Shown: positions 1 to 52,811 of the stretch, in pieces
Layout of the letters: each line of letters begins with the position of its first letter
Numbering within the stretch: position 1 is the stretch's first letter
Source of the DNA: Acidobacteriaceae bacterium
GTDB lineage: Bacteria > Acidobacteriota > Terriglobia > Terriglobales > Acidobacteriaceae
NCBI GenBank assembly: GCA_027452245.1
Contig: DAIDGW010000149.1
Span: forward strand, 1-52,811
DNA: 52,811 nt
Direction of reading: 5' to 3'
Position numbers and translations under genes: made by a program
The notes under the pieces: model-generated
Database searches by the model: none
What the model was told of the DNA's origin: nothing
Seen by the model: the letters and a program-made list of their open reading frames with translations, nothing else

Positions 1-743
1 CCCCAGCCCCAGCCCCAGCCCCAGCCAGGTCCCCAACCCCAACCGCCTCCCCAGTATGGATCATACAAGCCCCACTGGTTCTGCGGGTTGGACTCAGCCA
101 TGTAGGTTGATCGCAGGGAGTTCCACCGGTAAAGGGAACTAGCCTTGAACTTGCTTTCATCAAACGGTTTGGCCTTCTTGGGTGCGTTCTCGGACAGAGT
201 GATATCGTGGCCGGCTGTCAGCATGAGCTTCCGGTCACCTTCATGAACCAGGGCCTTGCCCTTGAATACACGAATTTGCTGGCTGTTCAGATCAAAATCG
301 TACAGCCCGGTCTTGAGCAGATGGGCAGTGGCGTTGCCTTCCTTAATCCGGATGTCGTTCTGCTTGTGATACTCAGTCACATCCACTATGACGTGGCCGT
401 GAAGCAGGTGCAATGACGTGTCGGTGATGCTGCCGTCGTTCATCTTTACGGACGTGTCGTGCCCCGCGCGCAAATAGACTCCGGGAGTCAGCACCAGCTC
501 GGCGCGGCCGCGCTCGGTGTTCAAAGTCTGGCCGATTTCCAGGGTCTGCCCCACCGATTTCTGGTTGAGCGCATTCCCGTCAAACTGCGCATTTCCTTCG
601 ACATATTCAAGAGTTCCAGGCAGCGTTGAGTAGGTGTCCGTTGCGGACGCTGAAGAAGAGCCAGTATCTGCAGCCCATGCGGGCACACACAAAAGCGCTG
701 CGAGGAACAAGCTGTAAATCACTTGCGACCCCGACAGCTTCAT
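1..743 (-). CDS. FecR-domain secreted protein, partial (runs off left edge)
   Basis: The reading frame opens with ATG at 743 and stays open to base 1, so the C-terminus lies outside the window. The start is supported by a GGAGGAC ribosome site just upstream. Residues 1-25 form a signal peptide ending in an AWA-like cleavage site. A FecR-like region follows: residues roughly 40-165 carry the pattern of a charged loop, then RGRAELVLTPGVYLRAG, then an LLHGHVIVDV strand. The visible C-terminal end turns into a Trp-Gly repeat (WGWGPGWGWGWG), encoded by a TGGGGC hexamer repeat at the extreme window edge. The protein is a paralogue of the complete gene at 44819-46210, which has the same order of signal peptide, FecR region and aromatic/Gly tail. 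The family is probably exported, but no sigma/anti-sigma partner is adjacent, so a FecR signalling role is not supported here. Confidence 0.8.
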   Translation of the reverse strand, partial: MKLSGSQVIYSLFLAALLCVPAWAADTGSSSASATDTYSTLPGTLEYVEGNAQFDGNALNQKSVGQTLEIGQTLNTERGRAELVLTPGVYLRAGHDTSVKMNDGSITDTSLHLLHGHVIVDVTEYHKQNDIRIKEGNATAHLLKTGLYDFDLNSQQIRVFKGKALVHEGDRKLMLTAGHDITLSENAPKKAKPFDESKFKASSLYRWNSLRSTYMAESNPQNQWGLYDPYWGGGWGWGPGWGWGWGW

Positions 744-1129
744 AGAAGTCCTCCGATCCCTACAAATCTCTTGCTTGATTAGATGAGGCGAAGGAGGGTT
801 ACGATGTCCGATTAGGCCAGGGACGGCGGCCTCTGCGTTTCTACTCCCGCAGCCTGACGATGCACTCTCCCGGGTTCCAGAGGCCTTCTGCTTTCCGGGA
901 GAACTGTCCAGCCAGCTATGCAGATTGCTGGTGAGCCCCGGCCAGACCACCGCCTAGCGCGTTAACTGTGCCCCCAGGGCTCAAGATCCGAGCTGTTTTG
1001 GTGCCCTCGCCCACCGATGCTTCGCCCGTATTCCAAAGAGCAGCCACAATGATGATCGCCATTAGACCGCGCACGATGCGGCGGAAAGCAGACTTCTCGT
1101 CGCTGGCGTTCCACGGGATCAGAAAGCGT
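744..1129. other. Intergenic stretch with at most one weak small gene
   Basis: Between the FecR-like start and the oxidoreductase stop I see no RNA gene, repeat or clear terminator. The only coding candidate is the short minus-strand frame at 916-1062, listed separately. Confidence 0.5.
916..1062 (-). CDS. Possible small secreted/membrane peptide (weak)
   Basis: A 48-codon frame starts MAIIIVAALW and contains one hydrophobic stretch followed by a Gly/Ala-rich tail, like a tiny exported protein. The frame stays open further upstream and overlaps the end of the flavin oxidoreductase gene, so the true start, if any, is unclear. I see no convincing ribosome site. It follows the aminotransferase/oxidoreductase pair on the same strand and could be a third gene of that unit or chance. 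I do not recognise it. Confidence 0.2.
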   Translation of the reverse strand: MAIIIVAALWNTGEASVGEGTKTARILSPGGTVNALGGGLAGAHQQSA

Positions 1130-2236
1130 CTATGCGCGCAGCAGGCGCCATCCCAGGCCGAGGCCGGCGACAGCGAATTCCGTGGATGAGGACGCCCCCA
1201 CGTGCATGGCAAGCAAACGTGCGAATAGTGTGTTATCGGCAGAAAAGGCTCGCATCACGCGCTGGCGGAAGGGCGTGGTCCAGTCGAGAGTGAGCATGAG
1301 ATTGGCCATGAGAACCGGGCGCAGGGCGAAGCGGCGATGTACTCGCTGATAGCGTTGTAGATCTCCCGTCAAAAGACAATCGGCCAGCAGTTCGGCCTGA
1401 CGGAAACAAAGGCAAAGGCCTTCGCCCGTGATGGCATCGACTGCGCCGGAGGCATCGCCGACGAGGATGAGGCGATCGTTGTAGACGCGACGGAGTTTGC
1501 GGGTGGAAGAGATGGCGCCACGCTCGGCAGAACTGGGATCGACTGCCTCCAGACGCGAGTGCAGTTCGGGAAAATTCGGAAGAGCATGGTCGAGGCGAAG
1601 GTCGGGAGTGCGGGAGATCAGGGCGACGCAGACTTCATCGGCAGAGATTGGGGTGACATAGATCTGGCACTTGGGGCCCCAGTGAATCTCCATGAACTCG
1701 CCCCAGGGAGCGATGCGGTAATGGCGGCGGAAGGCGTAGCGGGTGCGGTCGTAAGAGTAACGATCGAGCCCGGCCCACTGGCGCACCAGAGATTGGCCGC
1801 CGTCGGCGCCGACGATCCAGCGGGAGCGGACAAGATCTTTGCCGATGCGGACGCCAGCAGAATGCAGGCTGCTGATCGGTGTTTGCCAAAGCATTGTGAT
1901 GCCCATGGCGCTAGCGGCATCGATCATGATGCGATGAAGTTCGGTGCGGCGCACGCCGATGCCGAAGCTGTGGGGAAACCCTGCGGCGACGCTTAATTCA
2001 CCGCTGAGAAAACGAATTCCGCGAAAAGGATGCGAAAGGTTTGCGGGAATGAAGATGCCGAGTTGGTGCAGGGCGGCGAGGCCGTCGGGCATCAGTCCCT
2101 CGCCGCAGGGCTTGTCGATAGGCGGTTGGGCACCGTCGGCGACGACGACGTCGAGTCCGCGACGACGCGCAGCGATCGCGGTCGCCAGTCCGGCGGGTCC
2201 TCCTCCGATGATGAACAGATCGGTTGCTTTTACCAT
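1130..2236 (-). CDS. FAD-dependent oxidoreductase, geranylgeranyl-reductase/FixC-like
   Basis: This 368-residue flavoprotein has an N-terminal Rossmann dinucleotide motif (IIGGGPAGLATA, residues about 9-20), a KPCGEGLMP segment typical of the geranylgeranyl reductase/halogenase-like flavoprotein group, and the distal FAD-binding motif LVGDASGAVDAITGEGL in the C-terminal half. These mark a group A flavin monooxygenase or reductase acting on a hydrophobic or carrier-bound substrate. No membrane segment is obvious. It lies 30 bp behind a class III aminotransferase on the same strand, so the two are probably cotranscribed and act in one small-molecule pathway. The substrate cannot be inferred. 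Length and motifs look intact. Confidence 0.85.
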   Translation of the reverse strand: MVKATDLFIIGGGPAGLATAIAARRRGLDVVVADGAQPPIDKPCGEGLMPDGLAALHQLGIFIPANLSHPFRGIRFLSGELSVAAGFPHSFGIGVRRTELHRIMIDAASAMGITMLWQTPISSLHSAGVRIGKDLVRSRWIVGADGGQSLVRQWAGLDRYSYDRTRYAFRRHYRIAPWGEFMEIHWGPKCQIYVTPISADEVCVALISRTPDLRLDHALPNFPELHSRLEAVDPSSAERGAISSTRKLRRVYNDRLILVGDASGAVDAITGEGLCLCFRQAELLADCLLTGDLQRYQRVHRRFALRPVLMANLMLTLDWTTPFRQRVMRAFSADNTLFARLLAMHVGASSSTEFAVAGLGLGWRLLRA

Positions 2237-2266
2237 GCGACGTTGTATTTTCCTGTAGACGGTGCT

Positions 2267-3622
2267 TCAAGCGGTCAGCGCTCTTCGGGCTAAGCCCAAA
2301 GCTTCCGACCAGAACGGGCCTGGATTGTGTGCCAGATCGACTACGCGGCGGATCGAAGAGACGAATTCTCCTGTTTCAGATGCAGAGACGACCAGCGGAG
2401 GTGCAACTTTCAGCACCATGAAATTGTTTCCGCAGATCTGGGCAAGAATGTGATGGTCACGGAACAAGCGCATTACCAGGATTTGTCCGAACATGGCAGG
2501 ATGAATTTTGGCGAATGCCTCGAAAGGCATGCGCAACGCGAGGCGCTGCGGTGTGGTGAATTCGATGCCGAGCAGCAATCCCTTGCCGCGAACTTCCTTC
2601 ACCATTACATAGCCAGAGAGTTCGTCGGCGAGCTGTTGCTGCAGTTCGGTTCCGATTTTCTCAGCGCGCTCTCCCAGGTGTTCGTGCTCTAGTACGTCGA
2701 GCGTGGCGAGGCCCGCGCGCATGGAGAGACTGTTTTCGCTGAAGGTGGAAGCGTGAACAATCGAGCGCTTGAACGAACTGAAGACCGAGCGATAAATCGC
2801 GTCGGTCATGAGCACGGCGCTTACGGGAATCAGGCCGCCGCTCAAGGCCTTGGCGAGGATCACGATGTCGGGCTGAATGCCGAAGTGATGGGACGCAAGA
2901 AAGGGCCCGGTGCGGAACATGCCAGTCTGAACTTCGTCAGCGACGAGAAGCGTGCCGTGGCGGCGGCAGAGGTTTTGTGCTTCCCGCAAATAGCTTTCAC
3001 AGGGGACGCGAATGCCGCCTTCGGCCTGAATGGGCTCGATGAAGAATGCGGCGAAGCGGGCGGTGGCGAGTTGCTGTTTGAGTGCGGCAAGATCTCCAAA
3101 AGGAACGGAGGCGGTGTCGGGCAGAAGCGGTCCGAAACCCTTGCGCCAGTATTCCCCGTTCATCAGCGAGAGTGCGCCGCAGGTTAGTCCGTGAAAGGCG
3201 CCATCGCAGGAAAGCAGGGCGGTGCGCCCGGTGTGGGCGCGGGCAAATTTAATTGCTGTCTCAACGCCTTCGCTTCCAGAACTTGCAAAAAATACTTTCG
3301 AAAGATCGCAAGCGGCGAGATTGCAGAGGCGCGCGGCGAGTTGGCCGGCGAGTTCCGGGACGTTGCTCTGGAGCATGACCGGGCCGGAACGATCGAGTTC
3401 TTCACGCAGCGCCGAGATGATCGCGGGGTGGTTGTGGCCGGTGTTATGTACGCAGTATCCGGAAAGAAAGTCGAGGATGCGGCGTCCATCGCTGGTGAAT
3501 AATTCGGTTCCCACGCAACGGTCGTAGCTGACATTCATTTCAAGCAGGCTGAGCAGCTTAACCCATTGGGGATTCACGTACTCGAGATAGGCATCCGTAG
3601 CGACAGATTCGAGAGTCGGCAT
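2267..3622 (-). CDS. Class III PLP-dependent aminotransferase
   Basis: The 451-residue protein has the features of fold-type I, class III aminotransferases (ornithine/acetylornithine/putrescine group): the phosphate-binding SGSEGVE at about 115-121, the VADEVQTG motif with the pyridine-binding Asp at 229, and the Schiff-base Lys at 258 in ILAKALSGG. It transfers an amino group between an omega- or alpha-amine donor and a keto acid; the donor cannot be fixed from sequence. Its stop is 30 bp before the flavin oxidoreductase start, which suggests an operon. The ATG at 3622 has only a weak purine-rich site upstream, but the N-terminus matches the family. Conserved catalytic residues are all present. 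Confidence 0.88.
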   Translation of the reverse strand: MPTLESVATDAYLEYVNPQWVKLLSLLEMNVSYDRCVGTELFTSDGRRILDFLSGYCVHNTGHNHPAIISALREELDRSGPVMLQSNVPELAGQLAARLCNLAACDLSKVFFASSGSEGVETAIKFARAHTGRTALLSCDGAFHGLTCGALSLMNGEYWRKGFGPLLPDTASVPFGDLAALKQQLATARFAAFFIEPIQAEGGIRVPCESYLREAQNLCRRHGTLLVADEVQTGMFRTGPFLASHHFGIQPDIVILAKALSGGLIPVSAVLMTDAIYRSVFSSFKRSIVHASTFSENSLSMRAGLATLDVLEHEHLGERAEKIGTELQQQLADELSGYVMVKEVRGKGLLLGIEFTTPQRLALRMPFEAFAKIHPAMFGQILVMRLFRDHHILAQICGNNFMVLKVAPPLVVSASETGEFVSSIRRVVDLAHNPGPFWSEALGLARRALTA

Positions 3623-3958
3623 TTTCCGAAAAATGATAAATGGAAATAGAAATCCATAGCGGAACCGACACTTTGTTCCGCAAAGCGCCCTAAAAAATCA
3701 TGAAAACTGAATGCGGAGGCTTACTGCGTGGGATGCGGGCGGGTTCGGGATTGGTTGCAAGCGCAACCACGGCCCACGCGGATGGGGACTAGCCTACCCC
3801 TTCATAAGGGCTCGCCCTGACTGTGTAAGAGAAGGCCCCGCCTTGCGGCGGGGCTTCGGTTCCTCTATTTGGGAGGCTTGCGGCGCGGCAGAAGCCGCAC
3901 CTTTCAAGTGCGTCCAGACAATTGGCGCCGAAGTGGCGTCTGCCTGGACGGCGAGTCC
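3623..3958. other. Intergenic stretch holding the groEL 3' end
   Basis: This 336-base gap between the aminotransferase start and the groEL stop contains the GC-rich hairpin at 3835-3854 and no credible gene. The part nearest the aminotransferase (about 3623-3710) is A/T-richer than its surroundings and probably carries that gene's promoter, but I cannot place hexamers with confidence. Confidence 0.5.
3835..3854 (-). terminator. Hairpin downstream of groEL, likely terminator
   Basis: A perfect 8-bp stem (GCCCCGCC / GGCGGGGC) encloses a TTGC loop about 105 bp beyond the groEL stop. On the minus strand it is followed by a pyrimidine-rich CTTCTCTT rather than a clean U-tract, so it is a plausible but not ideal intrinsic terminator. 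Confidence 0.5.
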
Positions 3959-5635
<1,677 letters not shown>

Positions 5636-5650
5636 CTATGAATTTCATTT

Positions 5651-5665
5651 GCAGGGCTGGCCTGC
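5651..5665. repeat. Small hairpin in the groES-groEL spacer
   Basis: GCAGG-GCTGG-CCTGC forms a 5-bp stem shortly upstream of the groEL ribosome site. It may shape the processed end of the groEL message or be part of the adjacent repeat insertion. Confidence 0.35.
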
Positions 5666-5678
5666 AGAATTTCTTGTT

Positions 5679-5733
5679 TGTCATCCCGAGCGCGCCCGCC
5701 CATTGGGCGAGTCGAGGGAGCTGCTGTTTCCCG
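5679..5733. repeat. Intergenic repeat-like element inside the groESL operon
   Basis: The block begins TGTCATCCCGAGCG, contains the stem CGCCC-ATT-GGGCG (5697-5709), and continues GTCGAGGGAGCTGCTGTTTC. This layout (GTCATCCCGAGC ... GAGGGA.CTGCTG) resembles dispersed intergenic repeats I associate from memory with acidobacterial genomes. No second full copy is present in the window, though the right end at about 52600-52700 holds loosely similar words. It lies between two cotranscribed genes, so it is transcribed. Confidence 0.5.
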
Positions 5734-5765
5734 CACTTTTTGCGGACGAAAGAAACGCGCGCTGC

Positions 5766-6101
5766 CTACTTGCGCGAGCCGGCGGTTTCTTTCTTCGACG
5801 AAGTCGCAGCGCCCGACAGGATCCCGAGCACTTCTTCTTCGCGCATGATGATGTAGTCTTCGCCGTCCAGCTTGATCTCGGTGCCCGAGTACTTGCCGAA
5901 CAGGATGCGGTCGCCTTCCTTCACGTCCAGGGGACGAACCTTTCCTTCTTCGCTGATCTTGCCTTTGCCGACGGAGATGACTTCGCCCTCCTGCGGCTTG
6001 TCCTTGGCCGAGTCGGGGATGATAATGCCGCCCCGGGTGGTTTCGGCTTCCTCCACACGACGGACCAGAAGGCGGTCATGGAGTGGGGTAAATTTCGCCA
6101 T
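5766..6101 (-). CDS. groES: 10-kDa co-chaperonin GroES
   Basis: The protein (111 residues from ATG 6101) starts [20 protein letters not shown] and contains the mobile-loop region ([17 protein letters not shown]) and the conserved [20 protein letters not shown] barrel strands. It caps GroEL. An AAAGGAG site a few bases upstream fixes the start at 6101 rather than at an in-frame ATG nine codons earlier. The C-terminus runs about 15 residues beyond the usual end as a Ser/Lys-rich tail ([14 protein letters not shown]), which is longer than in most GroES proteins. It is first in the operon and directly downstream of the CIRCE-controlled promoter. Confidence 0.97.
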
Positions 6102-6176
6102 GGTGCAAACTCCTTTCAAGGTATTCAAAGATTTGGGTTTGTAACAGAATGAGAACCGATAACTTGCGAACCTCTG

Positions 6177-6203
6177 TTAGCAGTCAAACACAACGAGTGC
6201 TAA
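6177..6203 (-). promoter_or_regulatory. CIRCE operator (HrcA binding site)
   Basis: The sequence TTAGCAGTC-N9-GAGTGCTAA matches the CIRCE consensus TTAGCACTC-N9-GAGTGCTAA with one mismatch and exact spacing. It lies 75 bp upstream of the groES start and overlaps the downstream edge of the -10 element, where bound HrcA would block transcription. hrcA itself is not in this window. Confidence 0.93.
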
Positions 6204-6230
6204 TGTACAGGATGAGTGAGTTGTTGTCAA
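6202..6230 (-). promoter_or_regulatory. Sigma-70-type promoter of groESL
   Basis: On the minus strand a perfect TTGACA (6225-6230) is followed after exactly 17 bp by TACATT (6202-6207), a 4/6 match to TATAAT. The CIRCE operator begins at the last bases of the -10. Housekeeping transcription held down by HrcA is the expected logic. Confidence 0.8.
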
Positions 6231-6307
6231 GTCAAGATCCAACTTGCGCACCTTGGCGTGCGGCGTACGCAGGGACTCTGTCCGGCTGGTGGTTTTGGCG
6301 ACGGACC

Positions 6308-7144
6308 TCAGGGCCAATTTGTTGGCGGAACAGTTCCTGCGTGCAGCATGGCAGCGAGGAGTTCTTTGAGGATCTTAGCGGCGACCATGGCGGTTTGACC
6401 GTTGCGGTCGCGGAGGGGATTGAATTCGACGATGTCGGCGCCCACAATGGGCACGCGCAAGCTCTGAATTATCGTGAGGGCCTCGCGGACGGTGAGGCCT
6501 CCGGGCTCGTAGTGCGAGATGCCGGGAGCGAAGGCGGGATCGAGGACGTCCATGTCGAAGGAGATGTAGAGGGGGCCGTCGAGTTTGAGTCCGGCGAATT
6601 TCGCGAGATTCCGCATGGTGATGATTTCGACGCCGAAGCGACGAGCCTGTTCGCGCTGGTGCTGATTGAGGGTGCGAATGCCGACCTGAACCAGATGCCG
6701 TGCCAGATGCTCTTCCATGATGCGAGCAAATGGGGAGGCGTGGGAGAGGCGCTGGTCCGCGAAATTGTCGTAGAGGTCGGGATGGGCGTCAAAGTGAAGA
6801 ATCGTGAGATCCGGATACTTCGCGTGAAAAGCGAGCAGGATCGGATAAGTGACGGAATGATCTCCACCGAGCGAAATCAAGGGATGGCCCAATTCGAGCG
6901 CGTGGGCGACGCCTTGCTCGATGGCCCTGGATGCGGCTTCGGGATCACTGGGAAGCTTCAGATCGCCGAGATCGCATATCGTGTCCGGCTGGCCGACATC
7001 AATGCCGTCTTCTGTCCAGAGATTACAGGAATCCGAGCGCAACGCGGCGCGGATGCGGGCTGGGGCCTCGGCAGTTCCCAAAAGATAAGACGAGTTGAGG
7101 TCGTACGGAAGGCCGAGCAGGGAAATCGGCATGAGCGCGGTCAT
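6308..7144 (-). CDS. Arginase/agmatinase-family ureohydrolase
   Basis: The 278-residue protein carries the full binuclear manganese set of the ureohydrolase fold: GGDHS (His96), FDAHPD (Asp119, His121, Asp123) and SFDMDVLDP (Asp197, Asp199). It hydrolyses a guanidino compound to urea (arginase, agmatinase) or acts on a related substrate such as formiminoglutamate. The length fits a single-domain enzyme. The closing EFNPLRD segment is shared across arginases and agmatinases, so the substrate is not resolved. Two in-frame ATGs (7144 and 7132) are possible starts, with no strong ribosome site at either. It is followed by no partner gene on the same strand. Confidence 0.85.
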   Translation of the reverse strand: MTALMPISLLGLPYDLNSSYLLGTAEAPARIRAALRSDSCNLWTEDGIDVGQPDTICDLGDLKLPSDPEAASRAIEQGVAHALELGHPLISLGGDHSVTYPILLAFHAKYPDLTILHFDAHPDLYDNFADQRLSHASPFARIMEEHLARHLVQVGIRTLNQHQREQARRFGVEIITMRNLAKFAGLKLDGPLYISFDMDVLDPAFAPGISHYEPGGLTVREALTIIQSLRVPIVGADIVEFNPLRDRNGQTAMVAAKILKELLAAMLHAGTVPPTNWP

Positions 7145-7248
7145 GGGCAGTTGGAAGTATAGCTGTGGCTTATTCCTTTAGCCCACTACCGCTTTCTGCC
7201 AACTAAGGAGCCGCGGCCATGGTGAAAAGAACCGCTGCGCGAGGTGCA

Positions 7249-7704
7249 CTACTGCTGCGGTTTGGTTTCCGTCGAAGCCGCGGTTGTTTTCCGCGCAAGG
7301 GAGCGAACGTAGTTGACCAAGTCCCAGTTCTCTTCGACTTTGACGCGGGGCCCCTCGGGAGGCATGTCTCCATTGCCATTCTTGATGATGTAGAACAGTT
7401 CGCCGTCGGTACGGTCTTTCAGCGTAGAGGGATCGGTCAGATCGCGAAGCTGCAGCTTCATATCTTTGGCGATGTCGCCTTTGCCATCTCCATTGGCCCC
7501 GTGGCACATGGTGCAATCCATGGTCCACCATTTTTTGGCGCGGGCCAAAGAATCCGGAGACAACTTAACCGGATTGGGTTGTTTCGCAACATCGGGCGGA
7601 ATGGCTGCGTAATTGGGAACTTTTGGTCCGGCCGGGGGTTGTTGGGCCAAGCCGGCGCAGGCAGCGATCAACAGGAGCGACACAACGGTTACGAGCTTTG
7701 ACAC
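7249..7704 (-). CDS. Small secreted c-type cytochrome
   Basis: This 151-residue protein has a signal peptide (residues 1-20) and one haem-binding CTMCH motif (Cys64, Cys67, His68). The likely axial Met is at 114 in GDMPPEGP. The fold is a class I, monohaem cytochrome c that would act in the periplasm as an electron carrier. It starts with GTG at 7704 behind an AAGGAGGT ribosome site, which makes the start firm. No oxidase or reductase partner gene is next to it, so its redox partner is unknown. Confidence 0.9.
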   Translation of the reverse strand: MSKLVTVVSLLLIAACAGLAQQPPAGPKVPNYAAIPPDVAKQPNPVKLSPDSLARAKKWWTMDCTMCHGANGDGKGDIAKDMKLQLRDLTDPSTLKDRTDGELFYIIKNGNGDMPPEGPRVKVEENWDLVNYVRSLARKTTAASTETKPQQ

Positions 7705-7829
7705 GGAAGACCTCCTTCAGGGGCAAGGAGCAAGTCTCTGACGATTAAGAGTAAGCGTGGGTTGGGTAAGAAGCTGTGACTGGAATCACATTAAGGTTTG
7801 ATCGCAAGGAAATGGGACAGCGGGCAGAG

Positions 7830-10187
7830 TTACTGAACGGGGGCAGCTTCGATGGATTCGGAGCGGGAACCGGCATTTTCCGGCAAGGGAAGAGAGGCAG
7901 TCACGGTTGTGCCGCTGGAGTCGGATTGGATGGTGAGCACGCCGCCGAATTGATGGACGCGTTCCTGCATGCCCCGGAGGCCGACGCCCGGTCTTGTTTT
8001 CGAAGGAGAGCCCTTGCGGGGGTTGATGCCGCGTCCGCGGTCGCGGACTTCGACGCGAACCTCGCGGGAATCGCGCTCGACACAAATATAGGCGGAGGGG
8101 CTGCCGGAGTGGCGATGAATGTTGGTGAGGCACTCCTGCACGATGCGGAAGATGGTGGTTTCCATGTCGCGCGGCAGGCGTCCCAGTTCGCGGGAAATCT
8201 CAAGTTGGGTGCCGATCCCGCTGCGGGTGGCGAATCCTTCTACATACCATTCAATTGCCGAAGGCAGGCCGGACTCGTCGAGCAAAGGGGGATGAAGAAG
8301 ATAAGAAAGGGTACGTACTTCGCGCGAAAGCTGATTGACGAGCTCCAGGCTTTCCTTGATAGATCGCGAGACGTCTTCCGGCAGCGAAGGATAGTAGGGT
8401 TCGGTCGAGACCAGGTTGATTTGTAATGCGGTCAGGATCTGACCGGCGCTGTCGTGCAATTCGCGGGCGATGCGGCGGCGTTCTTCGTCCTGACTCTGCA
8501 GCAGGCGGGCGGAAAGCTCGCGCACCACGTCGGACTGCATTTGAATTTCGACATTCTTCCTCTCCAAATCGGCGGTGCGCGCTCGCACACGATTTTCCAG
8601 AGACTCGCGCAATTCCTTCTGTTCCGTGATGTCGAGTCCGCTGGCGACGAGGAGCACGACCTTTCCCTGATCGTTTTTGACGGGATTAATGGTGCGCAAG
8701 GCGAAGCGCAGGGTGCCATCGTGCATCTGGTATTGGCACTCTTCGCGTACGGCTTCACCCTGGGCGGCGAGGGTGATGTGCTTTTTTAATTTGGCGAGTT
8801 CGTGCGGAAGATTGCCCCACCACGGATCCCAGAGCTTGGTGCCGATCACCTGTTGGCGGGTCTTGCCGGCGGCATCGAGTGCAGCCTGATTGACTTCGAG
8901 GATGGTGCCGTCGAGGCTCAGCAACAACATGTAGGCGTAACTTTGAGTGAAAGCCCCACGCAACCGCTGTTCGCTTTCCTGCAAGGCGGTTTCCACGCGC
9001 TTGCGTTCGGTGATGTCACGAGCGATTTTGGATGCCCCGATGATGCGGCCACGGGAATCTCTCATGGGGGAAATGGTGAGCGAGACCTGTACGCGGCGCC
9101 CGCTTTTGGTCACGCGGGTAGTTTCGAAATGCTCGATGCGTTCGCCAGCGCGCAGCCGCTTCAGAATCCCGGTCTCTTCGGGGTGCAGTTCGGGCGGAAT
9201 GATCAATGTGATGTGGTGGCCGACGGCTTCCTGGGCGGTATAGCCGAAGATGCGCTCGGCGCCGACGTTCCAGCTGTTGATGACACCATCTAGATTTTTC
9301 GAAATGATGCCATCGTCGGAAGATTCGACGATGGCAGCCAGGCGAAAGCGGTCAAGTTCTGCTTTCTTGCGCTCGGTAATGTCTTCCACGATGAAAATGA
9401 TGTGCTTCAGCCGCGTGTTCGTATCTGTTACGGCCGACGCGGTGCGCATCACCCAGACGGACCCGCCATTTTTGCCGATAAACCGGCGTTCGGTAGATTC
9501 TTCCTGGGATTTGCCATGAAGAAGGCGGGAGATTTCCTGAGTCTCGGCGGCAAGATCTGCGGGATGGGTGACGTGCTGATAATTGAGCTGGAGCAGTTCT
9601 TCACTGGTGTAGCCGAGGATTTCGGCCAGCTTGCGGTTGACGCGGATAAAGTTACCTTGCGGATCGAGATGAGCAACGCCGATCGGAGCCAGCTCAAAGG
9701 TGGAGCGGAACAGTTCTTCACTCTCCCGGAGTGCCTGCTCCAAAATGGCGCTGCGGGAGGCGATTTCCTGCAAGCTCGCCGCCGGCTCGGTGTTCCCCCC
9801 GATGACGACGGGGTCGAAGAACAATTCGTGGCGGGAGACCTTCTGCAGTGCGTTGAGCAGGTCGCGTCCGACGGAGCCTTTCACGACGTAACCGCGAGCT
9901 CCCGCTTGCAGAGCCTGACGCGCCATTTCGGCCGAACTGTGCTGGCTGAGGATCAGGACTTCCGTCTTGGCCTGCTGCGTACGGAGGCGGCGCGTGGCCT
10001 CGAGCCCGTTCATTTCGGGCATGCTGATATCCATGACGACGATGTCCGGGTTTAGTTCCTGCGCTTTAGCAAGAGCATCGACCCCGTTCACCGCCTCTCC
10101 GCAGACCTCCCAATGGGAATGGCTGCCGAGGAACGCGCGGATGCCCCGACGGACAAGTTCGTGATCGTCAACGATTAAAACACGCAT
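7830..10187 (-). CDS. Response regulator-PAS(x3)-histidine kinase in one chain
   Basis: Counting from ATG 10187, residues 1-120 form a receiver domain (VDDHE, phospho-acceptor Asp53 in VVMDISMPEMNG, Lys103). Three PAS modules follow (about 155-275, 281-400, 401-525), then a coiled linker and a HisKA_3-type dimerisation domain with phospho-His578 in ARELHDSAGQIL. The last part is an ATPase domain with Asn689 and the GVGLRGM box. This is a NarX/DegS-class kinase with the receiver at the N-terminus and no DNA-binding domain. There is no membrane segment, so it senses in the cytosol. A GTG at 10226 would add 13 residues, but MRVLIVDDHE is the natural receiver start. The gene is divergent from the small H-box gene at 10441. 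Confidence 0.9.
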   Translation of the reverse strand: MRVLIVDDHELVRRGIRAFLGSHSHWEVCGEAVNGVDALAKAQELNPDIVVMDISMPEMNGLEATRRLRTQQAKTEVLILSQHSSAEMARQALQAGARGYVVKGSVGRDLLNALQKVSRHELFFDPVVIGGNTEPAASLQEIASRSAILEQALRESEELFRSTFELAPIGVAHLDPQGNFIRVNRKLAEILGYTSEELLQLNYQHVTHPADLAAETQEISRLLHGKSQEESTERRFIGKNGGSVWVMRTASAVTDTNTRLKHIIFIVEDITERKKAELDRFRLAAIVESSDDGIISKNLDGVINSWNVGAERIFGYTAQEAVGHHITLIIPPELHPEETGILKRLRAGERIEHFETTRVTKSGRRVQVSLTISPMRDSRGRIIGASKIARDITERKRVETALQESEQRLRGAFTQSYAYMLLLSLDGTILEVNQAALDAAGKTRQQVIGTKLWDPWWGNLPHELAKLKKHITLAAQGEAVREECQYQMHDGTLRFALRTINPVKNDQGKVVLLVASGLDITEQKELRESLENRVRARTADLERKNVEIQMQSDVVRELSARLLQSQDEERRRIARELHDSAGQILTALQINLVSTEPYYPSLPEDVSRSIKESLELVNQLSREVRTLSYLLHPPLLDESGLPSAIEWYVEGFATRSGIGTQLEISRELGRLPRDMETTIFRIVQECLTNIHRHSGSPSAYICVERDSREVRVEVRDRGRGINPRKGSPSKTRPGVGLRGMQERVHQFGGVLTIQSDSSGTTVTASLPLPENAGSRSESIEAAPVQ

Positions 10188-10276
10188 TATGACTGGGACT
10201 GACCTGCCTGACTCAATAGAGCACACGAGATTCCCGAGCTGGATACTCGCGATTCGATCCTAGTAGTGTTCGGAGT

Positions 10277-10294
10277 ATTACCAAATACGGTAAT
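10277..10294. promoter_or_regulatory. Palindrome in the divergent kinase/H-box spacer
   Basis: ATTACC-AAATAC-GGTAAT is a perfect 6-bp inverted repeat with a 6-bp centre, sitting between two divergent regulatory genes. The size and A/T-rich arms suit a dimeric LuxR/NarL-type regulator, but the binding protein is unknown. Confidence 0.45.
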
Positions 10295-10440
10295 TCCTGT
10301 ACCGGAGAATCCCGCCGACCGCTCGAGACCCGAGCCGAAACCATCGATATAGAACTTTAGATGCACTGAGCGTGATGCAGGTCACATCTCAGCCACTCAC
10401 CCGGGAAGAGACTGGCCGTAGATGAAAAAAGGGGAGAGCC

Positions 10441-10683
10441 GTGAAATCAAATGAAGGCTGTGGGTCGGGCAAATGCCGGGCGGCGCATAATTTGCGAAAT
10501 CTTTTGGCAGTCATTATTGGAAATTGCGAATTGATCGCCGGGCAGAAAATGAGCGCTGCCCTAGAACAGCGGTTTGCGGTCATTCAACGCACGGCAGAGT
10601 CGATGGCTGTCGAGCTGGACGAGCAGGAGAGGAAGATGGAGATTGCGAAGGCCATGGAACATAAGGATCGATATCTGTTCTAG
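10441..10683 (+). CDS. Small H-box (DHp-like) protein without kinase domain
   Basis: An 80-residue protein starts at GTG 10441 behind an AGGGGAGAG ribosome site. Residues 15-33 (AHNLRNLLAVIIGNCELIA) closely resemble the phospho-acceptor helix of HisKA histidine kinases, where a similar His-Asp/Asn-x-x-Asn-Leu-Leu pattern is common. The rest is a charged helix ending at DRYLF. There is no ATPase domain, so it cannot phosphorylate itself. It could act as a phosphotransfer or dimerisation partner for the divergent hybrid kinase, or be a relic of a longer kinase. The resemblance is short, so the assignment is tentative; that it is a gene is more secure. Confidence 0.6.
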   Translation: MKSNEGCGSGKCRAAHNLRNLLAVIIGNCELIAGQKMSAALEQRFAVIQRTAESMAVELDEQERKMEIAKAMEHKDRYLF

Positions 10684-10834
10684 TTGCGGCACCCCGGGGT
10701 GGTTCAGGCGTGCCTGATGTGGCGGTGGCGTGCTTGAGAAAATCTGCTCCCGATGACATGCACGAAGTGCTATTGAGAATCGTTTATCCAGTGTGCTAAA
10801 TTGTCGGCCACTAGTTGGGAGGTTGGCCGATTCT

Positions 10835-11002
10835 ATGTGCGCAGCGGAAAATCGAAAAGAAACATGGCGCCAGCTAGCACAGGAGATTGTCAACGAGAAG
10901 GACCGTAACACGATCCTGGAAAAAGCCCAGAAGCTGATTGAGTTGCTGGACGATTACCTCGAAAAAGAGCGGGCCAGCGGACCACGAAAAGACAAACGCT
11001 GA
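10835..11002 (+). CDS. Small charged helical protein, unknown
   Basis: From ATG 10835 the 55-residue product is almost entirely amphipathic helix (ETWRQLAQEIVNEKD, then EKAQKLIELLDDYLEKE) with a basic tail. A GGGAGG site lies about 12 bp upstream. An earlier in-frame ATG at 10793 lacks such a site. I do not recognise a family. It has no signal peptide or metal-binding residues and may be a small cytosolic partner protein. Confidence 0.5.
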   Translation: MCAAENRKETWRQLAQEIVNEKDRNTILEKAQKLIELLDDYLEKERASGPRKDKR

Positions 11003-11098
11003 GGATTCCAAGCCTCACAAGTTTCCGCCCCTGGATGATCCTGCATGGAACCCCGCCGAGATGACAGGGACGCGGCCTGTTCATACAATAGTCTCGTT

Positions 11099-11554
11099 AT
11101 GAAAACCATTTCGTTTTCGGCGGCGCTCTGGCTGACGGTCATGGCGGTCGCGCTACCTTCGGTGGCGCAGCACAACAACCGCGAGGACATCCCCACCTCG
11201 AAGCTGGATTTCCTGGTGCTCAAAGACGATAACGGCAAGCCTGTGCGCAATGCCGCAGTCATCATGCACCCGGTAGATGAGAAGGGACAGCAGGAGTCCG
11301 GAGGCATGGAGTTAAAGACCGATCTGAACGGAAAATCCAGTTACGACGGAATTCCGTACGGCATGTTGCGGGTACAGGTGCTGGCGCATGGTTATCAGAC
11401 GTACGGCGAGGATTTCCAGATTAATCAACCGAATATGGCCTTTACCATCAAGCTGAAGCGTCCACAGAAGCAATATTCGGTTTACGACAATCACACCAGC
11501 GACGGCAGCGGCCAGACGAATCAAACTCCGCCGCCAGCCAAGCCGCCAAATTAA
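11099..11554 (+). CDS. Secreted carboxypeptidase-regulatory-like domain protein
   Basis: The product (151 residues from ATG 11099) opens with a signal peptide (MKTISFSAALWLTVMAVALP, cleavage near VAQ). The rest reads as one beta-sandwich of the carboxypeptidase regulatory-like group: LDFLVLKDDNGKPVRNAAVIM, then TDLNGKSSYDGIPYGMLRVQV and an AHGYQTYGEDFQI strand. Such domains bind or scaffold at the cell surface and are very numerous in acidobacterial secreted proteins. The C-terminus is Gln/Pro/Asn-rich and disordered. An ATG at 11045 is in frame but would destroy the signal peptide, so 11099 is preferred. The EVE gene starts 4 bp after its stop. Confidence 0.75.
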   Translation: MKTISFSAALWLTVMAVALPSVAQHNNREDIPTSKLDFLVLKDDNGKPVRNAAVIMHPVDEKGQQESGGMELKTDLNGKSSYDGIPYGMLRVQVLAHGYQTYGEDFQINQPNMAFTIKLKRPQKQYSVYDNHTSDGSGQTNQTPPPAKPPN

Positions 11555-11558
11555 TGCT

Positions 11559-11939
11559 ATGAACTACCTGCTCAAAACGGAACCTTCGGAATATTCCTTC
11601 GATCGTCTGGTGAAGGAAAAAACAACCGTATGGGATGGCGTGTCGAATCCCGTGGCTTTGAAGAATCTCCGCGGGATGTCCGCGGGGGACCGGTTGGTCA
11701 TCTATCACACGGGAGACGAGAAGAAAGCTGTAGGGCTGGCTTCGGTGGTATCGGTCGACGCAGGCGACCCCAAGAATCCGCGGGTGACCATCAAAGCTGA
11801 GAAGGCGGTTGCCCGTCCCGTGACGCTGGCTGAGGTCAAAGCCAACAAGACGTTTCAGGATTCTCCTCTGGTGCGGCAGGGAAGGCTGAGCGTGGTGCCA
11901 TTAAGTGATGCGCAATTCAAATTTCTGAGCGGGCAATAA
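11559..11939 (+). CDS. EVE-domain protein
   Basis: The 126-residue protein matches the EVE (PUA-like) fold: MNYLLKTEPSEYSFDRL at the start, WDGVSNPVALKNLRGMSAGD, and an IYHTGDEKKAVGLA strand pair. EVE domains bind modified bases in RNA or DNA and are related to human THYN1. The protein is slightly short for the family (usually around 130-150 residues) but has the aromatic and Lys-Thr-Glu-Pro signature. It sits alone, convergent with the small membrane protein gene. No restriction or defence gene is adjacent, so a housekeeping RNA role is as likely as a defence role. Confidence 0.88.
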   Translation: MNYLLKTEPSEYSFDRLVKEKTTVWDGVSNPVALKNLRGMSAGDRLVIYHTGDEKKAVGLASVVSVDAGDPKNPRVTIKAEKAVARPVTLAEVKANKTFQDSPLVRQGRLSVVPLSDAQFKFLSGQ

Positions 11940-11943
11940 ATCC

Positions 11944-11992
11944 CGTTGGCATGTCCAACGGCTACGCTGGCGGTACCGACCGCAGCGTAGCC
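11944..11992. terminator. Two hairpins between convergent genes, possible bidirectional terminator
   Basis: GTTGG-CATGT-CCAAC is followed directly by a 10-bp stem GGCTACGCTG / CAGCGTAGCC (11960-11969 with 11983-11992). They lie between the stops of the EVE gene and the convergent membrane protein gene. No U-tract follows, so termination by these hairpins is probable rather than certain. Confidence 0.45.
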
Positions 11993-12018
11993 GCCCTAAC
12001 CGAGGTTAATTTCTCATT

Positions 12019-12375
12019 CTAGGCCGCGGCTTTTTCGTCGCGGCGAATCAGCGCGGAATCGAGGAAGAATCCCAGGCCGACGGCGAGCGGCACGATGCCG
12101 AAAGCGGCTGCGATCAAGGCGTCAGACTCCACGCGGCCGATCAGCGCGAAGGTGGCGATGTAGCCGAGTGCCCCGGTGACCAGCAGGATGCCGGCGCGGC
12201 GGGAACGGGCCGCTTCGGGAAGTTCCGGCTGCATGGGAATCTGGGCGCCGCGGGCGAGTGCCGCCAGGCGCTCCTCGGTGCGCAACTTGCGCACCAGATA
12301 GAACGTATACATGGCGCCGAACGGGATACCGAAAATCAGCAGTACTGCTGCCAGGCCTACGATGTTGCCGTCCAT
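12019..12375 (-). CDS. Small membrane protein (DUF6249-like)
   Basis: From ATG 12375, fixed by a GGAGG site, the 118-residue protein has three hydrophobic segments: residues about 4-26, then a cytoplasmic basic stretch (VRKLRTEERLAALARGAQIP), then about 60-80 and 90-110. A single helix, a charged loop with ERLALARG-like text and two C-terminal helices is the pattern of the DUF6249 family. The assignment is from memory of the pattern. No function is known, and its neighbours do not suggest one. Confidence 0.7.
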   Translation of the reverse strand: MDGNIVGLAAVLLIFGIPFGAMYTFYLVRKLRTEERLAALARGAQIPMQPELPEAARSRRAGILLVTGALGYIATFALIGRVESDALIAAAFGIVPLAVGLGFFLDSALIRRDEKAAA

Positions 12376-12497
12376 AGCAATCCTCCGTTGGGTGGGCGCC
12401 AAGTCTTCTCTGCGCCGCCGAAGTACAATACGAAAAACGGGGCGGAGAAGTTCCGCAGTACTCGGGGTTGAAGGTTTTTGGGGCCAAGGAGATTCAG

Positions 12498-13694
12498 ATG
12501 ACCAGCTGCAGGGGTATCAATTGGCAGTGCATTCTCGCCATCGTGGCGCTACTTTGGGCGGGAATGGCATGGGCCCAGGACTCGGATTCGTCGGGCAGCC
12601 AGGACAGCCAGCAATCGGAAACGGAGAATTCGCAGCCTCTCGCCAAGGCGGGCGAGACCGTCACGGAAAAGTTGACGGTGGACGACGTCGACCGGAAATA
12701 TCTCATACACATTCCGCTGGGGTATGACGGGAAGCAACGCTTCCCGGTGGTCGTGCTGCTGCATGCGACGAATCAGGATTCCGATGATATGTCGCGGCTG
12801 ACGCACTTCGATCAGATCGCCGACAAGAATGGCGTGATCACGGTGTACCCTTCGGCGCTGCACGGGCGCTGGAACATCGGCGCGCATTTTCTGGAGCGGC
12901 CGACTTCACCTATGTCCCCGGGGCGGCGGCCGTTTGGATTTCCGGGAGGTTATCCCGGTGGCGGCGGGGGATACCCGGGAGGATATCCGGGCGGTGGCGG
13001 AGGGTATCCCGGCGGAAATCCCGGTGGCCAGCGGCCGAATGCGCCTCCGAAGCATAAAGAGCAAGGCCCCGTGTCCAACGATGTGAATTATCTGAATCAG
13101 GTGCTGGATGCGGTGAGCCTGCGCTATTCGGTGGATGCTTCGCGCATCTATGTGACCGGCCTGTCGGATGGCGGATTTATGGCCATCAAGGCGGGATGCT
13201 CGATGGCCGACCGTGTGGCGGCCGTTGCCGCCGTGGGAGCGGCAATGCCGAGGAACTTCGCGTGCCTGCCGGCGCGGCCGGTTTCGGTGCTGATGATCAA
13301 TGGAACTTCGGATCCCATCGTGCGTTACAGTGGCGGGTCCGATAAAGACGCGGATGTCTCGACGCTGTCGGTGGAGGAAACAGCCAAGCAGTTTGCCAAG
13401 CTGGATCATTGCTCCGAGAAGCCGGAACAGGACAAAATTTCGCCCAAGGAAAAGGGCGGCATGGAAACCAAGGTGAATACCTTCACCGGTTGCCAGGACA
13501 ATTCGCAGGTTGCGCTTTACAGCATCAAGGGCGGCGGCAACACCTGGCCGGGCGGCGAGCAATATTCGTCGGATCAGGATGTGGGAAAGACCAGCAACGA
13601 CATCAACGGCGATCAGACGATTTGGGATTTCTTTGCTACGAAAAAGCTGGCGAGCGACAATCACGCCAGCAACTCGAACCCCGAACAGAAGTAG
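12498..13694 (+). CDS. Secreted PHB-depolymerase-family (LpqC-like) esterase with altered active site
   Basis: From ATG 12498 (AAGGAGA site) the product is 398 residues with a signal peptide ending near AWAQ. It has the esterase/depolymerase alpha/beta-hydrolase layout: strand FPVVVLLHA at about 82-90, a nucleophile elbow GLSDGG with Ser223, and an acid Asp272 in INGTSDPIV. Two positions deviate. The oxyanion motif usually written LHG is LHA. The late His motif usually written GGGHTWPG is GGGNTWPG (Asn348), which removes the expected catalytic His. Between strands there is a Gly/Pro/Tyr-rich insert at residues about 146-178. It may be a weakened enzyme or a binding protein. The export and fold are secure; activity is doubtful. 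Confidence 0.82.
   Translation: MTSCRGINWQCILAIVALLWAGMAWAQDSDSSGSQDSQQSETENSQPLAKAGETVTEKLTVDDVDRKYLIHIPLGYDGKQRFPVVVLLHATNQDSDDMSRLTHFDQIADKNGVITVYPSALHGRWNIGAHFLERPTSPMSPGRRPFGFPGGYPGGGGGYPGGYPGGGGGYPGGNPGGQRPNAPPKHKEQGPVSNDVNYLNQVLDAVSLRYSVDASRIYVTGLSDGGFMAIKAGCSMADRVAAVAAVGAAMPRNFACLPARPVSVLMINGTSDPIVRYSGGSDKDADVSTLSVEETAKQFAKLDHCSEKPEQDKISPKEKGGMETKVNTFTGCQDNSQVALYSIKGGGNTWPGGEQYSSDQDVGKTSNDINGDQTIWDFFATKKLASDNHASNSNPEQK
12933..13031 (+). repeat. In-frame Gly-Pro-Tyr codon repeat
   Basis: Tandem degenerate copies of a unit encoding GGYPGGGG-like peptide interrupt the esterase gene between its N-terminal strand and its nucleophile elbow. The repeat is in frame and codes for an unstructured, probably surface-exposed loop. 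Confidence 0.8.
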
Positions 13695-13703
13695 GTTGGG
13701 GAG

Positions 13704-13736
13704 GGCCATCCTCCGCCCGCTTCGCGGAGGATGGCC
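13704..13736 (+). terminator. Strong hairpin after the esterase gene
   Basis: GGCCATCCTCCG pairs perfectly with CGGAGGATGGCC around a 9-base centre (one further C-G pair possible), starting 10 bp after the stop. No U-tract follows, so it may act as a 3'-end stabiliser or a Rho-assisted terminator rather than a classical intrinsic one. Confidence 0.55.
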
Positions 13737-14128
13737 TGTCTCCTGGACTCTAGCGATCGCTTCCAAACTGGGGCGGCGTGACTCCGGTGTAATCTCCGGA
13801 CAACTTTGGCCTCAGGGCGGGGGATCGGTTGTCAGGAAGATGTCAAAGGCCTGTCATTTCTTGGGAGAAAAACTTGGGCCGGGTGTGCTGAGGTATCAGC
13901 GCAATGGAATGCGGTTACTATTCTCGCGGACCGAGGAACTGAAAGCGCGTCCGAAAAGTGTGCGTGCTCTTTTACCTGGCCACTTTTTGGCCATTAAACC
14001 TTCTGACCATGGCCCGGTTGTATCCGGAGATCCAAACATGCGCACCGTCGAAGACAATGTTGGAGCGGTAGATTTGATGCGGAAAAATCTTGCGTGTCGA
14101 GTAGCCGCAAGTGCAAATGCCTGCCGGT
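13737..14128. other. Gene-free stretch between convergent genes
   Basis: Apart from the hairpin before it, I see no coding, RNA or repeat feature in these roughly 390 bases. Several overlapping frames are open but none has a ribosome site, a family pattern or consistent codon use. Confidence 0.5.
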
Positions 14129-15724
14129 TCAGCGGAAGTTCTGCCGCAGTTCGCGACGGAGAATCTTGCCTGACGCCGTCTTGGGCACGCTATCGACGAA
14201 GACGACTTGCCGCGGTTGCTTGTAATGCGTGAGGCGATCGGCGACGAAGGAGCAGAGTTCCTCTTCGAGCTTCTGGCCGGTGGAAAATCCGTCACGCAGG
14301 GCGACGAAGGCGACCGGGATTTCACCGGAAGCGCTGTCTGACCGCCCGACCACGCCGCATTCGCGCACCGCGGGATGTTCCAGCAACACGGCCTCGACCT
14401 CTGCGGGCGCAACCGGAAAGCCCTTGTACTTGATCATCTCTTTGCGGCGATCGACCACGCGGTAAAAACCTTCGGTGTCGCGAGTGACGATGTCGCCCGA
14501 CCAGTACCAGCCATCGCGCAAAACCGAGGCAGTGGCCTCCGGCTCTTTCCAATATCCCAGCATGAATTGCGGTCCGTGCATGACCAGTTCGCCGGGATCG
14601 CCGGTGGCGGCTTCCGGCAGGTCGGTGGCGGAAGTTGTTACGTCGGGCGCGGAGCCAATCACTTTGCAGTCGGTGTGAGCCAGTGGATGGCCGATCGAAT
14701 CGGGGCGGTAAAGGCGGGGATCAAGGTATCCCACATGCGTGACCGGGGACGCCTCGGTCATGCCGTATCCCTGGCAGACAAGAACGTCGGTGAGCGCCGT
14801 GAAGCGGCGGGGAAGGTCGGGAGCGAGTGGAGCGGCTCCTGATTTCACCCAATGCAGGCTGTGATTTTTGGGGAACTGCCCGGCTTCGGCAGCGAGGCAC
14901 ATGGCGTTCATGGCCGGAGGCACGATCGGCATCATCGTGACCGATTCTTCGACCAGCAGTGTCATGAGATGTGCGACGTTGAAGCGCGGCATCAGGACCA
15001 GCGTCGCTCCCAGAAGCAGGGCGGGATTCAGGGCGACGTTCAGCCCGTAAATGTGATAGAGCGGCAGGAAGCACAGCACGCGATCGGTGCTGGAAATATG
15101 AACCGAATTGGGTCCCAGCAGCTGGTAAACATTGGCGACGAGGTTGTAATGCGACAACATGACTCCCTTCGGAAGCCCTGTCGTTCCGCTGGAGTAGGGA
15201 AGCGCCGCCAGCGTAGCCTGCGAGTCTGCGAAGGGAAGTGGCAGTGCCGCCGTGGAAGGGTTCAGCAGATTTGAAAACGGCTCTGCGCCCGAGGCCGGCT
15301 GCCGGGTGTAAAACACGCGGCCAAGGTTGGGAAGGCCGCCGAGATTGATGCCTTCCAGAATAGCGCCGTCGCTGATCAGCAACACGGCTCCGGAGTTTTC
15401 CAGCTGGTAGCGGACTTCGCGATCGCGGTAGGTGGGATTCAACAACGTCGGAATCGCTCCGGCCAGCGTGATTGCGTGGTAGGAGATGCAGAACTCCCAG
15501 GAATTGGGCAGGAAGATTGCGACGACCTGGCCCGGCTGCACCCCGGCTGCGACCAGTCCTCGAGCCAGGCGCTCGACCAGTTCTCCGTATTCGGCGTAGG
15601 CGAGGCGGCGGTTTGTCGAGGGATCGACAATCGCGGGGCGGCCGGCGTGGGTCTGGCACGATTGCAGGATCAGATCGTGAAGGAAAAGATTGTGAGGATC
15701 AGCGTAGAGTTGGGTGCGGAGCAT
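14129..15724 (-). CDS. AMP-dependent acyl/aryl-CoA ligase (4-coumarate-CoA ligase-like)
   Basis: The 531-residue enzyme has the adenylation motifs in order: the P-loop-like PYSSGTTGLPKGVMLS, the GYGMTEASPVTH motif, YWSGDIVTRD with the nucleotide-binding Asp, RRKEMIKYKG, and the catalytic Lys in KTASGKILRREL near the end. It activates a carboxylic acid as an acyl-adenylate and passes it to CoA. The closest pattern is 4-coumarate-CoA ligase and its fatty-acyl relatives. It stands alone, divergent from the Asp-box protein and convergent with the esterase, so the substrate is unknown. All core motifs are intact. It is distinct from the two ligases in the lipid cluster at 34-38 kb. Confidence 0.9.
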   Translation of the reverse strand: MLRTQLYADPHNLFLHDLILQSCQTHAGRPAIVDPSTNRRLAYAEYGELVERLARGLVAAGVQPGQVVAIFLPNSWEFCISYHAITLAGAIPTLLNPTYRDREVRYQLENSGAVLLISDGAILEGINLGGLPNLGRVFYTRQPASGAEPFSNLLNPSTAALPLPFADSQATLAALPYSSGTTGLPKGVMLSHYNLVANVYQLLGPNSVHISSTDRVLCFLPLYHIYGLNVALNPALLLGATLVLMPRFNVAHLMTLLVEESVTMMPIVPPAMNAMCLAAEAGQFPKNHSLHWVKSGAAPLAPDLPRRFTALTDVLVCQGYGMTEASPVTHVGYLDPRLYRPDSIGHPLAHTDCKVIGSAPDVTTSATDLPEAATGDPGELVMHGPQFMLGYWKEPEATASVLRDGWYWSGDIVTRDTEGFYRVVDRRKEMIKYKGFPVAPAEVEAVLLEHPAVRECGVVGRSDSASGEIPVAFVALRDGFSTGQKLEEELCSFVADRLTHYKQPRQVVFVDSVPKTASGKILRRELRQNFR

Positions 15725-15883
15725 GGGCCGGCCGTCATTCTAACGGAAAATGAGCGGGAGATGAATTTTGCTGTTCTAGGACGCATGAAACCAGCTGGCG
15801 TGCGGGAACGCTTTGCAAGCGGTGCGGGGGGGCATTACCATTAGCGATTGTTCAGGCATGGGATCTCATCTTGGGGGGCGGTT

Positions 15884-18800
15884 ATGGGGCGCAAAGCTCA
15901 CACGCTAATTCAACGAGCCAGTATTCTCGACGCCGTTAAACCTGCTTATTTCATTTTTCTTGCCGGGCTTGCGATTGCGTCCGTGGCTTTTGCGCAAACG
16001 AAACCGGAGCGGCAGTCGAAGGCTGCCAACGCCAGCACGGCGAGCAAGCAGACAGCCGCGGTGGGCAACCAGGCCGCGAAAGCGGATCAGGGCAAGGACG
16101 CCGATAATCCGGAGGAGAAGCCATTCAAAGGGATGAAGTACCGCCTTATCGGGCCTTTCCGTGGAGGGCGTTCGCTGACGGCGGCGGGAATCCCCGGAGA
16201 TCCGACGACGTACTATTTCGGCGCGACCGGCGGAGGCGTCTGGAAGTCGACGGATGGGGCAATAACCTGGTCGCCGGTTTTCGACAAGGAGGGTACGGCC
16301 TCGATTGGCAGCATTGCGGTGGCAAATTCCAATCCGAACGTCATTTATGCGGGGACGGGTGAAGCGTGCATTCGCGGAGACATTTCTCACGGCGATGGCG
16401 TGTACAAGTCGTTGGACGGAGGCAAGACGTGGAAGAACGTTGGGCTGGGAGATAGTCGCGCCATCGGGAAAGTGATCATCAATCCGACGAACCCTGACAT
16501 TGTTTTTGTGGCGGCGCTGGGGCACGTGTATGGCCCGAACACGGAGCGCGGCATTTTCCGCACCACCGATGGCGGAAAAACCTGGGAGAAGGTTCTGTAT
16601 AAGGACGAGAATACCGGCGGCATCGATGTTGATTTCGATCCGCATAATCCCAACATCATTTTTGCGGCGCTGTGGCAGGCGCGGCGCACGCCGTGGACGA
16701 TGGACGACGGCGGTCCGGGCAGCGGACTGTACCGCTCCGACGATGGCGGGACAACGTGGAAGCAGCTTCAAGAGCACGGACTGCCCAAACCTCCCTACGG
16801 GAAGATTGGGATTGCTGTGGCGGCCAATTCTGAACGCGTGTACGCCCTGATCGAAGCCAGGAATCCGGCGGGTGGGCTGTACCGCTCCGATGACGGCGGA
16901 GACACCTGGCAGCAGATCAACCCGAGCCACAGCCTTTGGCAACGCCCGTGGTACTACATGCATGTCATTGCCGATCCGCAGGACGAAAACACGGTTTACG
17001 TCATGGACGTGGATGCCTATAAATCCACGGATGGCGGGCATCTGTTCAACAAGGTAAAGGTTCCACACGGGGACAATCACGGGCTCTGGATCGACCCGAA
17101 AGATACCCGCCGCATGATCGCTTCGAATGATGGCGGTGTCACGGTGACGGTGGACGGCGGGAAAAGCTGGACGCGGCAGGACAATCAGCCAACCGCGCAG
17201 TTTTATCACGTGATCACCGACAACGAGATTCCCTATCGCGTGTATGGATCTCAGCAGGACAGCGGCACGGTGGCAATTGCCAGCCGCAGCGATGAGGGGT
17301 CGATTGGCGTGCGGAACTGGTACGACGTGGGGGGAGGGGAAGCGGGCTATATCGCCCCGTATCCTCCGGACCCGGACATCGTGTATGCCGCTGACTATCA
17401 GGGCAACATCACGCGCTTTGACAAGCACACCGGGCAGGTGAAGTCGATTACAGAACAGCCGGAACTGTCGGATGCGCAGGGAGCGGCACATCTGCCGCAT
17501 CGGTTCCAATGGACAGCGCCGGTGCTGATCTCCCCGCACGATCCGAATGTCCTGTATCACGGCGGCGAGCGCTTGTTTAAGACGACAGACGGTGGGGTGC
17601 ACTGGGAAGTCATCAGTCCAGACCTGACGCGTAACGACAAGAGGAAACAACAGCCCTCGGGCGGAGACATCACGCTCGACGATACGGGTACGGAATATTA
17701 CGACACGATTTTCGCAGTGACCGAGTCGCCAATCACGGCAGGGTTGATATGGGTGGGCACTGACGACGGCCTGATCCAGCTTACGCGGGACGGGGGCAAG
17801 AGTTGGAAGAATGTCACTCCCAGAGACTTGCCGGCGTGGAGCCGAATCAGCCTCATTGACGCATCGCCGTTTGATCCGGGAACGGCGTATGTTGCGATTG
17901 ACCGTCATCAGAATGACGATCTTCATCCTTATATCTACAAGACGAGCGATTACGGAACATCGTGGAGCAAGATTGTGAACGGCATTGCCGACACGGCGTT
18001 CGCGCGGGCGGTCCGGGAGGATGTCAAGAAACGTGGGTTGCTGTACGCCGGAACCGAATCGGGGGTGTATGTTTCGTTTGATGATGGCGCGAACTGGCGT
18101 CCGCTGAAGCTGAACTTGCCCACAACGCCGGTCCATGACCTGGAGGTAAAAGACAACGATTTAATCGTGGCGACGCATGGCAGAGCGTTCTGGATCCTGG
18201 ACGATTTGAGTCCGCTGCGGCAGTACAGGGACGAGATCGCACAAAAAGATTTGTTCCTGTACACCCCGGCAGACGCCTACCGAATTCAGGCTGGGGCGTC
18301 TGGCGAGCATCATTCTTCGAAGTTGACCGGACAGAATCCGCCTGCCGGAGCGGTGATCTACTACTACCTGAAGGATGCGCCGAAACCCGATCAAGAAATG
18401 AGACTGGAGATTCTCGACGGAACGGGCAAGGTGGTGCGTAAGTACTCCAGCCTGGAGATGGCTCCACTAGACGAACCGCTGGATCCGGATCAGAAGAAGC
18501 CGGAGAAGGAGATTAAGGCCAGCGCGGGATTGAACCGGTTCGTATGGGATTTGCGCTATGAAGAGGCGCATCACGTGCCTGGCTATTATCTCTGGGAATA
18601 CGGCTCCGGAGCACGCGGACCAGTGGCGGTTCCAGGTAAATACCAGGCTCGGCTGACGGTGGAGGGGAAGAGCGAAACCGAACCATTTGAGGTAAAACTT
18701 GATCCCAGGGTGCACGTCAGCCCGGCGGACCTCGAGCAGCAGTTCAACATGCTGTCGCTCATCCAGGCAAACCTCAATTCAGTCTATGACACGGTCAACC

Positions 18801-19228
18801 AGATTCAGGACGTGCGCTCACAGTTGCTGGGGCTGAAACGGCGTCTGCCGGAGAGCGTGAGCACGAAGGCAATCGCGACTTCGGCGGATGATCTGGACAA
18901 GAAGATCACGGCTGTGCGCGACCAACTCGTGAATCTGACCATCAGCGCCAATGAAGATTCGCTGGCCTATCCGCCGCAGATCGACGCTAAATGGGCATAT
19001 CTTGCGATGGATGTGGGCAGCGCGGATTCGGCACCAACCCAGGCGGAAGAGGAGCAGTTTAACAAGCTGAAACGTGAAACCCAGAGCGTAATGTCGCGTT
19101 GGGACCACATTCAGCATGAAGACTTGGCGGCCTTTCAAAAGCTGGCTGCGCAGTCGAGCCTTTCGACGGTGCTGGTGCCGCCGGCGGGACGGTCCGGAGA
19201 GCCAGCAAAGAGCGAAGAATCCCACTGA
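15884..19228 (+). CDS. Large secreted Asp-box/VPS10-like beta-propeller protein
   Basis: From ATG 15884 (GGGGGG site 7 bp upstream) the product has about 1,114 residues. The N-terminus is a signal peptide with cleavage near AFAQ. After a low-complexity Ala/Gln/Lys linker come at least nine Asp-box motifs (for example TTDGGKTWEKV, SDDGGTTWKQL, TRDGGKSWKNV), which build one or two large beta-propellers of the sortilin/VPS10 and BNR type up to about residue 800. The last 300 residues contain a beta-sandwich-like segment and a helical region. Many acidobacteria carry families of such proteins. They are often annotated as glycosyl hydrolases, but no catalytic residues can be named. A role in binding or processing extracellular polymers is plausible. 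A TTG at 15848 is in frame but has no site. Confidence 0.88.
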   Translation: MGRKAHTLIQRASILDAVKPAYFIFLAGLAIASVAFAQTKPERQSKAANASTASKQTAAVGNQAAKADQGKDADNPEEKPFKGMKYRLIGPFRGGRSLTAAGIPGDPTTYYFGATGGGVWKSTDGAITWSPVFDKEGTASIGSIAVANSNPNVIYAGTGEACIRGDISHGDGVYKSLDGGKTWKNVGLGDSRAIGKVIINPTNPDIVFVAALGHVYGPNTERGIFRTTDGGKTWEKVLYKDENTGGIDVDFDPHNPNIIFAALWQARRTPWTMDDGGPGSGLYRSDDGGTTWKQLQEHGLPKPPYGKIGIAVAANSERVYALIEARNPAGGLYRSDDGGDTWQQINPSHSLWQRPWYYMHVIADPQDENTVYVMDVDAYKSTDGGHLFNKVKVPHGDNHGLWIDPKDTRRMIASNDGGVTVTVDGGKSWTRQDNQPTAQFYHVITDNEIPYRVYGSQQDSGTVAIASRSDEGSIGVRNWYDVGGGEAGYIAPYPPDPDIVYAADYQGNITRFDKHTGQVKSITEQPELSDAQGAAHLPHRFQWTAPVLISPHDPNVLYHGGERLFKTTDGGVHWEVISPDLTRNDKRKQQPSGGDITLDDTGTEYYDTIFAVTESPITAGLIWVGTDDGLIQLTRDGGKSWKNVTPRDLPAWSRISLIDASPFDPGTAYVAIDRHQNDDLHPYIYKTSDYGTSWSKIVNGIADTAFARAVREDVKKRGLLYAGTESGVYVSFDDGANWRPLKLNLPTTPVHDLEVKDNDLIVATHGRAFWILDDLSPLRQYRDEIAQKDLFLYTPADAYRIQAGASGEHHSSKLTGQNPPAGAVIYYYLKDAPKPDQEMRLEILDGTGKVVRKYSSLEMAPLDEPLDPDQKKPEKEIKASAGLNRFVWDLRYEEAHHVPGYYLWEYGSGARGPVAVPGKYQARLTVEGKSETEPFEVKLDPRVHVSPADLEQQFNMLSLIQANLNSVYDTVNQIQDVRSQLLGLKRRLPESVSTKAIATSADDLDKKITAVRDQLVNLTISANEDSLAYPPQIDAKWAYLAMDVGSADSAPTQAEEEQFNKLKRETQSVMSRWDHIQHEDLAAFQKLAAQSSLSTVLVPPAGRSGEPAKSEESH

Positions 19229-19248
19229 CCTACCTCGAGAAGAAACCG

Positions 19249-19281
19249 ACGGAGGGCTGATGCAGAAATCAGTCCCTCCGT
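19249..19281 (+). terminator. Hairpin after the Asp-box gene
   Basis: ACGGAGGG-CTGAT pairs with ATCAG-CCCTCCGT with a single bulged T and a 6-base loop, 20 bp after the stop. It is followed by TGTTGTTCATTTTGG, a weak U-rich tail. It is a likely intrinsic terminator. Confidence 0.65.
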
Positions 19282-19689
19282 GTTGTTCATTTTGGTGACG
19301 ATGTATTACTTCTGTGCCACACCTATGGCACGGATGTGCCTTGTTCGACCTCCAGTCCATTGCTATTGTGCCGATAGCTTGAAGTGCACCTCCCCGAATC
19401 GGTCAGACCATATTGGGGGTAACGTATGCGGATGATCCATCTTTGTTACGCGGCGATCGGGTTTGCGGTGGCGCGCTGGATATTCAAGCGTGAACCGGTT
19501 GGGGCGGGAGATCCACTTACGCGTTTTCGCACTTCAGGACTGTTGTAATCGCAATCAGAATCGGGCGCGCAGCCCGTTGCGCAACACCATTTCGTCCTTG
19601 CGCGCCCTTTCCTATCGTCCTGCCGGCCTCTGCCGATCCCTTACTTTCGTTATCTCTGGCAAGTTACCTTTCCCGAATAGAATCAGAGC
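19282..19689. other. Long spacer before the secreted hypothetical
   Basis: About 400 bases hold one possible 40-codon frame (19426-19548) and two alternative nested hairpins near 19315-19342 (GTGCCA / TGGCAC and GGCAC / GTGCC share an arm, so they are mutually exclusive). I see nothing else. The region could carry the leader of the 19690 gene. Confidence 0.4.
19426..19548 (+). CDS. Possible 40-residue small protein (weak)
   Basis: The frame starts MRMIHLCYAAIGFAVARWIF and ends RFRTSGLL. A GGGGGTAA site stands 4-10 bp before the ATG, and the first 20 residues could form one membrane helix. There is no homologue I can name, so this could be chance. Confidence 0.25.
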   Translation: MRMIHLCYAAIGFAVARWIFKREPVGAGDPLTRFRTSGLL

Positions 19690-20541
19690 GTGATCTTCAG
19701 GAGTGTGGTGAAACTCGTGGCTTGCTGCGCCGTGTTTGCGCTGGCCGCATGCCCGGCCGCCTTCTCGCAGGATGATTCCGATGTCCCCCTGGGCGATGTC
19801 GCCAGAATGATGCGGGAAAAGCCCGCACCTGCCCAGAATGTGATCGATAACGACAATCTGGAAAAGGTCATGGACCAGGCCGAGAGCCATCGGCTCTCTC
19901 CCATTTCGTTGCAATATTCCATCACAGACGGAGGGAAGACTTTTCGGGTGGGTACTGCGGACGCGACTTGCAGCCTGGCATTCAGCGTAAATGCCAAAGC
20001 ACTCCTGAGCACGCAATATAAGCAGATGGACCTCTCGCCGGGTGACATTGCGAAGCTCTCTGGCCCGGCAAGCATCCAGGGCGACTCCCTCGAGATATCT
20101 CTTTATAACGGAACTGAGTGGCACGTGAGCGAGGTGGCAATCGTGCTGACGCTGGTGAAAAGAGCTCATGCCGACGATGCGAGTGCGGCGCCTGATGCCC
20201 CGTTGATTCCTCTGGACCCGCAGGCCGGATTCGTAATCGATAACCGCTCGCAGAAGAAGTCGGATCAGGCACTGGTTTACAAGATGCGTCAGGCAGCGCC
20301 GCCATTCGAGACCACGGTATACCGTGTGCCGCTCGATACCGACATTGGCTCCGACCAGGAATGGCACTGGTCGATCATTCAGGCGAAGGGATATCCGCCG
20401 CAGGCCGCCCTGCAGAGAGCTTCTAACGCGACAGCCATAACCACGAATGCTCCCGAGACTGCGATTCAAAACACGTTATTGCCTTCGCCTGCGGCGCCGG
20501 TGATCCCCAGTTCACTTACCACCGAGATGTCCGACCACTGA
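19690..20541 (+). CDS. Secreted protein of unknown function
   Basis: The 283-residue product starts at GTG 19690. Residues 1-27 form a signal peptide (VVKLVACCAVFALAACPAAFSQ); a Cys after LAA could serve as a lipobox, but the following AFSQ also fits signal peptidase I. The mature part has a segment GKTFRVGTADATCSLAFSVNAK, a helix-poor central region, and a Pro/Ala/Thr-rich C-terminus that is probably unstructured. I do not recognise the family. It precedes purQ by 91 bp on the same strand, but nothing links it to purine synthesis. Confidence 0.7.
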   Translation: MIFRSVVKLVACCAVFALAACPAAFSQDDSDVPLGDVARMMREKPAPAQNVIDNDNLEKVMDQAESHRLSPISLQYSITDGGKTFRVGTADATCSLAFSVNAKALLSTQYKQMDLSPGDIAKLSGPASIQGDSLEISLYNGTEWHVSEVAIVLTLVKRAHADDASAAPDAPLIPLDPQAGFVIDNRSQKKSDQALVYKMRQAAPPFETTVYRVPLDTDIGSDQEWHWSIIQAKGYPPQAALQRASNATAITTNAPETAIQNTLLPSPAAPVIPSSLTTEMSDH

Positions 20542-20632
20542 AACTCCGGAATCGAGCGCGTTAACATCCTTCGAGTGGCGATAATTCCGCGTGCTAGACT
20601 AAAAATACCGCCCCAACTCTGAGGTCTGATCA

Positions 20633-21328
20633 ATGAAATTCGGCGTGATCATTTTTCCTGGATCCAATTGCGATCACGATGCCTATTGGGCCGTGCAACA
20701 GGTTGCGAAGCAGCCAGTTACATTCCTGTGGCATGAGTCCCACGATCTGGAGAATTGCGATGCGGTGATCGTGCCCGGCGGATTTGCTTACGGCGATTAC
20801 CTGAGGACCGGCGCGATTGCCAAGTTTTCGCCTGTGATGGAATCGGTTCGGAAGTTTGCCGCAGGCGGCGGCCTGGTATTAGGAATTTGCAACGGCTTCC
20901 AGATTCTTTGCGAATCCGGGCTGCTGCCCGGTGCGCTAATGCGGAACGTGGGCTTGAAGTATGTCTGCAAGCCGGTTCAGGTTCGGGTGGAGAATGCGGA
21001 TACCCCCTTCACAAATGCCTGCAAAAAGGGCGAAGTGCTAACCATTCCCATCGGACACATGGAAGGGAACTACTTCTGCGATGAAGCGATGCACCAGGAG
21101 CTTGTTCGCGAAAATCGCATTGTCCTGCGATATTGCAATGCCAGGGGTGAAATTGCTGCCTCGGCCAATCCCAATGGGTCACTGGACAACATTGCCTCAA
21201 TTTGCAATCAAGGGGGAAACGTCGTCGGAATGATGCCGCACCCGGAGCGCTCGGCCGAGGCGGAGCTCGGTGGAACCGACGGGGTCAAAATTTTCGCGTC
21301 TCTCGTTACCTCCATGGCACTGCGTTAG
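20633..21328 (+). CDS. purQ: Phosphoribosylformylglycinamidine synthase subunit PurQ
   Basis: The 231-residue protein is the glutaminase subunit of FGAM synthase: it starts [16 protein letters not shown] and has the nucleophile Cys86 in [10 protein letters not shown]. The catalytic His and Glu come late in [10 protein letters not shown]. It releases ammonia from glutamine for the PurL subunit in step four of purine synthesis, in the cytosol. Length and motifs are standard. purL and purS are not in the window, so the pur genes are dispersed in this genome. Confidence 0.96.
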
Positions 21329-21438
21329 GCTGGTTCCATTTCCTGAAATTCCTTTGTAATTGCGGAAAATCCCGCTATAGTGTCGGCAACTTCCCCTTGG
21401 GTTGAATCGCAAGCACACGCGGGGAGGCGTGTCTCTCC

Positions 21439-22524
21439 ATGAGACCGAACGAGATTCTGAGCAAAGTTTCAGAAAGTCTGATCAATGACGAATCAATCCT
21501 TGGTGCCTCGGAGCGAAGTCTGCTCCGGGCCCTTCTGCAAAATCTCCAAGCAGGACTAGAACGAAATCCGTCGCTCAAGGCGGAAGCGGAAAAGATCGTT
21601 GCCGGGGCGGTTGGAGAAACCATTGCACAACGTGCGTATGCGGTCCTCGGGATGGGAATAGTCGAACGCATTCTTGCCGATTCGGCAGACTCGCGCTTGC
21701 CGGATATCAATCTCCGACCGCAGCCGCCAAGCCCGGGTCCACCCGGAGTCGTCAGGCCGCCCGTGAAGCCAGTTCCAGAAAAGCCGCATCCTGCGCCCCA
21801 TGAGCAGCCGCAGAAGGACGAACCGATGGGGCCGCACCCAACACCGGGACCTCCTGGAAAGGGAATGCTGCCGCAGAAGCCTGCAATTTCAATGAGCCGT
21901 GCGCAGGGGAAGGCGGTGGGCATTCTGCAAAGGCCGCAGTGTTTGGCCCTGGACGAATTTCTCGCTCCGCAGGAACTGCGAGCATTGTTCGATTTCACTC
22001 TGGCGCATGAAACGGAGTTTCGCGTCAGTGAAGTGGTTTCTCCGGCCGGAGGCATTGTGGATTATGAGTACCGGCGTTCTCGCGTTCTGCTTGAACTCGG
22101 CGCATATCAAGAGATCATCATGAGGCGAATCAAGTCGGTTCTGCCAGAAGTATGTGAGCAGCTTGGCATGGACTGGTTTGATCCGTCGTATGTCGAAGCA
22201 CAGATCACGGCCAGCAACGATGGAGATTGCTTCAAGATCCACACTGACAATGGCCAGTCCGAGATCGCCTCGCGGTACCTGACCTTTGTCTACTTCTTCC
22301 ACAAGGAACCAGCAGCCTTTCAAGGCGGAGAACTGCGGTTGTATGACGAACATCCTCAGCAAGTTTCGGGGATCGAGTCACGTCCTGCGCATGTCATCGT
22401 GCCGCAGGTGAATCGGATTGTGTTTTTCCCCTGCTCGGTGCTGCATGAAATCACTGCGGTGAAGTGTGCATCGCGAGCATTCGCCGACAGCCGTTTCACA
22501 CTCAACGGATGGCTACACCGCTAG
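21439..22524 (+). CDS. 2-oxoglutarate/Fe(II) oxygenase with N-terminal helical domain (prolyl-4-hydroxylase-like)
   Basis: The C-terminal half (about 165-361) is a double-stranded beta-helix oxygenase with metal ligands His268 and Asp270 in KIHTDNG and His336 in VLHEI, plus Arg352 in DSRFTLNGW as the likely 2-oxoglutarate ligand. This is the prolyl-4-hydroxylase-like pattern. Residues 1-85 form a separate helical domain (SERSLLRALLQNLQAGLERN, then EKIVAGAVGETIAQRAYAVL), joined by a Pro-rich linker (about 94-148). The extra domain may bind the substrate protein or peptide. A GGGGAGG site lies about 14 bp before the ATG. The stop overlaps the start of the next oxygenase gene. Confidence 0.87.
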   Translation: MRPNEILSKVSESLINDESILGASERSLLRALLQNLQAGLERNPSLKAEAEKIVAGAVGETIAQRAYAVLGMGIVERILADSADSRLPDINLRPQPPSPGPPGVVRPPVKPVPEKPHPAPHEQPQKDEPMGPHPTPGPPGKGMLPQKPAISMSRAQGKAVGILQRPQCLALDEFLAPQELRALFDFTLAHETEFRVSEVVSPAGGIVDYEYRRSRVLLELGAYQEIIMRRIKSVLPEVCEQLGMDWFDPSYVEAQITASNDGDCFKIHTDNGQSEIASRYLTFVYFFHKEPAAFQGGELRLYDEHPQQVSGIESRPAHVIVPQVNRIVFFPCSVLHEITAVKCASRAFADSRFTLNGWLHR

Positions 22525-23537
22525 CTAATTCGAGTTGGCTGGAACTTATGGCTAGTTTGATGGGGGGAAAAGCAGGAGAGACACCTGCGTTTCCTCCCGG
22601 GCAGTTCTATTGCTTGCTCGATGATTTGCCTTGGCATCTGATCCCTGCTCATGAACGCTTGGCGCTGCGATCGATATCTGATCGAGGGCCGCGGTATCGC
22701 ATAAATCCACAGGCCAGGTTCTTGCAAAATGACGAACTTCCATTGGAATGGGAGGGATTGCGCGAGATCTTCGAAGCTTTCGCACTGCAGGGCACAGTGG
22801 CATGGGTTCGGGATTCAAAGTCCAACTGCGGCTTGCCATTTTGGATTGGCCCACGATCGAAAGCCGTTATGGATTGCATCGCGCAATCTGGCGAGCTTCC
22901 ATCGCAGGTTTCGGGAAAAGATCTCAAGGCGCTTCTGGCTGCCAAGCTCTTGCTCGGAGCGGAAGAGTCCCGCCTGATAGACGAATCCGTAGCGTCAAAG
23001 CAGAAGGAATTCCAAGCGTTAAGCTATGCGCCTGTTCATGGGTTGATCCATTCATTTCATGTTGCCGCATTGCGGCGGTACTATCGGCAGCGCATTCGGA
23101 GCGGGAAGCTGAAGTTCGGGGATGGTCAGGTCGCTCGCCGGTATGTGGCGCACAATGATGGCGTGCTTCGCCTGTTCCATCACCAACTCGCAGAGTCGGT
23201 TTCGATGATTGCCGGCGAACCAGTAAAGCCATCGTATTGTTATTTAGCCGCCTACACCGAAGGATCGGAACTGAAAAGGCATACAGATCGCGCACAATGC
23301 GAGTTCAGCGTCACGCTATGCCTCGATTACTCCCCCGATCCGCAACGCGAAACGCCTTGGCCTCTAAAACTCGAATTGCCCGATAGAGAGGTTGCGGTCT
23401 ATCAAGCCATCGGAGATGCGCTCATGTACCGTGGCACCCGCATCCCTCATTCCCGAAGGATGCTGCCACCCGGACACTCCTCTACCTCAGTGTTCTTCCA
23501 CTATGTCGCGATGGATTTTGCCGGGCCGCTGGATTAA
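22509..23537 (+). CDS. Second 2-oxoglutarate/Fe(II) oxygenase
   Basis: The 342-residue protein carries a late oxygenase core with ligands His258 and Asp260 (LKRHTDRAQCEFSVTLCLDY) and His314 in GTRIPHSRRMLPPG. The first 170 residues are an alpha/beta region of unknown fold. I chose the ATG at 22509 because it sits in the 16-bp overlap with the previous gene, which suggests translational coupling; a later ATG at 22548 is an alternative, and neither has a strong ribosome site. Its partner is the helical-domain oxygenase just upstream. The two are diverged and are not recent duplicates. The stop abuts the stop of the convergent kinase gene with no spacer. Substrates are unknown; modification of a protein or peptide is plausible. 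Confidence 0.78.
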   Translation: MATPLANSSWLELMASLMGGKAGETPAFPPGQFYCLLDDLPWHLIPAHERLALRSISDRGPRYRINPQARFLQNDELPLEWEGLREIFEAFALQGTVAWVRDSKSNCGLPFWIGPRSKAVMDCIAQSGELPSQVSGKDLKALLAAKLLLGAEESRLIDESVASKQKEFQALSYAPVHGLIHSFHVAALRRYYRQRIRSGKLKFGDGQVARRYVAHNDGVLRLFHHQLAESVSMIAGEPVKPSYCYLAAYTEGSELKRHTDRAQCEFSVTLCLDYSPDPQRETPWPLKLELPDREVAVYQAIGDALMYRGTRIPHSRRMLPPGHSSTSVFFHYVAMDFAGPLD

Positions 23538-26099
23538 CTATTGCAGTCCCGAGATGACGTAAAGAGTGGAAGAGACTTGATAAAACGAGTAGAGAAAGCG
23601 AGACGCATCACCATTTAGAACGAGGGGAGCGATATAAACGACTCCGGGGGATGGCTCCGCGAATAGCGTGTGGACCACAGCTTTCTTGCCGGTGTCGGGG
23701 TCGATCTTGTACACCTCCGACGGAATGTTTCGCGTGTTGTAACCGTAAAGGGCGCGACCGTCATCTGACCAGCGCACGAGCAGGATATTCGGATCGAAGC
23801 CGGGAATTTTGCGCACGGAGCCATCAGTAACCGAATAAATAGGGCGCGGCCGGCCGTTCGCTGCCAGCACATACCGTTGATCGGGCGACAAAATGAGCCC
23901 AGGTGTTCCCTCCGGAGTGACCGGCTTAGCCTTCCCGGAGTCCAGATCGACAATGTAACAGCGCACCGCGTGTCCTGGTTCATTACCGTTGACGGTTACG
24001 TGTTTTCCATCGGGCAAGAAGCGCGCGGGTCCGTTCAATATCTTCTCGACGCCAATCACACGGATCGTGCGTGCCTGGCCCGGACCGACCGGCAGGAGAG
24101 TGATATTCGGTGTTCCGGGCAGGATGGAAATCGCCCATTTGCCATCGGGAGAGAGACCGCCGGCCGAGCCTTCGCCCAGGCGAACGGGAAGCTCGCCGTT
24201 GACCTTGCGCATGGCGACCGAATACTTGGGACCGGCCGCTTCGCTGGAGTCTTCGAAGAGCACGTTTTCTCCGTCCGCGGAAATGTCATGGGCGATATTC
24301 CAGTCGTGCCAGGAAAGATCAAGACTTTTCCCATCTCTCGTTTCGAACTTCAATGCCATGCGCACTGCGTTCAGACTGACCAGGACTCGCCCATCGGAAC
24401 CGATATCGAGCAGCGTCAATTCCCCCGGCAGAGCCAGGACGGTACGGAGTTTGCCGCCAAGGTCAACCCCGAATAAATTGCGATCATTGCCCTTAGCCAC
24501 GGCGGCGAACCAGATTTCTTTCCCATCCGGTCTCCAGTCCAAACCATCTTCCGATTGCCATCCCGACGAGAGCACGCGTATGTGGCCAACGAGGTCGGTG
24601 ACATCCACCGAGCCGCGATCGTCCCAGAGTGCGGGATGGTCCATGAAGGCAATCTTCTGCCCGTCAGGGGAAAAGCGGATGTGACTGATCCAGCCACTGG
24701 ACTGATAGAGCACATGACCGGTGGGATACTCGAGCCGGTTTTGACCTCCTACTTGATGAACCACAGCTAATTCGCCGTTGGGATCCCAATCGGCCCACTG
24801 GACATCTGCCAGGACTTGCCTGGGAGAGCCGCCGGCGAGGGGAGCACGTGCCAGCATCCCTCCTTCGGGTTCCAAGTGGGCAAGGTGCGCGCCGCCAATG
24901 AGGAGCGCCAGTTCATTGGAACGCGAGATTGCTAACAGGTTCGCGTCCTTGAAAGCCAGCGGCTCGGCCAATAGAGAATGACCAACCGTCGAGAATAGCT
25001 GCAATGGGTTTGCATTCCAGGCTGCGGCGTAGATGATCGACTGGCCATCGGGAGCGAAACGGGCAGAGTAAACGGTACCCCGTTCAAACGTAAGGCGCTG
25101 ATATTTTGGGGGCGCATTGGGATGGAGATAGGTGATGGCCAAAACCAGCGCAGCCCCGACAGCAACTGCCCCCAGAACCCGTAGCGCGCTTTGGGCATAC
25201 CGCCGTTTCAAGCGGGGAAGCGGGAATCTCGCGTTCGAACGCGACAGTGTTTCGAGGCCGAATGCCAGATCTTTCGCCGATTGGAACCGGCTGTCGGGTT
25301 CCTTTTCGAGACAGTGCCAGACGATGTCGCGCAATGTGAGCGGTACGGAACTCTTCTCGAACTCGCTAAGAGGAGGTTCTTCCCGCAGGACAGAAGTCAT
25401 GGTGTCGACTTCAGTCTCGCCTTTGAAGGCGCGGCTGCCGGTGAGCATTTCGTAGAGGATAGCGCCGAGGCTGAACAGATCGGTTCGGTGATCCACCGTC
25501 TTTCCGCGAAGCTGTTCCGGCGACATGTAGGCTACTGTGCCGACCAAAGTGCCCGCTTTGGTGACGGTTGCCATGCTCTCGATAGACTCTGACGAGTCGT
25601 CCGGCGCCTGAAGTTTGGCAACGCCAAAGTCGAGAATCTTTACGTGTCCATCGCGCGTAAGGAACAGATTTTCGGGCTTCAGATCGCGGTGGATGATGTG
25701 CCGCTCGTGGGCGGCGACAAGTCCGCGCACGATTTGCAGGCTGTAGTCACAGGCTTGAGCGACAGGAATCGGGCCGCGAGCCAGACGGGCGCGAAGCGTT
25801 TCTCCCTCCAGCAATTCAGAGACGATGTAGGGGCAATCGTCCTCGAATCCGACATCGTAGATGGCGACGATGTTGGGATGGTTCAGGGCTGCGGCGGCAC
25901 GCGCCTCTTGTTCGAAGCGCCGCTGGTGGTCCGGATTCGCGCGCGAAGATTGCCGGACAACTTTCAGAGCTACGTCACGGCCAAGTCTCTCGTCGTGGGC
26001 ACGAAAGACTTCCCCCATGCCGCCTTCGCCGATCTTCTCCAGGACCCGGTAATGTCCAATGACTCGGCCGTTCATAATTAAGTGGCGCGCGTTGTGCAT
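23538..26099 (-). CDS. Membrane Ser/Thr protein kinase with TolB/WD40-like propeller
   Basis: The 853-residue protein has a bacterial PknB-type kinase domain (about 17-285): GEGGMGEVF glycine loop, Lys46, catalytic HRDLKPEN (Asp139) and DFGVAKL (Asp157). One membrane helix lies around 305-325 (LRVLGAVAVGAALVLAITYL). The remaining 520 residues are a beta-propeller of the TolB/PD40 type with repeated SPDGK motifs, predicted outside the inner membrane. It would phosphorylate cytosolic proteins in response to something sensed by the propeller. This architecture is abundant in Acidobacteriota. ATG 26075 (MNGRVIGHYRVL) is an alternative start, and neither has a clear ribosome site. All catalytic residues are present. 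Confidence 0.92.
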   Translation of the reverse strand: MHNARHLIMNGRVIGHYRVLEKIGEGGMGEVFRAHDERLGRDVALKVVRQSSRANPDHQRRFEQEARAAAALNHPNIVAIYDVGFEDDCPYIVSELLEGETLRARLARGPIPVAQACDYSLQIVRGLVAAHERHIIHRDLKPENLFLTRDGHVKILDFGVAKLQAPDDSSESIESMATVTKAGTLVGTVAYMSPEQLRGKTVDHRTDLFSLGAILYEMLTGSRAFKGETEVDTMTSVLREEPPLSEFEKSSVPLTLRDIVWHCLEKEPDSRFQSAKDLAFGLETLSRSNARFPLPRLKRRYAQSALRVLGAVAVGAALVLAITYLHPNAPPKYQRLTFERGTVYSARFAPDGQSIIYAAAWNANPLQLFSTVGHSLLAEPLAFKDANLLAISRSNELALLIGGAHLAHLEPEGGMLARAPLAGGSPRQVLADVQWADWDPNGELAVVHQVGGQNRLEYPTGHVLYQSSGWISHIRFSPDGQKIAFMDHPALWDDRGSVDVTDLVGHIRVLSSGWQSEDGLDWRPDGKEIWFAAVAKGNDRNLFGVDLGGKLRTVLALPGELTLLDIGSDGRVLVSLNAVRMALKFETRDGKSLDLSWHDWNIAHDISADGENVLFEDSSEAAGPKYSVAMRKVNGELPVRLGEGSAGGLSPDGKWAISILPGTPNITLLPVGPGQARTIRVIGVEKILNGPARFLPDGKHVTVNGNEPGHAVRCYIVDLDSGKAKPVTPEGTPGLILSPDQRYVLAANGRPRPIYSVTDGSVRKIPGFDPNILLVRWSDDGRALYGYNTRNIPSEVYKIDPDTGKKAVVHTLFAEPSPGVVYIAPLVLNGDASRFLYSFYQVSSTLYVISGLQ

Positions 26100-26302
26100 G
26101 GAATGTTAGGGAGGACAACATGCCGAGTCAAGGGCGATGCGCCAGTCTATGCAACAACTTCCAAGTACAGCGGGGTGTCAGGGAAGAAACGCTTCATGTT
26201 ATAATTTGTGTTCGCCTGCTGTTTCATTTCGAGGCTATCCAGTGATCTCCTCTACCGGGCGAATCCTGCTCTATTCAAGATCAATAGATACGAGGTCTAG
26301 CC

Positions 26303-27052
26303 ATGTCTGGCCATTCAAAATGGGCCACAATTAAGCATAAAAAGGGCGCGCTCGATGCGAAGCGCGGCAAGATTTTTACCCGCCTGATCAAGGAAATTTC
26401 GATCGCTGCCAAAAATGGCGGAGGTGATCCGGATTCCAACCCACGCCTGCGCACCGCCATTACAGCCGCCAAGGCTGAAAATATGCCTGCCGACAACATC
26501 AAGCGTGCGATTCAGCGCGGCACCGGCGAACTGCCTGGCGCCGTCTATGAAGAGTTCATGCTCGAAGGCTACGGCCCCGGCGGCGTGGCTGTTCTCCTCG
26601 ATATCAATACCGACAACCGGAACCGTACGGTCAGTGAAATCCGCCACGTGTTCGGAAAAAATGGCGGCAATATGGCCGAAGCCGGTGCGGTCTCCTGGAT
26701 GTTCCACAAGAAGGGCGACATCATTGTGCCCAAGAGCGCGGCCAAAGAAGACGATCTGATGAACATCGTGCTCGAAACCGGTGGCGAAGACCTCAACGAT
26801 GACGGCGAGAACTGGGAAATCCTGACCGAGCCTTCGGCTTACGAGGGTGTCCTCGAGGCCGTGAAGAAGGCTGGGATTGAGCCGGCTTCGGCCGGCGTTT
26901 CGATGATTCCCCAGAATTACATCAAGCTGGAAGGTCCGGCTGCGAATACCATGATCCGCCTCATGGAAGCTCTCGAAGAGCACGACGACGTGCAGAACGT
27001 GCACTCCAACTTCGATATCGACCAGAAACTGCTGGAAGAGGTCGCAGGGTAA
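26303..27052 (+). CDS. YebC/PmpR-family protein
   Basis: The 249-residue protein matches the YebC family end to end: [28 protein letters not shown] at the start (in shorter words SGHSKW and [12 protein letters not shown]), [21 protein letters not shown], and the [13 protein letters not shown] and [14 protein letters not shown] motifs. The family was described as transcriptional regulators and more recently as ribosome-associated factors helping translation of proline stretches. The gene stands alone. A TATAAT at 26200-26205 could be its -10, but the -35 is poor. A perfect intrinsic terminator follows. Confidence 0.95.
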
Positions 27053-27070
27053 ATCCTGAGATTCCTAAAA

Positions 27071-27097
27071 AGCCGTCCCGGAGCGGGACGGCTTTTT
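27071..27097 (+). terminator. Intrinsic terminator after the YebC-family gene
   Basis: A perfect 10-bp stem AGCCGTCCCG / CGGGACGGCT with a GAG loop runs directly into TTTTT, 18 bp after the stop. It is the clearest intrinsic terminator in the window. Confidence 0.95.
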
Positions 27098-27167
27098 TGT
27101 TGGCTGATCGCCCGCTGAGAGCTTACAAAACTCATCCTGATAAAGTAATCGCGAGCAGAATGAAACG

Positions 27168-27653
27168 ATGATCGTCGTGCTGATGGGTGTGGTTGGCTCT
27201 GGAAAGACCACAATTGGACAGTTGCTCGCCCAACACATGCACTGGGTGTTTGCCGATGGCGACGACTTTCATTCCCCGAGCAACAAGGAAAAGATCCACC
27301 GAGGCGTAGGACTTACCGATGAAGACCGTTGGCCATGGTTGGATCGCTTGCGCGATCTGATCGCAGACTGGGACGCCAAGGGCGAGAGCGGTGTGCTGGC
27401 CTGCTCCGCTTTGAAAGAAAGCTATCGGCGGAAGTTGGAAGCCGGAGGCCCGGTTCGATTCGTGTATCTGAAGGGGAGCGCTGAATTGGTCGCGGCTCGG
27501 CTCCATCGCCGCACCGGTCATTTTGCCGATACAAAGATCCTGGACAGCCAGCTTGCCGATCTCGAAGAGCCTCCGGACGCAATTACCGTGGACATCTCGG
27601 GTACGCCTGATCAGATCGTTGCGGAAATCCAGAAGAGACTCGGGCTGGGATAG
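27168..27653 (+). CDS. gntK: Gluconokinase
   Basis: The 161-residue P-loop kinase starts MIVVLMGVVGSGKTTIG with a Walker A GVVGSGKT and has DGDDFHSPSNKEKIHRGVGL and LTDEDRWPWLDRL, the substrate-binding signature of GntK-type gluconokinases. It phosphorylates gluconate to 6-phosphogluconate with ATP. Length is normal. The next gene, 23 bp downstream, is an MFS transporter of the sugar-acid type, which suggests gluconate uptake plus phosphorylation. A short frame of the opposite strand overlaps but is not coding. Confidence 0.93.
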   Translation: MIVVLMGVVGSGKTTIGQLLAQHMHWVFADGDDFHSPSNKEKIHRGVGLTDEDRWPWLDRLRDLIADWDAKGESGVLACSALKESYRRKLEAGGPVRFVYLKGSAELVAARLHRRTGHFADTKILDSQLADLEEPPDAITVDISGTPDQIVAEIQKRLGLG

Positions 27654-27676
27654 AATCCTCGAACGCAGGATCAGCC

Positions 27677-28984
27677 TTGGACAATCCCACCACTCACCCG
27701 GCAACCGATATTGAAAGCTGTGTCATTCGCCACCTGATGTGGCGCCTGATGCCGTTTCTCTTTCTGCTGTATATCGTCGCTTATCTGGACCGCATCAACG
27801 TCAGCTTTGCCATCCTGCAAATGCGCACTCAGCTGCACTTAAGCGACCAGGCTTACGGGCGTGCTGCCGGCATGTTTTTTGCCGGGTATTTCTTCTTCCA
27901 GGTGCCGAGCAATCTCGTACTGGAGAGGATCGGCGTACGGCGATGGATCGCGGGATTGATGGTTGCATGGGGATTGATCTCCTGCTCCATGGTATTGATC
28001 CGAGGTCCGGTGAGTTTCTACGCGCTGCGATTCCTTCTGGGAGCCGCGGAGGCCGGCTTTTTCCCCGGCATTATCGTTTACATGAAGCACTGGTTTCCGG
28101 CGAGCGCTCGGGCCCGGGCGGTGGCATGGTTCATGACCGCAAATCCCTTGTCGGGGGTTGTTGGAAGCCCGATCTCGGCCGCACTACTCGGATTACACAT
28201 TCCCGGTGTCTCCGGGTGGCAATGGCTGTTCCTGGTGGAAGGACTGCCCGCGATCGTCCTCGGAATCGTTGTTTCATTCATCCTCGCGGACCGTCCTGAC
28301 AAAGCGCCCTGGATGAGTGACACTGAGCGGCAATGGCTGCTTGGAGAACTCCAGCGTGAACGAAACAGAGATCTTACTGCCGACTCGGGCGCCTGGTGGA
28401 GGGTGTTTCTGAATGCACGGGTATGGCTGATGTCATTCTTGTACTTTGGCGTCGCGGCGACAATGTATGGGGTAACTCTGTGGCTGCCGACTGTGATCCG
28501 CATGCTGGCTCACCTGCCGCTGCGCACCATCGGGTGGACGACTGCCATTCCATACATTGTGACTGCAATTGCGATGATCGTGATCGGGCGTCATTCGGAT
28601 CGGCACAATGAACGCCGCTGGCATGTTGCAATTTGTGGCTTCATTGGCGCGGCGGCGCTGTTCGGTGCCGCTAAGACGAGCAGTCCATGGCTGGTGGTTG
28701 CCGGAATGAGCATGGGGCTGATCAGCGCTCAATCGATGGCGGGACCGTTCTGGGCGATGGCGAGTTCCGGGATGACTGGCTCTTCGGCTGCGGCTGCCAT
28801 TGCAATGATCAACTCCATTGCAAATCTGGGTGGATATTTCGGCCCGTACATCATAGGATTTGTACGTTCTGCCAACGGACAGTTTAGCGGGGGTATCCTT
28901 GCGATCTCGGTAGTCCTTTGCCTTAGCGGAGGGTTGTCGCTGCTCGTGGCCAAGGTTCCGCATCGCGGCGCCGTTTTGCGGTAG
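27677..28984 (+). CDS. MFS transporter, anion:cation symporter (sugar-acid) type
   Basis: The 435-residue protein has about twelve membrane segments, beginning MPFLFLLYIVAYLDRINVSF with the YLDRINVS signature of the anion:cation symporter group that imports sugar acids and hydroxyphenylacetates. The first-half loop has GAAEAGFFPGII, another hallmark. The start is TTG at 27677 behind AGGATC. ATG 27737 is a weaker alternative that would remove the N-terminal tail. It sits 23 bp after gluconokinase, so gluconate or a related acid is the likely cargo; this is inference from context. It has no obvious own promoter, so it is probably cotranscribed with gntK. Confidence 0.88.
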   Translation: MDNPTTHPATDIESCVIRHLMWRLMPFLFLLYIVAYLDRINVSFAILQMRTQLHLSDQAYGRAAGMFFAGYFFFQVPSNLVLERIGVRRWIAGLMVAWGLISCSMVLIRGPVSFYALRFLLGAAEAGFFPGIIVYMKHWFPASARARAVAWFMTANPLSGVVGSPISAALLGLHIPGVSGWQWLFLVEGLPAIVLGIVVSFILADRPDKAPWMSDTERQWLLGELQRERNRDLTADSGAWWRVFLNARVWLMSFLYFGVAATMYGVTLWLPTVIRMLAHLPLRTIGWTTAIPYIVTAIAMIVIGRHSDRHNERRWHVAICGFIGAAALFGAAKTSSPWLVVAGMSMGLISAQSMAGPFWAMASSGMTGSSAAAAIAMINSIANLGGYFGPYIIGFVRSANGQFSGGILAISVVLCLSGGLSLLVAKVPHRGAVLR

Positions 28985-29050
28985 TGCTTGCCGCGCGAAT
29001 AGCATTGTTTACAATAGTGCTTCTGTCAAACGACCTCGCGTAAGATAAGC

Positions 29051-31408
29051 ATGGCGTATCGAACTCCATTGGACTCTTCATCTTCAAATTCCGGTGCGGG
29101 CCCGTTCGTCTATTGGCGGGTGGAGGGCAGTCTTCTCGACCTGACCGTCGTCAAACCGCTCGGCTTTCTTACCTGGAACGCGCAGACATTTGCGGAGCGG
29201 TTCCGGCGCCGCGGGCTGATCTTCCTGATGGCAGCTCTGCGGCCATTTCTGTACTCCACAAACCGGAAATTTGCCACGCGGGTGGTCCACACTGTTTTGC
29301 GCGGCGTCTCGCGAGATCGTCTCGACCTACTGGGTGAAGAATTCTTCCAGTACAAGTTGAAGCCAAACCTGAAACCAAAAGGCGTGCAAAGGGTTAAGGA
29401 GCTGCTTGATTCCGGAACAAATGTCGTTCTCGTGAGCCAGGGTCTGGATCACCTGATGCGTCCGCTGGCCCGGCACCTCGGAGTGAAGTATGTAGTTGCG
29501 AATCGGATGGAGTTTCGCGACGGGCGGGCTACCGGGCGTTTACTTGAGCCTCTGATCCGGCCCCGGGGCGTGCTCGCCAAGATTCGTGAAGATAGTCCGG
29601 ATGGCCTGCGGGCACCGAAGACTTTGGCTCGGCATCTCGATATCCCAGTCGAACAGTTGCACGCCGCCGTTATGCCCGCAGAGCGTCCGCGAGCCGACCG
29701 GGAACGCCCTATTGTTCATTTTGACGGCCAGAGGCCTGCATCGCCACTGTCCGTCCGGAGCGCCTTTGCCGGGAAGCACGTCATGCTGATCGGGGTCACC
29801 GGCTTCATTGGGAAAGTCTGGCTGGCCAATACGTTGCTGGATCTGCCGGAAATTGGCCGTATTTATCTGCTGATTCGCAGGCAAAAATCAAATCCGGCCG
29901 AGAAGCGCTTCGAGAAGATTGTTGAAGATTCGCCGGTTTTTGATCCCCTGTTCGAAAAGTTCGGCACCGGATTTTCCGATTTTGTTCGCGCGAAGGTTGA
30001 AGTCGTGGAAGGCGATGTTTCCCATCCCAGCCTGGGGTTGAGTGCCGAGGTCAGTCGGCGCTTGCAAAACGACCTCGACTTGGTGGTCAACAGCTCAGGA
30101 TTGACGGATTTCAATCCGGACCTTCGCGATGCACTCGCCACGAACACCGACGCTGCCCTGAATATTCTGGAGTTTGTGCGGTCGTCTCATCACGCCGGCC
30201 TTCTGCATCTTTCAACCTGCTACGTCGCCGGAGAACAGGATGGCAGGGTTTCGGAGAAGTTGATCCCGGATTACACGCCCCGCCGCGTGCCCGGGTTCGA
30301 TGCCGAAAAAGAGTGGCAATCGTTGAAGGCGGAGATCCGAAAAGCGGAGGAGCGGGCAGAGAGCGAAGAGGTAACCGCGGAATTGCGGAAGCAGGCTCTC
30401 GGGAAGGAACATGCGGCCAAGGATCTGCAGGGTGCGGCGCTGGACAATCAGATACGAAAGAATCGTGTTCGCTGGCTCAAGACCTATCTGACCGAACTCG
30501 GCACAAAACGCGCCAACGAGTTGGGCTGGCCGAATACTTACACGTTGACCAAAAGCCTGGCCGAATCGCTGATTGCGAAACGCGGAGCGGGCCTGCCGAT
30601 CGCGATTGTGCGTCCGGCGATCGTGGAGACGTCGGTCGCAAAACCCTTCCTCGGATGGAATGAGGGCATCAATACTTCGGCTTCGCTTTCGTATCTGCTG
30701 GGCACGTATTTTCGGCAGTTGCCGTCGAATGAAAGCAAGCGGCTCGACATTATTCCTGTGGATTCGGTTTGCGCGGGAATGACTTTGATCGCTGCCGCCG
30801 TGATGGAGCGCAGGCACGACCAGGTTTATCAGCTGGCAACTTCGGTCGCGAACCCGTGTGATATGGGGCGTTCCATTGAACTTACTTCGCTGGCACACCG
30901 CAAGCACTATCGCGCCCAAGAGGGCCTGGAATCTTGGCTGCGGCTGCGTTTCGACGCGATACCCGTTTCTAAAACCCGTTACAACCGAATGTCGGCGCCG
31001 GCGCAGCGGGCCATCGTGAAATCGATTCAGCGCGTCATGGCGCCGCTGCCGCTTAAGAAGACACCACTCGCCAAAGCAGAGCGCAGTCTGGAACGGGTGG
31101 AAAAACTGATTCAATTGTTTGAGCCCTTCATCCTGCTGAATGAGCACGATTTCGCAGCGGAGAATGTGGAGAAGCTTGACTATGCACTGGTCCCGGAGGA
31201 GCGTGAAATGTTCGCCTACAATACGCGCTCGCTCGATTGGTGGGACTACTGGATCAACGTGCACATTCCTGCGTTACGCCGCTGGACCTATCCGCTGATT
31301 GAAGGACGGCCGCTCGAAGCTCGTCCTCCGCGCAACTTTCAAATTGGACCGGCGAACGGCGATACCGTGAAGACCGGCACGAATGGGGCGACGTGGCGAT
31401 ATTCCTGA
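29051..31408 (+). CDS. Fatty acyl reductase with degenerate N-terminal HAD domain
   Basis: The 785-residue protein has two parts. Residues 19-200 follow the layout of HAD-IB phosphatases, but the first motif DxDGT is replaced by WRVEGS, with Arg23 and Glu25 where the catalytic Asp pair should be. Only the VLVSQG motif (Ser129) survives, and the late DD motif is absent, so it is catalytically dead. Residues 240-785 form a male-sterility/fatty acyl reductase domain: GVTGFIGK (248-255) binds NAD(P)H, and STCYVAG (Ser388) and YTLTK (Tyr497, Lys501) form the catalytic centre. A charged helical insert lies at about 415-480, and a FAR_C-like tail follows. It would reduce an acyl thioester to aldehyde or alcohol. 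It is the first gene of the ten-gene cluster. Confidence 0.87.
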
Positions 31409-32526
31409 CCGGATCGACCGGATACATTGGCGCTCACGTTGCCTCGAATCTGCTGGAGCAGCATGGCGCGGCGTTGAACGTCCTGGTACGCGCAAAAAAT
31501 CCGCGGGAAGCGGAGTTGCGCCTCTGGCAGGCGCTGCAACTCCATCTGGAGTTTCCGCGCTTCTACGAGCACCTGCAGACGAAAGTCCGCGTCTTCTGCG
31601 GCGATATCACCTTGCCCGGATTCGGGCTCGATCGCGATTCCTACGACCGCCTTGTGCACACCACCGATTCGGTCATTCATTGCGCCGCGTCGTTGAATCG
31701 AAAGTCGGAGAAGAGCTGCCTGAATGTGAATCTGCGCGGCACACTGGAAGTTCTGACCCTGGCCCGCAATGCCGAGTACTATCATGGGCTTCGCCGCTTC
31801 AGCGAGGTAAGCACCGTCGCAGTCGCGGGCCGGCGCAATCGGGAACTCGTGACCGAAGATCGCGCCATTGAGTGGGACCGCTCAGACTACGATCCTTATG
31901 CCCGTACCAAGAAATTCTGTGAGCACATGATGCATGTGCTCTTGCCCGATACGCCGAAAACCGTATTTCGGCCGAGCATCGTGCTCGGGGATAGCCGCCA
32001 TCCCGAGACCACGCAATTCGACATGGTGCGCTCGTTTGTCTTCCTTGCCGGATTGCCTCTCCTGCCGTTTCGCCCAACGGACAGGATCGATATCGTCAAC
32101 GTTGATTTCGTGGCCGATGCGATCGCGACGCTGCATCAGAAAGATCAGCCCCGGCACGAGATCTATCACCTTTCGTCCGGCAGCGATTCGCAGAATTTCA
32201 AGCAACTGACCACCGCATTGGCCGCCGCCCAGCAAAAACGTGGGCCGATTTTCGTACCCGTGCTGGAAAAGCCATTCACCGCGGCCGTCAACTTCCTTTC
32301 CAACCGGAAAGGACCTGTCGGCCATGGCGCGTCATTGATGAAAGTCTTCATGCCGTATCTGGTGTGGAACACGGTATTCGACAACACGCGCGTGACTTCG
32401 GAACTAGGCCGCAGGCCGGTGCCCTTTTCGCAGTACAGCTATCCCTTACTGAAATTCAGCCGTGAGAACAATTTCCAATACCGCTATCAGCCGTGGCCGG
32501 CTGCGGTCGGAGGTACAGCCGCATGA
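31393..32526 (+). CDS. Thioester-reductase-like extended SDR
   Basis: The 377-residue enzyme starts at GTG 31393, 16 bp inside the reductase gene, so the two are translationally coupled. It has GSTGYIG (residues 7-13) for NAD(P) binding and the active-site Tyr169 and Lys173 (YARTK). It belongs to the NAD_binding_4 branch that also holds carboxylic-acid-reductase and thioester-reductase domains, though simple lipid-sugar SDRs are an alternative. A late [16 protein letters not shown] segment is typical of the branch. It may complete the reduction begun by the upstream enzyme or act on a carrier-bound intermediate. Confidence 0.83.
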
Positions 32527-33932
32527 TGGATTTTGTTCTGGAGGCATGGGTCAGCAGTTCCATTGAGCGCGCCAAGCTGAAATGGATGCTCGGCGGGGGC
32601 AAGCCTTGGCAGCGCGGCGAGAAGCTGAAACTGCTGTTCGCCGGCTATAACGGCACCCGCAACATGGGATCGGACGTTCGCGTCAATGAGATGCTGCGCC
32701 AGATACGGCACATTCTGGGCTCGGAGCGCGTCGATTTCAGTGTCATGAGCCAGAACTTTGATCTTTCGAAAGGCTATTTTGAGGGATCGAAACAGGTGCA
32801 TTTGCCAGATATCTTTCCGCCGTTTCTGGCCGATGAAGTTCCCCAGCATCACGGGGTGGTGGCCTGCGAAGGATCGATGTTCAAGAGCAAGTTCGCGAAT
32901 GCGCTCACCACGATGATGATTGGCTCGTTGGGAATAGCCGCGGTGCAGAACAAAATTTCCGTGGGCTATGGCGCCGAGGCCGGGCACATGGATCCGCTGG
33001 TTCGTAAGATGTGCGGCCGTTACTGCAAGGAATCGCTGATCATCACCCGCAACGAGGAATCCCGCACCCTGCTGCGGGAACTGGGGATTCCGACTGAACT
33101 CGGCACCGACACAGCCTGGACCTTCGAACCGCTTCCTCCCGAATATGGCCAGGACGTGCTACGGCAAGTTGGCTGGGACGGGCGTACTCCCGTGCTGGTG
33201 GTCTGCCCGATCAATCCCTTTGAATGGCCGGTCCGGGCCTCGGTGGGGAAATACGCGCTGCACACTTTGACCGGCGCCTACAAAGAGAGCCATTACCGCA
33301 CCGTGTATTTCCACAATTCCGGACCGGCGGCCGCCCGAGCATATCAGCACTATCTCATTTCAATCGCAAATGCCGTCGATGCATTCCGAAAGAAGCGCAA
33401 GGTTTTCGTCATTATGGTTGCGACCGAGCGTTTGGACGTGCGTCCGGCGAATCGAATCTCGGAGAAGTTGGGCGGCGTCCCGGTTCTCACCTCCGATCAG
33501 TACGACATGTATCAGGTAGTCAGCATTCTCCGGTCGTGTCACATGATGGCTTCTTCGCGCTATCACGGGATTGTGACCTCGATGCCGGGACTGGTTCCCT
33601 CGGCGGGAATCACCATGGACGAACGGATTCGTAACCTCATGCGCGAGCGCGGACATGAAGATTTACTGATGAACGTCGACGATCCGGATCTGGAATCGAA
33701 GCTGCTGACAGCGCTGGACAATCTGGCGACTAACGGTGAACGCATAGCCGATGGCATTGCGCGAACGGTGGTCAAGAATTTAAAAGTAATGGCGCGTATG
33801 GGCGTTTATTTCGAGGAAGAAGTGCAGCGCCGGTATCCAGCCTTCGGTACGCGCACTGGGGAGTGGAGTTGGCAAGACTATTTGCCTCCGATGAACGCTT
33901 CGCTGCATCAGTTAATAACCGCGTACAATTAG
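32523..33932 (+). CDS. Polysaccharide pyruvyl transferase-family protein
   Basis: From ATG 32523, which overlaps the previous stop as ATGA, the 469-residue product has the polysaccharide pyruvyl transferase pattern: [20 protein letters not shown] early, then a [19 protein letters not shown] segment and a late [19 protein letters not shown] motif. Family members transfer a ketal pyruvate from phosphoenolpyruvate to a sugar, as in CsaB. Here the neighbours are lipid genes, so the acceptor may be a lipid headgroup or lipid-linked sugar. There is no signal peptide or membrane helix, so it acts at the cytosolic face. The next ligase starts 19 bp later. Confidence 0.8.
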
Positions 33933-33951
33933 CGATCTCGTCCTAACCACC

Positions 33952-35601
33952 ATGCCCTTCGTTGGAGAAATTTTCGCGAAGCTACAGGCCTGCGGCGACA
34001 AGACCGTCCTGCAGGAGATCCGGGATGGCCAGATCACTGGAGTCACGGGATCGCAATTGCTCGAACTGGTGCGCAAAGCACGCAGCGTAATTGCCGGCAA
34101 AGGGCTTCAGAAGGGCGACCGCTGCGGGCTTCTCGCCCCCAACAGCATTCAGTGGGTCGCGGCCGACCTCGCCATCCTGGCTGAGGGATTGATCGTAGTG
34201 CCGCTCTATTACCGCCAGTCTCCTGTAGAACTCGTCGCCATGATGAAGGATTGCTCTCCCTCGCTGGTCTGCTACGGAGATGCGAGCCTGGTGGACGGTA
34301 TTCAGCAAGTCTGGCCGGACGCGCCAGCCGCGCTTCGCTTCGACGAAATCTTCGGCCCAGGCGAGCCGGGTTTCGTCGACCGGCCGCAGGTTCGCAATGA
34401 AGATCCGGTGACGATCATCTACACCTCGGGAACTTCGGGGGAATCCAAGGGCGTTGTGCTGACAGCGGCAAACGTTGGCTTCATGCTCGGTTGCACAACG
34501 GAGCGACTGGGATTGTTAATGAAAGACGCTGCCGGTCAGGATCGGATCTTCCACTACCTTCCCTTCAGCTTCGCCGCTTCCTGGATCGCACTTCTCAGCT
34601 TCATTCTGCGCGGAAGCCTGGTCACTCTCAACACTGATCTGACGAAGATCTCTACCGACATGCGCGCAGTCGCTCCCGACTATTTCCTGAATGTGCCGCA
34701 GTTGCTCGAGCGGATGCGCCGGGCCGTCGATGAACAACTCTGGAAAACTGGCGGCCTGGTGCAGGCGGTGTATGCCAATGCTAAAGCTGCATGGGCCCGC
34801 CGCCACGAAAAGAAGCCGAAAACGGGCGATGGAATCTGGCTCTGGCTGGCGAATGCCCTGGTTTTCCCTTCGATCCGCAAGAAAATGATTGGCGCGAATT
34901 TGAAGGCCTTGATCTGCGGTTCGGCGCCGCTAAGTCCGGAAACCCAGCTTTACTTCATGATGCTCGGCATTCGCGTGCTGCAGGTGTACGGCCTCACCGA
35001 GACCACCGCAATTTGCACCATGGACGATCCGCGGCAGGTCGAACTCGGACGGGTCGGGCCGGCGGTCCCCGGGATAGAAATGAAGCTGGGCGAGAATGAT
35101 GAGATCGTCGTGCGCGGGCCAAACGTTTTTCCCGGATATTGGAATCGGCCGCAGCAAACCGCAGAAGTGTTACGCGACGGCTGGTTCCACACCGGTGATC
35201 AGGGAGAAATTGATAGTTCAGGAAACTGGAAGATTGTCGGTCGAATCAAGAATCTTATCGTGCTCGGATCAGGCCACAAGATCTCTCCTGAACCGATTGA
35301 AGACGAGATCATTCGCAATCTTCCGGGAGCGCATCAGGTGGTCGTCGTTGGTAATGGCCGCGGCTACCTTTCGGCAATTGTCACAGGAGGCGTGACCGGT
35401 GAGCAGGCGCAACAAGCGCTAGACCTCGCCAATGCGCAATTGCCTCACTACAAGCAGGTGCGGGCCTTTCATATCAACCCCGACGCTTTTTCAGTCGAAA
35501 ACGGAATGTTGACCGTGAATGGAAAGCTGAAGCGCGATGTGATCTCCTCGCGGATGAAGGACCAAATCGAGCTAATGTACAAGATGAAGCAGGCGGTCTA
35601 G
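33952..35601 (+). CDS. AMP-dependent acyl ligase 1 (long-chain type)
   Basis: The 549-residue enzyme has IIYTSGTSGESKGVVLT, the YGLTETTAICTMD motif, the WFHTGDQGEI nucleotide-binding motif, and a C-terminal catalytic Lys in NGKLKRD. This is the fatty acyl-CoA synthetase type (FadD/FAA1-like), which makes an acyl-adenylate and passes it to CoA or a carrier protein. In this operon it could load the acyl carrier protein encoded 0.85 kb downstream. The start lies 19 bp after the pyruvyl transferase stop. All core motifs are intact. It is not a recent duplicate of the second ligase at 36783; the two are clearly diverged. Confidence 0.9.
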   Translation: MPFVGEIFAKLQACGDKTVLQEIRDGQITGVTGSQLLELVRKARSVIAGKGLQKGDRCGLLAPNSIQWVAADLAILAEGLIVVPLYYRQSPVELVAMMKDCSPSLVCYGDASLVDGIQQVWPDAPAALRFDEIFGPGEPGFVDRPQVRNEDPVTIIYTSGTSGESKGVVLTAANVGFMLGCTTERLGLLMKDAAGQDRIFHYLPFSFAASWIALLSFILRGSLVTLNTDLTKISTDMRAVAPDYFLNVPQLLERMRRAVDEQLWKTGGLVQAVYANAKAAWARRHEKKPKTGDGIWLWLANALVFPSIRKKMIGANLKALICGSAPLSPETQLYFMMLGIRVLQVYGLTETTAICTMDDPRQVELGRVGPAVPGIEMKLGENDEIVVRGPNVFPGYWNRPQQTAEVLRDGWFHTGDQGEIDSSGNWKIVGRIKNLIVLGSGHKISPEPIEDEIIRNLPGAHQVVVVGNGRGYLSAIVTGGVTGEQAQQALDLANAQLPHYKQVRAFHINPDAFSVENGMLTVNGKLKRDVISSRMKDQIELMYKMKQAV

Positions 35602-35622
35602 CGGCAATCGGATTCAAGATCA

Positions 35623-36426
35623 ATGGACAAGTTTAACGGCCAGGCAATTTCATGGACTGTGCAGGCGGGCGTAATTGAACTCTCGCTGCACCGCTCGCCC
35701 TGCAATGAGCTGGGGTCGCTGAGTTTGCAGGAGCTGGAAGACTTTGCCGGCAGCCTGTCGCAATTGGAAAGCAGCGCGCATGCGCTGATCATCTACAGCG
35801 AGTTGAAATCAGGGTTTTGCGCCGGAGCGGATTTGCGCGAGCTATATGAGCGCTCCCAGAAGCTGGAGAAAAAAGAAGCGGTTCGCGGTGTGCGCGATTT
35901 TCTCGAACGTATCCATCGTGTGCTGAATGCGATCGATGCGAGTCCGCTCACGACAATTGCCGCCGTTCATGGCGTTACCTTCGGAGGCGGCTTCGAACTC
36001 GCACTGGCCTGTGATCTGATCCTCGCCGACCGTACGGCCCGCTTCTGTTTCCCGGAGCTTCGCCTTGGCCTCATCCCGGGATTCGGCGGAATTCCTCGCC
36101 TGAAGCGGGATCTCGGCAACAGCGTGGTGCGCGATCTGCTCCTCACCGGACGCAGCTTCAATTCCACGAAGGCGCAACAAGTTGGCCTCGTCAGCCAGGT
36201 CGTCGCTGAAGGTGAGGCATTGCGCGCGGCGCGGGCCACCGCCGCTCAACTCGGCAAGTTTGATCGTGAAACCGCAATCGCTGCCAAGCAATTCATCAAG
36301 CCAATTCCTGATGAAGAATTGCAGCGGGAGATCGACATCTTCTGCGATCTTTTCACAAAGCCGGCCGTGGAGGCGGGCTTGAAGAAATTTGTCGAGAGCA
36401 CGGATGCTCAGCCATACTTACCCTAG
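35623..36426 (+). CDS. Enoyl-CoA hydratase/isomerase-family protein
   Basis: The 267-residue crotonase-fold protein has the oxyanion-hole segment FCAGADLREL and GVTFGGGFELALACD. Both acid residues of true hydratases are present: Glu125 in GGGFELA and Glu145 in CFPELRLG. It should hydrate a trans-2-enoyl thioester or shift its double bond. A hydratase beside two reductases, two ligases and a carrier protein suggests that the cluster modifies the fatty chain as well as reducing its carboxyl end. It is 21 bp after ligase 1 and 27 bp before the carrier protein. ATG 35623 is the clear start. Confidence 0.9.
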   Translation: MDKFNGQAISWTVQAGVIELSLHRSPCNELGSLSLQELEDFAGSLSQLESSAHALIIYSELKSGFCAGADLRELYERSQKLEKKEAVRGVRDFLERIHRVLNAIDASPLTTIAAVHGVTFGGGFELALACDLILADRTARFCFPELRLGLIPGFGGIPRLKRDLGNSVVRDLLLTGRSFNSTKAQQVGLVSQVVAEGEALRAARATAAQLGKFDRETAIAAKQFIKPIPDEELQREIDIFCDLFTKPAVEAGLKKFVESTDAQPYLP

Positions 36427-36453
36427 TTCGGATTGATCAAATTGGAATTCAAG

Positions 36454-36696
36454 ATGCCCATGACCGACCAGACACTCGATGAAATCATGAATTTGGCAGC
36501 GGCTCACTTCAAGGTGCCGCGCGAAAACCTGAGTCCCGACGAGGACTTCTTCAAAGCCCTGGGAATTGACAGCCTGCAAACGCTGGACCTGCTCACGCGG
36601 CTGGAACACCACTTTCGCGTCGAGTTGCCGGATTACGAGTTGCAAGGCGTCAGCGACTTCAGGACCCTGGCCGCCAAGATCCAGGCGCGTTTGTAG
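36454..36696 (+). CDS. Stand-alone acyl carrier protein
   Basis: The 80-residue product from ATG 36454 is acidic and helical, with the 4'-phosphopantetheine attachment Ser40 in ALGIDSLQTLDLL. An in-frame TTG at 36433 or ATG 36460 are alternatives. ACPs of primary fatty acid synthesis usually lie beside fabD/fabF, which are absent here. Its place between a hydratase and a ligase marks it as a pathway-specific carrier. It is the anchor that makes the cluster look like a dedicated assembly route. Confidence 0.92.
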   Translation: MPMTDQTLDEIMNLAAAHFKVPRENLSPDEDFFKALGIDSLQTLDLLTRLEHHFRVELPDYELQGVSDFRTLAAKIQARL

Positions 36697-36782
36697 GATG
36701 TTTGGCAAGCATGCGAGTAGCCCGCTGATAAACACCGTTGGCCGTCCGGGTTAGCCTCTCTCTATGATGAAATAGATAGTTC

Positions 36783-38492
36783 ATGCTCGATCTCCGCCAA
36801 TATACCTGTCTGGGCGCGGCCTTGCGCGATGCCCTGGATCGCTTTGCGGGCGAGGTCTGCCTGATTGAAGCGGATCGTGATCGAGAAAAGACGCGGCTGA
36901 CCTATTCTGATTTCAAGGAGATTGCGCTGCCCCTTACGCGCGCTCTGGAAGACGCCGATTTCGATCCCAACGATCGCGCCGCCATCATCATGACGAACCA
37001 GTCGAAATGGCTGATCTCCGCGTACGCCGTTTTCTATTGCGGCGGCGTGCTGGTCCCGATCGATTACAAGCTCACTCCGGCTGAGCACCTTCAACTACTG
37101 GCGCATTCCCAGGCCAAAGTACTGGTTGTCGAGTATCACCTTTGGCGCGCAATTACCCAATCGCCGGAATTTGCCAACATCAAAACGAAAATTGTTCTGG
37201 TAACGGAAGCACCGCTCGGCGCGGATTTGGCCGGCGCGTTTCGCTGGGAGGATTTCAAGCGCAAAGGCACACCCGATTTTGTAATGCGGCAAAAGGATGA
37301 CGTCGCCTGCATCGTCTACTCCTCCGGAACCGGGGGGCGGCCCAAGGGTTGTGTCCTGACTCACGAAAATTATCTTGAGCAATGCATCGCTCTTACCGCC
37401 TGGTATCCCTTCTGGCCGGGAGTGCGGTATCTCAGCATCTTGCCCACGAATCATGCCATCGATTTTATGGTCGGATTCATCGGCCCATTCGTGTGCGGGG
37501 CCTGCGTCGTGCACTTGAGAACGCTGCGCCCGGAGTTCGTGCGCGACGCATTCGTGCGCTATCGAATCACCTACGTATCCCTGGTTCCGATGATCGTTAA
37601 AAATCTGGAACGCGGGCTGCGGGCGAAGTTTGATGAACTGCCGGGTTGGAAGCGCTTCTTTCTCGATCGCATGATCGGCTTGAACCGAGCACTGACGCGC
37701 CGCCGACCCCACGTCAAGCTGAGCCGCTCGCTGTTACCCCAGGTGCATCGCGGTTTTGGAGGCGAGTTGCTGGCGCTGATTACGGGCGGCGCCTTCATGG
37801 AACCATCGGCCATGCAGTTTTTTTACGACCTCGGCGTACCGGTGGTGAATGGTTATGGTCTGACCGAAGCCTGCACGGCGCTGACTCTCAACGATCTCAA
37901 GCCGTTTCGCGCGGATACCGTTGGCAAACCTCTGCCCGGAGTCGAATTGCGCATCCTGAATCCCGACAGGGAAGGGGTTGGCGAAGTTGCGGTGCGCAGC
38001 AAGAGTGTGATGTCGCACTATCTCGATGATCCTGAACTCACCCTCGAAACGATTGTTGATGGCTGGCTGCTCACGGGAGATCTGGGCCGATTCGAAGGCC
38101 ACGGGCACCTGCAGTTGCTGGGCCGCAAGAAGAACATGATCGTGACGGAGGGCGGGAAAAATATTTATCCCGAAGACATCGAAACCGTGTTCGACGGCCT
38201 CCCGGTGAAAGAATACTGCATTTACGCCGCGAACTACCTCTGGCCGCGGAAAGAACTAGGCAAAGAAATGCTGGTGATCGCCGTGCGGCTCCAGGAAAAA
38301 CAGAAGTTCGACGCCAAGCTGCTGGAAGATATCATCGCGAGCAATCGCCGCCTCCCCGATTTTAAAAGAGTGGGCGGATATCTCATCTGGGAGAAAGACT
38401 TTCCACGCACGGCTTCGATGAAGGTCAAGCGGCAAGTCCTTGCGGAAGAGATTGGCAAGACAACTGAGCGGACATCAGTCGTGTCGCTTTGA
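36783..38492 (+). CDS. AMP-dependent acyl ligase 2
   Basis: The 569-residue enzyme has [20 protein letters not shown], the [12 protein letters not shown] motif, a [19 protein letters not shown] segment and [19 protein letters not shown], plus a C-terminal Lys in ASMKVKRQ. The KNIYPEDIE motif is common in ligases that work with carrier proteins. It is placed 86 bp after the ACP gene and is diverged from ligase 1, so the two probably activate different acids, or one loads CoA and the other the ACP. The start ATG 36783 has a weak ribosome site. Length is normal. Confidence 0.88.
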
Positions 38493-38518
38493 GAATCCTC
38501 TGAACGAACAGCGAGCCA

Positions 38519-39421
38519 TTGGCAAAATCATTCCTTGCAATCGTAAATCCGGCGGCCGGAGGCGGCAAGAGCCGTAAGCTGCTTGGCCCGGCGCTCGAGC
38601 GGCTCAAGGCTGGAGGCATCAAAGTTCGCATTGCTGAGACCAGCGGGCCCGCTGACGCTACCAGAATTGCCCGCGAAGCCTACCGCTCCAGCGAGCGCAA
38701 CTTCATCGCCGTCGGCGGCGACGGCACTTCTTTTGAGATTCTGAATGGGCTTTTTCCCGAAGCTGCGGCCGGCGCACCACCGACGCTCGGGTTTCTTCCG
38801 CTGGGAACAGGGAATTCTTTTCTGCGCGATTTCAGCGACCGCGGCGTGGAACATGCGATCCAGGCGCTGCTGGCATGTCGAAACCGGAAATGCGACGTCC
38901 TGCGCCTTCGTCATCGAGACGGCGTCATCCATTACATGAACCTGCTGAGCATGGGCTTCACCGCCGATGTCGCCACTCTGCGCTCACGGCGTTTCAGTGG
39001 CTGGGGAGAACTGGGTTACATCATCTCGATATTTCTCACGTTGGCGCGATTCAATCGCCGCCCGTTTCCCATGCGAGTTGAACAGGATTCGAACCTGGAT
39101 CGCCGCCCCTGCCTCTTTCTCACTTTCAACAACAGCAAATTCACCGGCGGCACGATGATGATCGCTCCTAAAGCCGAAGTGGACGATGGCCGGATCGAAT
39201 ATGTCCGCTGGGGACCCATCGGGCGGCTTGGACTGATCCGCAATCTCCCTGGCCTATACGACGGAACCCACATTCAACACGTGCTCGCCGAGTGCAAAGC
39301 CGTTCACAGCGTAGATTTCGAACTCCCCGCTCCGGTCGATGTCATGGTTGACGGGGAAGTCCTCACGCTGCATTGCGAGCGCCTGGATGTGCTTCCGGGT
39401 GCTTTGAATGTCGTGGCCTGA
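38519..39421 (+). CDS. Diacylglycerol/sphingosine-kinase-like lipid kinase
   Basis: The 300-residue protein has the DAGK-catalytic pattern: NPAAGGGKSRKLL near the start, AVGGDGTSFEILNG (the GGDGT motif) and PLGTGNSFLRDF, and a C-terminal DVMVDGEVL segment. It is of the soluble DgkB/YegS type and would phosphorylate a lipid alcohol such as diacylglycerol, an alkylglycerol or a long-chain base. The start is TTG at 38519, 26 bp after ligase 2; no ATG is available at that position. In context it could phosphorylate the product of the reductase steps. Confidence 0.9.
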   Translation: MAKSFLAIVNPAAGGGKSRKLLGPALERLKAGGIKVRIAETSGPADATRIAREAYRSSERNFIAVGGDGTSFEILNGLFPEAAAGAPPTLGFLPLGTGNSFLRDFSDRGVEHAIQALLACRNRKCDVLRLRHRDGVIHYMNLLSMGFTADVATLRSRRFSGWGELGYIISIFLTLARFNRRPFPMRVEQDSNLDRRPCLFLTFNNSKFTGGTMMIAPKAEVDDGRIEYVRWGPIGRLGLIRNLPGLYDGTHIQHVLAECKAVHSVDFELPAPVDVMVDGEVLTLHCERLDVLPGALNVVA

Positions 39422-39441
39422 TCCCGTGATATAAGAATTGC

Positions 39442-39870
39442 ATGTCGGATGCGAGGCGCAAACGTCAACAACAGCGAACGGGCGTGAAAGAGCCCAATCC
39501 CAATACCCGCAAACATGCCATCTGGTTCGGCATTGTCGTGCTGGTGGCCGCAGCATATTTCGCCGGCTGGTACCACCAGAACCACAAATACGACGCTTTT
39601 GCCCGGTGCCTGGCTTCCAAAAACGTCAAGATGTACGGTCTCTACTGGTGCCCGCACTGCATGGACCAGAAAGCCATGTTCGGGAAAGCTTTTGAATATG
39701 TCCCCTACCAGGAGTGCGCGATCCGCGGTTCGCGCGAGATGGCGCCGGCCTGTGTGGCCGCGGGAGCCAAGAACTTTCCCAGTTGGCAGTTTCAACCCGG
39801 AGGCAAGCTGCAGGAAGGGGTTGAGCCCCTCAGCGAAATCAGCGATAAGACAGGGTGCTCCTTGCCATGA
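39442..39870 (+). CDS. Membrane-anchored thioredoxin-like protein
   Basis: The 142-residue protein has a short cytosolic basic N-terminus, one membrane helix (about 26-42, WFGIVVLVAAAYFAGW) and a thioredoxin-like domain outside. The active site is CPHC (Cys70, Cys73) with a FPSW cis-Pro region. It has a further Cys pair at 92 and 104. It would oxidise or shuttle disulfides in the periplasm. Its stop overlaps the start of the VKOR gene (ATGA), which is the typical VKOR-plus-thioredoxin pairing. It lies 20 bp after the lipid kinase, so it may be cotranscribed with the lipid cluster, but the link may be only positional. Confidence 0.88.
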   Translation: MSDARRKRQQQRTGVKEPNPNTRKHAIWFGIVVLVAAAYFAGWYHQNHKYDAFARCLASKNVKMYGLYWCPHCMDQKAMFGKAFEYVPYQECAIRGSREMAPACVAAGAKNFPSWQFQPGGKLQEGVEPLSEISDKTGCSLP

Positions 39871-40340
39871 ACAATTCTCCCGCGCTTTCAACTTCGTCTG
39901 GTTCAGCCGGAAATCCGTTACGGCTAGTCTTCGCGGTAATCGCCGTTCTTGCCGTCGCCGGTATTCTCTTATCGGCGGTCGCGCTGCAGCGTCACTATGC
40001 AAAATCGGCAACGAACTTCTGTGAGTTCAGCCAGAAGTTCAACTGCGACATCGTCAATCGCAGTGAGTATTCCAGTATTCTCGGGATCCCGGTTGCCGGA
40101 ATTGGGGTCGTCGGATACGGCTTCTTGCTGTTCCTCAGCGCATTCTGGCGCGACCTTCGAGAAACTCCGCTGCGTCTCTTAGTCGCATCCTTCGCCGGAT
40201 GGGGTTTCGCGCTGTACCTCACCTACATCGAAGCCCGCGTTCTGGAAGCCTGGTGCGTGCTCTGCCTGGCATCGCTCGCGATTATCACCATAATTGCCGC
40301 GCTATCGATCATTGTGCGGGTGAAATCGCCCAATCCTTGA
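39867..40340 (+). CDS. VKOR-family membrane disulfide oxidoreductase
   Basis: From ATG 39867 the 157-residue protein has four membrane helices and all four essential cysteines: Cys52 and Cys60 in the first loop (NFCEFSQKFNCDIVNRSEYS) and Cys130/Cys133 in AWCVLCLASL. It oxidises the thioredoxin-like partner and passes electrons to a quinone, the DsbB-like job. Acidobacteriota commonly use VKOR rather than DsbB (general knowledge, not shown here). It is the last plus-strand gene of the cluster and converges on the GT-C-like gene. Confidence 0.9.
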   Translation: MNNSPALSTSSGSAGNPLRLVFAVIAVLAVAGILLSAVALQRHYAKSATNFCEFSQKFNCDIVNRSEYSSILGIPVAGIGVVGYGFLLFLSAFWRDLRETPLRLLVASFAGWGFALYLTYIEARVLEAWCVLCLASLAIITIIAALSIIVRVKSPNP

Positions 40341-40427
40341 ACGCTCTCGCCTTGATTTCGATCGGCTTAATTGAACCTGACGGGGAAAGGCTCAACCCGA
40401 CGGTTCCATCCGGACGGCGAGAGACTG

Positions 40428-42230
40428 CTAATTACTCACATCCGGGCGTTTGCTGTAGGGCATAAGCTCAGGTGGAGTATCGTCGCCATCGAGAATCCAA
40501 GCCTTCCGGTCCTTGAAGTAGTTCAACAGTTCCTCATTCTTTGCCGCGCCCATGTCACGAGCCCACACGACGCGCGAGGCGTCGATGTCGGCGTTGTTCC
40601 ATACCCATTCCCAATCTACGTTGTGCCGCGGACCGTATCGTACGATCACCAGTTGTTTTTGAGGCATTTGAGAAAGTTGATGCTCGAGTGCTGCACGCTG
40701 CAGGTTCCCGCGTGGCCATTCCGGTTCAATCTGAGCGTGCGCGGACACTGCGGTCACGCGCAACAGAACCATTGCGCAACAGGTAACGACAATGACGCGA
40801 ACCACCATCAATCCGGTTCCCGATGTCTTGCGTTCCCACTGCCGAATGTGACGTAGGCATTGCACGATTACCAGGTAAAGAGCGCAGGTGGCGGGAGAAA
40901 AATAATGTGGTAAGGTCCATATCTGAACCGAGAAGCCCGCGAGCATTGTCGCCAAAATGACGACCGCCAATTGTAGTCTTCTGTCCTTGGCGGCCCACGG
41001 CAAAGCTATGAATGGCAAGGTGAGCGCTGGACTAAGGTAGAAAAACCACGAGGAGGAGAACTTCTCCAAGCCGCGCCGGAAATATCCCGCCCATGTGCGA
41101 TTCTCTTCAAACTGGGTCAGCTCCCAGCGATAGAAATCACGCATCACTATATGCCGATAGTGCGGCTCCGGAGGCGGCGTTTGCCAAATAAAGTAGGGGG
41201 CAGTCGCATATGTTCCGCGATTTACTTGATACGTCATGCGGAACGGACTCCCGGTCACGCGATTGTAGTAATAGCCAGTGAGCGTTCCCCCGACGATCAG
41301 CACCGCCAGGATCGGCGCAACAACTCGAAGCCATGCAACTCCCGCCCTGGGCCGTTTGCGGCCCACGAGCCATTCAAGCATTGCCCCTGCAACCGGCAAG
41401 CTGAAGATCATTCCCTCATAGGGACGAGTGTTTGCCAGAATGACAAGACCAACCGCCAGAACAATGGAATACCTGGCCCAAACACGCCTTTTCAGGCGCG
41501 GCCATGCCCCTAGCACCAATGCTCCGCCAAGAGCCGCCAGCGAGGCGCACCAGTAGGTATTCATCCAATAGCTCAGAATTCCTAGGCGCAACACGGCCAG
41601 AAATCCACCAAGCAGGGCCCACGCGGCGGGAATCCATCCTTGCAGCATCCAACACATCGCCGAACACATGGCAGCCGTGATCAGCAGTTGTCCGATCCAT
41701 GGATTTCCAAGCTTCTCGCCAGCAGCCAGGACCAGGCCTTGCCCCGGCGGATACATCGACATGTACGTCGGCTGTTCGATGATGTGGAAGCTTTCGAAAT
41801 GCTTCCACATCGGATGCGTGGGATTGGTCACTCTTCCGTGAGCAAACGTATCGCCAGCGAGCAGGTAGCTGAACTCGTCATTCCATCGCGGCTGAGGGAT
41901 TCCGAGCACAGGGATCAGAGCAGCGCGGATTACAACCAGGCTAAGGCCTACAAGCAATATCGACAGCGTTTGTCGCCGCGCCAGCCGGGCAAAAGCATTC
42001 TCAATTGCTGCAAACCCCGGGGCCTTGCCCCGCCCTCTTCGAGGAAAAGAGACAAGCACGGCTCCAACCGCCAGCAGAACAAGCTCAAACAAGGGCATGA
42101 GTGATGGAGCAAGCCGAAGATACAGATTGTGCATTGCCAGAATTGTAGCGTAGCTTCCGGCGATTCCGTTCGACCTCTCTGCCCTTGCAGCATGGCCTGC
42201 TACTGAGCAAAGCAGGCACGTAATGATCAC
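40428..42230 (-). CDS. Polytopic GT-C-like membrane glycosyltransferase
   Basis: The 600-residue protein has roughly ten membrane helices and an early lumenal loop with acidic residues ([20 protein letters not shown]), the arrangement seen in GT-C fold transferases that use polyprenyl-phosphate sugars. A soluble C-terminal part of about 90 residues ends the protein. The start GTG 42230 lies 8 bp after the pfkA stop, so the two may be cotranscribed; ATG 42134 is an alternative. The exact donor and acceptor are unknown. The GT-C assignment is from topology and the acidic loop, not a strong motif. Confidence 0.7.
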
Positions 42231-42238
42231 TGGTCGGT

Positions 42239-43303
42239 TTATTTCGCCGACAAATCTCGCTCGGAGGTCTTCTCAAACAAACCCGCGGCGATCTGTATCA
42301 TCTCGTCGTCCACCGTACGGTTTTTCGCAATTGCTTCTTTCAGCGGAATCGAGATGATCTTGTTGGCACGCAATGCCGCCATGCATCCGAATTCGCTGCG
42401 ATGGACCATGTCAATCGCGGCCAGTCCGTAGCGAGTTGCCAAGACGCGGTCAAATGCGGTGGGAGAACCGCCTCTCTGAATGTGTCCCAGCACCACCGCG
42501 CGAGTTTCGTATCCCGTTCGCTTTTCAATCTCCCGTGCCAGGACGTTCGCGATTCCCCCGAGCTTCGCATGCCCGAACTCGTCTTTCCCCATGTCCTGAA
42601 CGACCGGCGCTCCGCTCTCAGAAGCGAACTTCGCGCCTTCTGCGACCACGACGATTGAGAAGTACAATCCCCGCTCATGCCGATGGCGGATCGATTCGGC
42701 CACCTTGTCCACGTCGAACGGTCGCTCGGGGATCAGAATCACGTCCGCGCCTCCGGCAATCCCGCTGTACATCGCGATCCAGCCTGCATCGCGGCCCATG
42801 ACCTCGACCACCATGACGCGATTGTGTGCTTCGGCCGTGGTGTGGACGCGGTCAATCGCCTCGCAGACAATGTTGCAGGCCGTATCGAACCCAAACGTGT
42901 AATCGGTGCCCGCCAGATCGTTGTCGATCGTCTTCGGCACGCCCACTACTTTGATTCCGCTTTCGTGCAATTTCTGCGCGACCGAAAGTGTATCGTCGCC
43001 GCCAATCGCAATCAGCGCCTCAACTCCGTTCTTCTGCAGGGTTGCCGCACAGCGCTCTACGCCATCTGGACGCTTGGATGGATTCGTCCGCGAAGTCCTC
43101 AGAATCGTGCCGCCGCGTGGCAGAATTCCCCCCACGGCCTCCAGGTCCAGAGCCATCGTCTTATCTTCGATTACGCCGCGCCAGCCTTCCATGAAGCCCA
43201 CGAATTCATCTCGGTAATGAAAAACTCCCTTGCGGACTGCGGCGCGAATCACTGCGTTCAGTCCGGGACAATCGCCTCCCCCGGTCAATATGCCAACTTT
43301 CAT
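42239..43303 (-). CDS. pfkA: Phosphofructokinase with PPi-type signature
   Basis: From ATG 43303 (GGAG site) the 354-residue protein is a PfkA-family enzyme. It has GGGDCPGLN, the FMEGWRGV segment, and the substrate motif [12 protein letters not shown]. Residue 104 is Asp (GGDD) and residue 124 is Lys (PKTIDND). ATP-dependent enzymes have Gly at both positions, so these residues predict use of pyrophosphate, which would make the step reversible. It converts fructose 6-phosphate to fructose 1,6-bisphosphate. The frame is open further upstream to 43459, but that start has no support. It is divergent from ruvC with a 213-bp spacer. Confidence 0.93.
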
Positions 43304-43516
43304 CAATATCTCCATTACGGCTTCAGCTGATTTTTCTTGGGATACAAGCCCAACCCACGGAGCCAGAAAAGCGTTCGGAAAAACCAGATTATCACCGAAA
43401 GTTGCATCCGTTGCCGTCGCCATGCACAAGCGCTCGTTTCCGAGCAGTTTCTGGATCAACGAGAAGGTCGAACTAGGCGAGCACCATTACTCGGTAATTA
43501 CGGTAAACTTTCCATA

Positions 43517-44020
43517 ATGAGAGTTCTGGGAATCGATTGTGGTGGGGAATACACCGGTTACGGTCTGGTGGAAATGACCTCTCGTGACCGGCTCATCTGT
43601 TTGACCTGCGGTGCCATCAAGCTTTCGACCCGCGACCCACTCCCCAAGCGCCTCTACAGCATCTATTCCCAATTGGGCGAAATCATCTCCGAATATCATC
43701 CCGACGAGGTCGCGATCGAAGATGTGTTCTATGCGGTGAACGCAAAATCTGCGCTGAAACTTGGACAGGTTCGCGGTGTCGCCATGCTGGTCGCGGCAAG
43801 CGCTGGATTGCACGTCGCGGAGTACGCACCACTCACCATTAAATCCTCCGTGGTTGGATACGGCAGGGCGGAAAAACAGCAGGTGCAGCACATGGTTACT
43901 CAACTTCTCGAACTTCCAACTCCGCCGGAGCCGCTGGATGCTTCCGACGCTTTAGCCATCGCCATCTGCCACCTGCACACCTCCGGAACCCTTCACAAAC
44001 AGCGCGCCATTGCTCATTGA
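43517..44020 (+). CDS. ruvC: Holliday junction endonuclease RuvC
   Basis: The 167-residue protein starts MRVLGIDCGGEYTGYGLVEM, with the catalytic Asp7. The acidic Glu lies in VAIEDVFYAVN, and the last acidic pair in PLDASDALAIAICHLH. It cuts Holliday junctions after RuvAB branch migration. Length is standard. ruvA and ruvB are not in the window. The gene's TGA overlaps the TTG start of the following secreted hypothetical. Upstream in the same frame there is an open stretch to 43337, but the start at 43517 matches the family. Confidence 0.95.
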   Translation: MRVLGIDCGGEYTGYGLVEMTSRDRLICLTCGAIKLSTRDPLPKRLYSIYSQLGEIISEYHPDEVAIEDVFYAVNAKSALKLGQVRGVAMLVAASAGLHVAEYAPLTIKSSVVGYGRAEKQQVQHMVTQLLELPTPPEPLDASDALAIAICHLHTSGTLHKQRAIAH

Positions 44021-44721
44021 CAGTGCCTCGTAAAATGACAGCCAAGACGAGAACTCAACGTTTCGCTTTGATCTTCCTCGGAGTTTTCTTTATCACCTGC
44101 CTGGGTATCTCCTTCGCAAGCGGCGATCCCGCTACCATCGCTTTTTCACTGGATTTCCCACAATCCGATCCGGCCCATTACACGGTCACAACGACCTCCG
44201 GCGGACATGCCACCTACGATTGCGCGGCAAAAGTTTCGGCAGATTCTGAGGACACAGCCCCATACAAATACGAGTTTGATCTCACTTCCGCCACTCGTGG
44301 CAGGATCTTTCAGCTTGCCGCCCAGGCAAAATATTTCTCCGGAAAGGTCGACTCCGGGAACCGCAATCTGGCTTTTACCGGTGCCAAGAAGCTTATCTAT
44401 ACCGATTCCAGCCGCAAGAATGTGGCCGAGTACAACTACTCCAGCCAGCCTGCTGTCCAGCAGTTAACCCAGCTTTTTCAGGCAATTGCGGCAACCATGG
44501 AGTACGGCCGCCGCCTCACCTTTGAGCACCGCTATCAGAAGCTTGCCTTAGACGACGAGCTGACAAGCATGGAAGACCAGCAAAAATCGGGCGGCTTGCA
44601 GGAGGTCCAGGCTTTACAACCGATTCTCCAGTCGATCGTGCAGGACGACTCCGTTATGAACGTCGCTCGCGCCCGGGCGCAGCGCATCCTCGCCCTGGCC
44701 AGCACCGTGCCTCAAAAGTAA
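44017..44721 (+). CDS. Secreted protein of unknown function after ruvC
   Basis: The 234-residue product starts at TTG 44017 (overlapping the ruvC TGA) or at ATG 44035. An N-terminal hydrophobic segment (RFALIFLGVFFITCLGISFA) is a signal peptide or anchor. The mature part is beta-rich (FDLTSATRGRIFQLAAQAKYF) with a helical C-terminal third. I do not recognise it. The start overlap suggests translational coupling, but a periplasmic protein has no obvious tie to RuvC. Confidence 0.72.
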   Translation: MTVPRKMTAKTRTQRFALIFLGVFFITCLGISFASGDPATIAFSLDFPQSDPAHYTVTTTSGGHATYDCAAKVSADSEDTAPYKYEFDLTSATRGRIFQLAAQAKYFSGKVDSGNRNLAFTGAKKLIYTDSSRKNVAEYNYSSQPAVQQLTQLFQAIAATMEYGRRLTFEHRYQKLALDDELTSMEDQQKSGGLQEVQALQPILQSIVQDDSVMNVARARAQRILALASTVPQK

Positions 44722-44818
44722 CTCCTTAGTGGCAATCGGGAGCTTAGCAAGATTTTGACAACTCCATGACCCGAAAAGTGTTCTAATATCCCCAGAGTTC
44801 CTCTGAATCGAGGGTCCC

Positions 44819-46210
44819 ATGTCCAACACAGGGTTACGCCTTTGGGGTTTTGCGGCCTTGGCCTGCGCGCTCAGTGCGCTGCCAGCTTTGGCTGATTCAC
44901 AGGCTCGTATTGTTCGCCTCAGCGACGTGCAGGGTGCGGTAATGATCAACAAGAACACCGGCATGGGCTTCGAAAGAGCCTTTCTCAATTTGCCCGTCAC
45001 TCAGGGAACGCAGTTGCAAACGCGTGCGACAGGGCGGGCCGAAATTGAGTTCGAAGATGGCAGCACGATGCTGCTGGCTCCGAATTCCCGGCTCAGTTTC
45101 ACGACGCTCTCCCTGAACAACTCTGGGACACGGGTCACCGTGATGAACCTCGATCAGGGCATGGCGTACGTGAATTGGGTTGGCAAAGGCGCGGACAATC
45201 TCACGGCAAACTTTTCCAAAGAAAAGATTCAGCTATCGAATCCCGCTCATTTGCGGATCGAGACTTCCCCGGCGGTCACCAAGGTTGCCGTCTTCAAAGG
45301 CGACGTTGATGTGAACGATCCCTCGGGAGATGTGAACGTCGAGAAGAAAAAGATGGCTATCTTCGGCGACAGCCCTGACGGCAAATACAAACTGGCCAAG
45401 GTCGAAGAAGAGCCGCTCGACAATTGGGACAAAGAGTCCGTGGAATACCACAGCCAGTACGCGCGCAACACAACCGCGTCTCCTTACGATTACGGTCTAA
45501 GCGATCTCAACTACTACGGCTCCTATTCCAACATTGCCGGATACGGCATGATGTGGCAGCCATTCTTCACCGGCATGGGCTGGGATCCCTTCATGGATGG
45601 TGCCTATTCGTTTTATCCCGGCATGGGTTACATGTTCGTTTCTGCCTATCCTTGGGGATGGATGCCATATCTTTATGGCAACTGGATGTTTGTTCCGTCA
45701 CGGGGTTGGATGTGGCAGGCGGGAAATTGGAACAATTACGCAATGGTTCCGCGCTATGCCGCAACCAACGCCAGCTCTTTCCATCCTCCAGTGGCCCCGA
45801 CTGGAACGACGCAAACCGTCGTCTTCGGCCACGGAGGCCCTGCGGCCACTGCCCTGATGACGAACCAGGTCGGCTACAGGATCGGTCGCGGTTCGGCGGG
45901 TTTCGGCATCCCTCGCGGCTCTCTCGACAAGTGGAGCATGAGTCATCTCAGCTCGCAGGTATCGAAATCCGGAAGCGCGATCATCCAACCCGTTCCGCGG
46001 TTCGCAAACACCAGTACCGGGCGGAACGAAATGATGATGAGTCGCGGCTACGGTCCCGGGCGGGCAGGAGCCTACGGCGCCCGCGGCGCTTACGCTGGAG
46101 CACGTGGCGAAGCTGCCGGCGGAGGCCGTTTTGGGGGCGCGCCCATGGGGGGCGAAGCCCATGCGGGCGGTGGCGCCCCCGCAGCCGCTGCGGGTGGAGG
46201 CCATCACTGA
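44819..46210 (+). CDS. FecR-domain secreted protein with Tyr/Gly/Ala-rich tail
   Basis: The 463-residue protein has a signal peptide (1-25, cleavage near ALAD). A FecR region follows (about 30-170; VRLSDVQGAVMINKNTG, then TRATGRAEIEFEDGSTMLLAP and a LDQGMAYVNWVGKG strand). The middle is rich in Tyr, Trp, Gly and Met (FTGMGWDPFMDGAYSFYPGM), and the last 60 residues are Gly/Ala-rich. It is the full-length relative of the gene at the left window edge. A TTGACA at 44755-44760 with TCTAAT 21 bp later is a poor promoter candidate. The terminator at 46234 ends the unit. Confidence 0.85.
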   Translation: MSNTGLRLWGFAALACALSALPALADSQARIVRLSDVQGAVMINKNTGMGFERAFLNLPVTQGTQLQTRATGRAEIEFEDGSTMLLAPNSRLSFTTLSLNNSGTRVTVMNLDQGMAYVNWVGKGADNLTANFSKEKIQLSNPAHLRIETSPAVTKVAVFKGDVDVNDPSGDVNVEKKKMAIFGDSPDGKYKLAKVEEEPLDNWDKESVEYHSQYARNTTASPYDYGLSDLNYYGSYSNIAGYGMMWQPFFTGMGWDPFMDGAYSFYPGMGYMFVSAYPWGWMPYLYGNWMFVPSRGWMWQAGNWNNYAMVPRYAATNASSFHPPVAPTGTTQTVVFGHGGPAATALMTNQVGYRIGRGSAGFGIPRGSLDKWSMSHLSSQVSKSGSAIIQPVPRFANTSTGRNEMMMSRGYGPGRAGAYGARGAYAGARGEAAGGGRFGGAPMGGEAHAGGGAPAAAAGGGHH

Positions 46211-46233
46211 TTCATGTTTGCTGAATATGCAGA

Positions 46234-46260
46234 GGGCAGCTCTCGCAGCCGCCCTTTTTT
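46234..46260 (+). terminator. Intrinsic terminator after the FecR gene
   Basis: GGGCAGCT pairs with AGCCGCCC (one A-C mismatch) around a CTCGC loop and runs straight into TTTTTT. It lies 24 bp after the FecR stop. Confidence 0.85.
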
Positions 46261-46301
46261 GCGCAGAAAATACGACCAGCCAAATCAGAGTGATGCAGTC
46301 A

Positions 46302-47117
46302 TCAGCGGATGACCACCCCCGCATAACCCACGACCATTTGGCGATCCCCCGAGATATCGCCCGAAGTCGCATATTTCACCAACTCGGCCGAAGTCGCACC
46401 CAGTTGCCTTGCCGCCGTCAACATCGCGACCGCCGGACCAAATCCGCACATGCTGACATTCTGCTGGGTAACCACTTCGTAAAGACCGCGAGCATCAAGG
46501 GTAAGCAGCCGTTCAATCGCACGCTGATCCTTTATCCGGGTGACCGCATCCGATTCATAGTGGTTCATGTCGCTGGAGGCCACGATCAGAACATCCTGCT
46601 TTTCTCCCGCAATCACATCGGCGGTCGCCTGGCCCAATTGCTCCAGTGCATCCCATCTGCCCGTCCCTATGGCGATCGGGACAAATTGCAATTGTGCTCG
46701 ACGCACCTGCAGGAACGGCAGCTCGACTTCGATGGCGTGCTCCCCCTGATGCGCGGCGGCATCTTCCTTCAGAATCGGCAGCTTTTGTTTGAGACGCTCG
46801 GCAGTTTCTGTATGGATTGCGACTTCCCCTAATGGTGTCTGCCACGCTCCCTCGCTCAGAATGGCCAGCGGCTCTCCCATTCCCGTGTGATTTGGACAGA
46901 GAACAATACAGACCGGCGGTACGTTCACATGCGCGAAAACCGCGCCCGCTACGTATCCGGAGTAGATGTATCCCGCATGCGGAACCATGCAGCCAATCGC
47001 GCGAGACGCCTGGGAAGCGTCCCCAATTTGTCTTAGAACCTGTTCGCGTAATTCGGCAGAATCGCGTGGGTAGAAACGTCCGGCCACCACCGGACGCCGA
47101 ATCGTTGTCGTAGACAT
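46302..47117 (-). CDS. amrB: AmmeMemoRadiSam system protein B (MEMO1 family)
   Basis: The 271-residue protein has the MEMO-family signature: GCMVPHAGYIYSGYVAG, VLCPNHTGMG, GEHAIEVELPFL, ASSDMNHYES, and a late SMCGFGPA with the conserved Cys. The family binds a metal and is related to extradiol dioxygenases. In bacteria it is named after its frequent company with an AMMECR1-like protein and a radical SAM enzyme, whose role is unsettled. Neither partner is visible here, so it is a stand-alone copy. It is 48 bp beyond the rsmA stop on the same strand, possibly cotranscribed. Confidence 0.93.
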   Translation of the reverse strand: MSTTTIRRPVVAGRFYPRDSAELREQVLRQIGDASQASRAIGCMVPHAGYIYSGYVAGAVFAHVNVPPVCIVLCPNHTGMGEPLAILSEGAWQTPLGEVAIHTETAERLKQKLPILKEDAAAHQGEHAIEVELPFLQVRRAQLQFVPIAIGTGRWDALEQLGQATADVIAGEKQDVLIVASSDMNHYESDAVTRIKDQRAIERLLTLDARGLYEVVTQQNVSMCGFGPAVAMLTAARQLGATSAELVKYATSGDISGDRQMVVGYAGVVIR

Positions 47118-47165
47118 AAGGCCCTCCTCCTCCGCACAAAGAACCGAGCAAGGCCAGGTAATATG

Positions 47166-48029
47166 CTAGGAGTTCGGCTGCGCACTTCGCAAGTTCCGGT
47201 AGATGGCTGCGTTCTCTTCCAGGCTGAGCGTTTCGGCACGCGCTCCCGGATCAACTTTTGCCTCTGCCAGTGCCTGTTTCAAAATAGCCGGATCATACGC
47301 CGCTCTGAGGTTGTTCCACAGCGTCTTCCGCTTCTGCCCAAATGAAAGCCGCAGAAAATCGATGAAGCCGTCTCCAGCAACTCCCAGCCGCTCTTGTTGG
47401 CGTTCAATCGTCAGCCGCAGCACGCTGGAGAACACTTTCGGTGGAGGGTTGAACGCTTCGGGCGGCACTACAAACAACTTCTCGACCCTGGCATAAAGCT
47501 GCGCAGTCGCCGACAGTATCCCGTAATCGCGACTACCGGGCTCGGCGGCGATTCGATCCCCAACCTCGCGCTGCACCATGATCACAATGCTTTCGAAGTA
47601 CTTTGAGTATTCGAAGAGCCTCAACAGGATGTCGGATGTGATGTAGTAGGGAAGATTGCCCACGACCTTGGTCGGCGCAGGCTTAAATTCGACCCCCGGC
47701 CGGCCCAAGCCCGGCTTGGGACCAAAAAGGGAATCGATATCAACCGCAAGGATGTCGGCCTCGATCACTTCCACATTCCGTGCCATGCCAAACTTCAGCC
47801 GGAGCTGAGCCGCCAATACGCGATCGATTTCGACGGCAATAAGCCTGCGCGCCCGTTTCGCAAGCAGCGATGTCAACACACCCTCGCCCGGTCCAATTTC
47901 CAGTACCGTGTGCTGCGAAATGTCGCCCAATGCTTCATCGATCCGCGAGGCATACTCCGGCCCTGCCAGGAAGTGCTGTCCCAGTTTGGGCTTCCGTTGC
48001 GGACGGTGCGTAGAAGCTACCCTTGGCAC
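47166..48029 (-). CDS. rsmA: 16S rRNA dimethyladenosine transferase (KsgA/RsmA)
   Basis: The 287-residue enzyme has the SAM-binding LEIGPGEGVLTSLLA, IAVEIDRVLAAQLR, and the catalytic NLPYYITSDILL. It dimethylates two adenines near the 3' end of 16S rRNA during small-subunit assembly. A late PKVFSSVLRL segment is typical. The N-terminal stretch KPKLGQHFLAGPE is the conserved start. amrB follows on the same strand. glgA diverges from it, with the shared promoter region between 48030 and 48158. Confidence 0.96.
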   Translation of the reverse strand: MPRVASTHRPQRKPKLGQHFLAGPEYASRIDEALGDISQHTVLEIGPGEGVLTSLLAKRARRLIAVEIDRVLAAQLRLKFGMARNVEVIEADILAVDIDSLFGPKPGLGRPGVEFKPAPTKVVGNLPYYITSDILLRLFEYSKYFESIVIMVQREVGDRIAAEPGSRDYGILSATAQLYARVEKLFVVPPEAFNPPPKVFSSVLRLTIERQQERLGVAGDGFIDFLRLSFGQKRKTLWNNLRAAYDPAILKQALAEAKVDPGARAETLSLEENAAIYRNLRSAQPNS

Positions 48030-48158
48030 ATTGACCCCTCTATCTCCCAGACGTAGACTGACAACTTGGTCCGCACGTCAAAAATCGTTCCCCACAGCAA
48101 ATACAACATCCCAGCCAAATTCTTATATCCATAATAACGCGCCGCCTGCACCGGGCGC

Positions 48159-48169
48159 GGGAGGTGATC
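48159..48169 (+). promoter_or_regulatory. Extended Shine-Dalgarno site of glgA
   Basis: GGGAGGTGATC, six bases before ATG 48176, matches the full anti-Shine-Dalgarno complement (AGGAGGTGATC) at ten of eleven positions. A GTG inside it (48164) is in frame and could be mistaken for the start, but it is part of the ribosome site. Confidence 0.9.
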
Positions 48170-48175
48170 GCTCTC

Positions 48176-49657
48176 ATGCATATCGCATTTGTTGCTTCCG
48201 AAGGAGTTCCGTTCTCGAAAACTGGCGGTCTGGCCGACGTCGTGGGAGCGTTGCCGCGCGCTTTAGCGGGTTTGGGACATCAGGTGAGCGTATATCTGCC
48301 CCGCTATCGCCAAACCCTTCTTGCCGATCCGGCGACCGAAGTCCGCAGCATCACCGTCCCCTTTGACGATAAATACCGGTTCGCCTCTGTAGTCACGACC
48401 GCGAGTCAGAATGGCGTGAAGTTTCACTTCGTCGAATGTCCGGAGTATTTCGATCGCGATGCCCTTTACGGAACGCCCACTGGCGATTACCCGGACAATG
48501 CCGAGCGCTTCGCGCTTTTTTCCCGGTCCGTCCTGGAAGCTTCCAAGATCCTGGGAGTACCCCATGTCTTCCACTGCCACGACTGGCAAGCGGCCTTGGT
48601 CCCGGTTTTACTGCGTACCGTCTACACGGAAGATCCAGCCTTTCGCGATGTTGCCACCGTGTTCACGATTCATAACATGGGATATCAAGGCTTGTTTCCA
48701 CCCGATATCCTTCCTCTGCTGATGCTTCCCTGGGATCTGTTCACCATCTCCAAAATGGAGTTCTTTGGCCAGGTCAACTTCTTGAAAGGAGCTTTGGCGT
48801 ACGCCGATTTCGTCACCACCGTCAGCCGGAAATACAGCCAGGAAATTCAGACAGTGGAATACGGCTTCGGCCTGGAGGGCGTGCTGCGCGGAAGATCGTC
48901 TACTGTCACCGGAATCTTGAACGGGGTCGACTACGACGAGTGGAGCCCGGAGAGAGACAAGTTCGCTGTCGCCAGGTACTCACCTCAGGATCTCTCTGGT
49001 AAGGCGAAGTGCAAACAGGACCTGCTCGCCGCGTTCGGAATTCCTGCCGGCGACGTACAGCTCCCGGTCATTGGCATCGTTTCCCGCTTCGCCGCGCAGA
49101 AGGGGTTCGATCTGATTTCGCAAATCATGGATCGCCTGGCGCGCGAAGAAATGATCGTCGTCGCCCTCGGCACAGGGGACAAGCCGTTCGAGGAAATGTT
49201 CGTCCGGCTCAATAAACAATTTCCCAACAAGATTGCCGTCAAAGTGGCATACGACAATACGATCGCGCACAAGATCGAAGCGGGCGCAGACATGTTCCTC
49301 ATGCCATCGCGCTACGAGCCTTGCGGACTGAACCAGATCTACAGCCTCAAATACGGTACGGTCCCCATCGTCCGCGCCACCGGCGGCCTTGACGATACGA
49401 TCGAACCCTGGGACGCTCGTACCGGAAAGGGAACAGGATTCAAGTTCACCGAATACAGTGGAGAATCGCTCTTGCTGACCATCAAGCAGGCCCTCCACGC
49501 CTACCGCGACCAGACCTCGTGGCAGGTCCTGATGCGCAACGGGATGAATAAAGATTTTTCCTGGAACGCCTCGGCCCGCGAATACGGAAAAGTTTACGAA
49601 CGGGCACGGCAACTCCGTGGAGCCTCCGTCGTTCTGCCCGACAAAGTGCTCGTCTAG
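48176..49657 (+). CDS. glgA: Glycogen synthase (starch-synthase type)
   Basis: From ATG 48176 the 493-residue GT5 enzyme has the ADP-glucose-binding KTGGLADVVGALPRAL near the start, HCHDWQAALVP, GILNGVDYDEWSP and the late PSRYEPCGLNQIYSLKYGTVP. It extends glycogen with glucose from ADP-glucose. The start and unusually strong ribosome site suggest high translation. It is followed by an SDR gene 38 bp later; no other glg gene lies in the window. All catalytic segments are intact. Confidence 0.96.
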   Translation: MHIAFVASEGVPFSKTGGLADVVGALPRALAGLGHQVSVYLPRYRQTLLADPATEVRSITVPFDDKYRFASVVTTASQNGVKFHFVECPEYFDRDALYGTPTGDYPDNAERFALFSRSVLEASKILGVPHVFHCHDWQAALVPVLLRTVYTEDPAFRDVATVFTIHNMGYQGLFPPDILPLLMLPWDLFTISKMEFFGQVNFLKGALAYADFVTTVSRKYSQEIQTVEYGFGLEGVLRGRSSTVTGILNGVDYDEWSPERDKFAVARYSPQDLSGKAKCKQDLLAAFGIPAGDVQLPVIGIVSRFAAQKGFDLISQIMDRLAREEMIVVALGTGDKPFEEMFVRLNKQFPNKIAVKVAYDNTIAHKIEAGADMFLMPSRYEPCGLNQIYSLKYGTVPIVRATGGLDDTIEPWDARTGKGTGFKFTEYSGESLLLTIKQALHAYRDQTSWQVLMRNGMNKDFSWNASAREYGKVYERARQLRGASVVLPDKVLV

Positions 49658-49695
49658 AATGGCCGGCGCGATCGCTGAACGGCATGGAGAAAGCT

Positions 49696-50739
49696 ATGAG
49701 CACAGTTCTGGTCACCGGCGGTTCCGGATTCATTGCCACCCATTGCATCCTGCAATTGCTGGCTTCGGACCACACGGTCCGTACTACCGTCCGCAACCCC
49801 AAGCGGCAAACGGACGTCCTCGCGATGTTGACAGCCGGGGAAGCCGTCGCCGGCGAACGCCTTTCATTCTTTGCCGCTGATCTCGAAAAAGACGCTGGCT
49901 GGAGCGACGCTATTGCCGGATGCGAGTACGTTCTGCACGTGGCCTCGCCCTTTCCACCAACAGTGCCCAAAGACGAAAACGAGTTGATCATCCCGGCGCG
50001 TGAGGGTGCACTTCGTGTTCTCCGTGCTTGCCGCGATGCGGGCGTCAAGCGAGTTGTCCTGACCTCCTCATTCGCCGCCATTGGCTACGGACATCCCCAG
50101 CAGGACGCGCCCTTCACCGAACAAGACTGGACCGATCCCAACGGCGAAGATGTAACGCCCTACGTGAAATCAAAAACCTTGGCCGAACGCGCGGCCTGGG
50201 ATTTCATCGCCAAAGAAGGCGGCGCCCTGGAACTCTCGGTTGTCAACCCGGTAGGAGTTTTCGGTCCCGTACTGGGTCCCGACTTTTCTACTTCTATCCT
50301 GCTTGTGCAGAAACTTATGCAGGGTGCGATGCCCGGCGTTCCCAGGCTTTCTTTCGGAGCGGTCGACGTGCGCGACGTTGCCGATATGCACCTGCGCGCC
50401 ATGACTCACCCTGCGGCCAAGGGCGAGCGCTTTCTCGCCGTCGCGGGAGACTTCATGTCGATTCTCGAGATTGCGAAGGCATTGAAACAAAACCTGGGAC
50501 CAGCGGCGAAGAAAGTTCCGACCCGGCAACTTCCAAACTGGCTTGTGCGTCTGGCGGCCTTGCGCGATCCGGCAGTCAAGCAAATCACTCCGGAATTAGG
50601 CAAGAAAAAAAACGCGACCAGCGCCAAGGCCCAACGCCTGCTCGGCTGGACTCCCCGTTCGAGAGAAGACTCGATAATTGCCACCGCCCAAAGCCTGGTA
50701 CGCCTCGGCCTGCTCGGCGCCGGCAAACCAGCGGCTTAA
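49696..50739 (+). CDS. Extended SDR, dihydroflavonol-reductase-like
   Basis: From ATG 49696 (GGAGAAAG site) the 347-residue enzyme has VTGGSGFIATHC for NAD(P), VLTSSFAAIGYG with the active-site Ser, and YVKSK for Tyr and Lys. The pattern fits the dihydroflavonol-4-reductase/aldehyde reductase group of extended SDRs, which reduce a range of ketones and aldehydes with NADPH. The substrate is unknown. ATG 49684 is in frame but falls before the ribosome site. It lies 38 bp after glgA, and a functional tie to glycogen is not evident. Confidence 0.87.
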   Translation: MSTVLVTGGSGFIATHCILQLLASDHTVRTTVRNPKRQTDVLAMLTAGEAVAGERLSFFAADLEKDAGWSDAIAGCEYVLHVASPFPPTVPKDENELIIPAREGALRVLRACRDAGVKRVVLTSSFAAIGYGHPQQDAPFTEQDWTDPNGEDVTPYVKSKTLAERAAWDFIAKEGGALELSVVNPVGVFGPVLGPDFSTSILLVQKLMQGAMPGVPRLSFGAVDVRDVADMHLRAMTHPAAKGERFLAVAGDFMSILEIAKALKQNLGPAAKKVPTRQLPNWLVRLAALRDPAVKQITPELGKKKNATSAKAQRLLGWTPRSREDSIIATAQSLVRLGLLGAGKPAA

Positions 50740-50786
50740 TCCGTTAGCAAATCTGTAATCTCCCACGCTGCTAGAATCGCCTCAGC

Positions 50787-52067
50787 ATGGCTGCGGCCCA
50801 CCAGGTCGACCCTCCCCGAATCATCTTCCACGTCGATATGGACGCCTTCTTTGTCTCCGTGGAAGAGCTCTTCGATGCATCGCTGAAGGGCAAGCCCGTC
50901 GTCGTTGGAGGGCAGCGCCACGAGCGCGGAGTCGTTTCCGCCGCCTCTTATGCCGCGCGCAAGTTCGGAGTCCATTCCGCCATGCCGCTGCGCACCGCCG
51001 CCAAGCTTTGTCCCCAAGCCATTTTCGTCGACGGTCATCCTGAGCGTTACCGCGAATATTCCGAGCGCGCATTCCGTGTGCTCAACTCATTCTCTCCGCA
51101 AGTCGAGATGGCCTCGATCGACGAAGCCTACCTCGACATGACCGGCACCTCGCGCCTGCACGGTCCGCCCCTTAAGGCTGCTCATGCCCTTCATCAGCAG
51201 ATGAAATCGGGAACGAACCTGAACTGCTCAATCGGAATCGGCAGTTCGCGCCTGATTGCAAAAGTCAGCTCTGCGCAAGCCAAACCGAACGGCGTGCTCT
51301 GGATCGTCACTGGCCAGGAGGCAAAGTTTCTCGCCCCGCTGGATGTCCGCGAGATTCCCGGAGTTGGTAAAGTGATGGAAGAGAAGCTGCACGCTCTGGG
51401 CATCAGGAAAGTTGGCGATCTCGCCCGCCTCGAAGATTCCGAACTCGAATCCCGCTTCGGAAAATGGGGGTTGGCCCTTGCCGGTAAATCTCGCGGCCAG
51501 GATGCCGGAGGCTGGTTCGATAGTGCAGTCGGCGGCCGGGAGGAAACCAAATCCATCAGCCACGAACATACTTTCAACGAGGATACGGCCGATCTGGCCA
51601 AGCTGGAATCTACGCTGATGCGGCTTTCGGAGATGGTCGGCCGCCGCCTTCGAGAATCCAATTACCACGCCCGCACCATTCAGCTGAAGCTTCGCTATAG
51701 AGATTTCACCACCATCACCCGCGCGCACACGCTGGAATCGCCAACGCAACTCGATACGGAAATTTTCAATCAAATTCGCGAACTCTTCCGCAAAAACTGG
51801 AAACAACGAAGTCCCGTGCGCTTGCTCGGTGTGCAGGCGTCGTCGCTCGGTGGCCCGCAGCCCGATCAGTTCACCCTGCTCGATGGAGACAAACATCAAC
51901 GCTGGACGAATGCGCTGGCCGCCGCCGACCGCCTGCGCGATAAATTCGGCGAAAACAGCGTCGGCCTGGCTTCCGGCCTGCGCGGCACGTTCCGCGAGCG
52001 CACCCATGAAAATCCCGCAGGTTTACCGGGAAAACAGCCCACGAAAAACAAGCCTCAGGACCATTGA
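50787..52067 (+). CDS. dinB: DNA polymerase IV (Y family)
   Basis: The 426-residue polymerase has the catalytic IFHVDMDAFFVSVEELF and MASIDEAYLDMTG, the finger and palm motifs. ASYAARKFGVHSAMPL is also typical. The helix-hairpin-helix region (VREIPGVGKVMEEKLHALG) and the little-finger domain follow, and a Lys/Pro-rich tail ends the protein. It bypasses DNA lesions. Length exceeds the 350 residues of E. coli Pol IV by an extended C-terminus. The usual beta-clamp motif near the end is not obvious in the tail. It converges with the PilZ-like gene. Confidence 0.94.
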   Translation: MAAAHQVDPPRIIFHVDMDAFFVSVEELFDASLKGKPVVVGGQRHERGVVSAASYAARKFGVHSAMPLRTAAKLCPQAIFVDGHPERYREYSERAFRVLNSFSPQVEMASIDEAYLDMTGTSRLHGPPLKAAHALHQQMKSGTNLNCSIGIGSSRLIAKVSSAQAKPNGVLWIVTGQEAKFLAPLDVREIPGVGKVMEEKLHALGIRKVGDLARLEDSELESRFGKWGLALAGKSRGQDAGGWFDSAVGGREETKSISHEHTFNEDTADLAKLESTLMRLSEMVGRRLRESNYHARTIQLKLRYRDFTTITRAHTLESPTQLDTEIFNQIRELFRKNWKQRSPVRLLGVQASSLGGPQPDQFTLLDGDKHQRWTNALAAADRLRDKFGENSVGLASGLRGTFRERTHENPAGLPGKQPTKNKPQDH

Positions 52068-52094
52068 CTGTTTGTGCAGTTTTTCAAAAAATGG

Positions 52095-52472
52095 CTACCA
52101 CGCCCGCGTTCGTTCGATCTCGACATGCTTTTCGGGCTTCGCTTGCAACGTGAGCTGGATCTCCGCCTTCAGCCTGCGCTTGTCGTCGTCGTAGAGGGTG
52201 ACGAAGCGGAAAGGCTGCTGCGTCCACGACACCGGTGCCAGCATCTCGGCCACGCTGAATACCGTGCCTTTGCCCAGCAGGAAAAGCAGGCGCACGTTCG
52301 TTCCGCGGTCCAGGGGCCGCGTCAACTCCAGCAGTCCGCCGGTGATCGACACCAGTTCCAATTTCGCGGGCACGCAGGCGTTGTCTTTTTTTCTCACCAC
52401 GACGGAGGTGGTTTTGGGGAAGCGCACACGTGGAGGCCGCGCCGGAGTCGGAGTTTGGGGGAAGTACGGCAT
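52095..52472 (-). CDS. PilZ-like domain protein, degenerate
   Basis: From ATG 52472 the 125-residue product has a PRVRF segment and a later VSITGGLLEL that resemble the two halves of the PilZ c-di-GMP motif (RxxxR and D/NxSxxG). The acidic or Asn position is Val here and the Arg spacing is short, so cyclic-di-GMP binding is doubtful. An ATG at 52490 is in frame but has less support. It could be a structural PilZ relative. The assignment rests on a weak motif match. Confidence 0.6.
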   Translation of the reverse strand: MPYFPQTPTPARPPRVRFPKTTSVVVRKKDNACVPAKLELVSITGGLLELTRPLDRGTNVRLLFLLGKGTVFSVAEMLAPVSWTQQPFRFVTLYDDDKRRLKAEIQLTLQAKPEKHVEIERTRAW

Positions 52473-52632
52473 CGCTGATTCAGTATGCAACGCAGTACCT
52501 TGCTGTTCACCTTACCAAAGACCGGCTTGGCGGTGTCCGGCGGCCGGTCTGGCATTGTACTTCGGGAAGAATCCCCAGACCAGGTTGCGTCATCTCGACA
52601 GCGCGCCTACCCAAGATTGTCACCTCGACCAT

Positions 52633-52648
52633 GGCGCTTCAGAGCGCC
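52633..52648. repeat. Hairpin repeat, copy 1
   Basis: GGCGCT-TCAG-AGCGCC is a perfect 6-bp stem with a 4-base loop. Its core GGCGCTTCAG recurs in the hairpin at 52782-52801. Confidence 0.7.
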
Positions 52649-52756
52649 GGTCCCTCGGCGCGCCGCATTCCGAGGGAGTCGACCGCCGCATTGACCAAAG
52701 TTCGCTGCCGAATCCTCAATTCTGAGGAGTATTTAGTCTCAAATCGGGAATCCTCC

Positions 52757-52771
52757 GCGTCCGCAGGACGC
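52757..52771. repeat. Small hairpin between repeat copies
   Basis: GCGTCC-GCA-GGACGC is a perfect 6-bp stem with a 3-base loop, placed 10 bp before the longer repeat hairpin. Confidence 0.6.
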
Positions 52772-52781
52772 CTGAAAATAG

Positions 52782-52801
52782 CCCGGCGCTTCAGCGCCGG
52801 G
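52782..52801. repeat. Hairpin repeat, copy 2
   Basis: CCCGGCGCT-TC-AGCGCCGGG is a perfect 9-bp stem with a 2-base loop, ten bases from the right edge. It shares GGCGCTTCAG and the flanking CGCCGG with copy 1, so it is probably a member of a dispersed family. Confidence 0.75.
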
Positions 52802-52811
52802 TAAGCTACCA

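Follow-up and report, generated by a model that had tools for sequence, protein, structure and literature searches.

The window analysed here, a stretch of 52,811 nucleotides from an Acidobacteriaceae bacterium (GenBank assembly GCA_027452245.1, contig DAIDGW010000149.1), carries on its plus strand, at positions 29051-39421, eight intact open reading frames which we judge to have an even chance of being an ether-lipid-type biosynthesis operon, related to the elb operon and with the functions of ElbD distributed over separate proteins. The product is best predicted as phospholipids with alkyl-ether or otherwise reduced chains, which may span the membrane. No earlier description of the cluster was recognised in a literature search conducted mostly at the level of titles.

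Organisation and conservation of the cluster

The eight genes lie where the preliminary description placed them, and its account of a single-stranded array with gaps of no more than 86 bp and two overlaps is accurate: intergenic gaps range from 6 to 86 bp, and genes 1 and 2 and genes 2 and 3 overlap. All eight are probably transcribed as one operon. Every protein scores above the curated cut-off of its Pfam domains, and the profile search recovered each family that had been proposed for the cluster, the FAR-type reductase, SDR, PS_pyruv_trans, ligase, hydratase, ACP and kinase families. Genes 2 to 8 encode, as first described, a second thioester-reductase-like SDR with an intact YxxxK motif (gene 2, 31393..32526, NAD_binding_4); a member, at the family level, of the pyruvyl transferases (gene 3, 32523..33932, PS_pyruv_trans, 34.8 bits against a curated cut-off of 25.3); two AMP-forming acyl ligases that have diverged to 26% identity (gene 4, 33952..35601, and gene 7, 36783..38492, both AMP-binding); an enoyl-CoA hydratase-family protein (gene 5, 35623..36426, ECH_1) with both crotonase glutamates invariant in 7/7 aligned copies; an acyl carrier protein with a DSL motif (gene 6, 36433..36696, PP-binding), the start of which may lie a few codons further downstream; and a DAGK/YegS-type lipid kinase (gene 8, 38519..39421, DAGK_cat and YegS_C) in which GGDGT is invariant in six of six copies. 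Catalytic motifs are conserved in genes 2 and 4-8 and in the reductase part of gene 1.

Two further plus-strand genes, one for a small protein with a CPHC motif and no Pfam match (39442..39870) and one for a VKOR-family protein (39855..40340), are probably co-transcribed with the cluster while standing outside its core; both are present in 54 of the 56 loci with 2 kb of sequence past the kinase gene. The flanking genes, named by eye, are MFS-like and gluconokinase-like and recur only partially, the MFS-like gene in 22/80 loci. A scan for promoters and terminators returned counts similar to those in shuffled sequences and was uninformative.

Comparison with 80 named relatives, all of them MAGs (214 further relatives were left out), found each neighbouring gene pair retained with at most three exceptions, and the gene order is not a matter of chance, since the same order recurs in relatives. 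The proposal of a dedicated, conserved unit is upheld by this gene-order comparison in the window's family, and the dispersal of the genes that would have spoken against it was not seen there. Beyond that family the gene set occurs in three other families, complete or as two halves, and in a sample of 297 genomes of the phylum the cluster is found in 9; a tenth match to gene 3, in genome G131, is weak and is not the cluster. An inositol-phosphate synthase gene lies upstream of gene 1 in one genome (G084, locus L031, whose contig is as long as that of L066) and at none of the other loci among the 80. The window bears out the stated lack of an acyltransferase or ketosynthase, but some relatives do not: three genomes (G235, G132 and G062) have a PlsC gene after the kinase, and in two others (G291 and G275) genes 5 and 6 are separated by one for a ketosynthase III. 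In G132 and G062 the genes for carrier, ligase, kinase and PlsC (genes 6-7-8-PlsC) form a separate unit, which is the last three ElbD functions plus the kinase.

Gene 1 and the relationship to elb

In gene 1 (29051..31408) an ElbB-like, degenerate HAD domain is joined to an ElbD-type fatty acyl reductase. Its first description as a fatty acyl reductase is correct as regards NAD_binding_4 and Sterile, but the protein is not a plain reductase, as a HAD domain (residues 44-181, 29180..29593, E 2.7e-16) had been overlooked. The reductase part retains the NADP Rossmann motif TGFIGK and the YxxxK pair Y497/K501, invariant in 39 sequences. The HAD part does not retain its own motifs: the motif I region just before the Pfam match reads WRVEGS (residues 22-27), with the Asp nucleophile replaced by R in all nine copies of gene 1 and with W22, R23, E25, G26 and S27 invariant in the 39 sequences, and motif IV is absent in an alignment with seven ElbB-type proteins. 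The degenerate domain perhaps acts as a scaffold.

A homologue search with gene 1 at E<=1e-30 gave matches in 44 of the 297 phylum genomes, nine of them near-full-length orthologues and 35 covering the reductase part only. Among the latter, 32 lie within frames of 1442-1809 amino acids, and two of the three shorter ones (G095 and G131, the third being G188) are split elb loci. The long frame checked by Pfam, at locus L042, contains NAD_binding_4, Sterile, AMP-binding, PP-binding and Acyltransferase domains and is adjoined by HAD and Lar_N genes, an arrangement that matches the elb layout in PMC9131029 and PMC9426513. Within this sample ElbD-type reductases are the nearest relatives of the gene 1 reductase part. 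When ElbD-type proteins of the phylum sample, rather than M. xanthus sequences, were used for comparison, a genome-wide search of 12 elb genomes with the HAD half of gene 1 ranked the ElbB-type gene at the elb locus first in 8, these ElbB-type genes lying within about 5 kb of an ElbD-type reductase, and the best match of gene 7 was the ElbD ligase domain in 9 of 12. Because of these two matches, the cluster is, as judged from homology, an elb-like module split into pieces and supplemented with new parts (gene 3, a second ligase, a hydratase and a second reductase), and the suggested link to myxobacterial ether-lipid genes is borne out as homology to parts of ElbB and ElbD. Counting against this relationship, a small tree places a different protein of the window's genome, a stand-alone 910-amino-acid ligase-carrier-acyltransferase on contig C105, closer to the ElbD ligase than gene 7.

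The solved structure nearest to gene 1 is the rice fatty acyl reductase DPW (7eoz), a fatty acyl-CoA reductase, and reductases of the FarA type are not confined to ether-lipid pathways, according to PMC11948995. A somewhat unlikely alternative is accordingly that genes 1 and 2 produce a fatty alcohol destined for a wax ester or for a glycolipid, with gene 3 as a lipid glycosyl- or pyruvyltransferase and with no glycerol ether formed; the GT-B fold predicted for gene 3, which has structural matches that include PimA and MGD1, is in keeping with this, whereas the ElbD-type affinity of gene 1, its shared HAD partner, and the linkage of Tes and PlsC genes in relatives argue for the elb-related reading.

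Genes 2 and 3 and the candidate pathway

Gene 2 ranks NAD_binding_4 ahead of Epimerase, the reverse of the epimerase-type gene at L042, and its identification as ElbE is unsupported, a point that counts against the elb-related reading; it is about 23% identical to SDRs of L041 and L045. A head-to-head hydrocarbon (Ole) reading, the sole basis of which was a 23.7-bit OleD match of gene 2, was set aside. Gene 3 probably begins at ATG 32523, in an ATGA overlap with the stop of gene 2, rather than at 32493, because locus L050 has an upstream in-frame stop. Its product conserves S-R-x-H-G and scores 56.8 with the CsaB equivalog model, far under the cut-off of 213.1, and no match was obtained among PDB sequences at E<=1. 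The best structural matches to its model are sugar epimerases and glycosyltransferases, so that pyruvylation may be just one option for this protein; the matches listed are other GT-B enzymes and include no solved pyruvyltransferase.

One plausible sequence of events, in which all activities, the order of substrates and the ether product are inferred from gene set, gene order, homology, motifs and the loss of HAD motifs, would begin with ligase 7 loading a premade acyl chain, perhaps iso-branched, onto carrier 6, followed by reduction of the thioester to an aldehyde or alcohol by gene 1 and/or gene 2. The reduced chain would then become alkyl-linked to a glycerol backbone, a step to which none of the eight genes is assigned, and a PlsC-type acyltransferase, linked to the cluster in some other families, would finish the lipid. 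The kinase would phosphorylate the neutral lipid for entry into phospholipids, and gene 3 would modify the head group by pyruvyl or sugar transfer, while genes 4 and 5 may shape the acyl chain. That chain could itself be the point of the cluster, genes 4, 5 and 6 (with ketosynthase III in some relatives) tailoring a hydroxylated or otherwise modified acyl group for an outer-membrane or signalling lipid and the reductases finishing it. We consider this decidedly unlikely: the ketosynthase III insertions and the conserved glutamate pair of the hydratase favour it, but it leaves the ElbB/ElbD homology, the kinase and PlsC unexplained, and in the stretches of G132 that were read no gene 5 orthologue was found, though genes 1-4 and 6-8 are retained.

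A possible link to tetraether synthesis, and comparison with known systems

Branched tetraethers are used to reconstruct the temperature and pH of soils in the past, and their producers and ether-bond enzymes are described as only partly known in PMC10087280, PMC8941075 and PMC11868695. It is tempting, though on present evidence unlikely, to see in the cluster the missing ether-forming pathway for membrane-spanning brGDGTs, or for their precursors of mixed ether/ester type, in those uncultured Terriglobales of soil and peat that have no visible ElbD, the cluster supplying alkyl-ether phospholipids, a Tes homologue, encoded nearby or at a distance, joining them tail to tail and gene 3 adding an unusual head group. 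In favour of the elb-related reading of the cluster as a whole, a Tes homologue, identified by its match to PDB 7tol (E 1.7e-60), lies upstream of gene 1 and is encoded on its strand, about 0.15 kb away in G023, about 4 kb away in G132 and also at seven MAG loci, with distances ranging over about 0.15-4.8 kb; it also adjoins the split elb genes of G095. By a hand count uncorrected for kinship, Tes is present in 43 of 44 genomes with gene 1-type matches and in 123 of 253 others. Counting against the elb-related reading, the Tes gene of the window's genome is on contig C132, away from the cluster, and among the genomes listed for the window's family 31 have Tes, only 4 of which also have the cluster. 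An ElbD-minus-FAR protein adjoins Tes in G132, the specificity of which is weakened by two ligase-carrier-acyltransferase proteins encoded outside the cluster in the window's genome. Should the reading hold, the cluster could help to explain the tough membrane lipids of soil bacteria that serve as a record of past climate; a conserved elb-like module, Tes-linked in some lineages, is in any case a concrete, testable gene set for uncultured soil Acidobacteria, and the distribution of ElbD over separate proteins makes each step assayable singly.

Among known systems, Tes (GDGT-MAS) has a homologue in all nine cluster genomes of the 297-genome sample and is adjacent in several relatives, although it lies outside the cluster in the window and many genomes have Tes without the cluster; the idea that the two always go together was dropped, Tes being found in 166/297 genomes. 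The PlsA/Ger glycerol ester reductase route would lead to the same kind of product, an alkyl or alkenyl ether, through protein families that differ from those of the cluster. A protein with DUF2229, a PlsA/Ger-type domain, is encoded in the window's genome, which counts against the elb-related reading, and in G132 and G062, and was not found in the other six of the nine cluster genomes searched. That such enzymes form the ether bonds and the cluster has another role is highly improbable with so limited a distribution, although PlsAR has been proposed for Solibacter, an organism without ElbD, in PMC10087280. The AGPS route of the MXAN_1674-1676 operon brings FAR-like and SDR genes together, as the cluster does (PMC9131029), but uses an alkylglycerone phosphate synthase, which Pfam analysis of the eight genes did not find among them.

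The closest parallel is the M. xanthus elb operon (ElbA-ElbE), in which disruption of elbD strongly reduces ether lipids, as PMC9131029 reports. Common to both are an ElbD-type reductase with Sterile, an acyl ligase, a carrier and an ElbB-like HAD domain, with PlsC linked in some cluster relatives, and 5 of 8 acidobacterial elb neighbourhoods (about 19 kb) also contain a DAGK homologue, like gene 8. An ElbC-type (Lar_N) gene belongs to elb, and its absence from the eight genes counts against the likeness. In elb the reductase, ligase, carrier and acyltransferase are fused in ElbD and the ElbB HAD protein is a gene of its own with catalytic motifs, whereas in the window the ElbD functions occupy separate genes, with no acyltransferase among the eight, the HAD domain is fused to gene 1 and lacks motifs I and IV, and genes 2, 3, 4 and 5 are parts additional to those of elb.

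Conservation of the eight-gene unit

The eight genes form a real, conserved and specific unit. In the window, which is contig C149 of its genome (6.23 Mb, 274 contigs, 97.6% complete), they lie consecutively on the plus strand at 29051-39421, with two overlaps and gaps of 86 bp or less, and encode a HAD-fatty acyl reductase (g1), a thioester-reductase-like SDR (g2), a PS_pyruv_trans family protein (g3, whose start is most likely 32523), a ligase (g4), an enoyl-CoA hydratase family protein (g5), an acyl carrier protein (g6), a second ligase (g7) and a DAGK/YegS-type kinase (g8). Domain searches matched the assignments of the preliminary description, which had recognized the reductase in g1 and missed its N-terminal HAD domain.

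Comparison of gene order across Acidobacteriota, the check proposed in that description, bore out the unit in the window's family. A g3 profile scan of named genomes gave 294 relatives, and the best 80, all titled MAG, were kept; they include Acidobacteriaceae, Candidatus Sulfotelmatobacter, Terriglobia and Acidobacteriales MAGs. Among the testable loci of these best 80, neighbour pairs were kept at 56/58 to 80/80: g1-g2 in 75/75, g2-g3 in 80/80, g3-g4 in 77/77, g4-g5 in 68/69, g5-g6 in 65/68, g6-g7 in 60/63 and g7-g8 in 56/58, the exceptions being L080, L090 and the rearranged loci L111 and L118. The complete set is present in 55 of the 80, and many of the remaining loci are short contigs. 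By genome, g3 occurs in 70/250 of the window's family, 10/11 of family f70 and 10/297 across the phylum sample (one of the ten weak).

Five of the eight neighbourhoods read besides the window (L031, L032, L033, L036 and L038) hold all eight genes, g8 being cut off in L038. Loci of f70 carry a ketosynthase III or other genes inserted in the cluster, and no g8 was found within the stretch read of one of them, L035. The set is split over two contigs in G132 (f60; g1-g4, with no g5 orthologue in the stretches read) and G062 (f37; g1-g5), the second half in both being g6-g7-g8-PlsC. G062 also has, apart from the cluster, a second, diverged g3 homologue, ~34% identical (C148; L145 8488-10074), and in L031, from a genus mate of the window, a myo-inositol-1-phosphate synthase gene (15459-16898) lies immediately upstream of g1.

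Neighbouring genes and tetraether synthase

After g8, at 39442-40340, lie genes for a small protein with a CPHC motif and for a member of the VKOR family, possibly a split VKOR-thioredoxin pair. Both are present in 54 of the 56 named loci, among the best 80 of 294, with 2 kb past g8, and both remain with g7-g8 in L111 and L118. The kinase is followed by PlsC in G132, G062 and G235; PlsC is on a separate contig in G275 and G291. A search with the G132 PlsC gave orthologues (64-76% identity) in G235, G062, G275 and G291; the four genomes of the window's family that were included yielded paralogues alone (29-34%). DUF2229, which we take to be PlsA/Ger-type, occurs in 3/9 cluster genomes, the window's included.

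In G023, the product of a 726-aa gene that precedes g1 by ~0.15 kb resembles the tetraether synthase Tes (GDGT-MAS, 7tol; E 1.7e-60). Same-strand Tes homologues also occur 0.2-4.8 kb upstream of the cluster in G132, L078, L087, L088, L100, L107, L121 and L123, and L098 has one on the opposite strand; 47 of the 80 MAG loci extend >6 kb upstream of g1, including L098 and six of the seven same-strand loci (not L087). Tes is found in 166/297 phylum genomes, and in 43/44 of those with a g1-type reductase (the exception is G131) versus 123/253 others (Fisher p 2e-11, on hand-made counts with kinship ignored). It lies within ~10 kb of a g1-type gene in 3/44 (G023, G132 and G095). In the window's family, 31 listed genomes have Tes and four of these have the cluster; the window genome's own copy sits on contig C132, with an ftsZ-like gene (named by eye) among its neighbours.

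Upstream of the cluster in G132 (C85; L140 2489-12186), genes for a ligase-carrier-acyltransferase, a radical SAM protein, the Tes homologue, a second radical SAM protein and a crystallin-like protein share one strand. In G095 (L045 6780-16102), a divergently oriented Tes homologue adjoins a split elb cluster of DAGK, epimerase, reductase, Lar_N, HAD and PlsY-like (by eye) genes.

Relation to the elb ether-lipid genes

A g1 search of the 297 phylum genomes matched 44 (E<=1e-30), with 9 near-full-length orthologues and 35 matches covering the reductase part, 32 of them in frames of 1442-1809 aa. One such protein (L042) combines NAD_binding_4, Sterile, AMP-binding, PP-binding and Acyltransferase domains, with HAD, Lar_N and epimerase genes nearby, and PMC9131029 and PMC9426513 give this same arrangement for ElbD, the multidomain enzyme of the Myxococcus xanthus ether-lipid operon. 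No ElbD was found in the window's genome, because g1 has no second match there at E<=0.001; in the other cluster genomes three candidates were scored per genome. The g1 structure model (pLDDT 75.8) has the rice fatty acyl reductase DPW as its best solved match, which fits thioester reduction.

When g1 residues 1-230 were searched alone against 12 elb genomes, the genome-wide best match in eight was a HAD gene ~5 kb or less from an ElbD-type reductase (G025, G086, G075, G267, G283 and G204 with ElbD; G095 and G131 with a split reductase). The best match was on a contig other than that of the reductase in G243, a better but weak match lay elsewhere in the genome in G008, and the genome-wide search gave none in G140 and G156. 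Seven aligned ElbB-type (HAD) proteins keep FYDLEGT, FYDLDGT or FFDLDGT and a DS-x-SDLP motif. Nine aligned g1 copies read WRVEGS at the first site (WRAEGS in L035) and all nine lack the second motif; the HAD half therefore appears, by motif, to be a retained dead enzyme, perhaps with a structural role.

The g7 ligase finds the ElbD ligase domain as best match in 9 of the 12 elb genomes; its best match is another in G283 and G095, and G131 gave none. In a small midpoint-rooted tree g7 groups with ElbD-type ligases, away from g4. In the same tree a free-standing protein of 910 aa from the window's genome, a ligase-carrier-acyltransferase, is closer to ElbD than g7 is.

ElbD homology is no proof of ether lipids, since ElbD-type genes are present in Pontiella where, according to PMC11868695, ether-bound lipids were not detected, and since in vitro work reported in PMC9131029 did not reveal the reductase activity of ElbD itself. 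The best-supported product would be an alkyl-ether or other reduced phospholipid; membrane-spanning ethers would be a bold but testable extension. Judged from sequence comparison, the core of the cluster is homologous to parts of elb, in a new arrangement.
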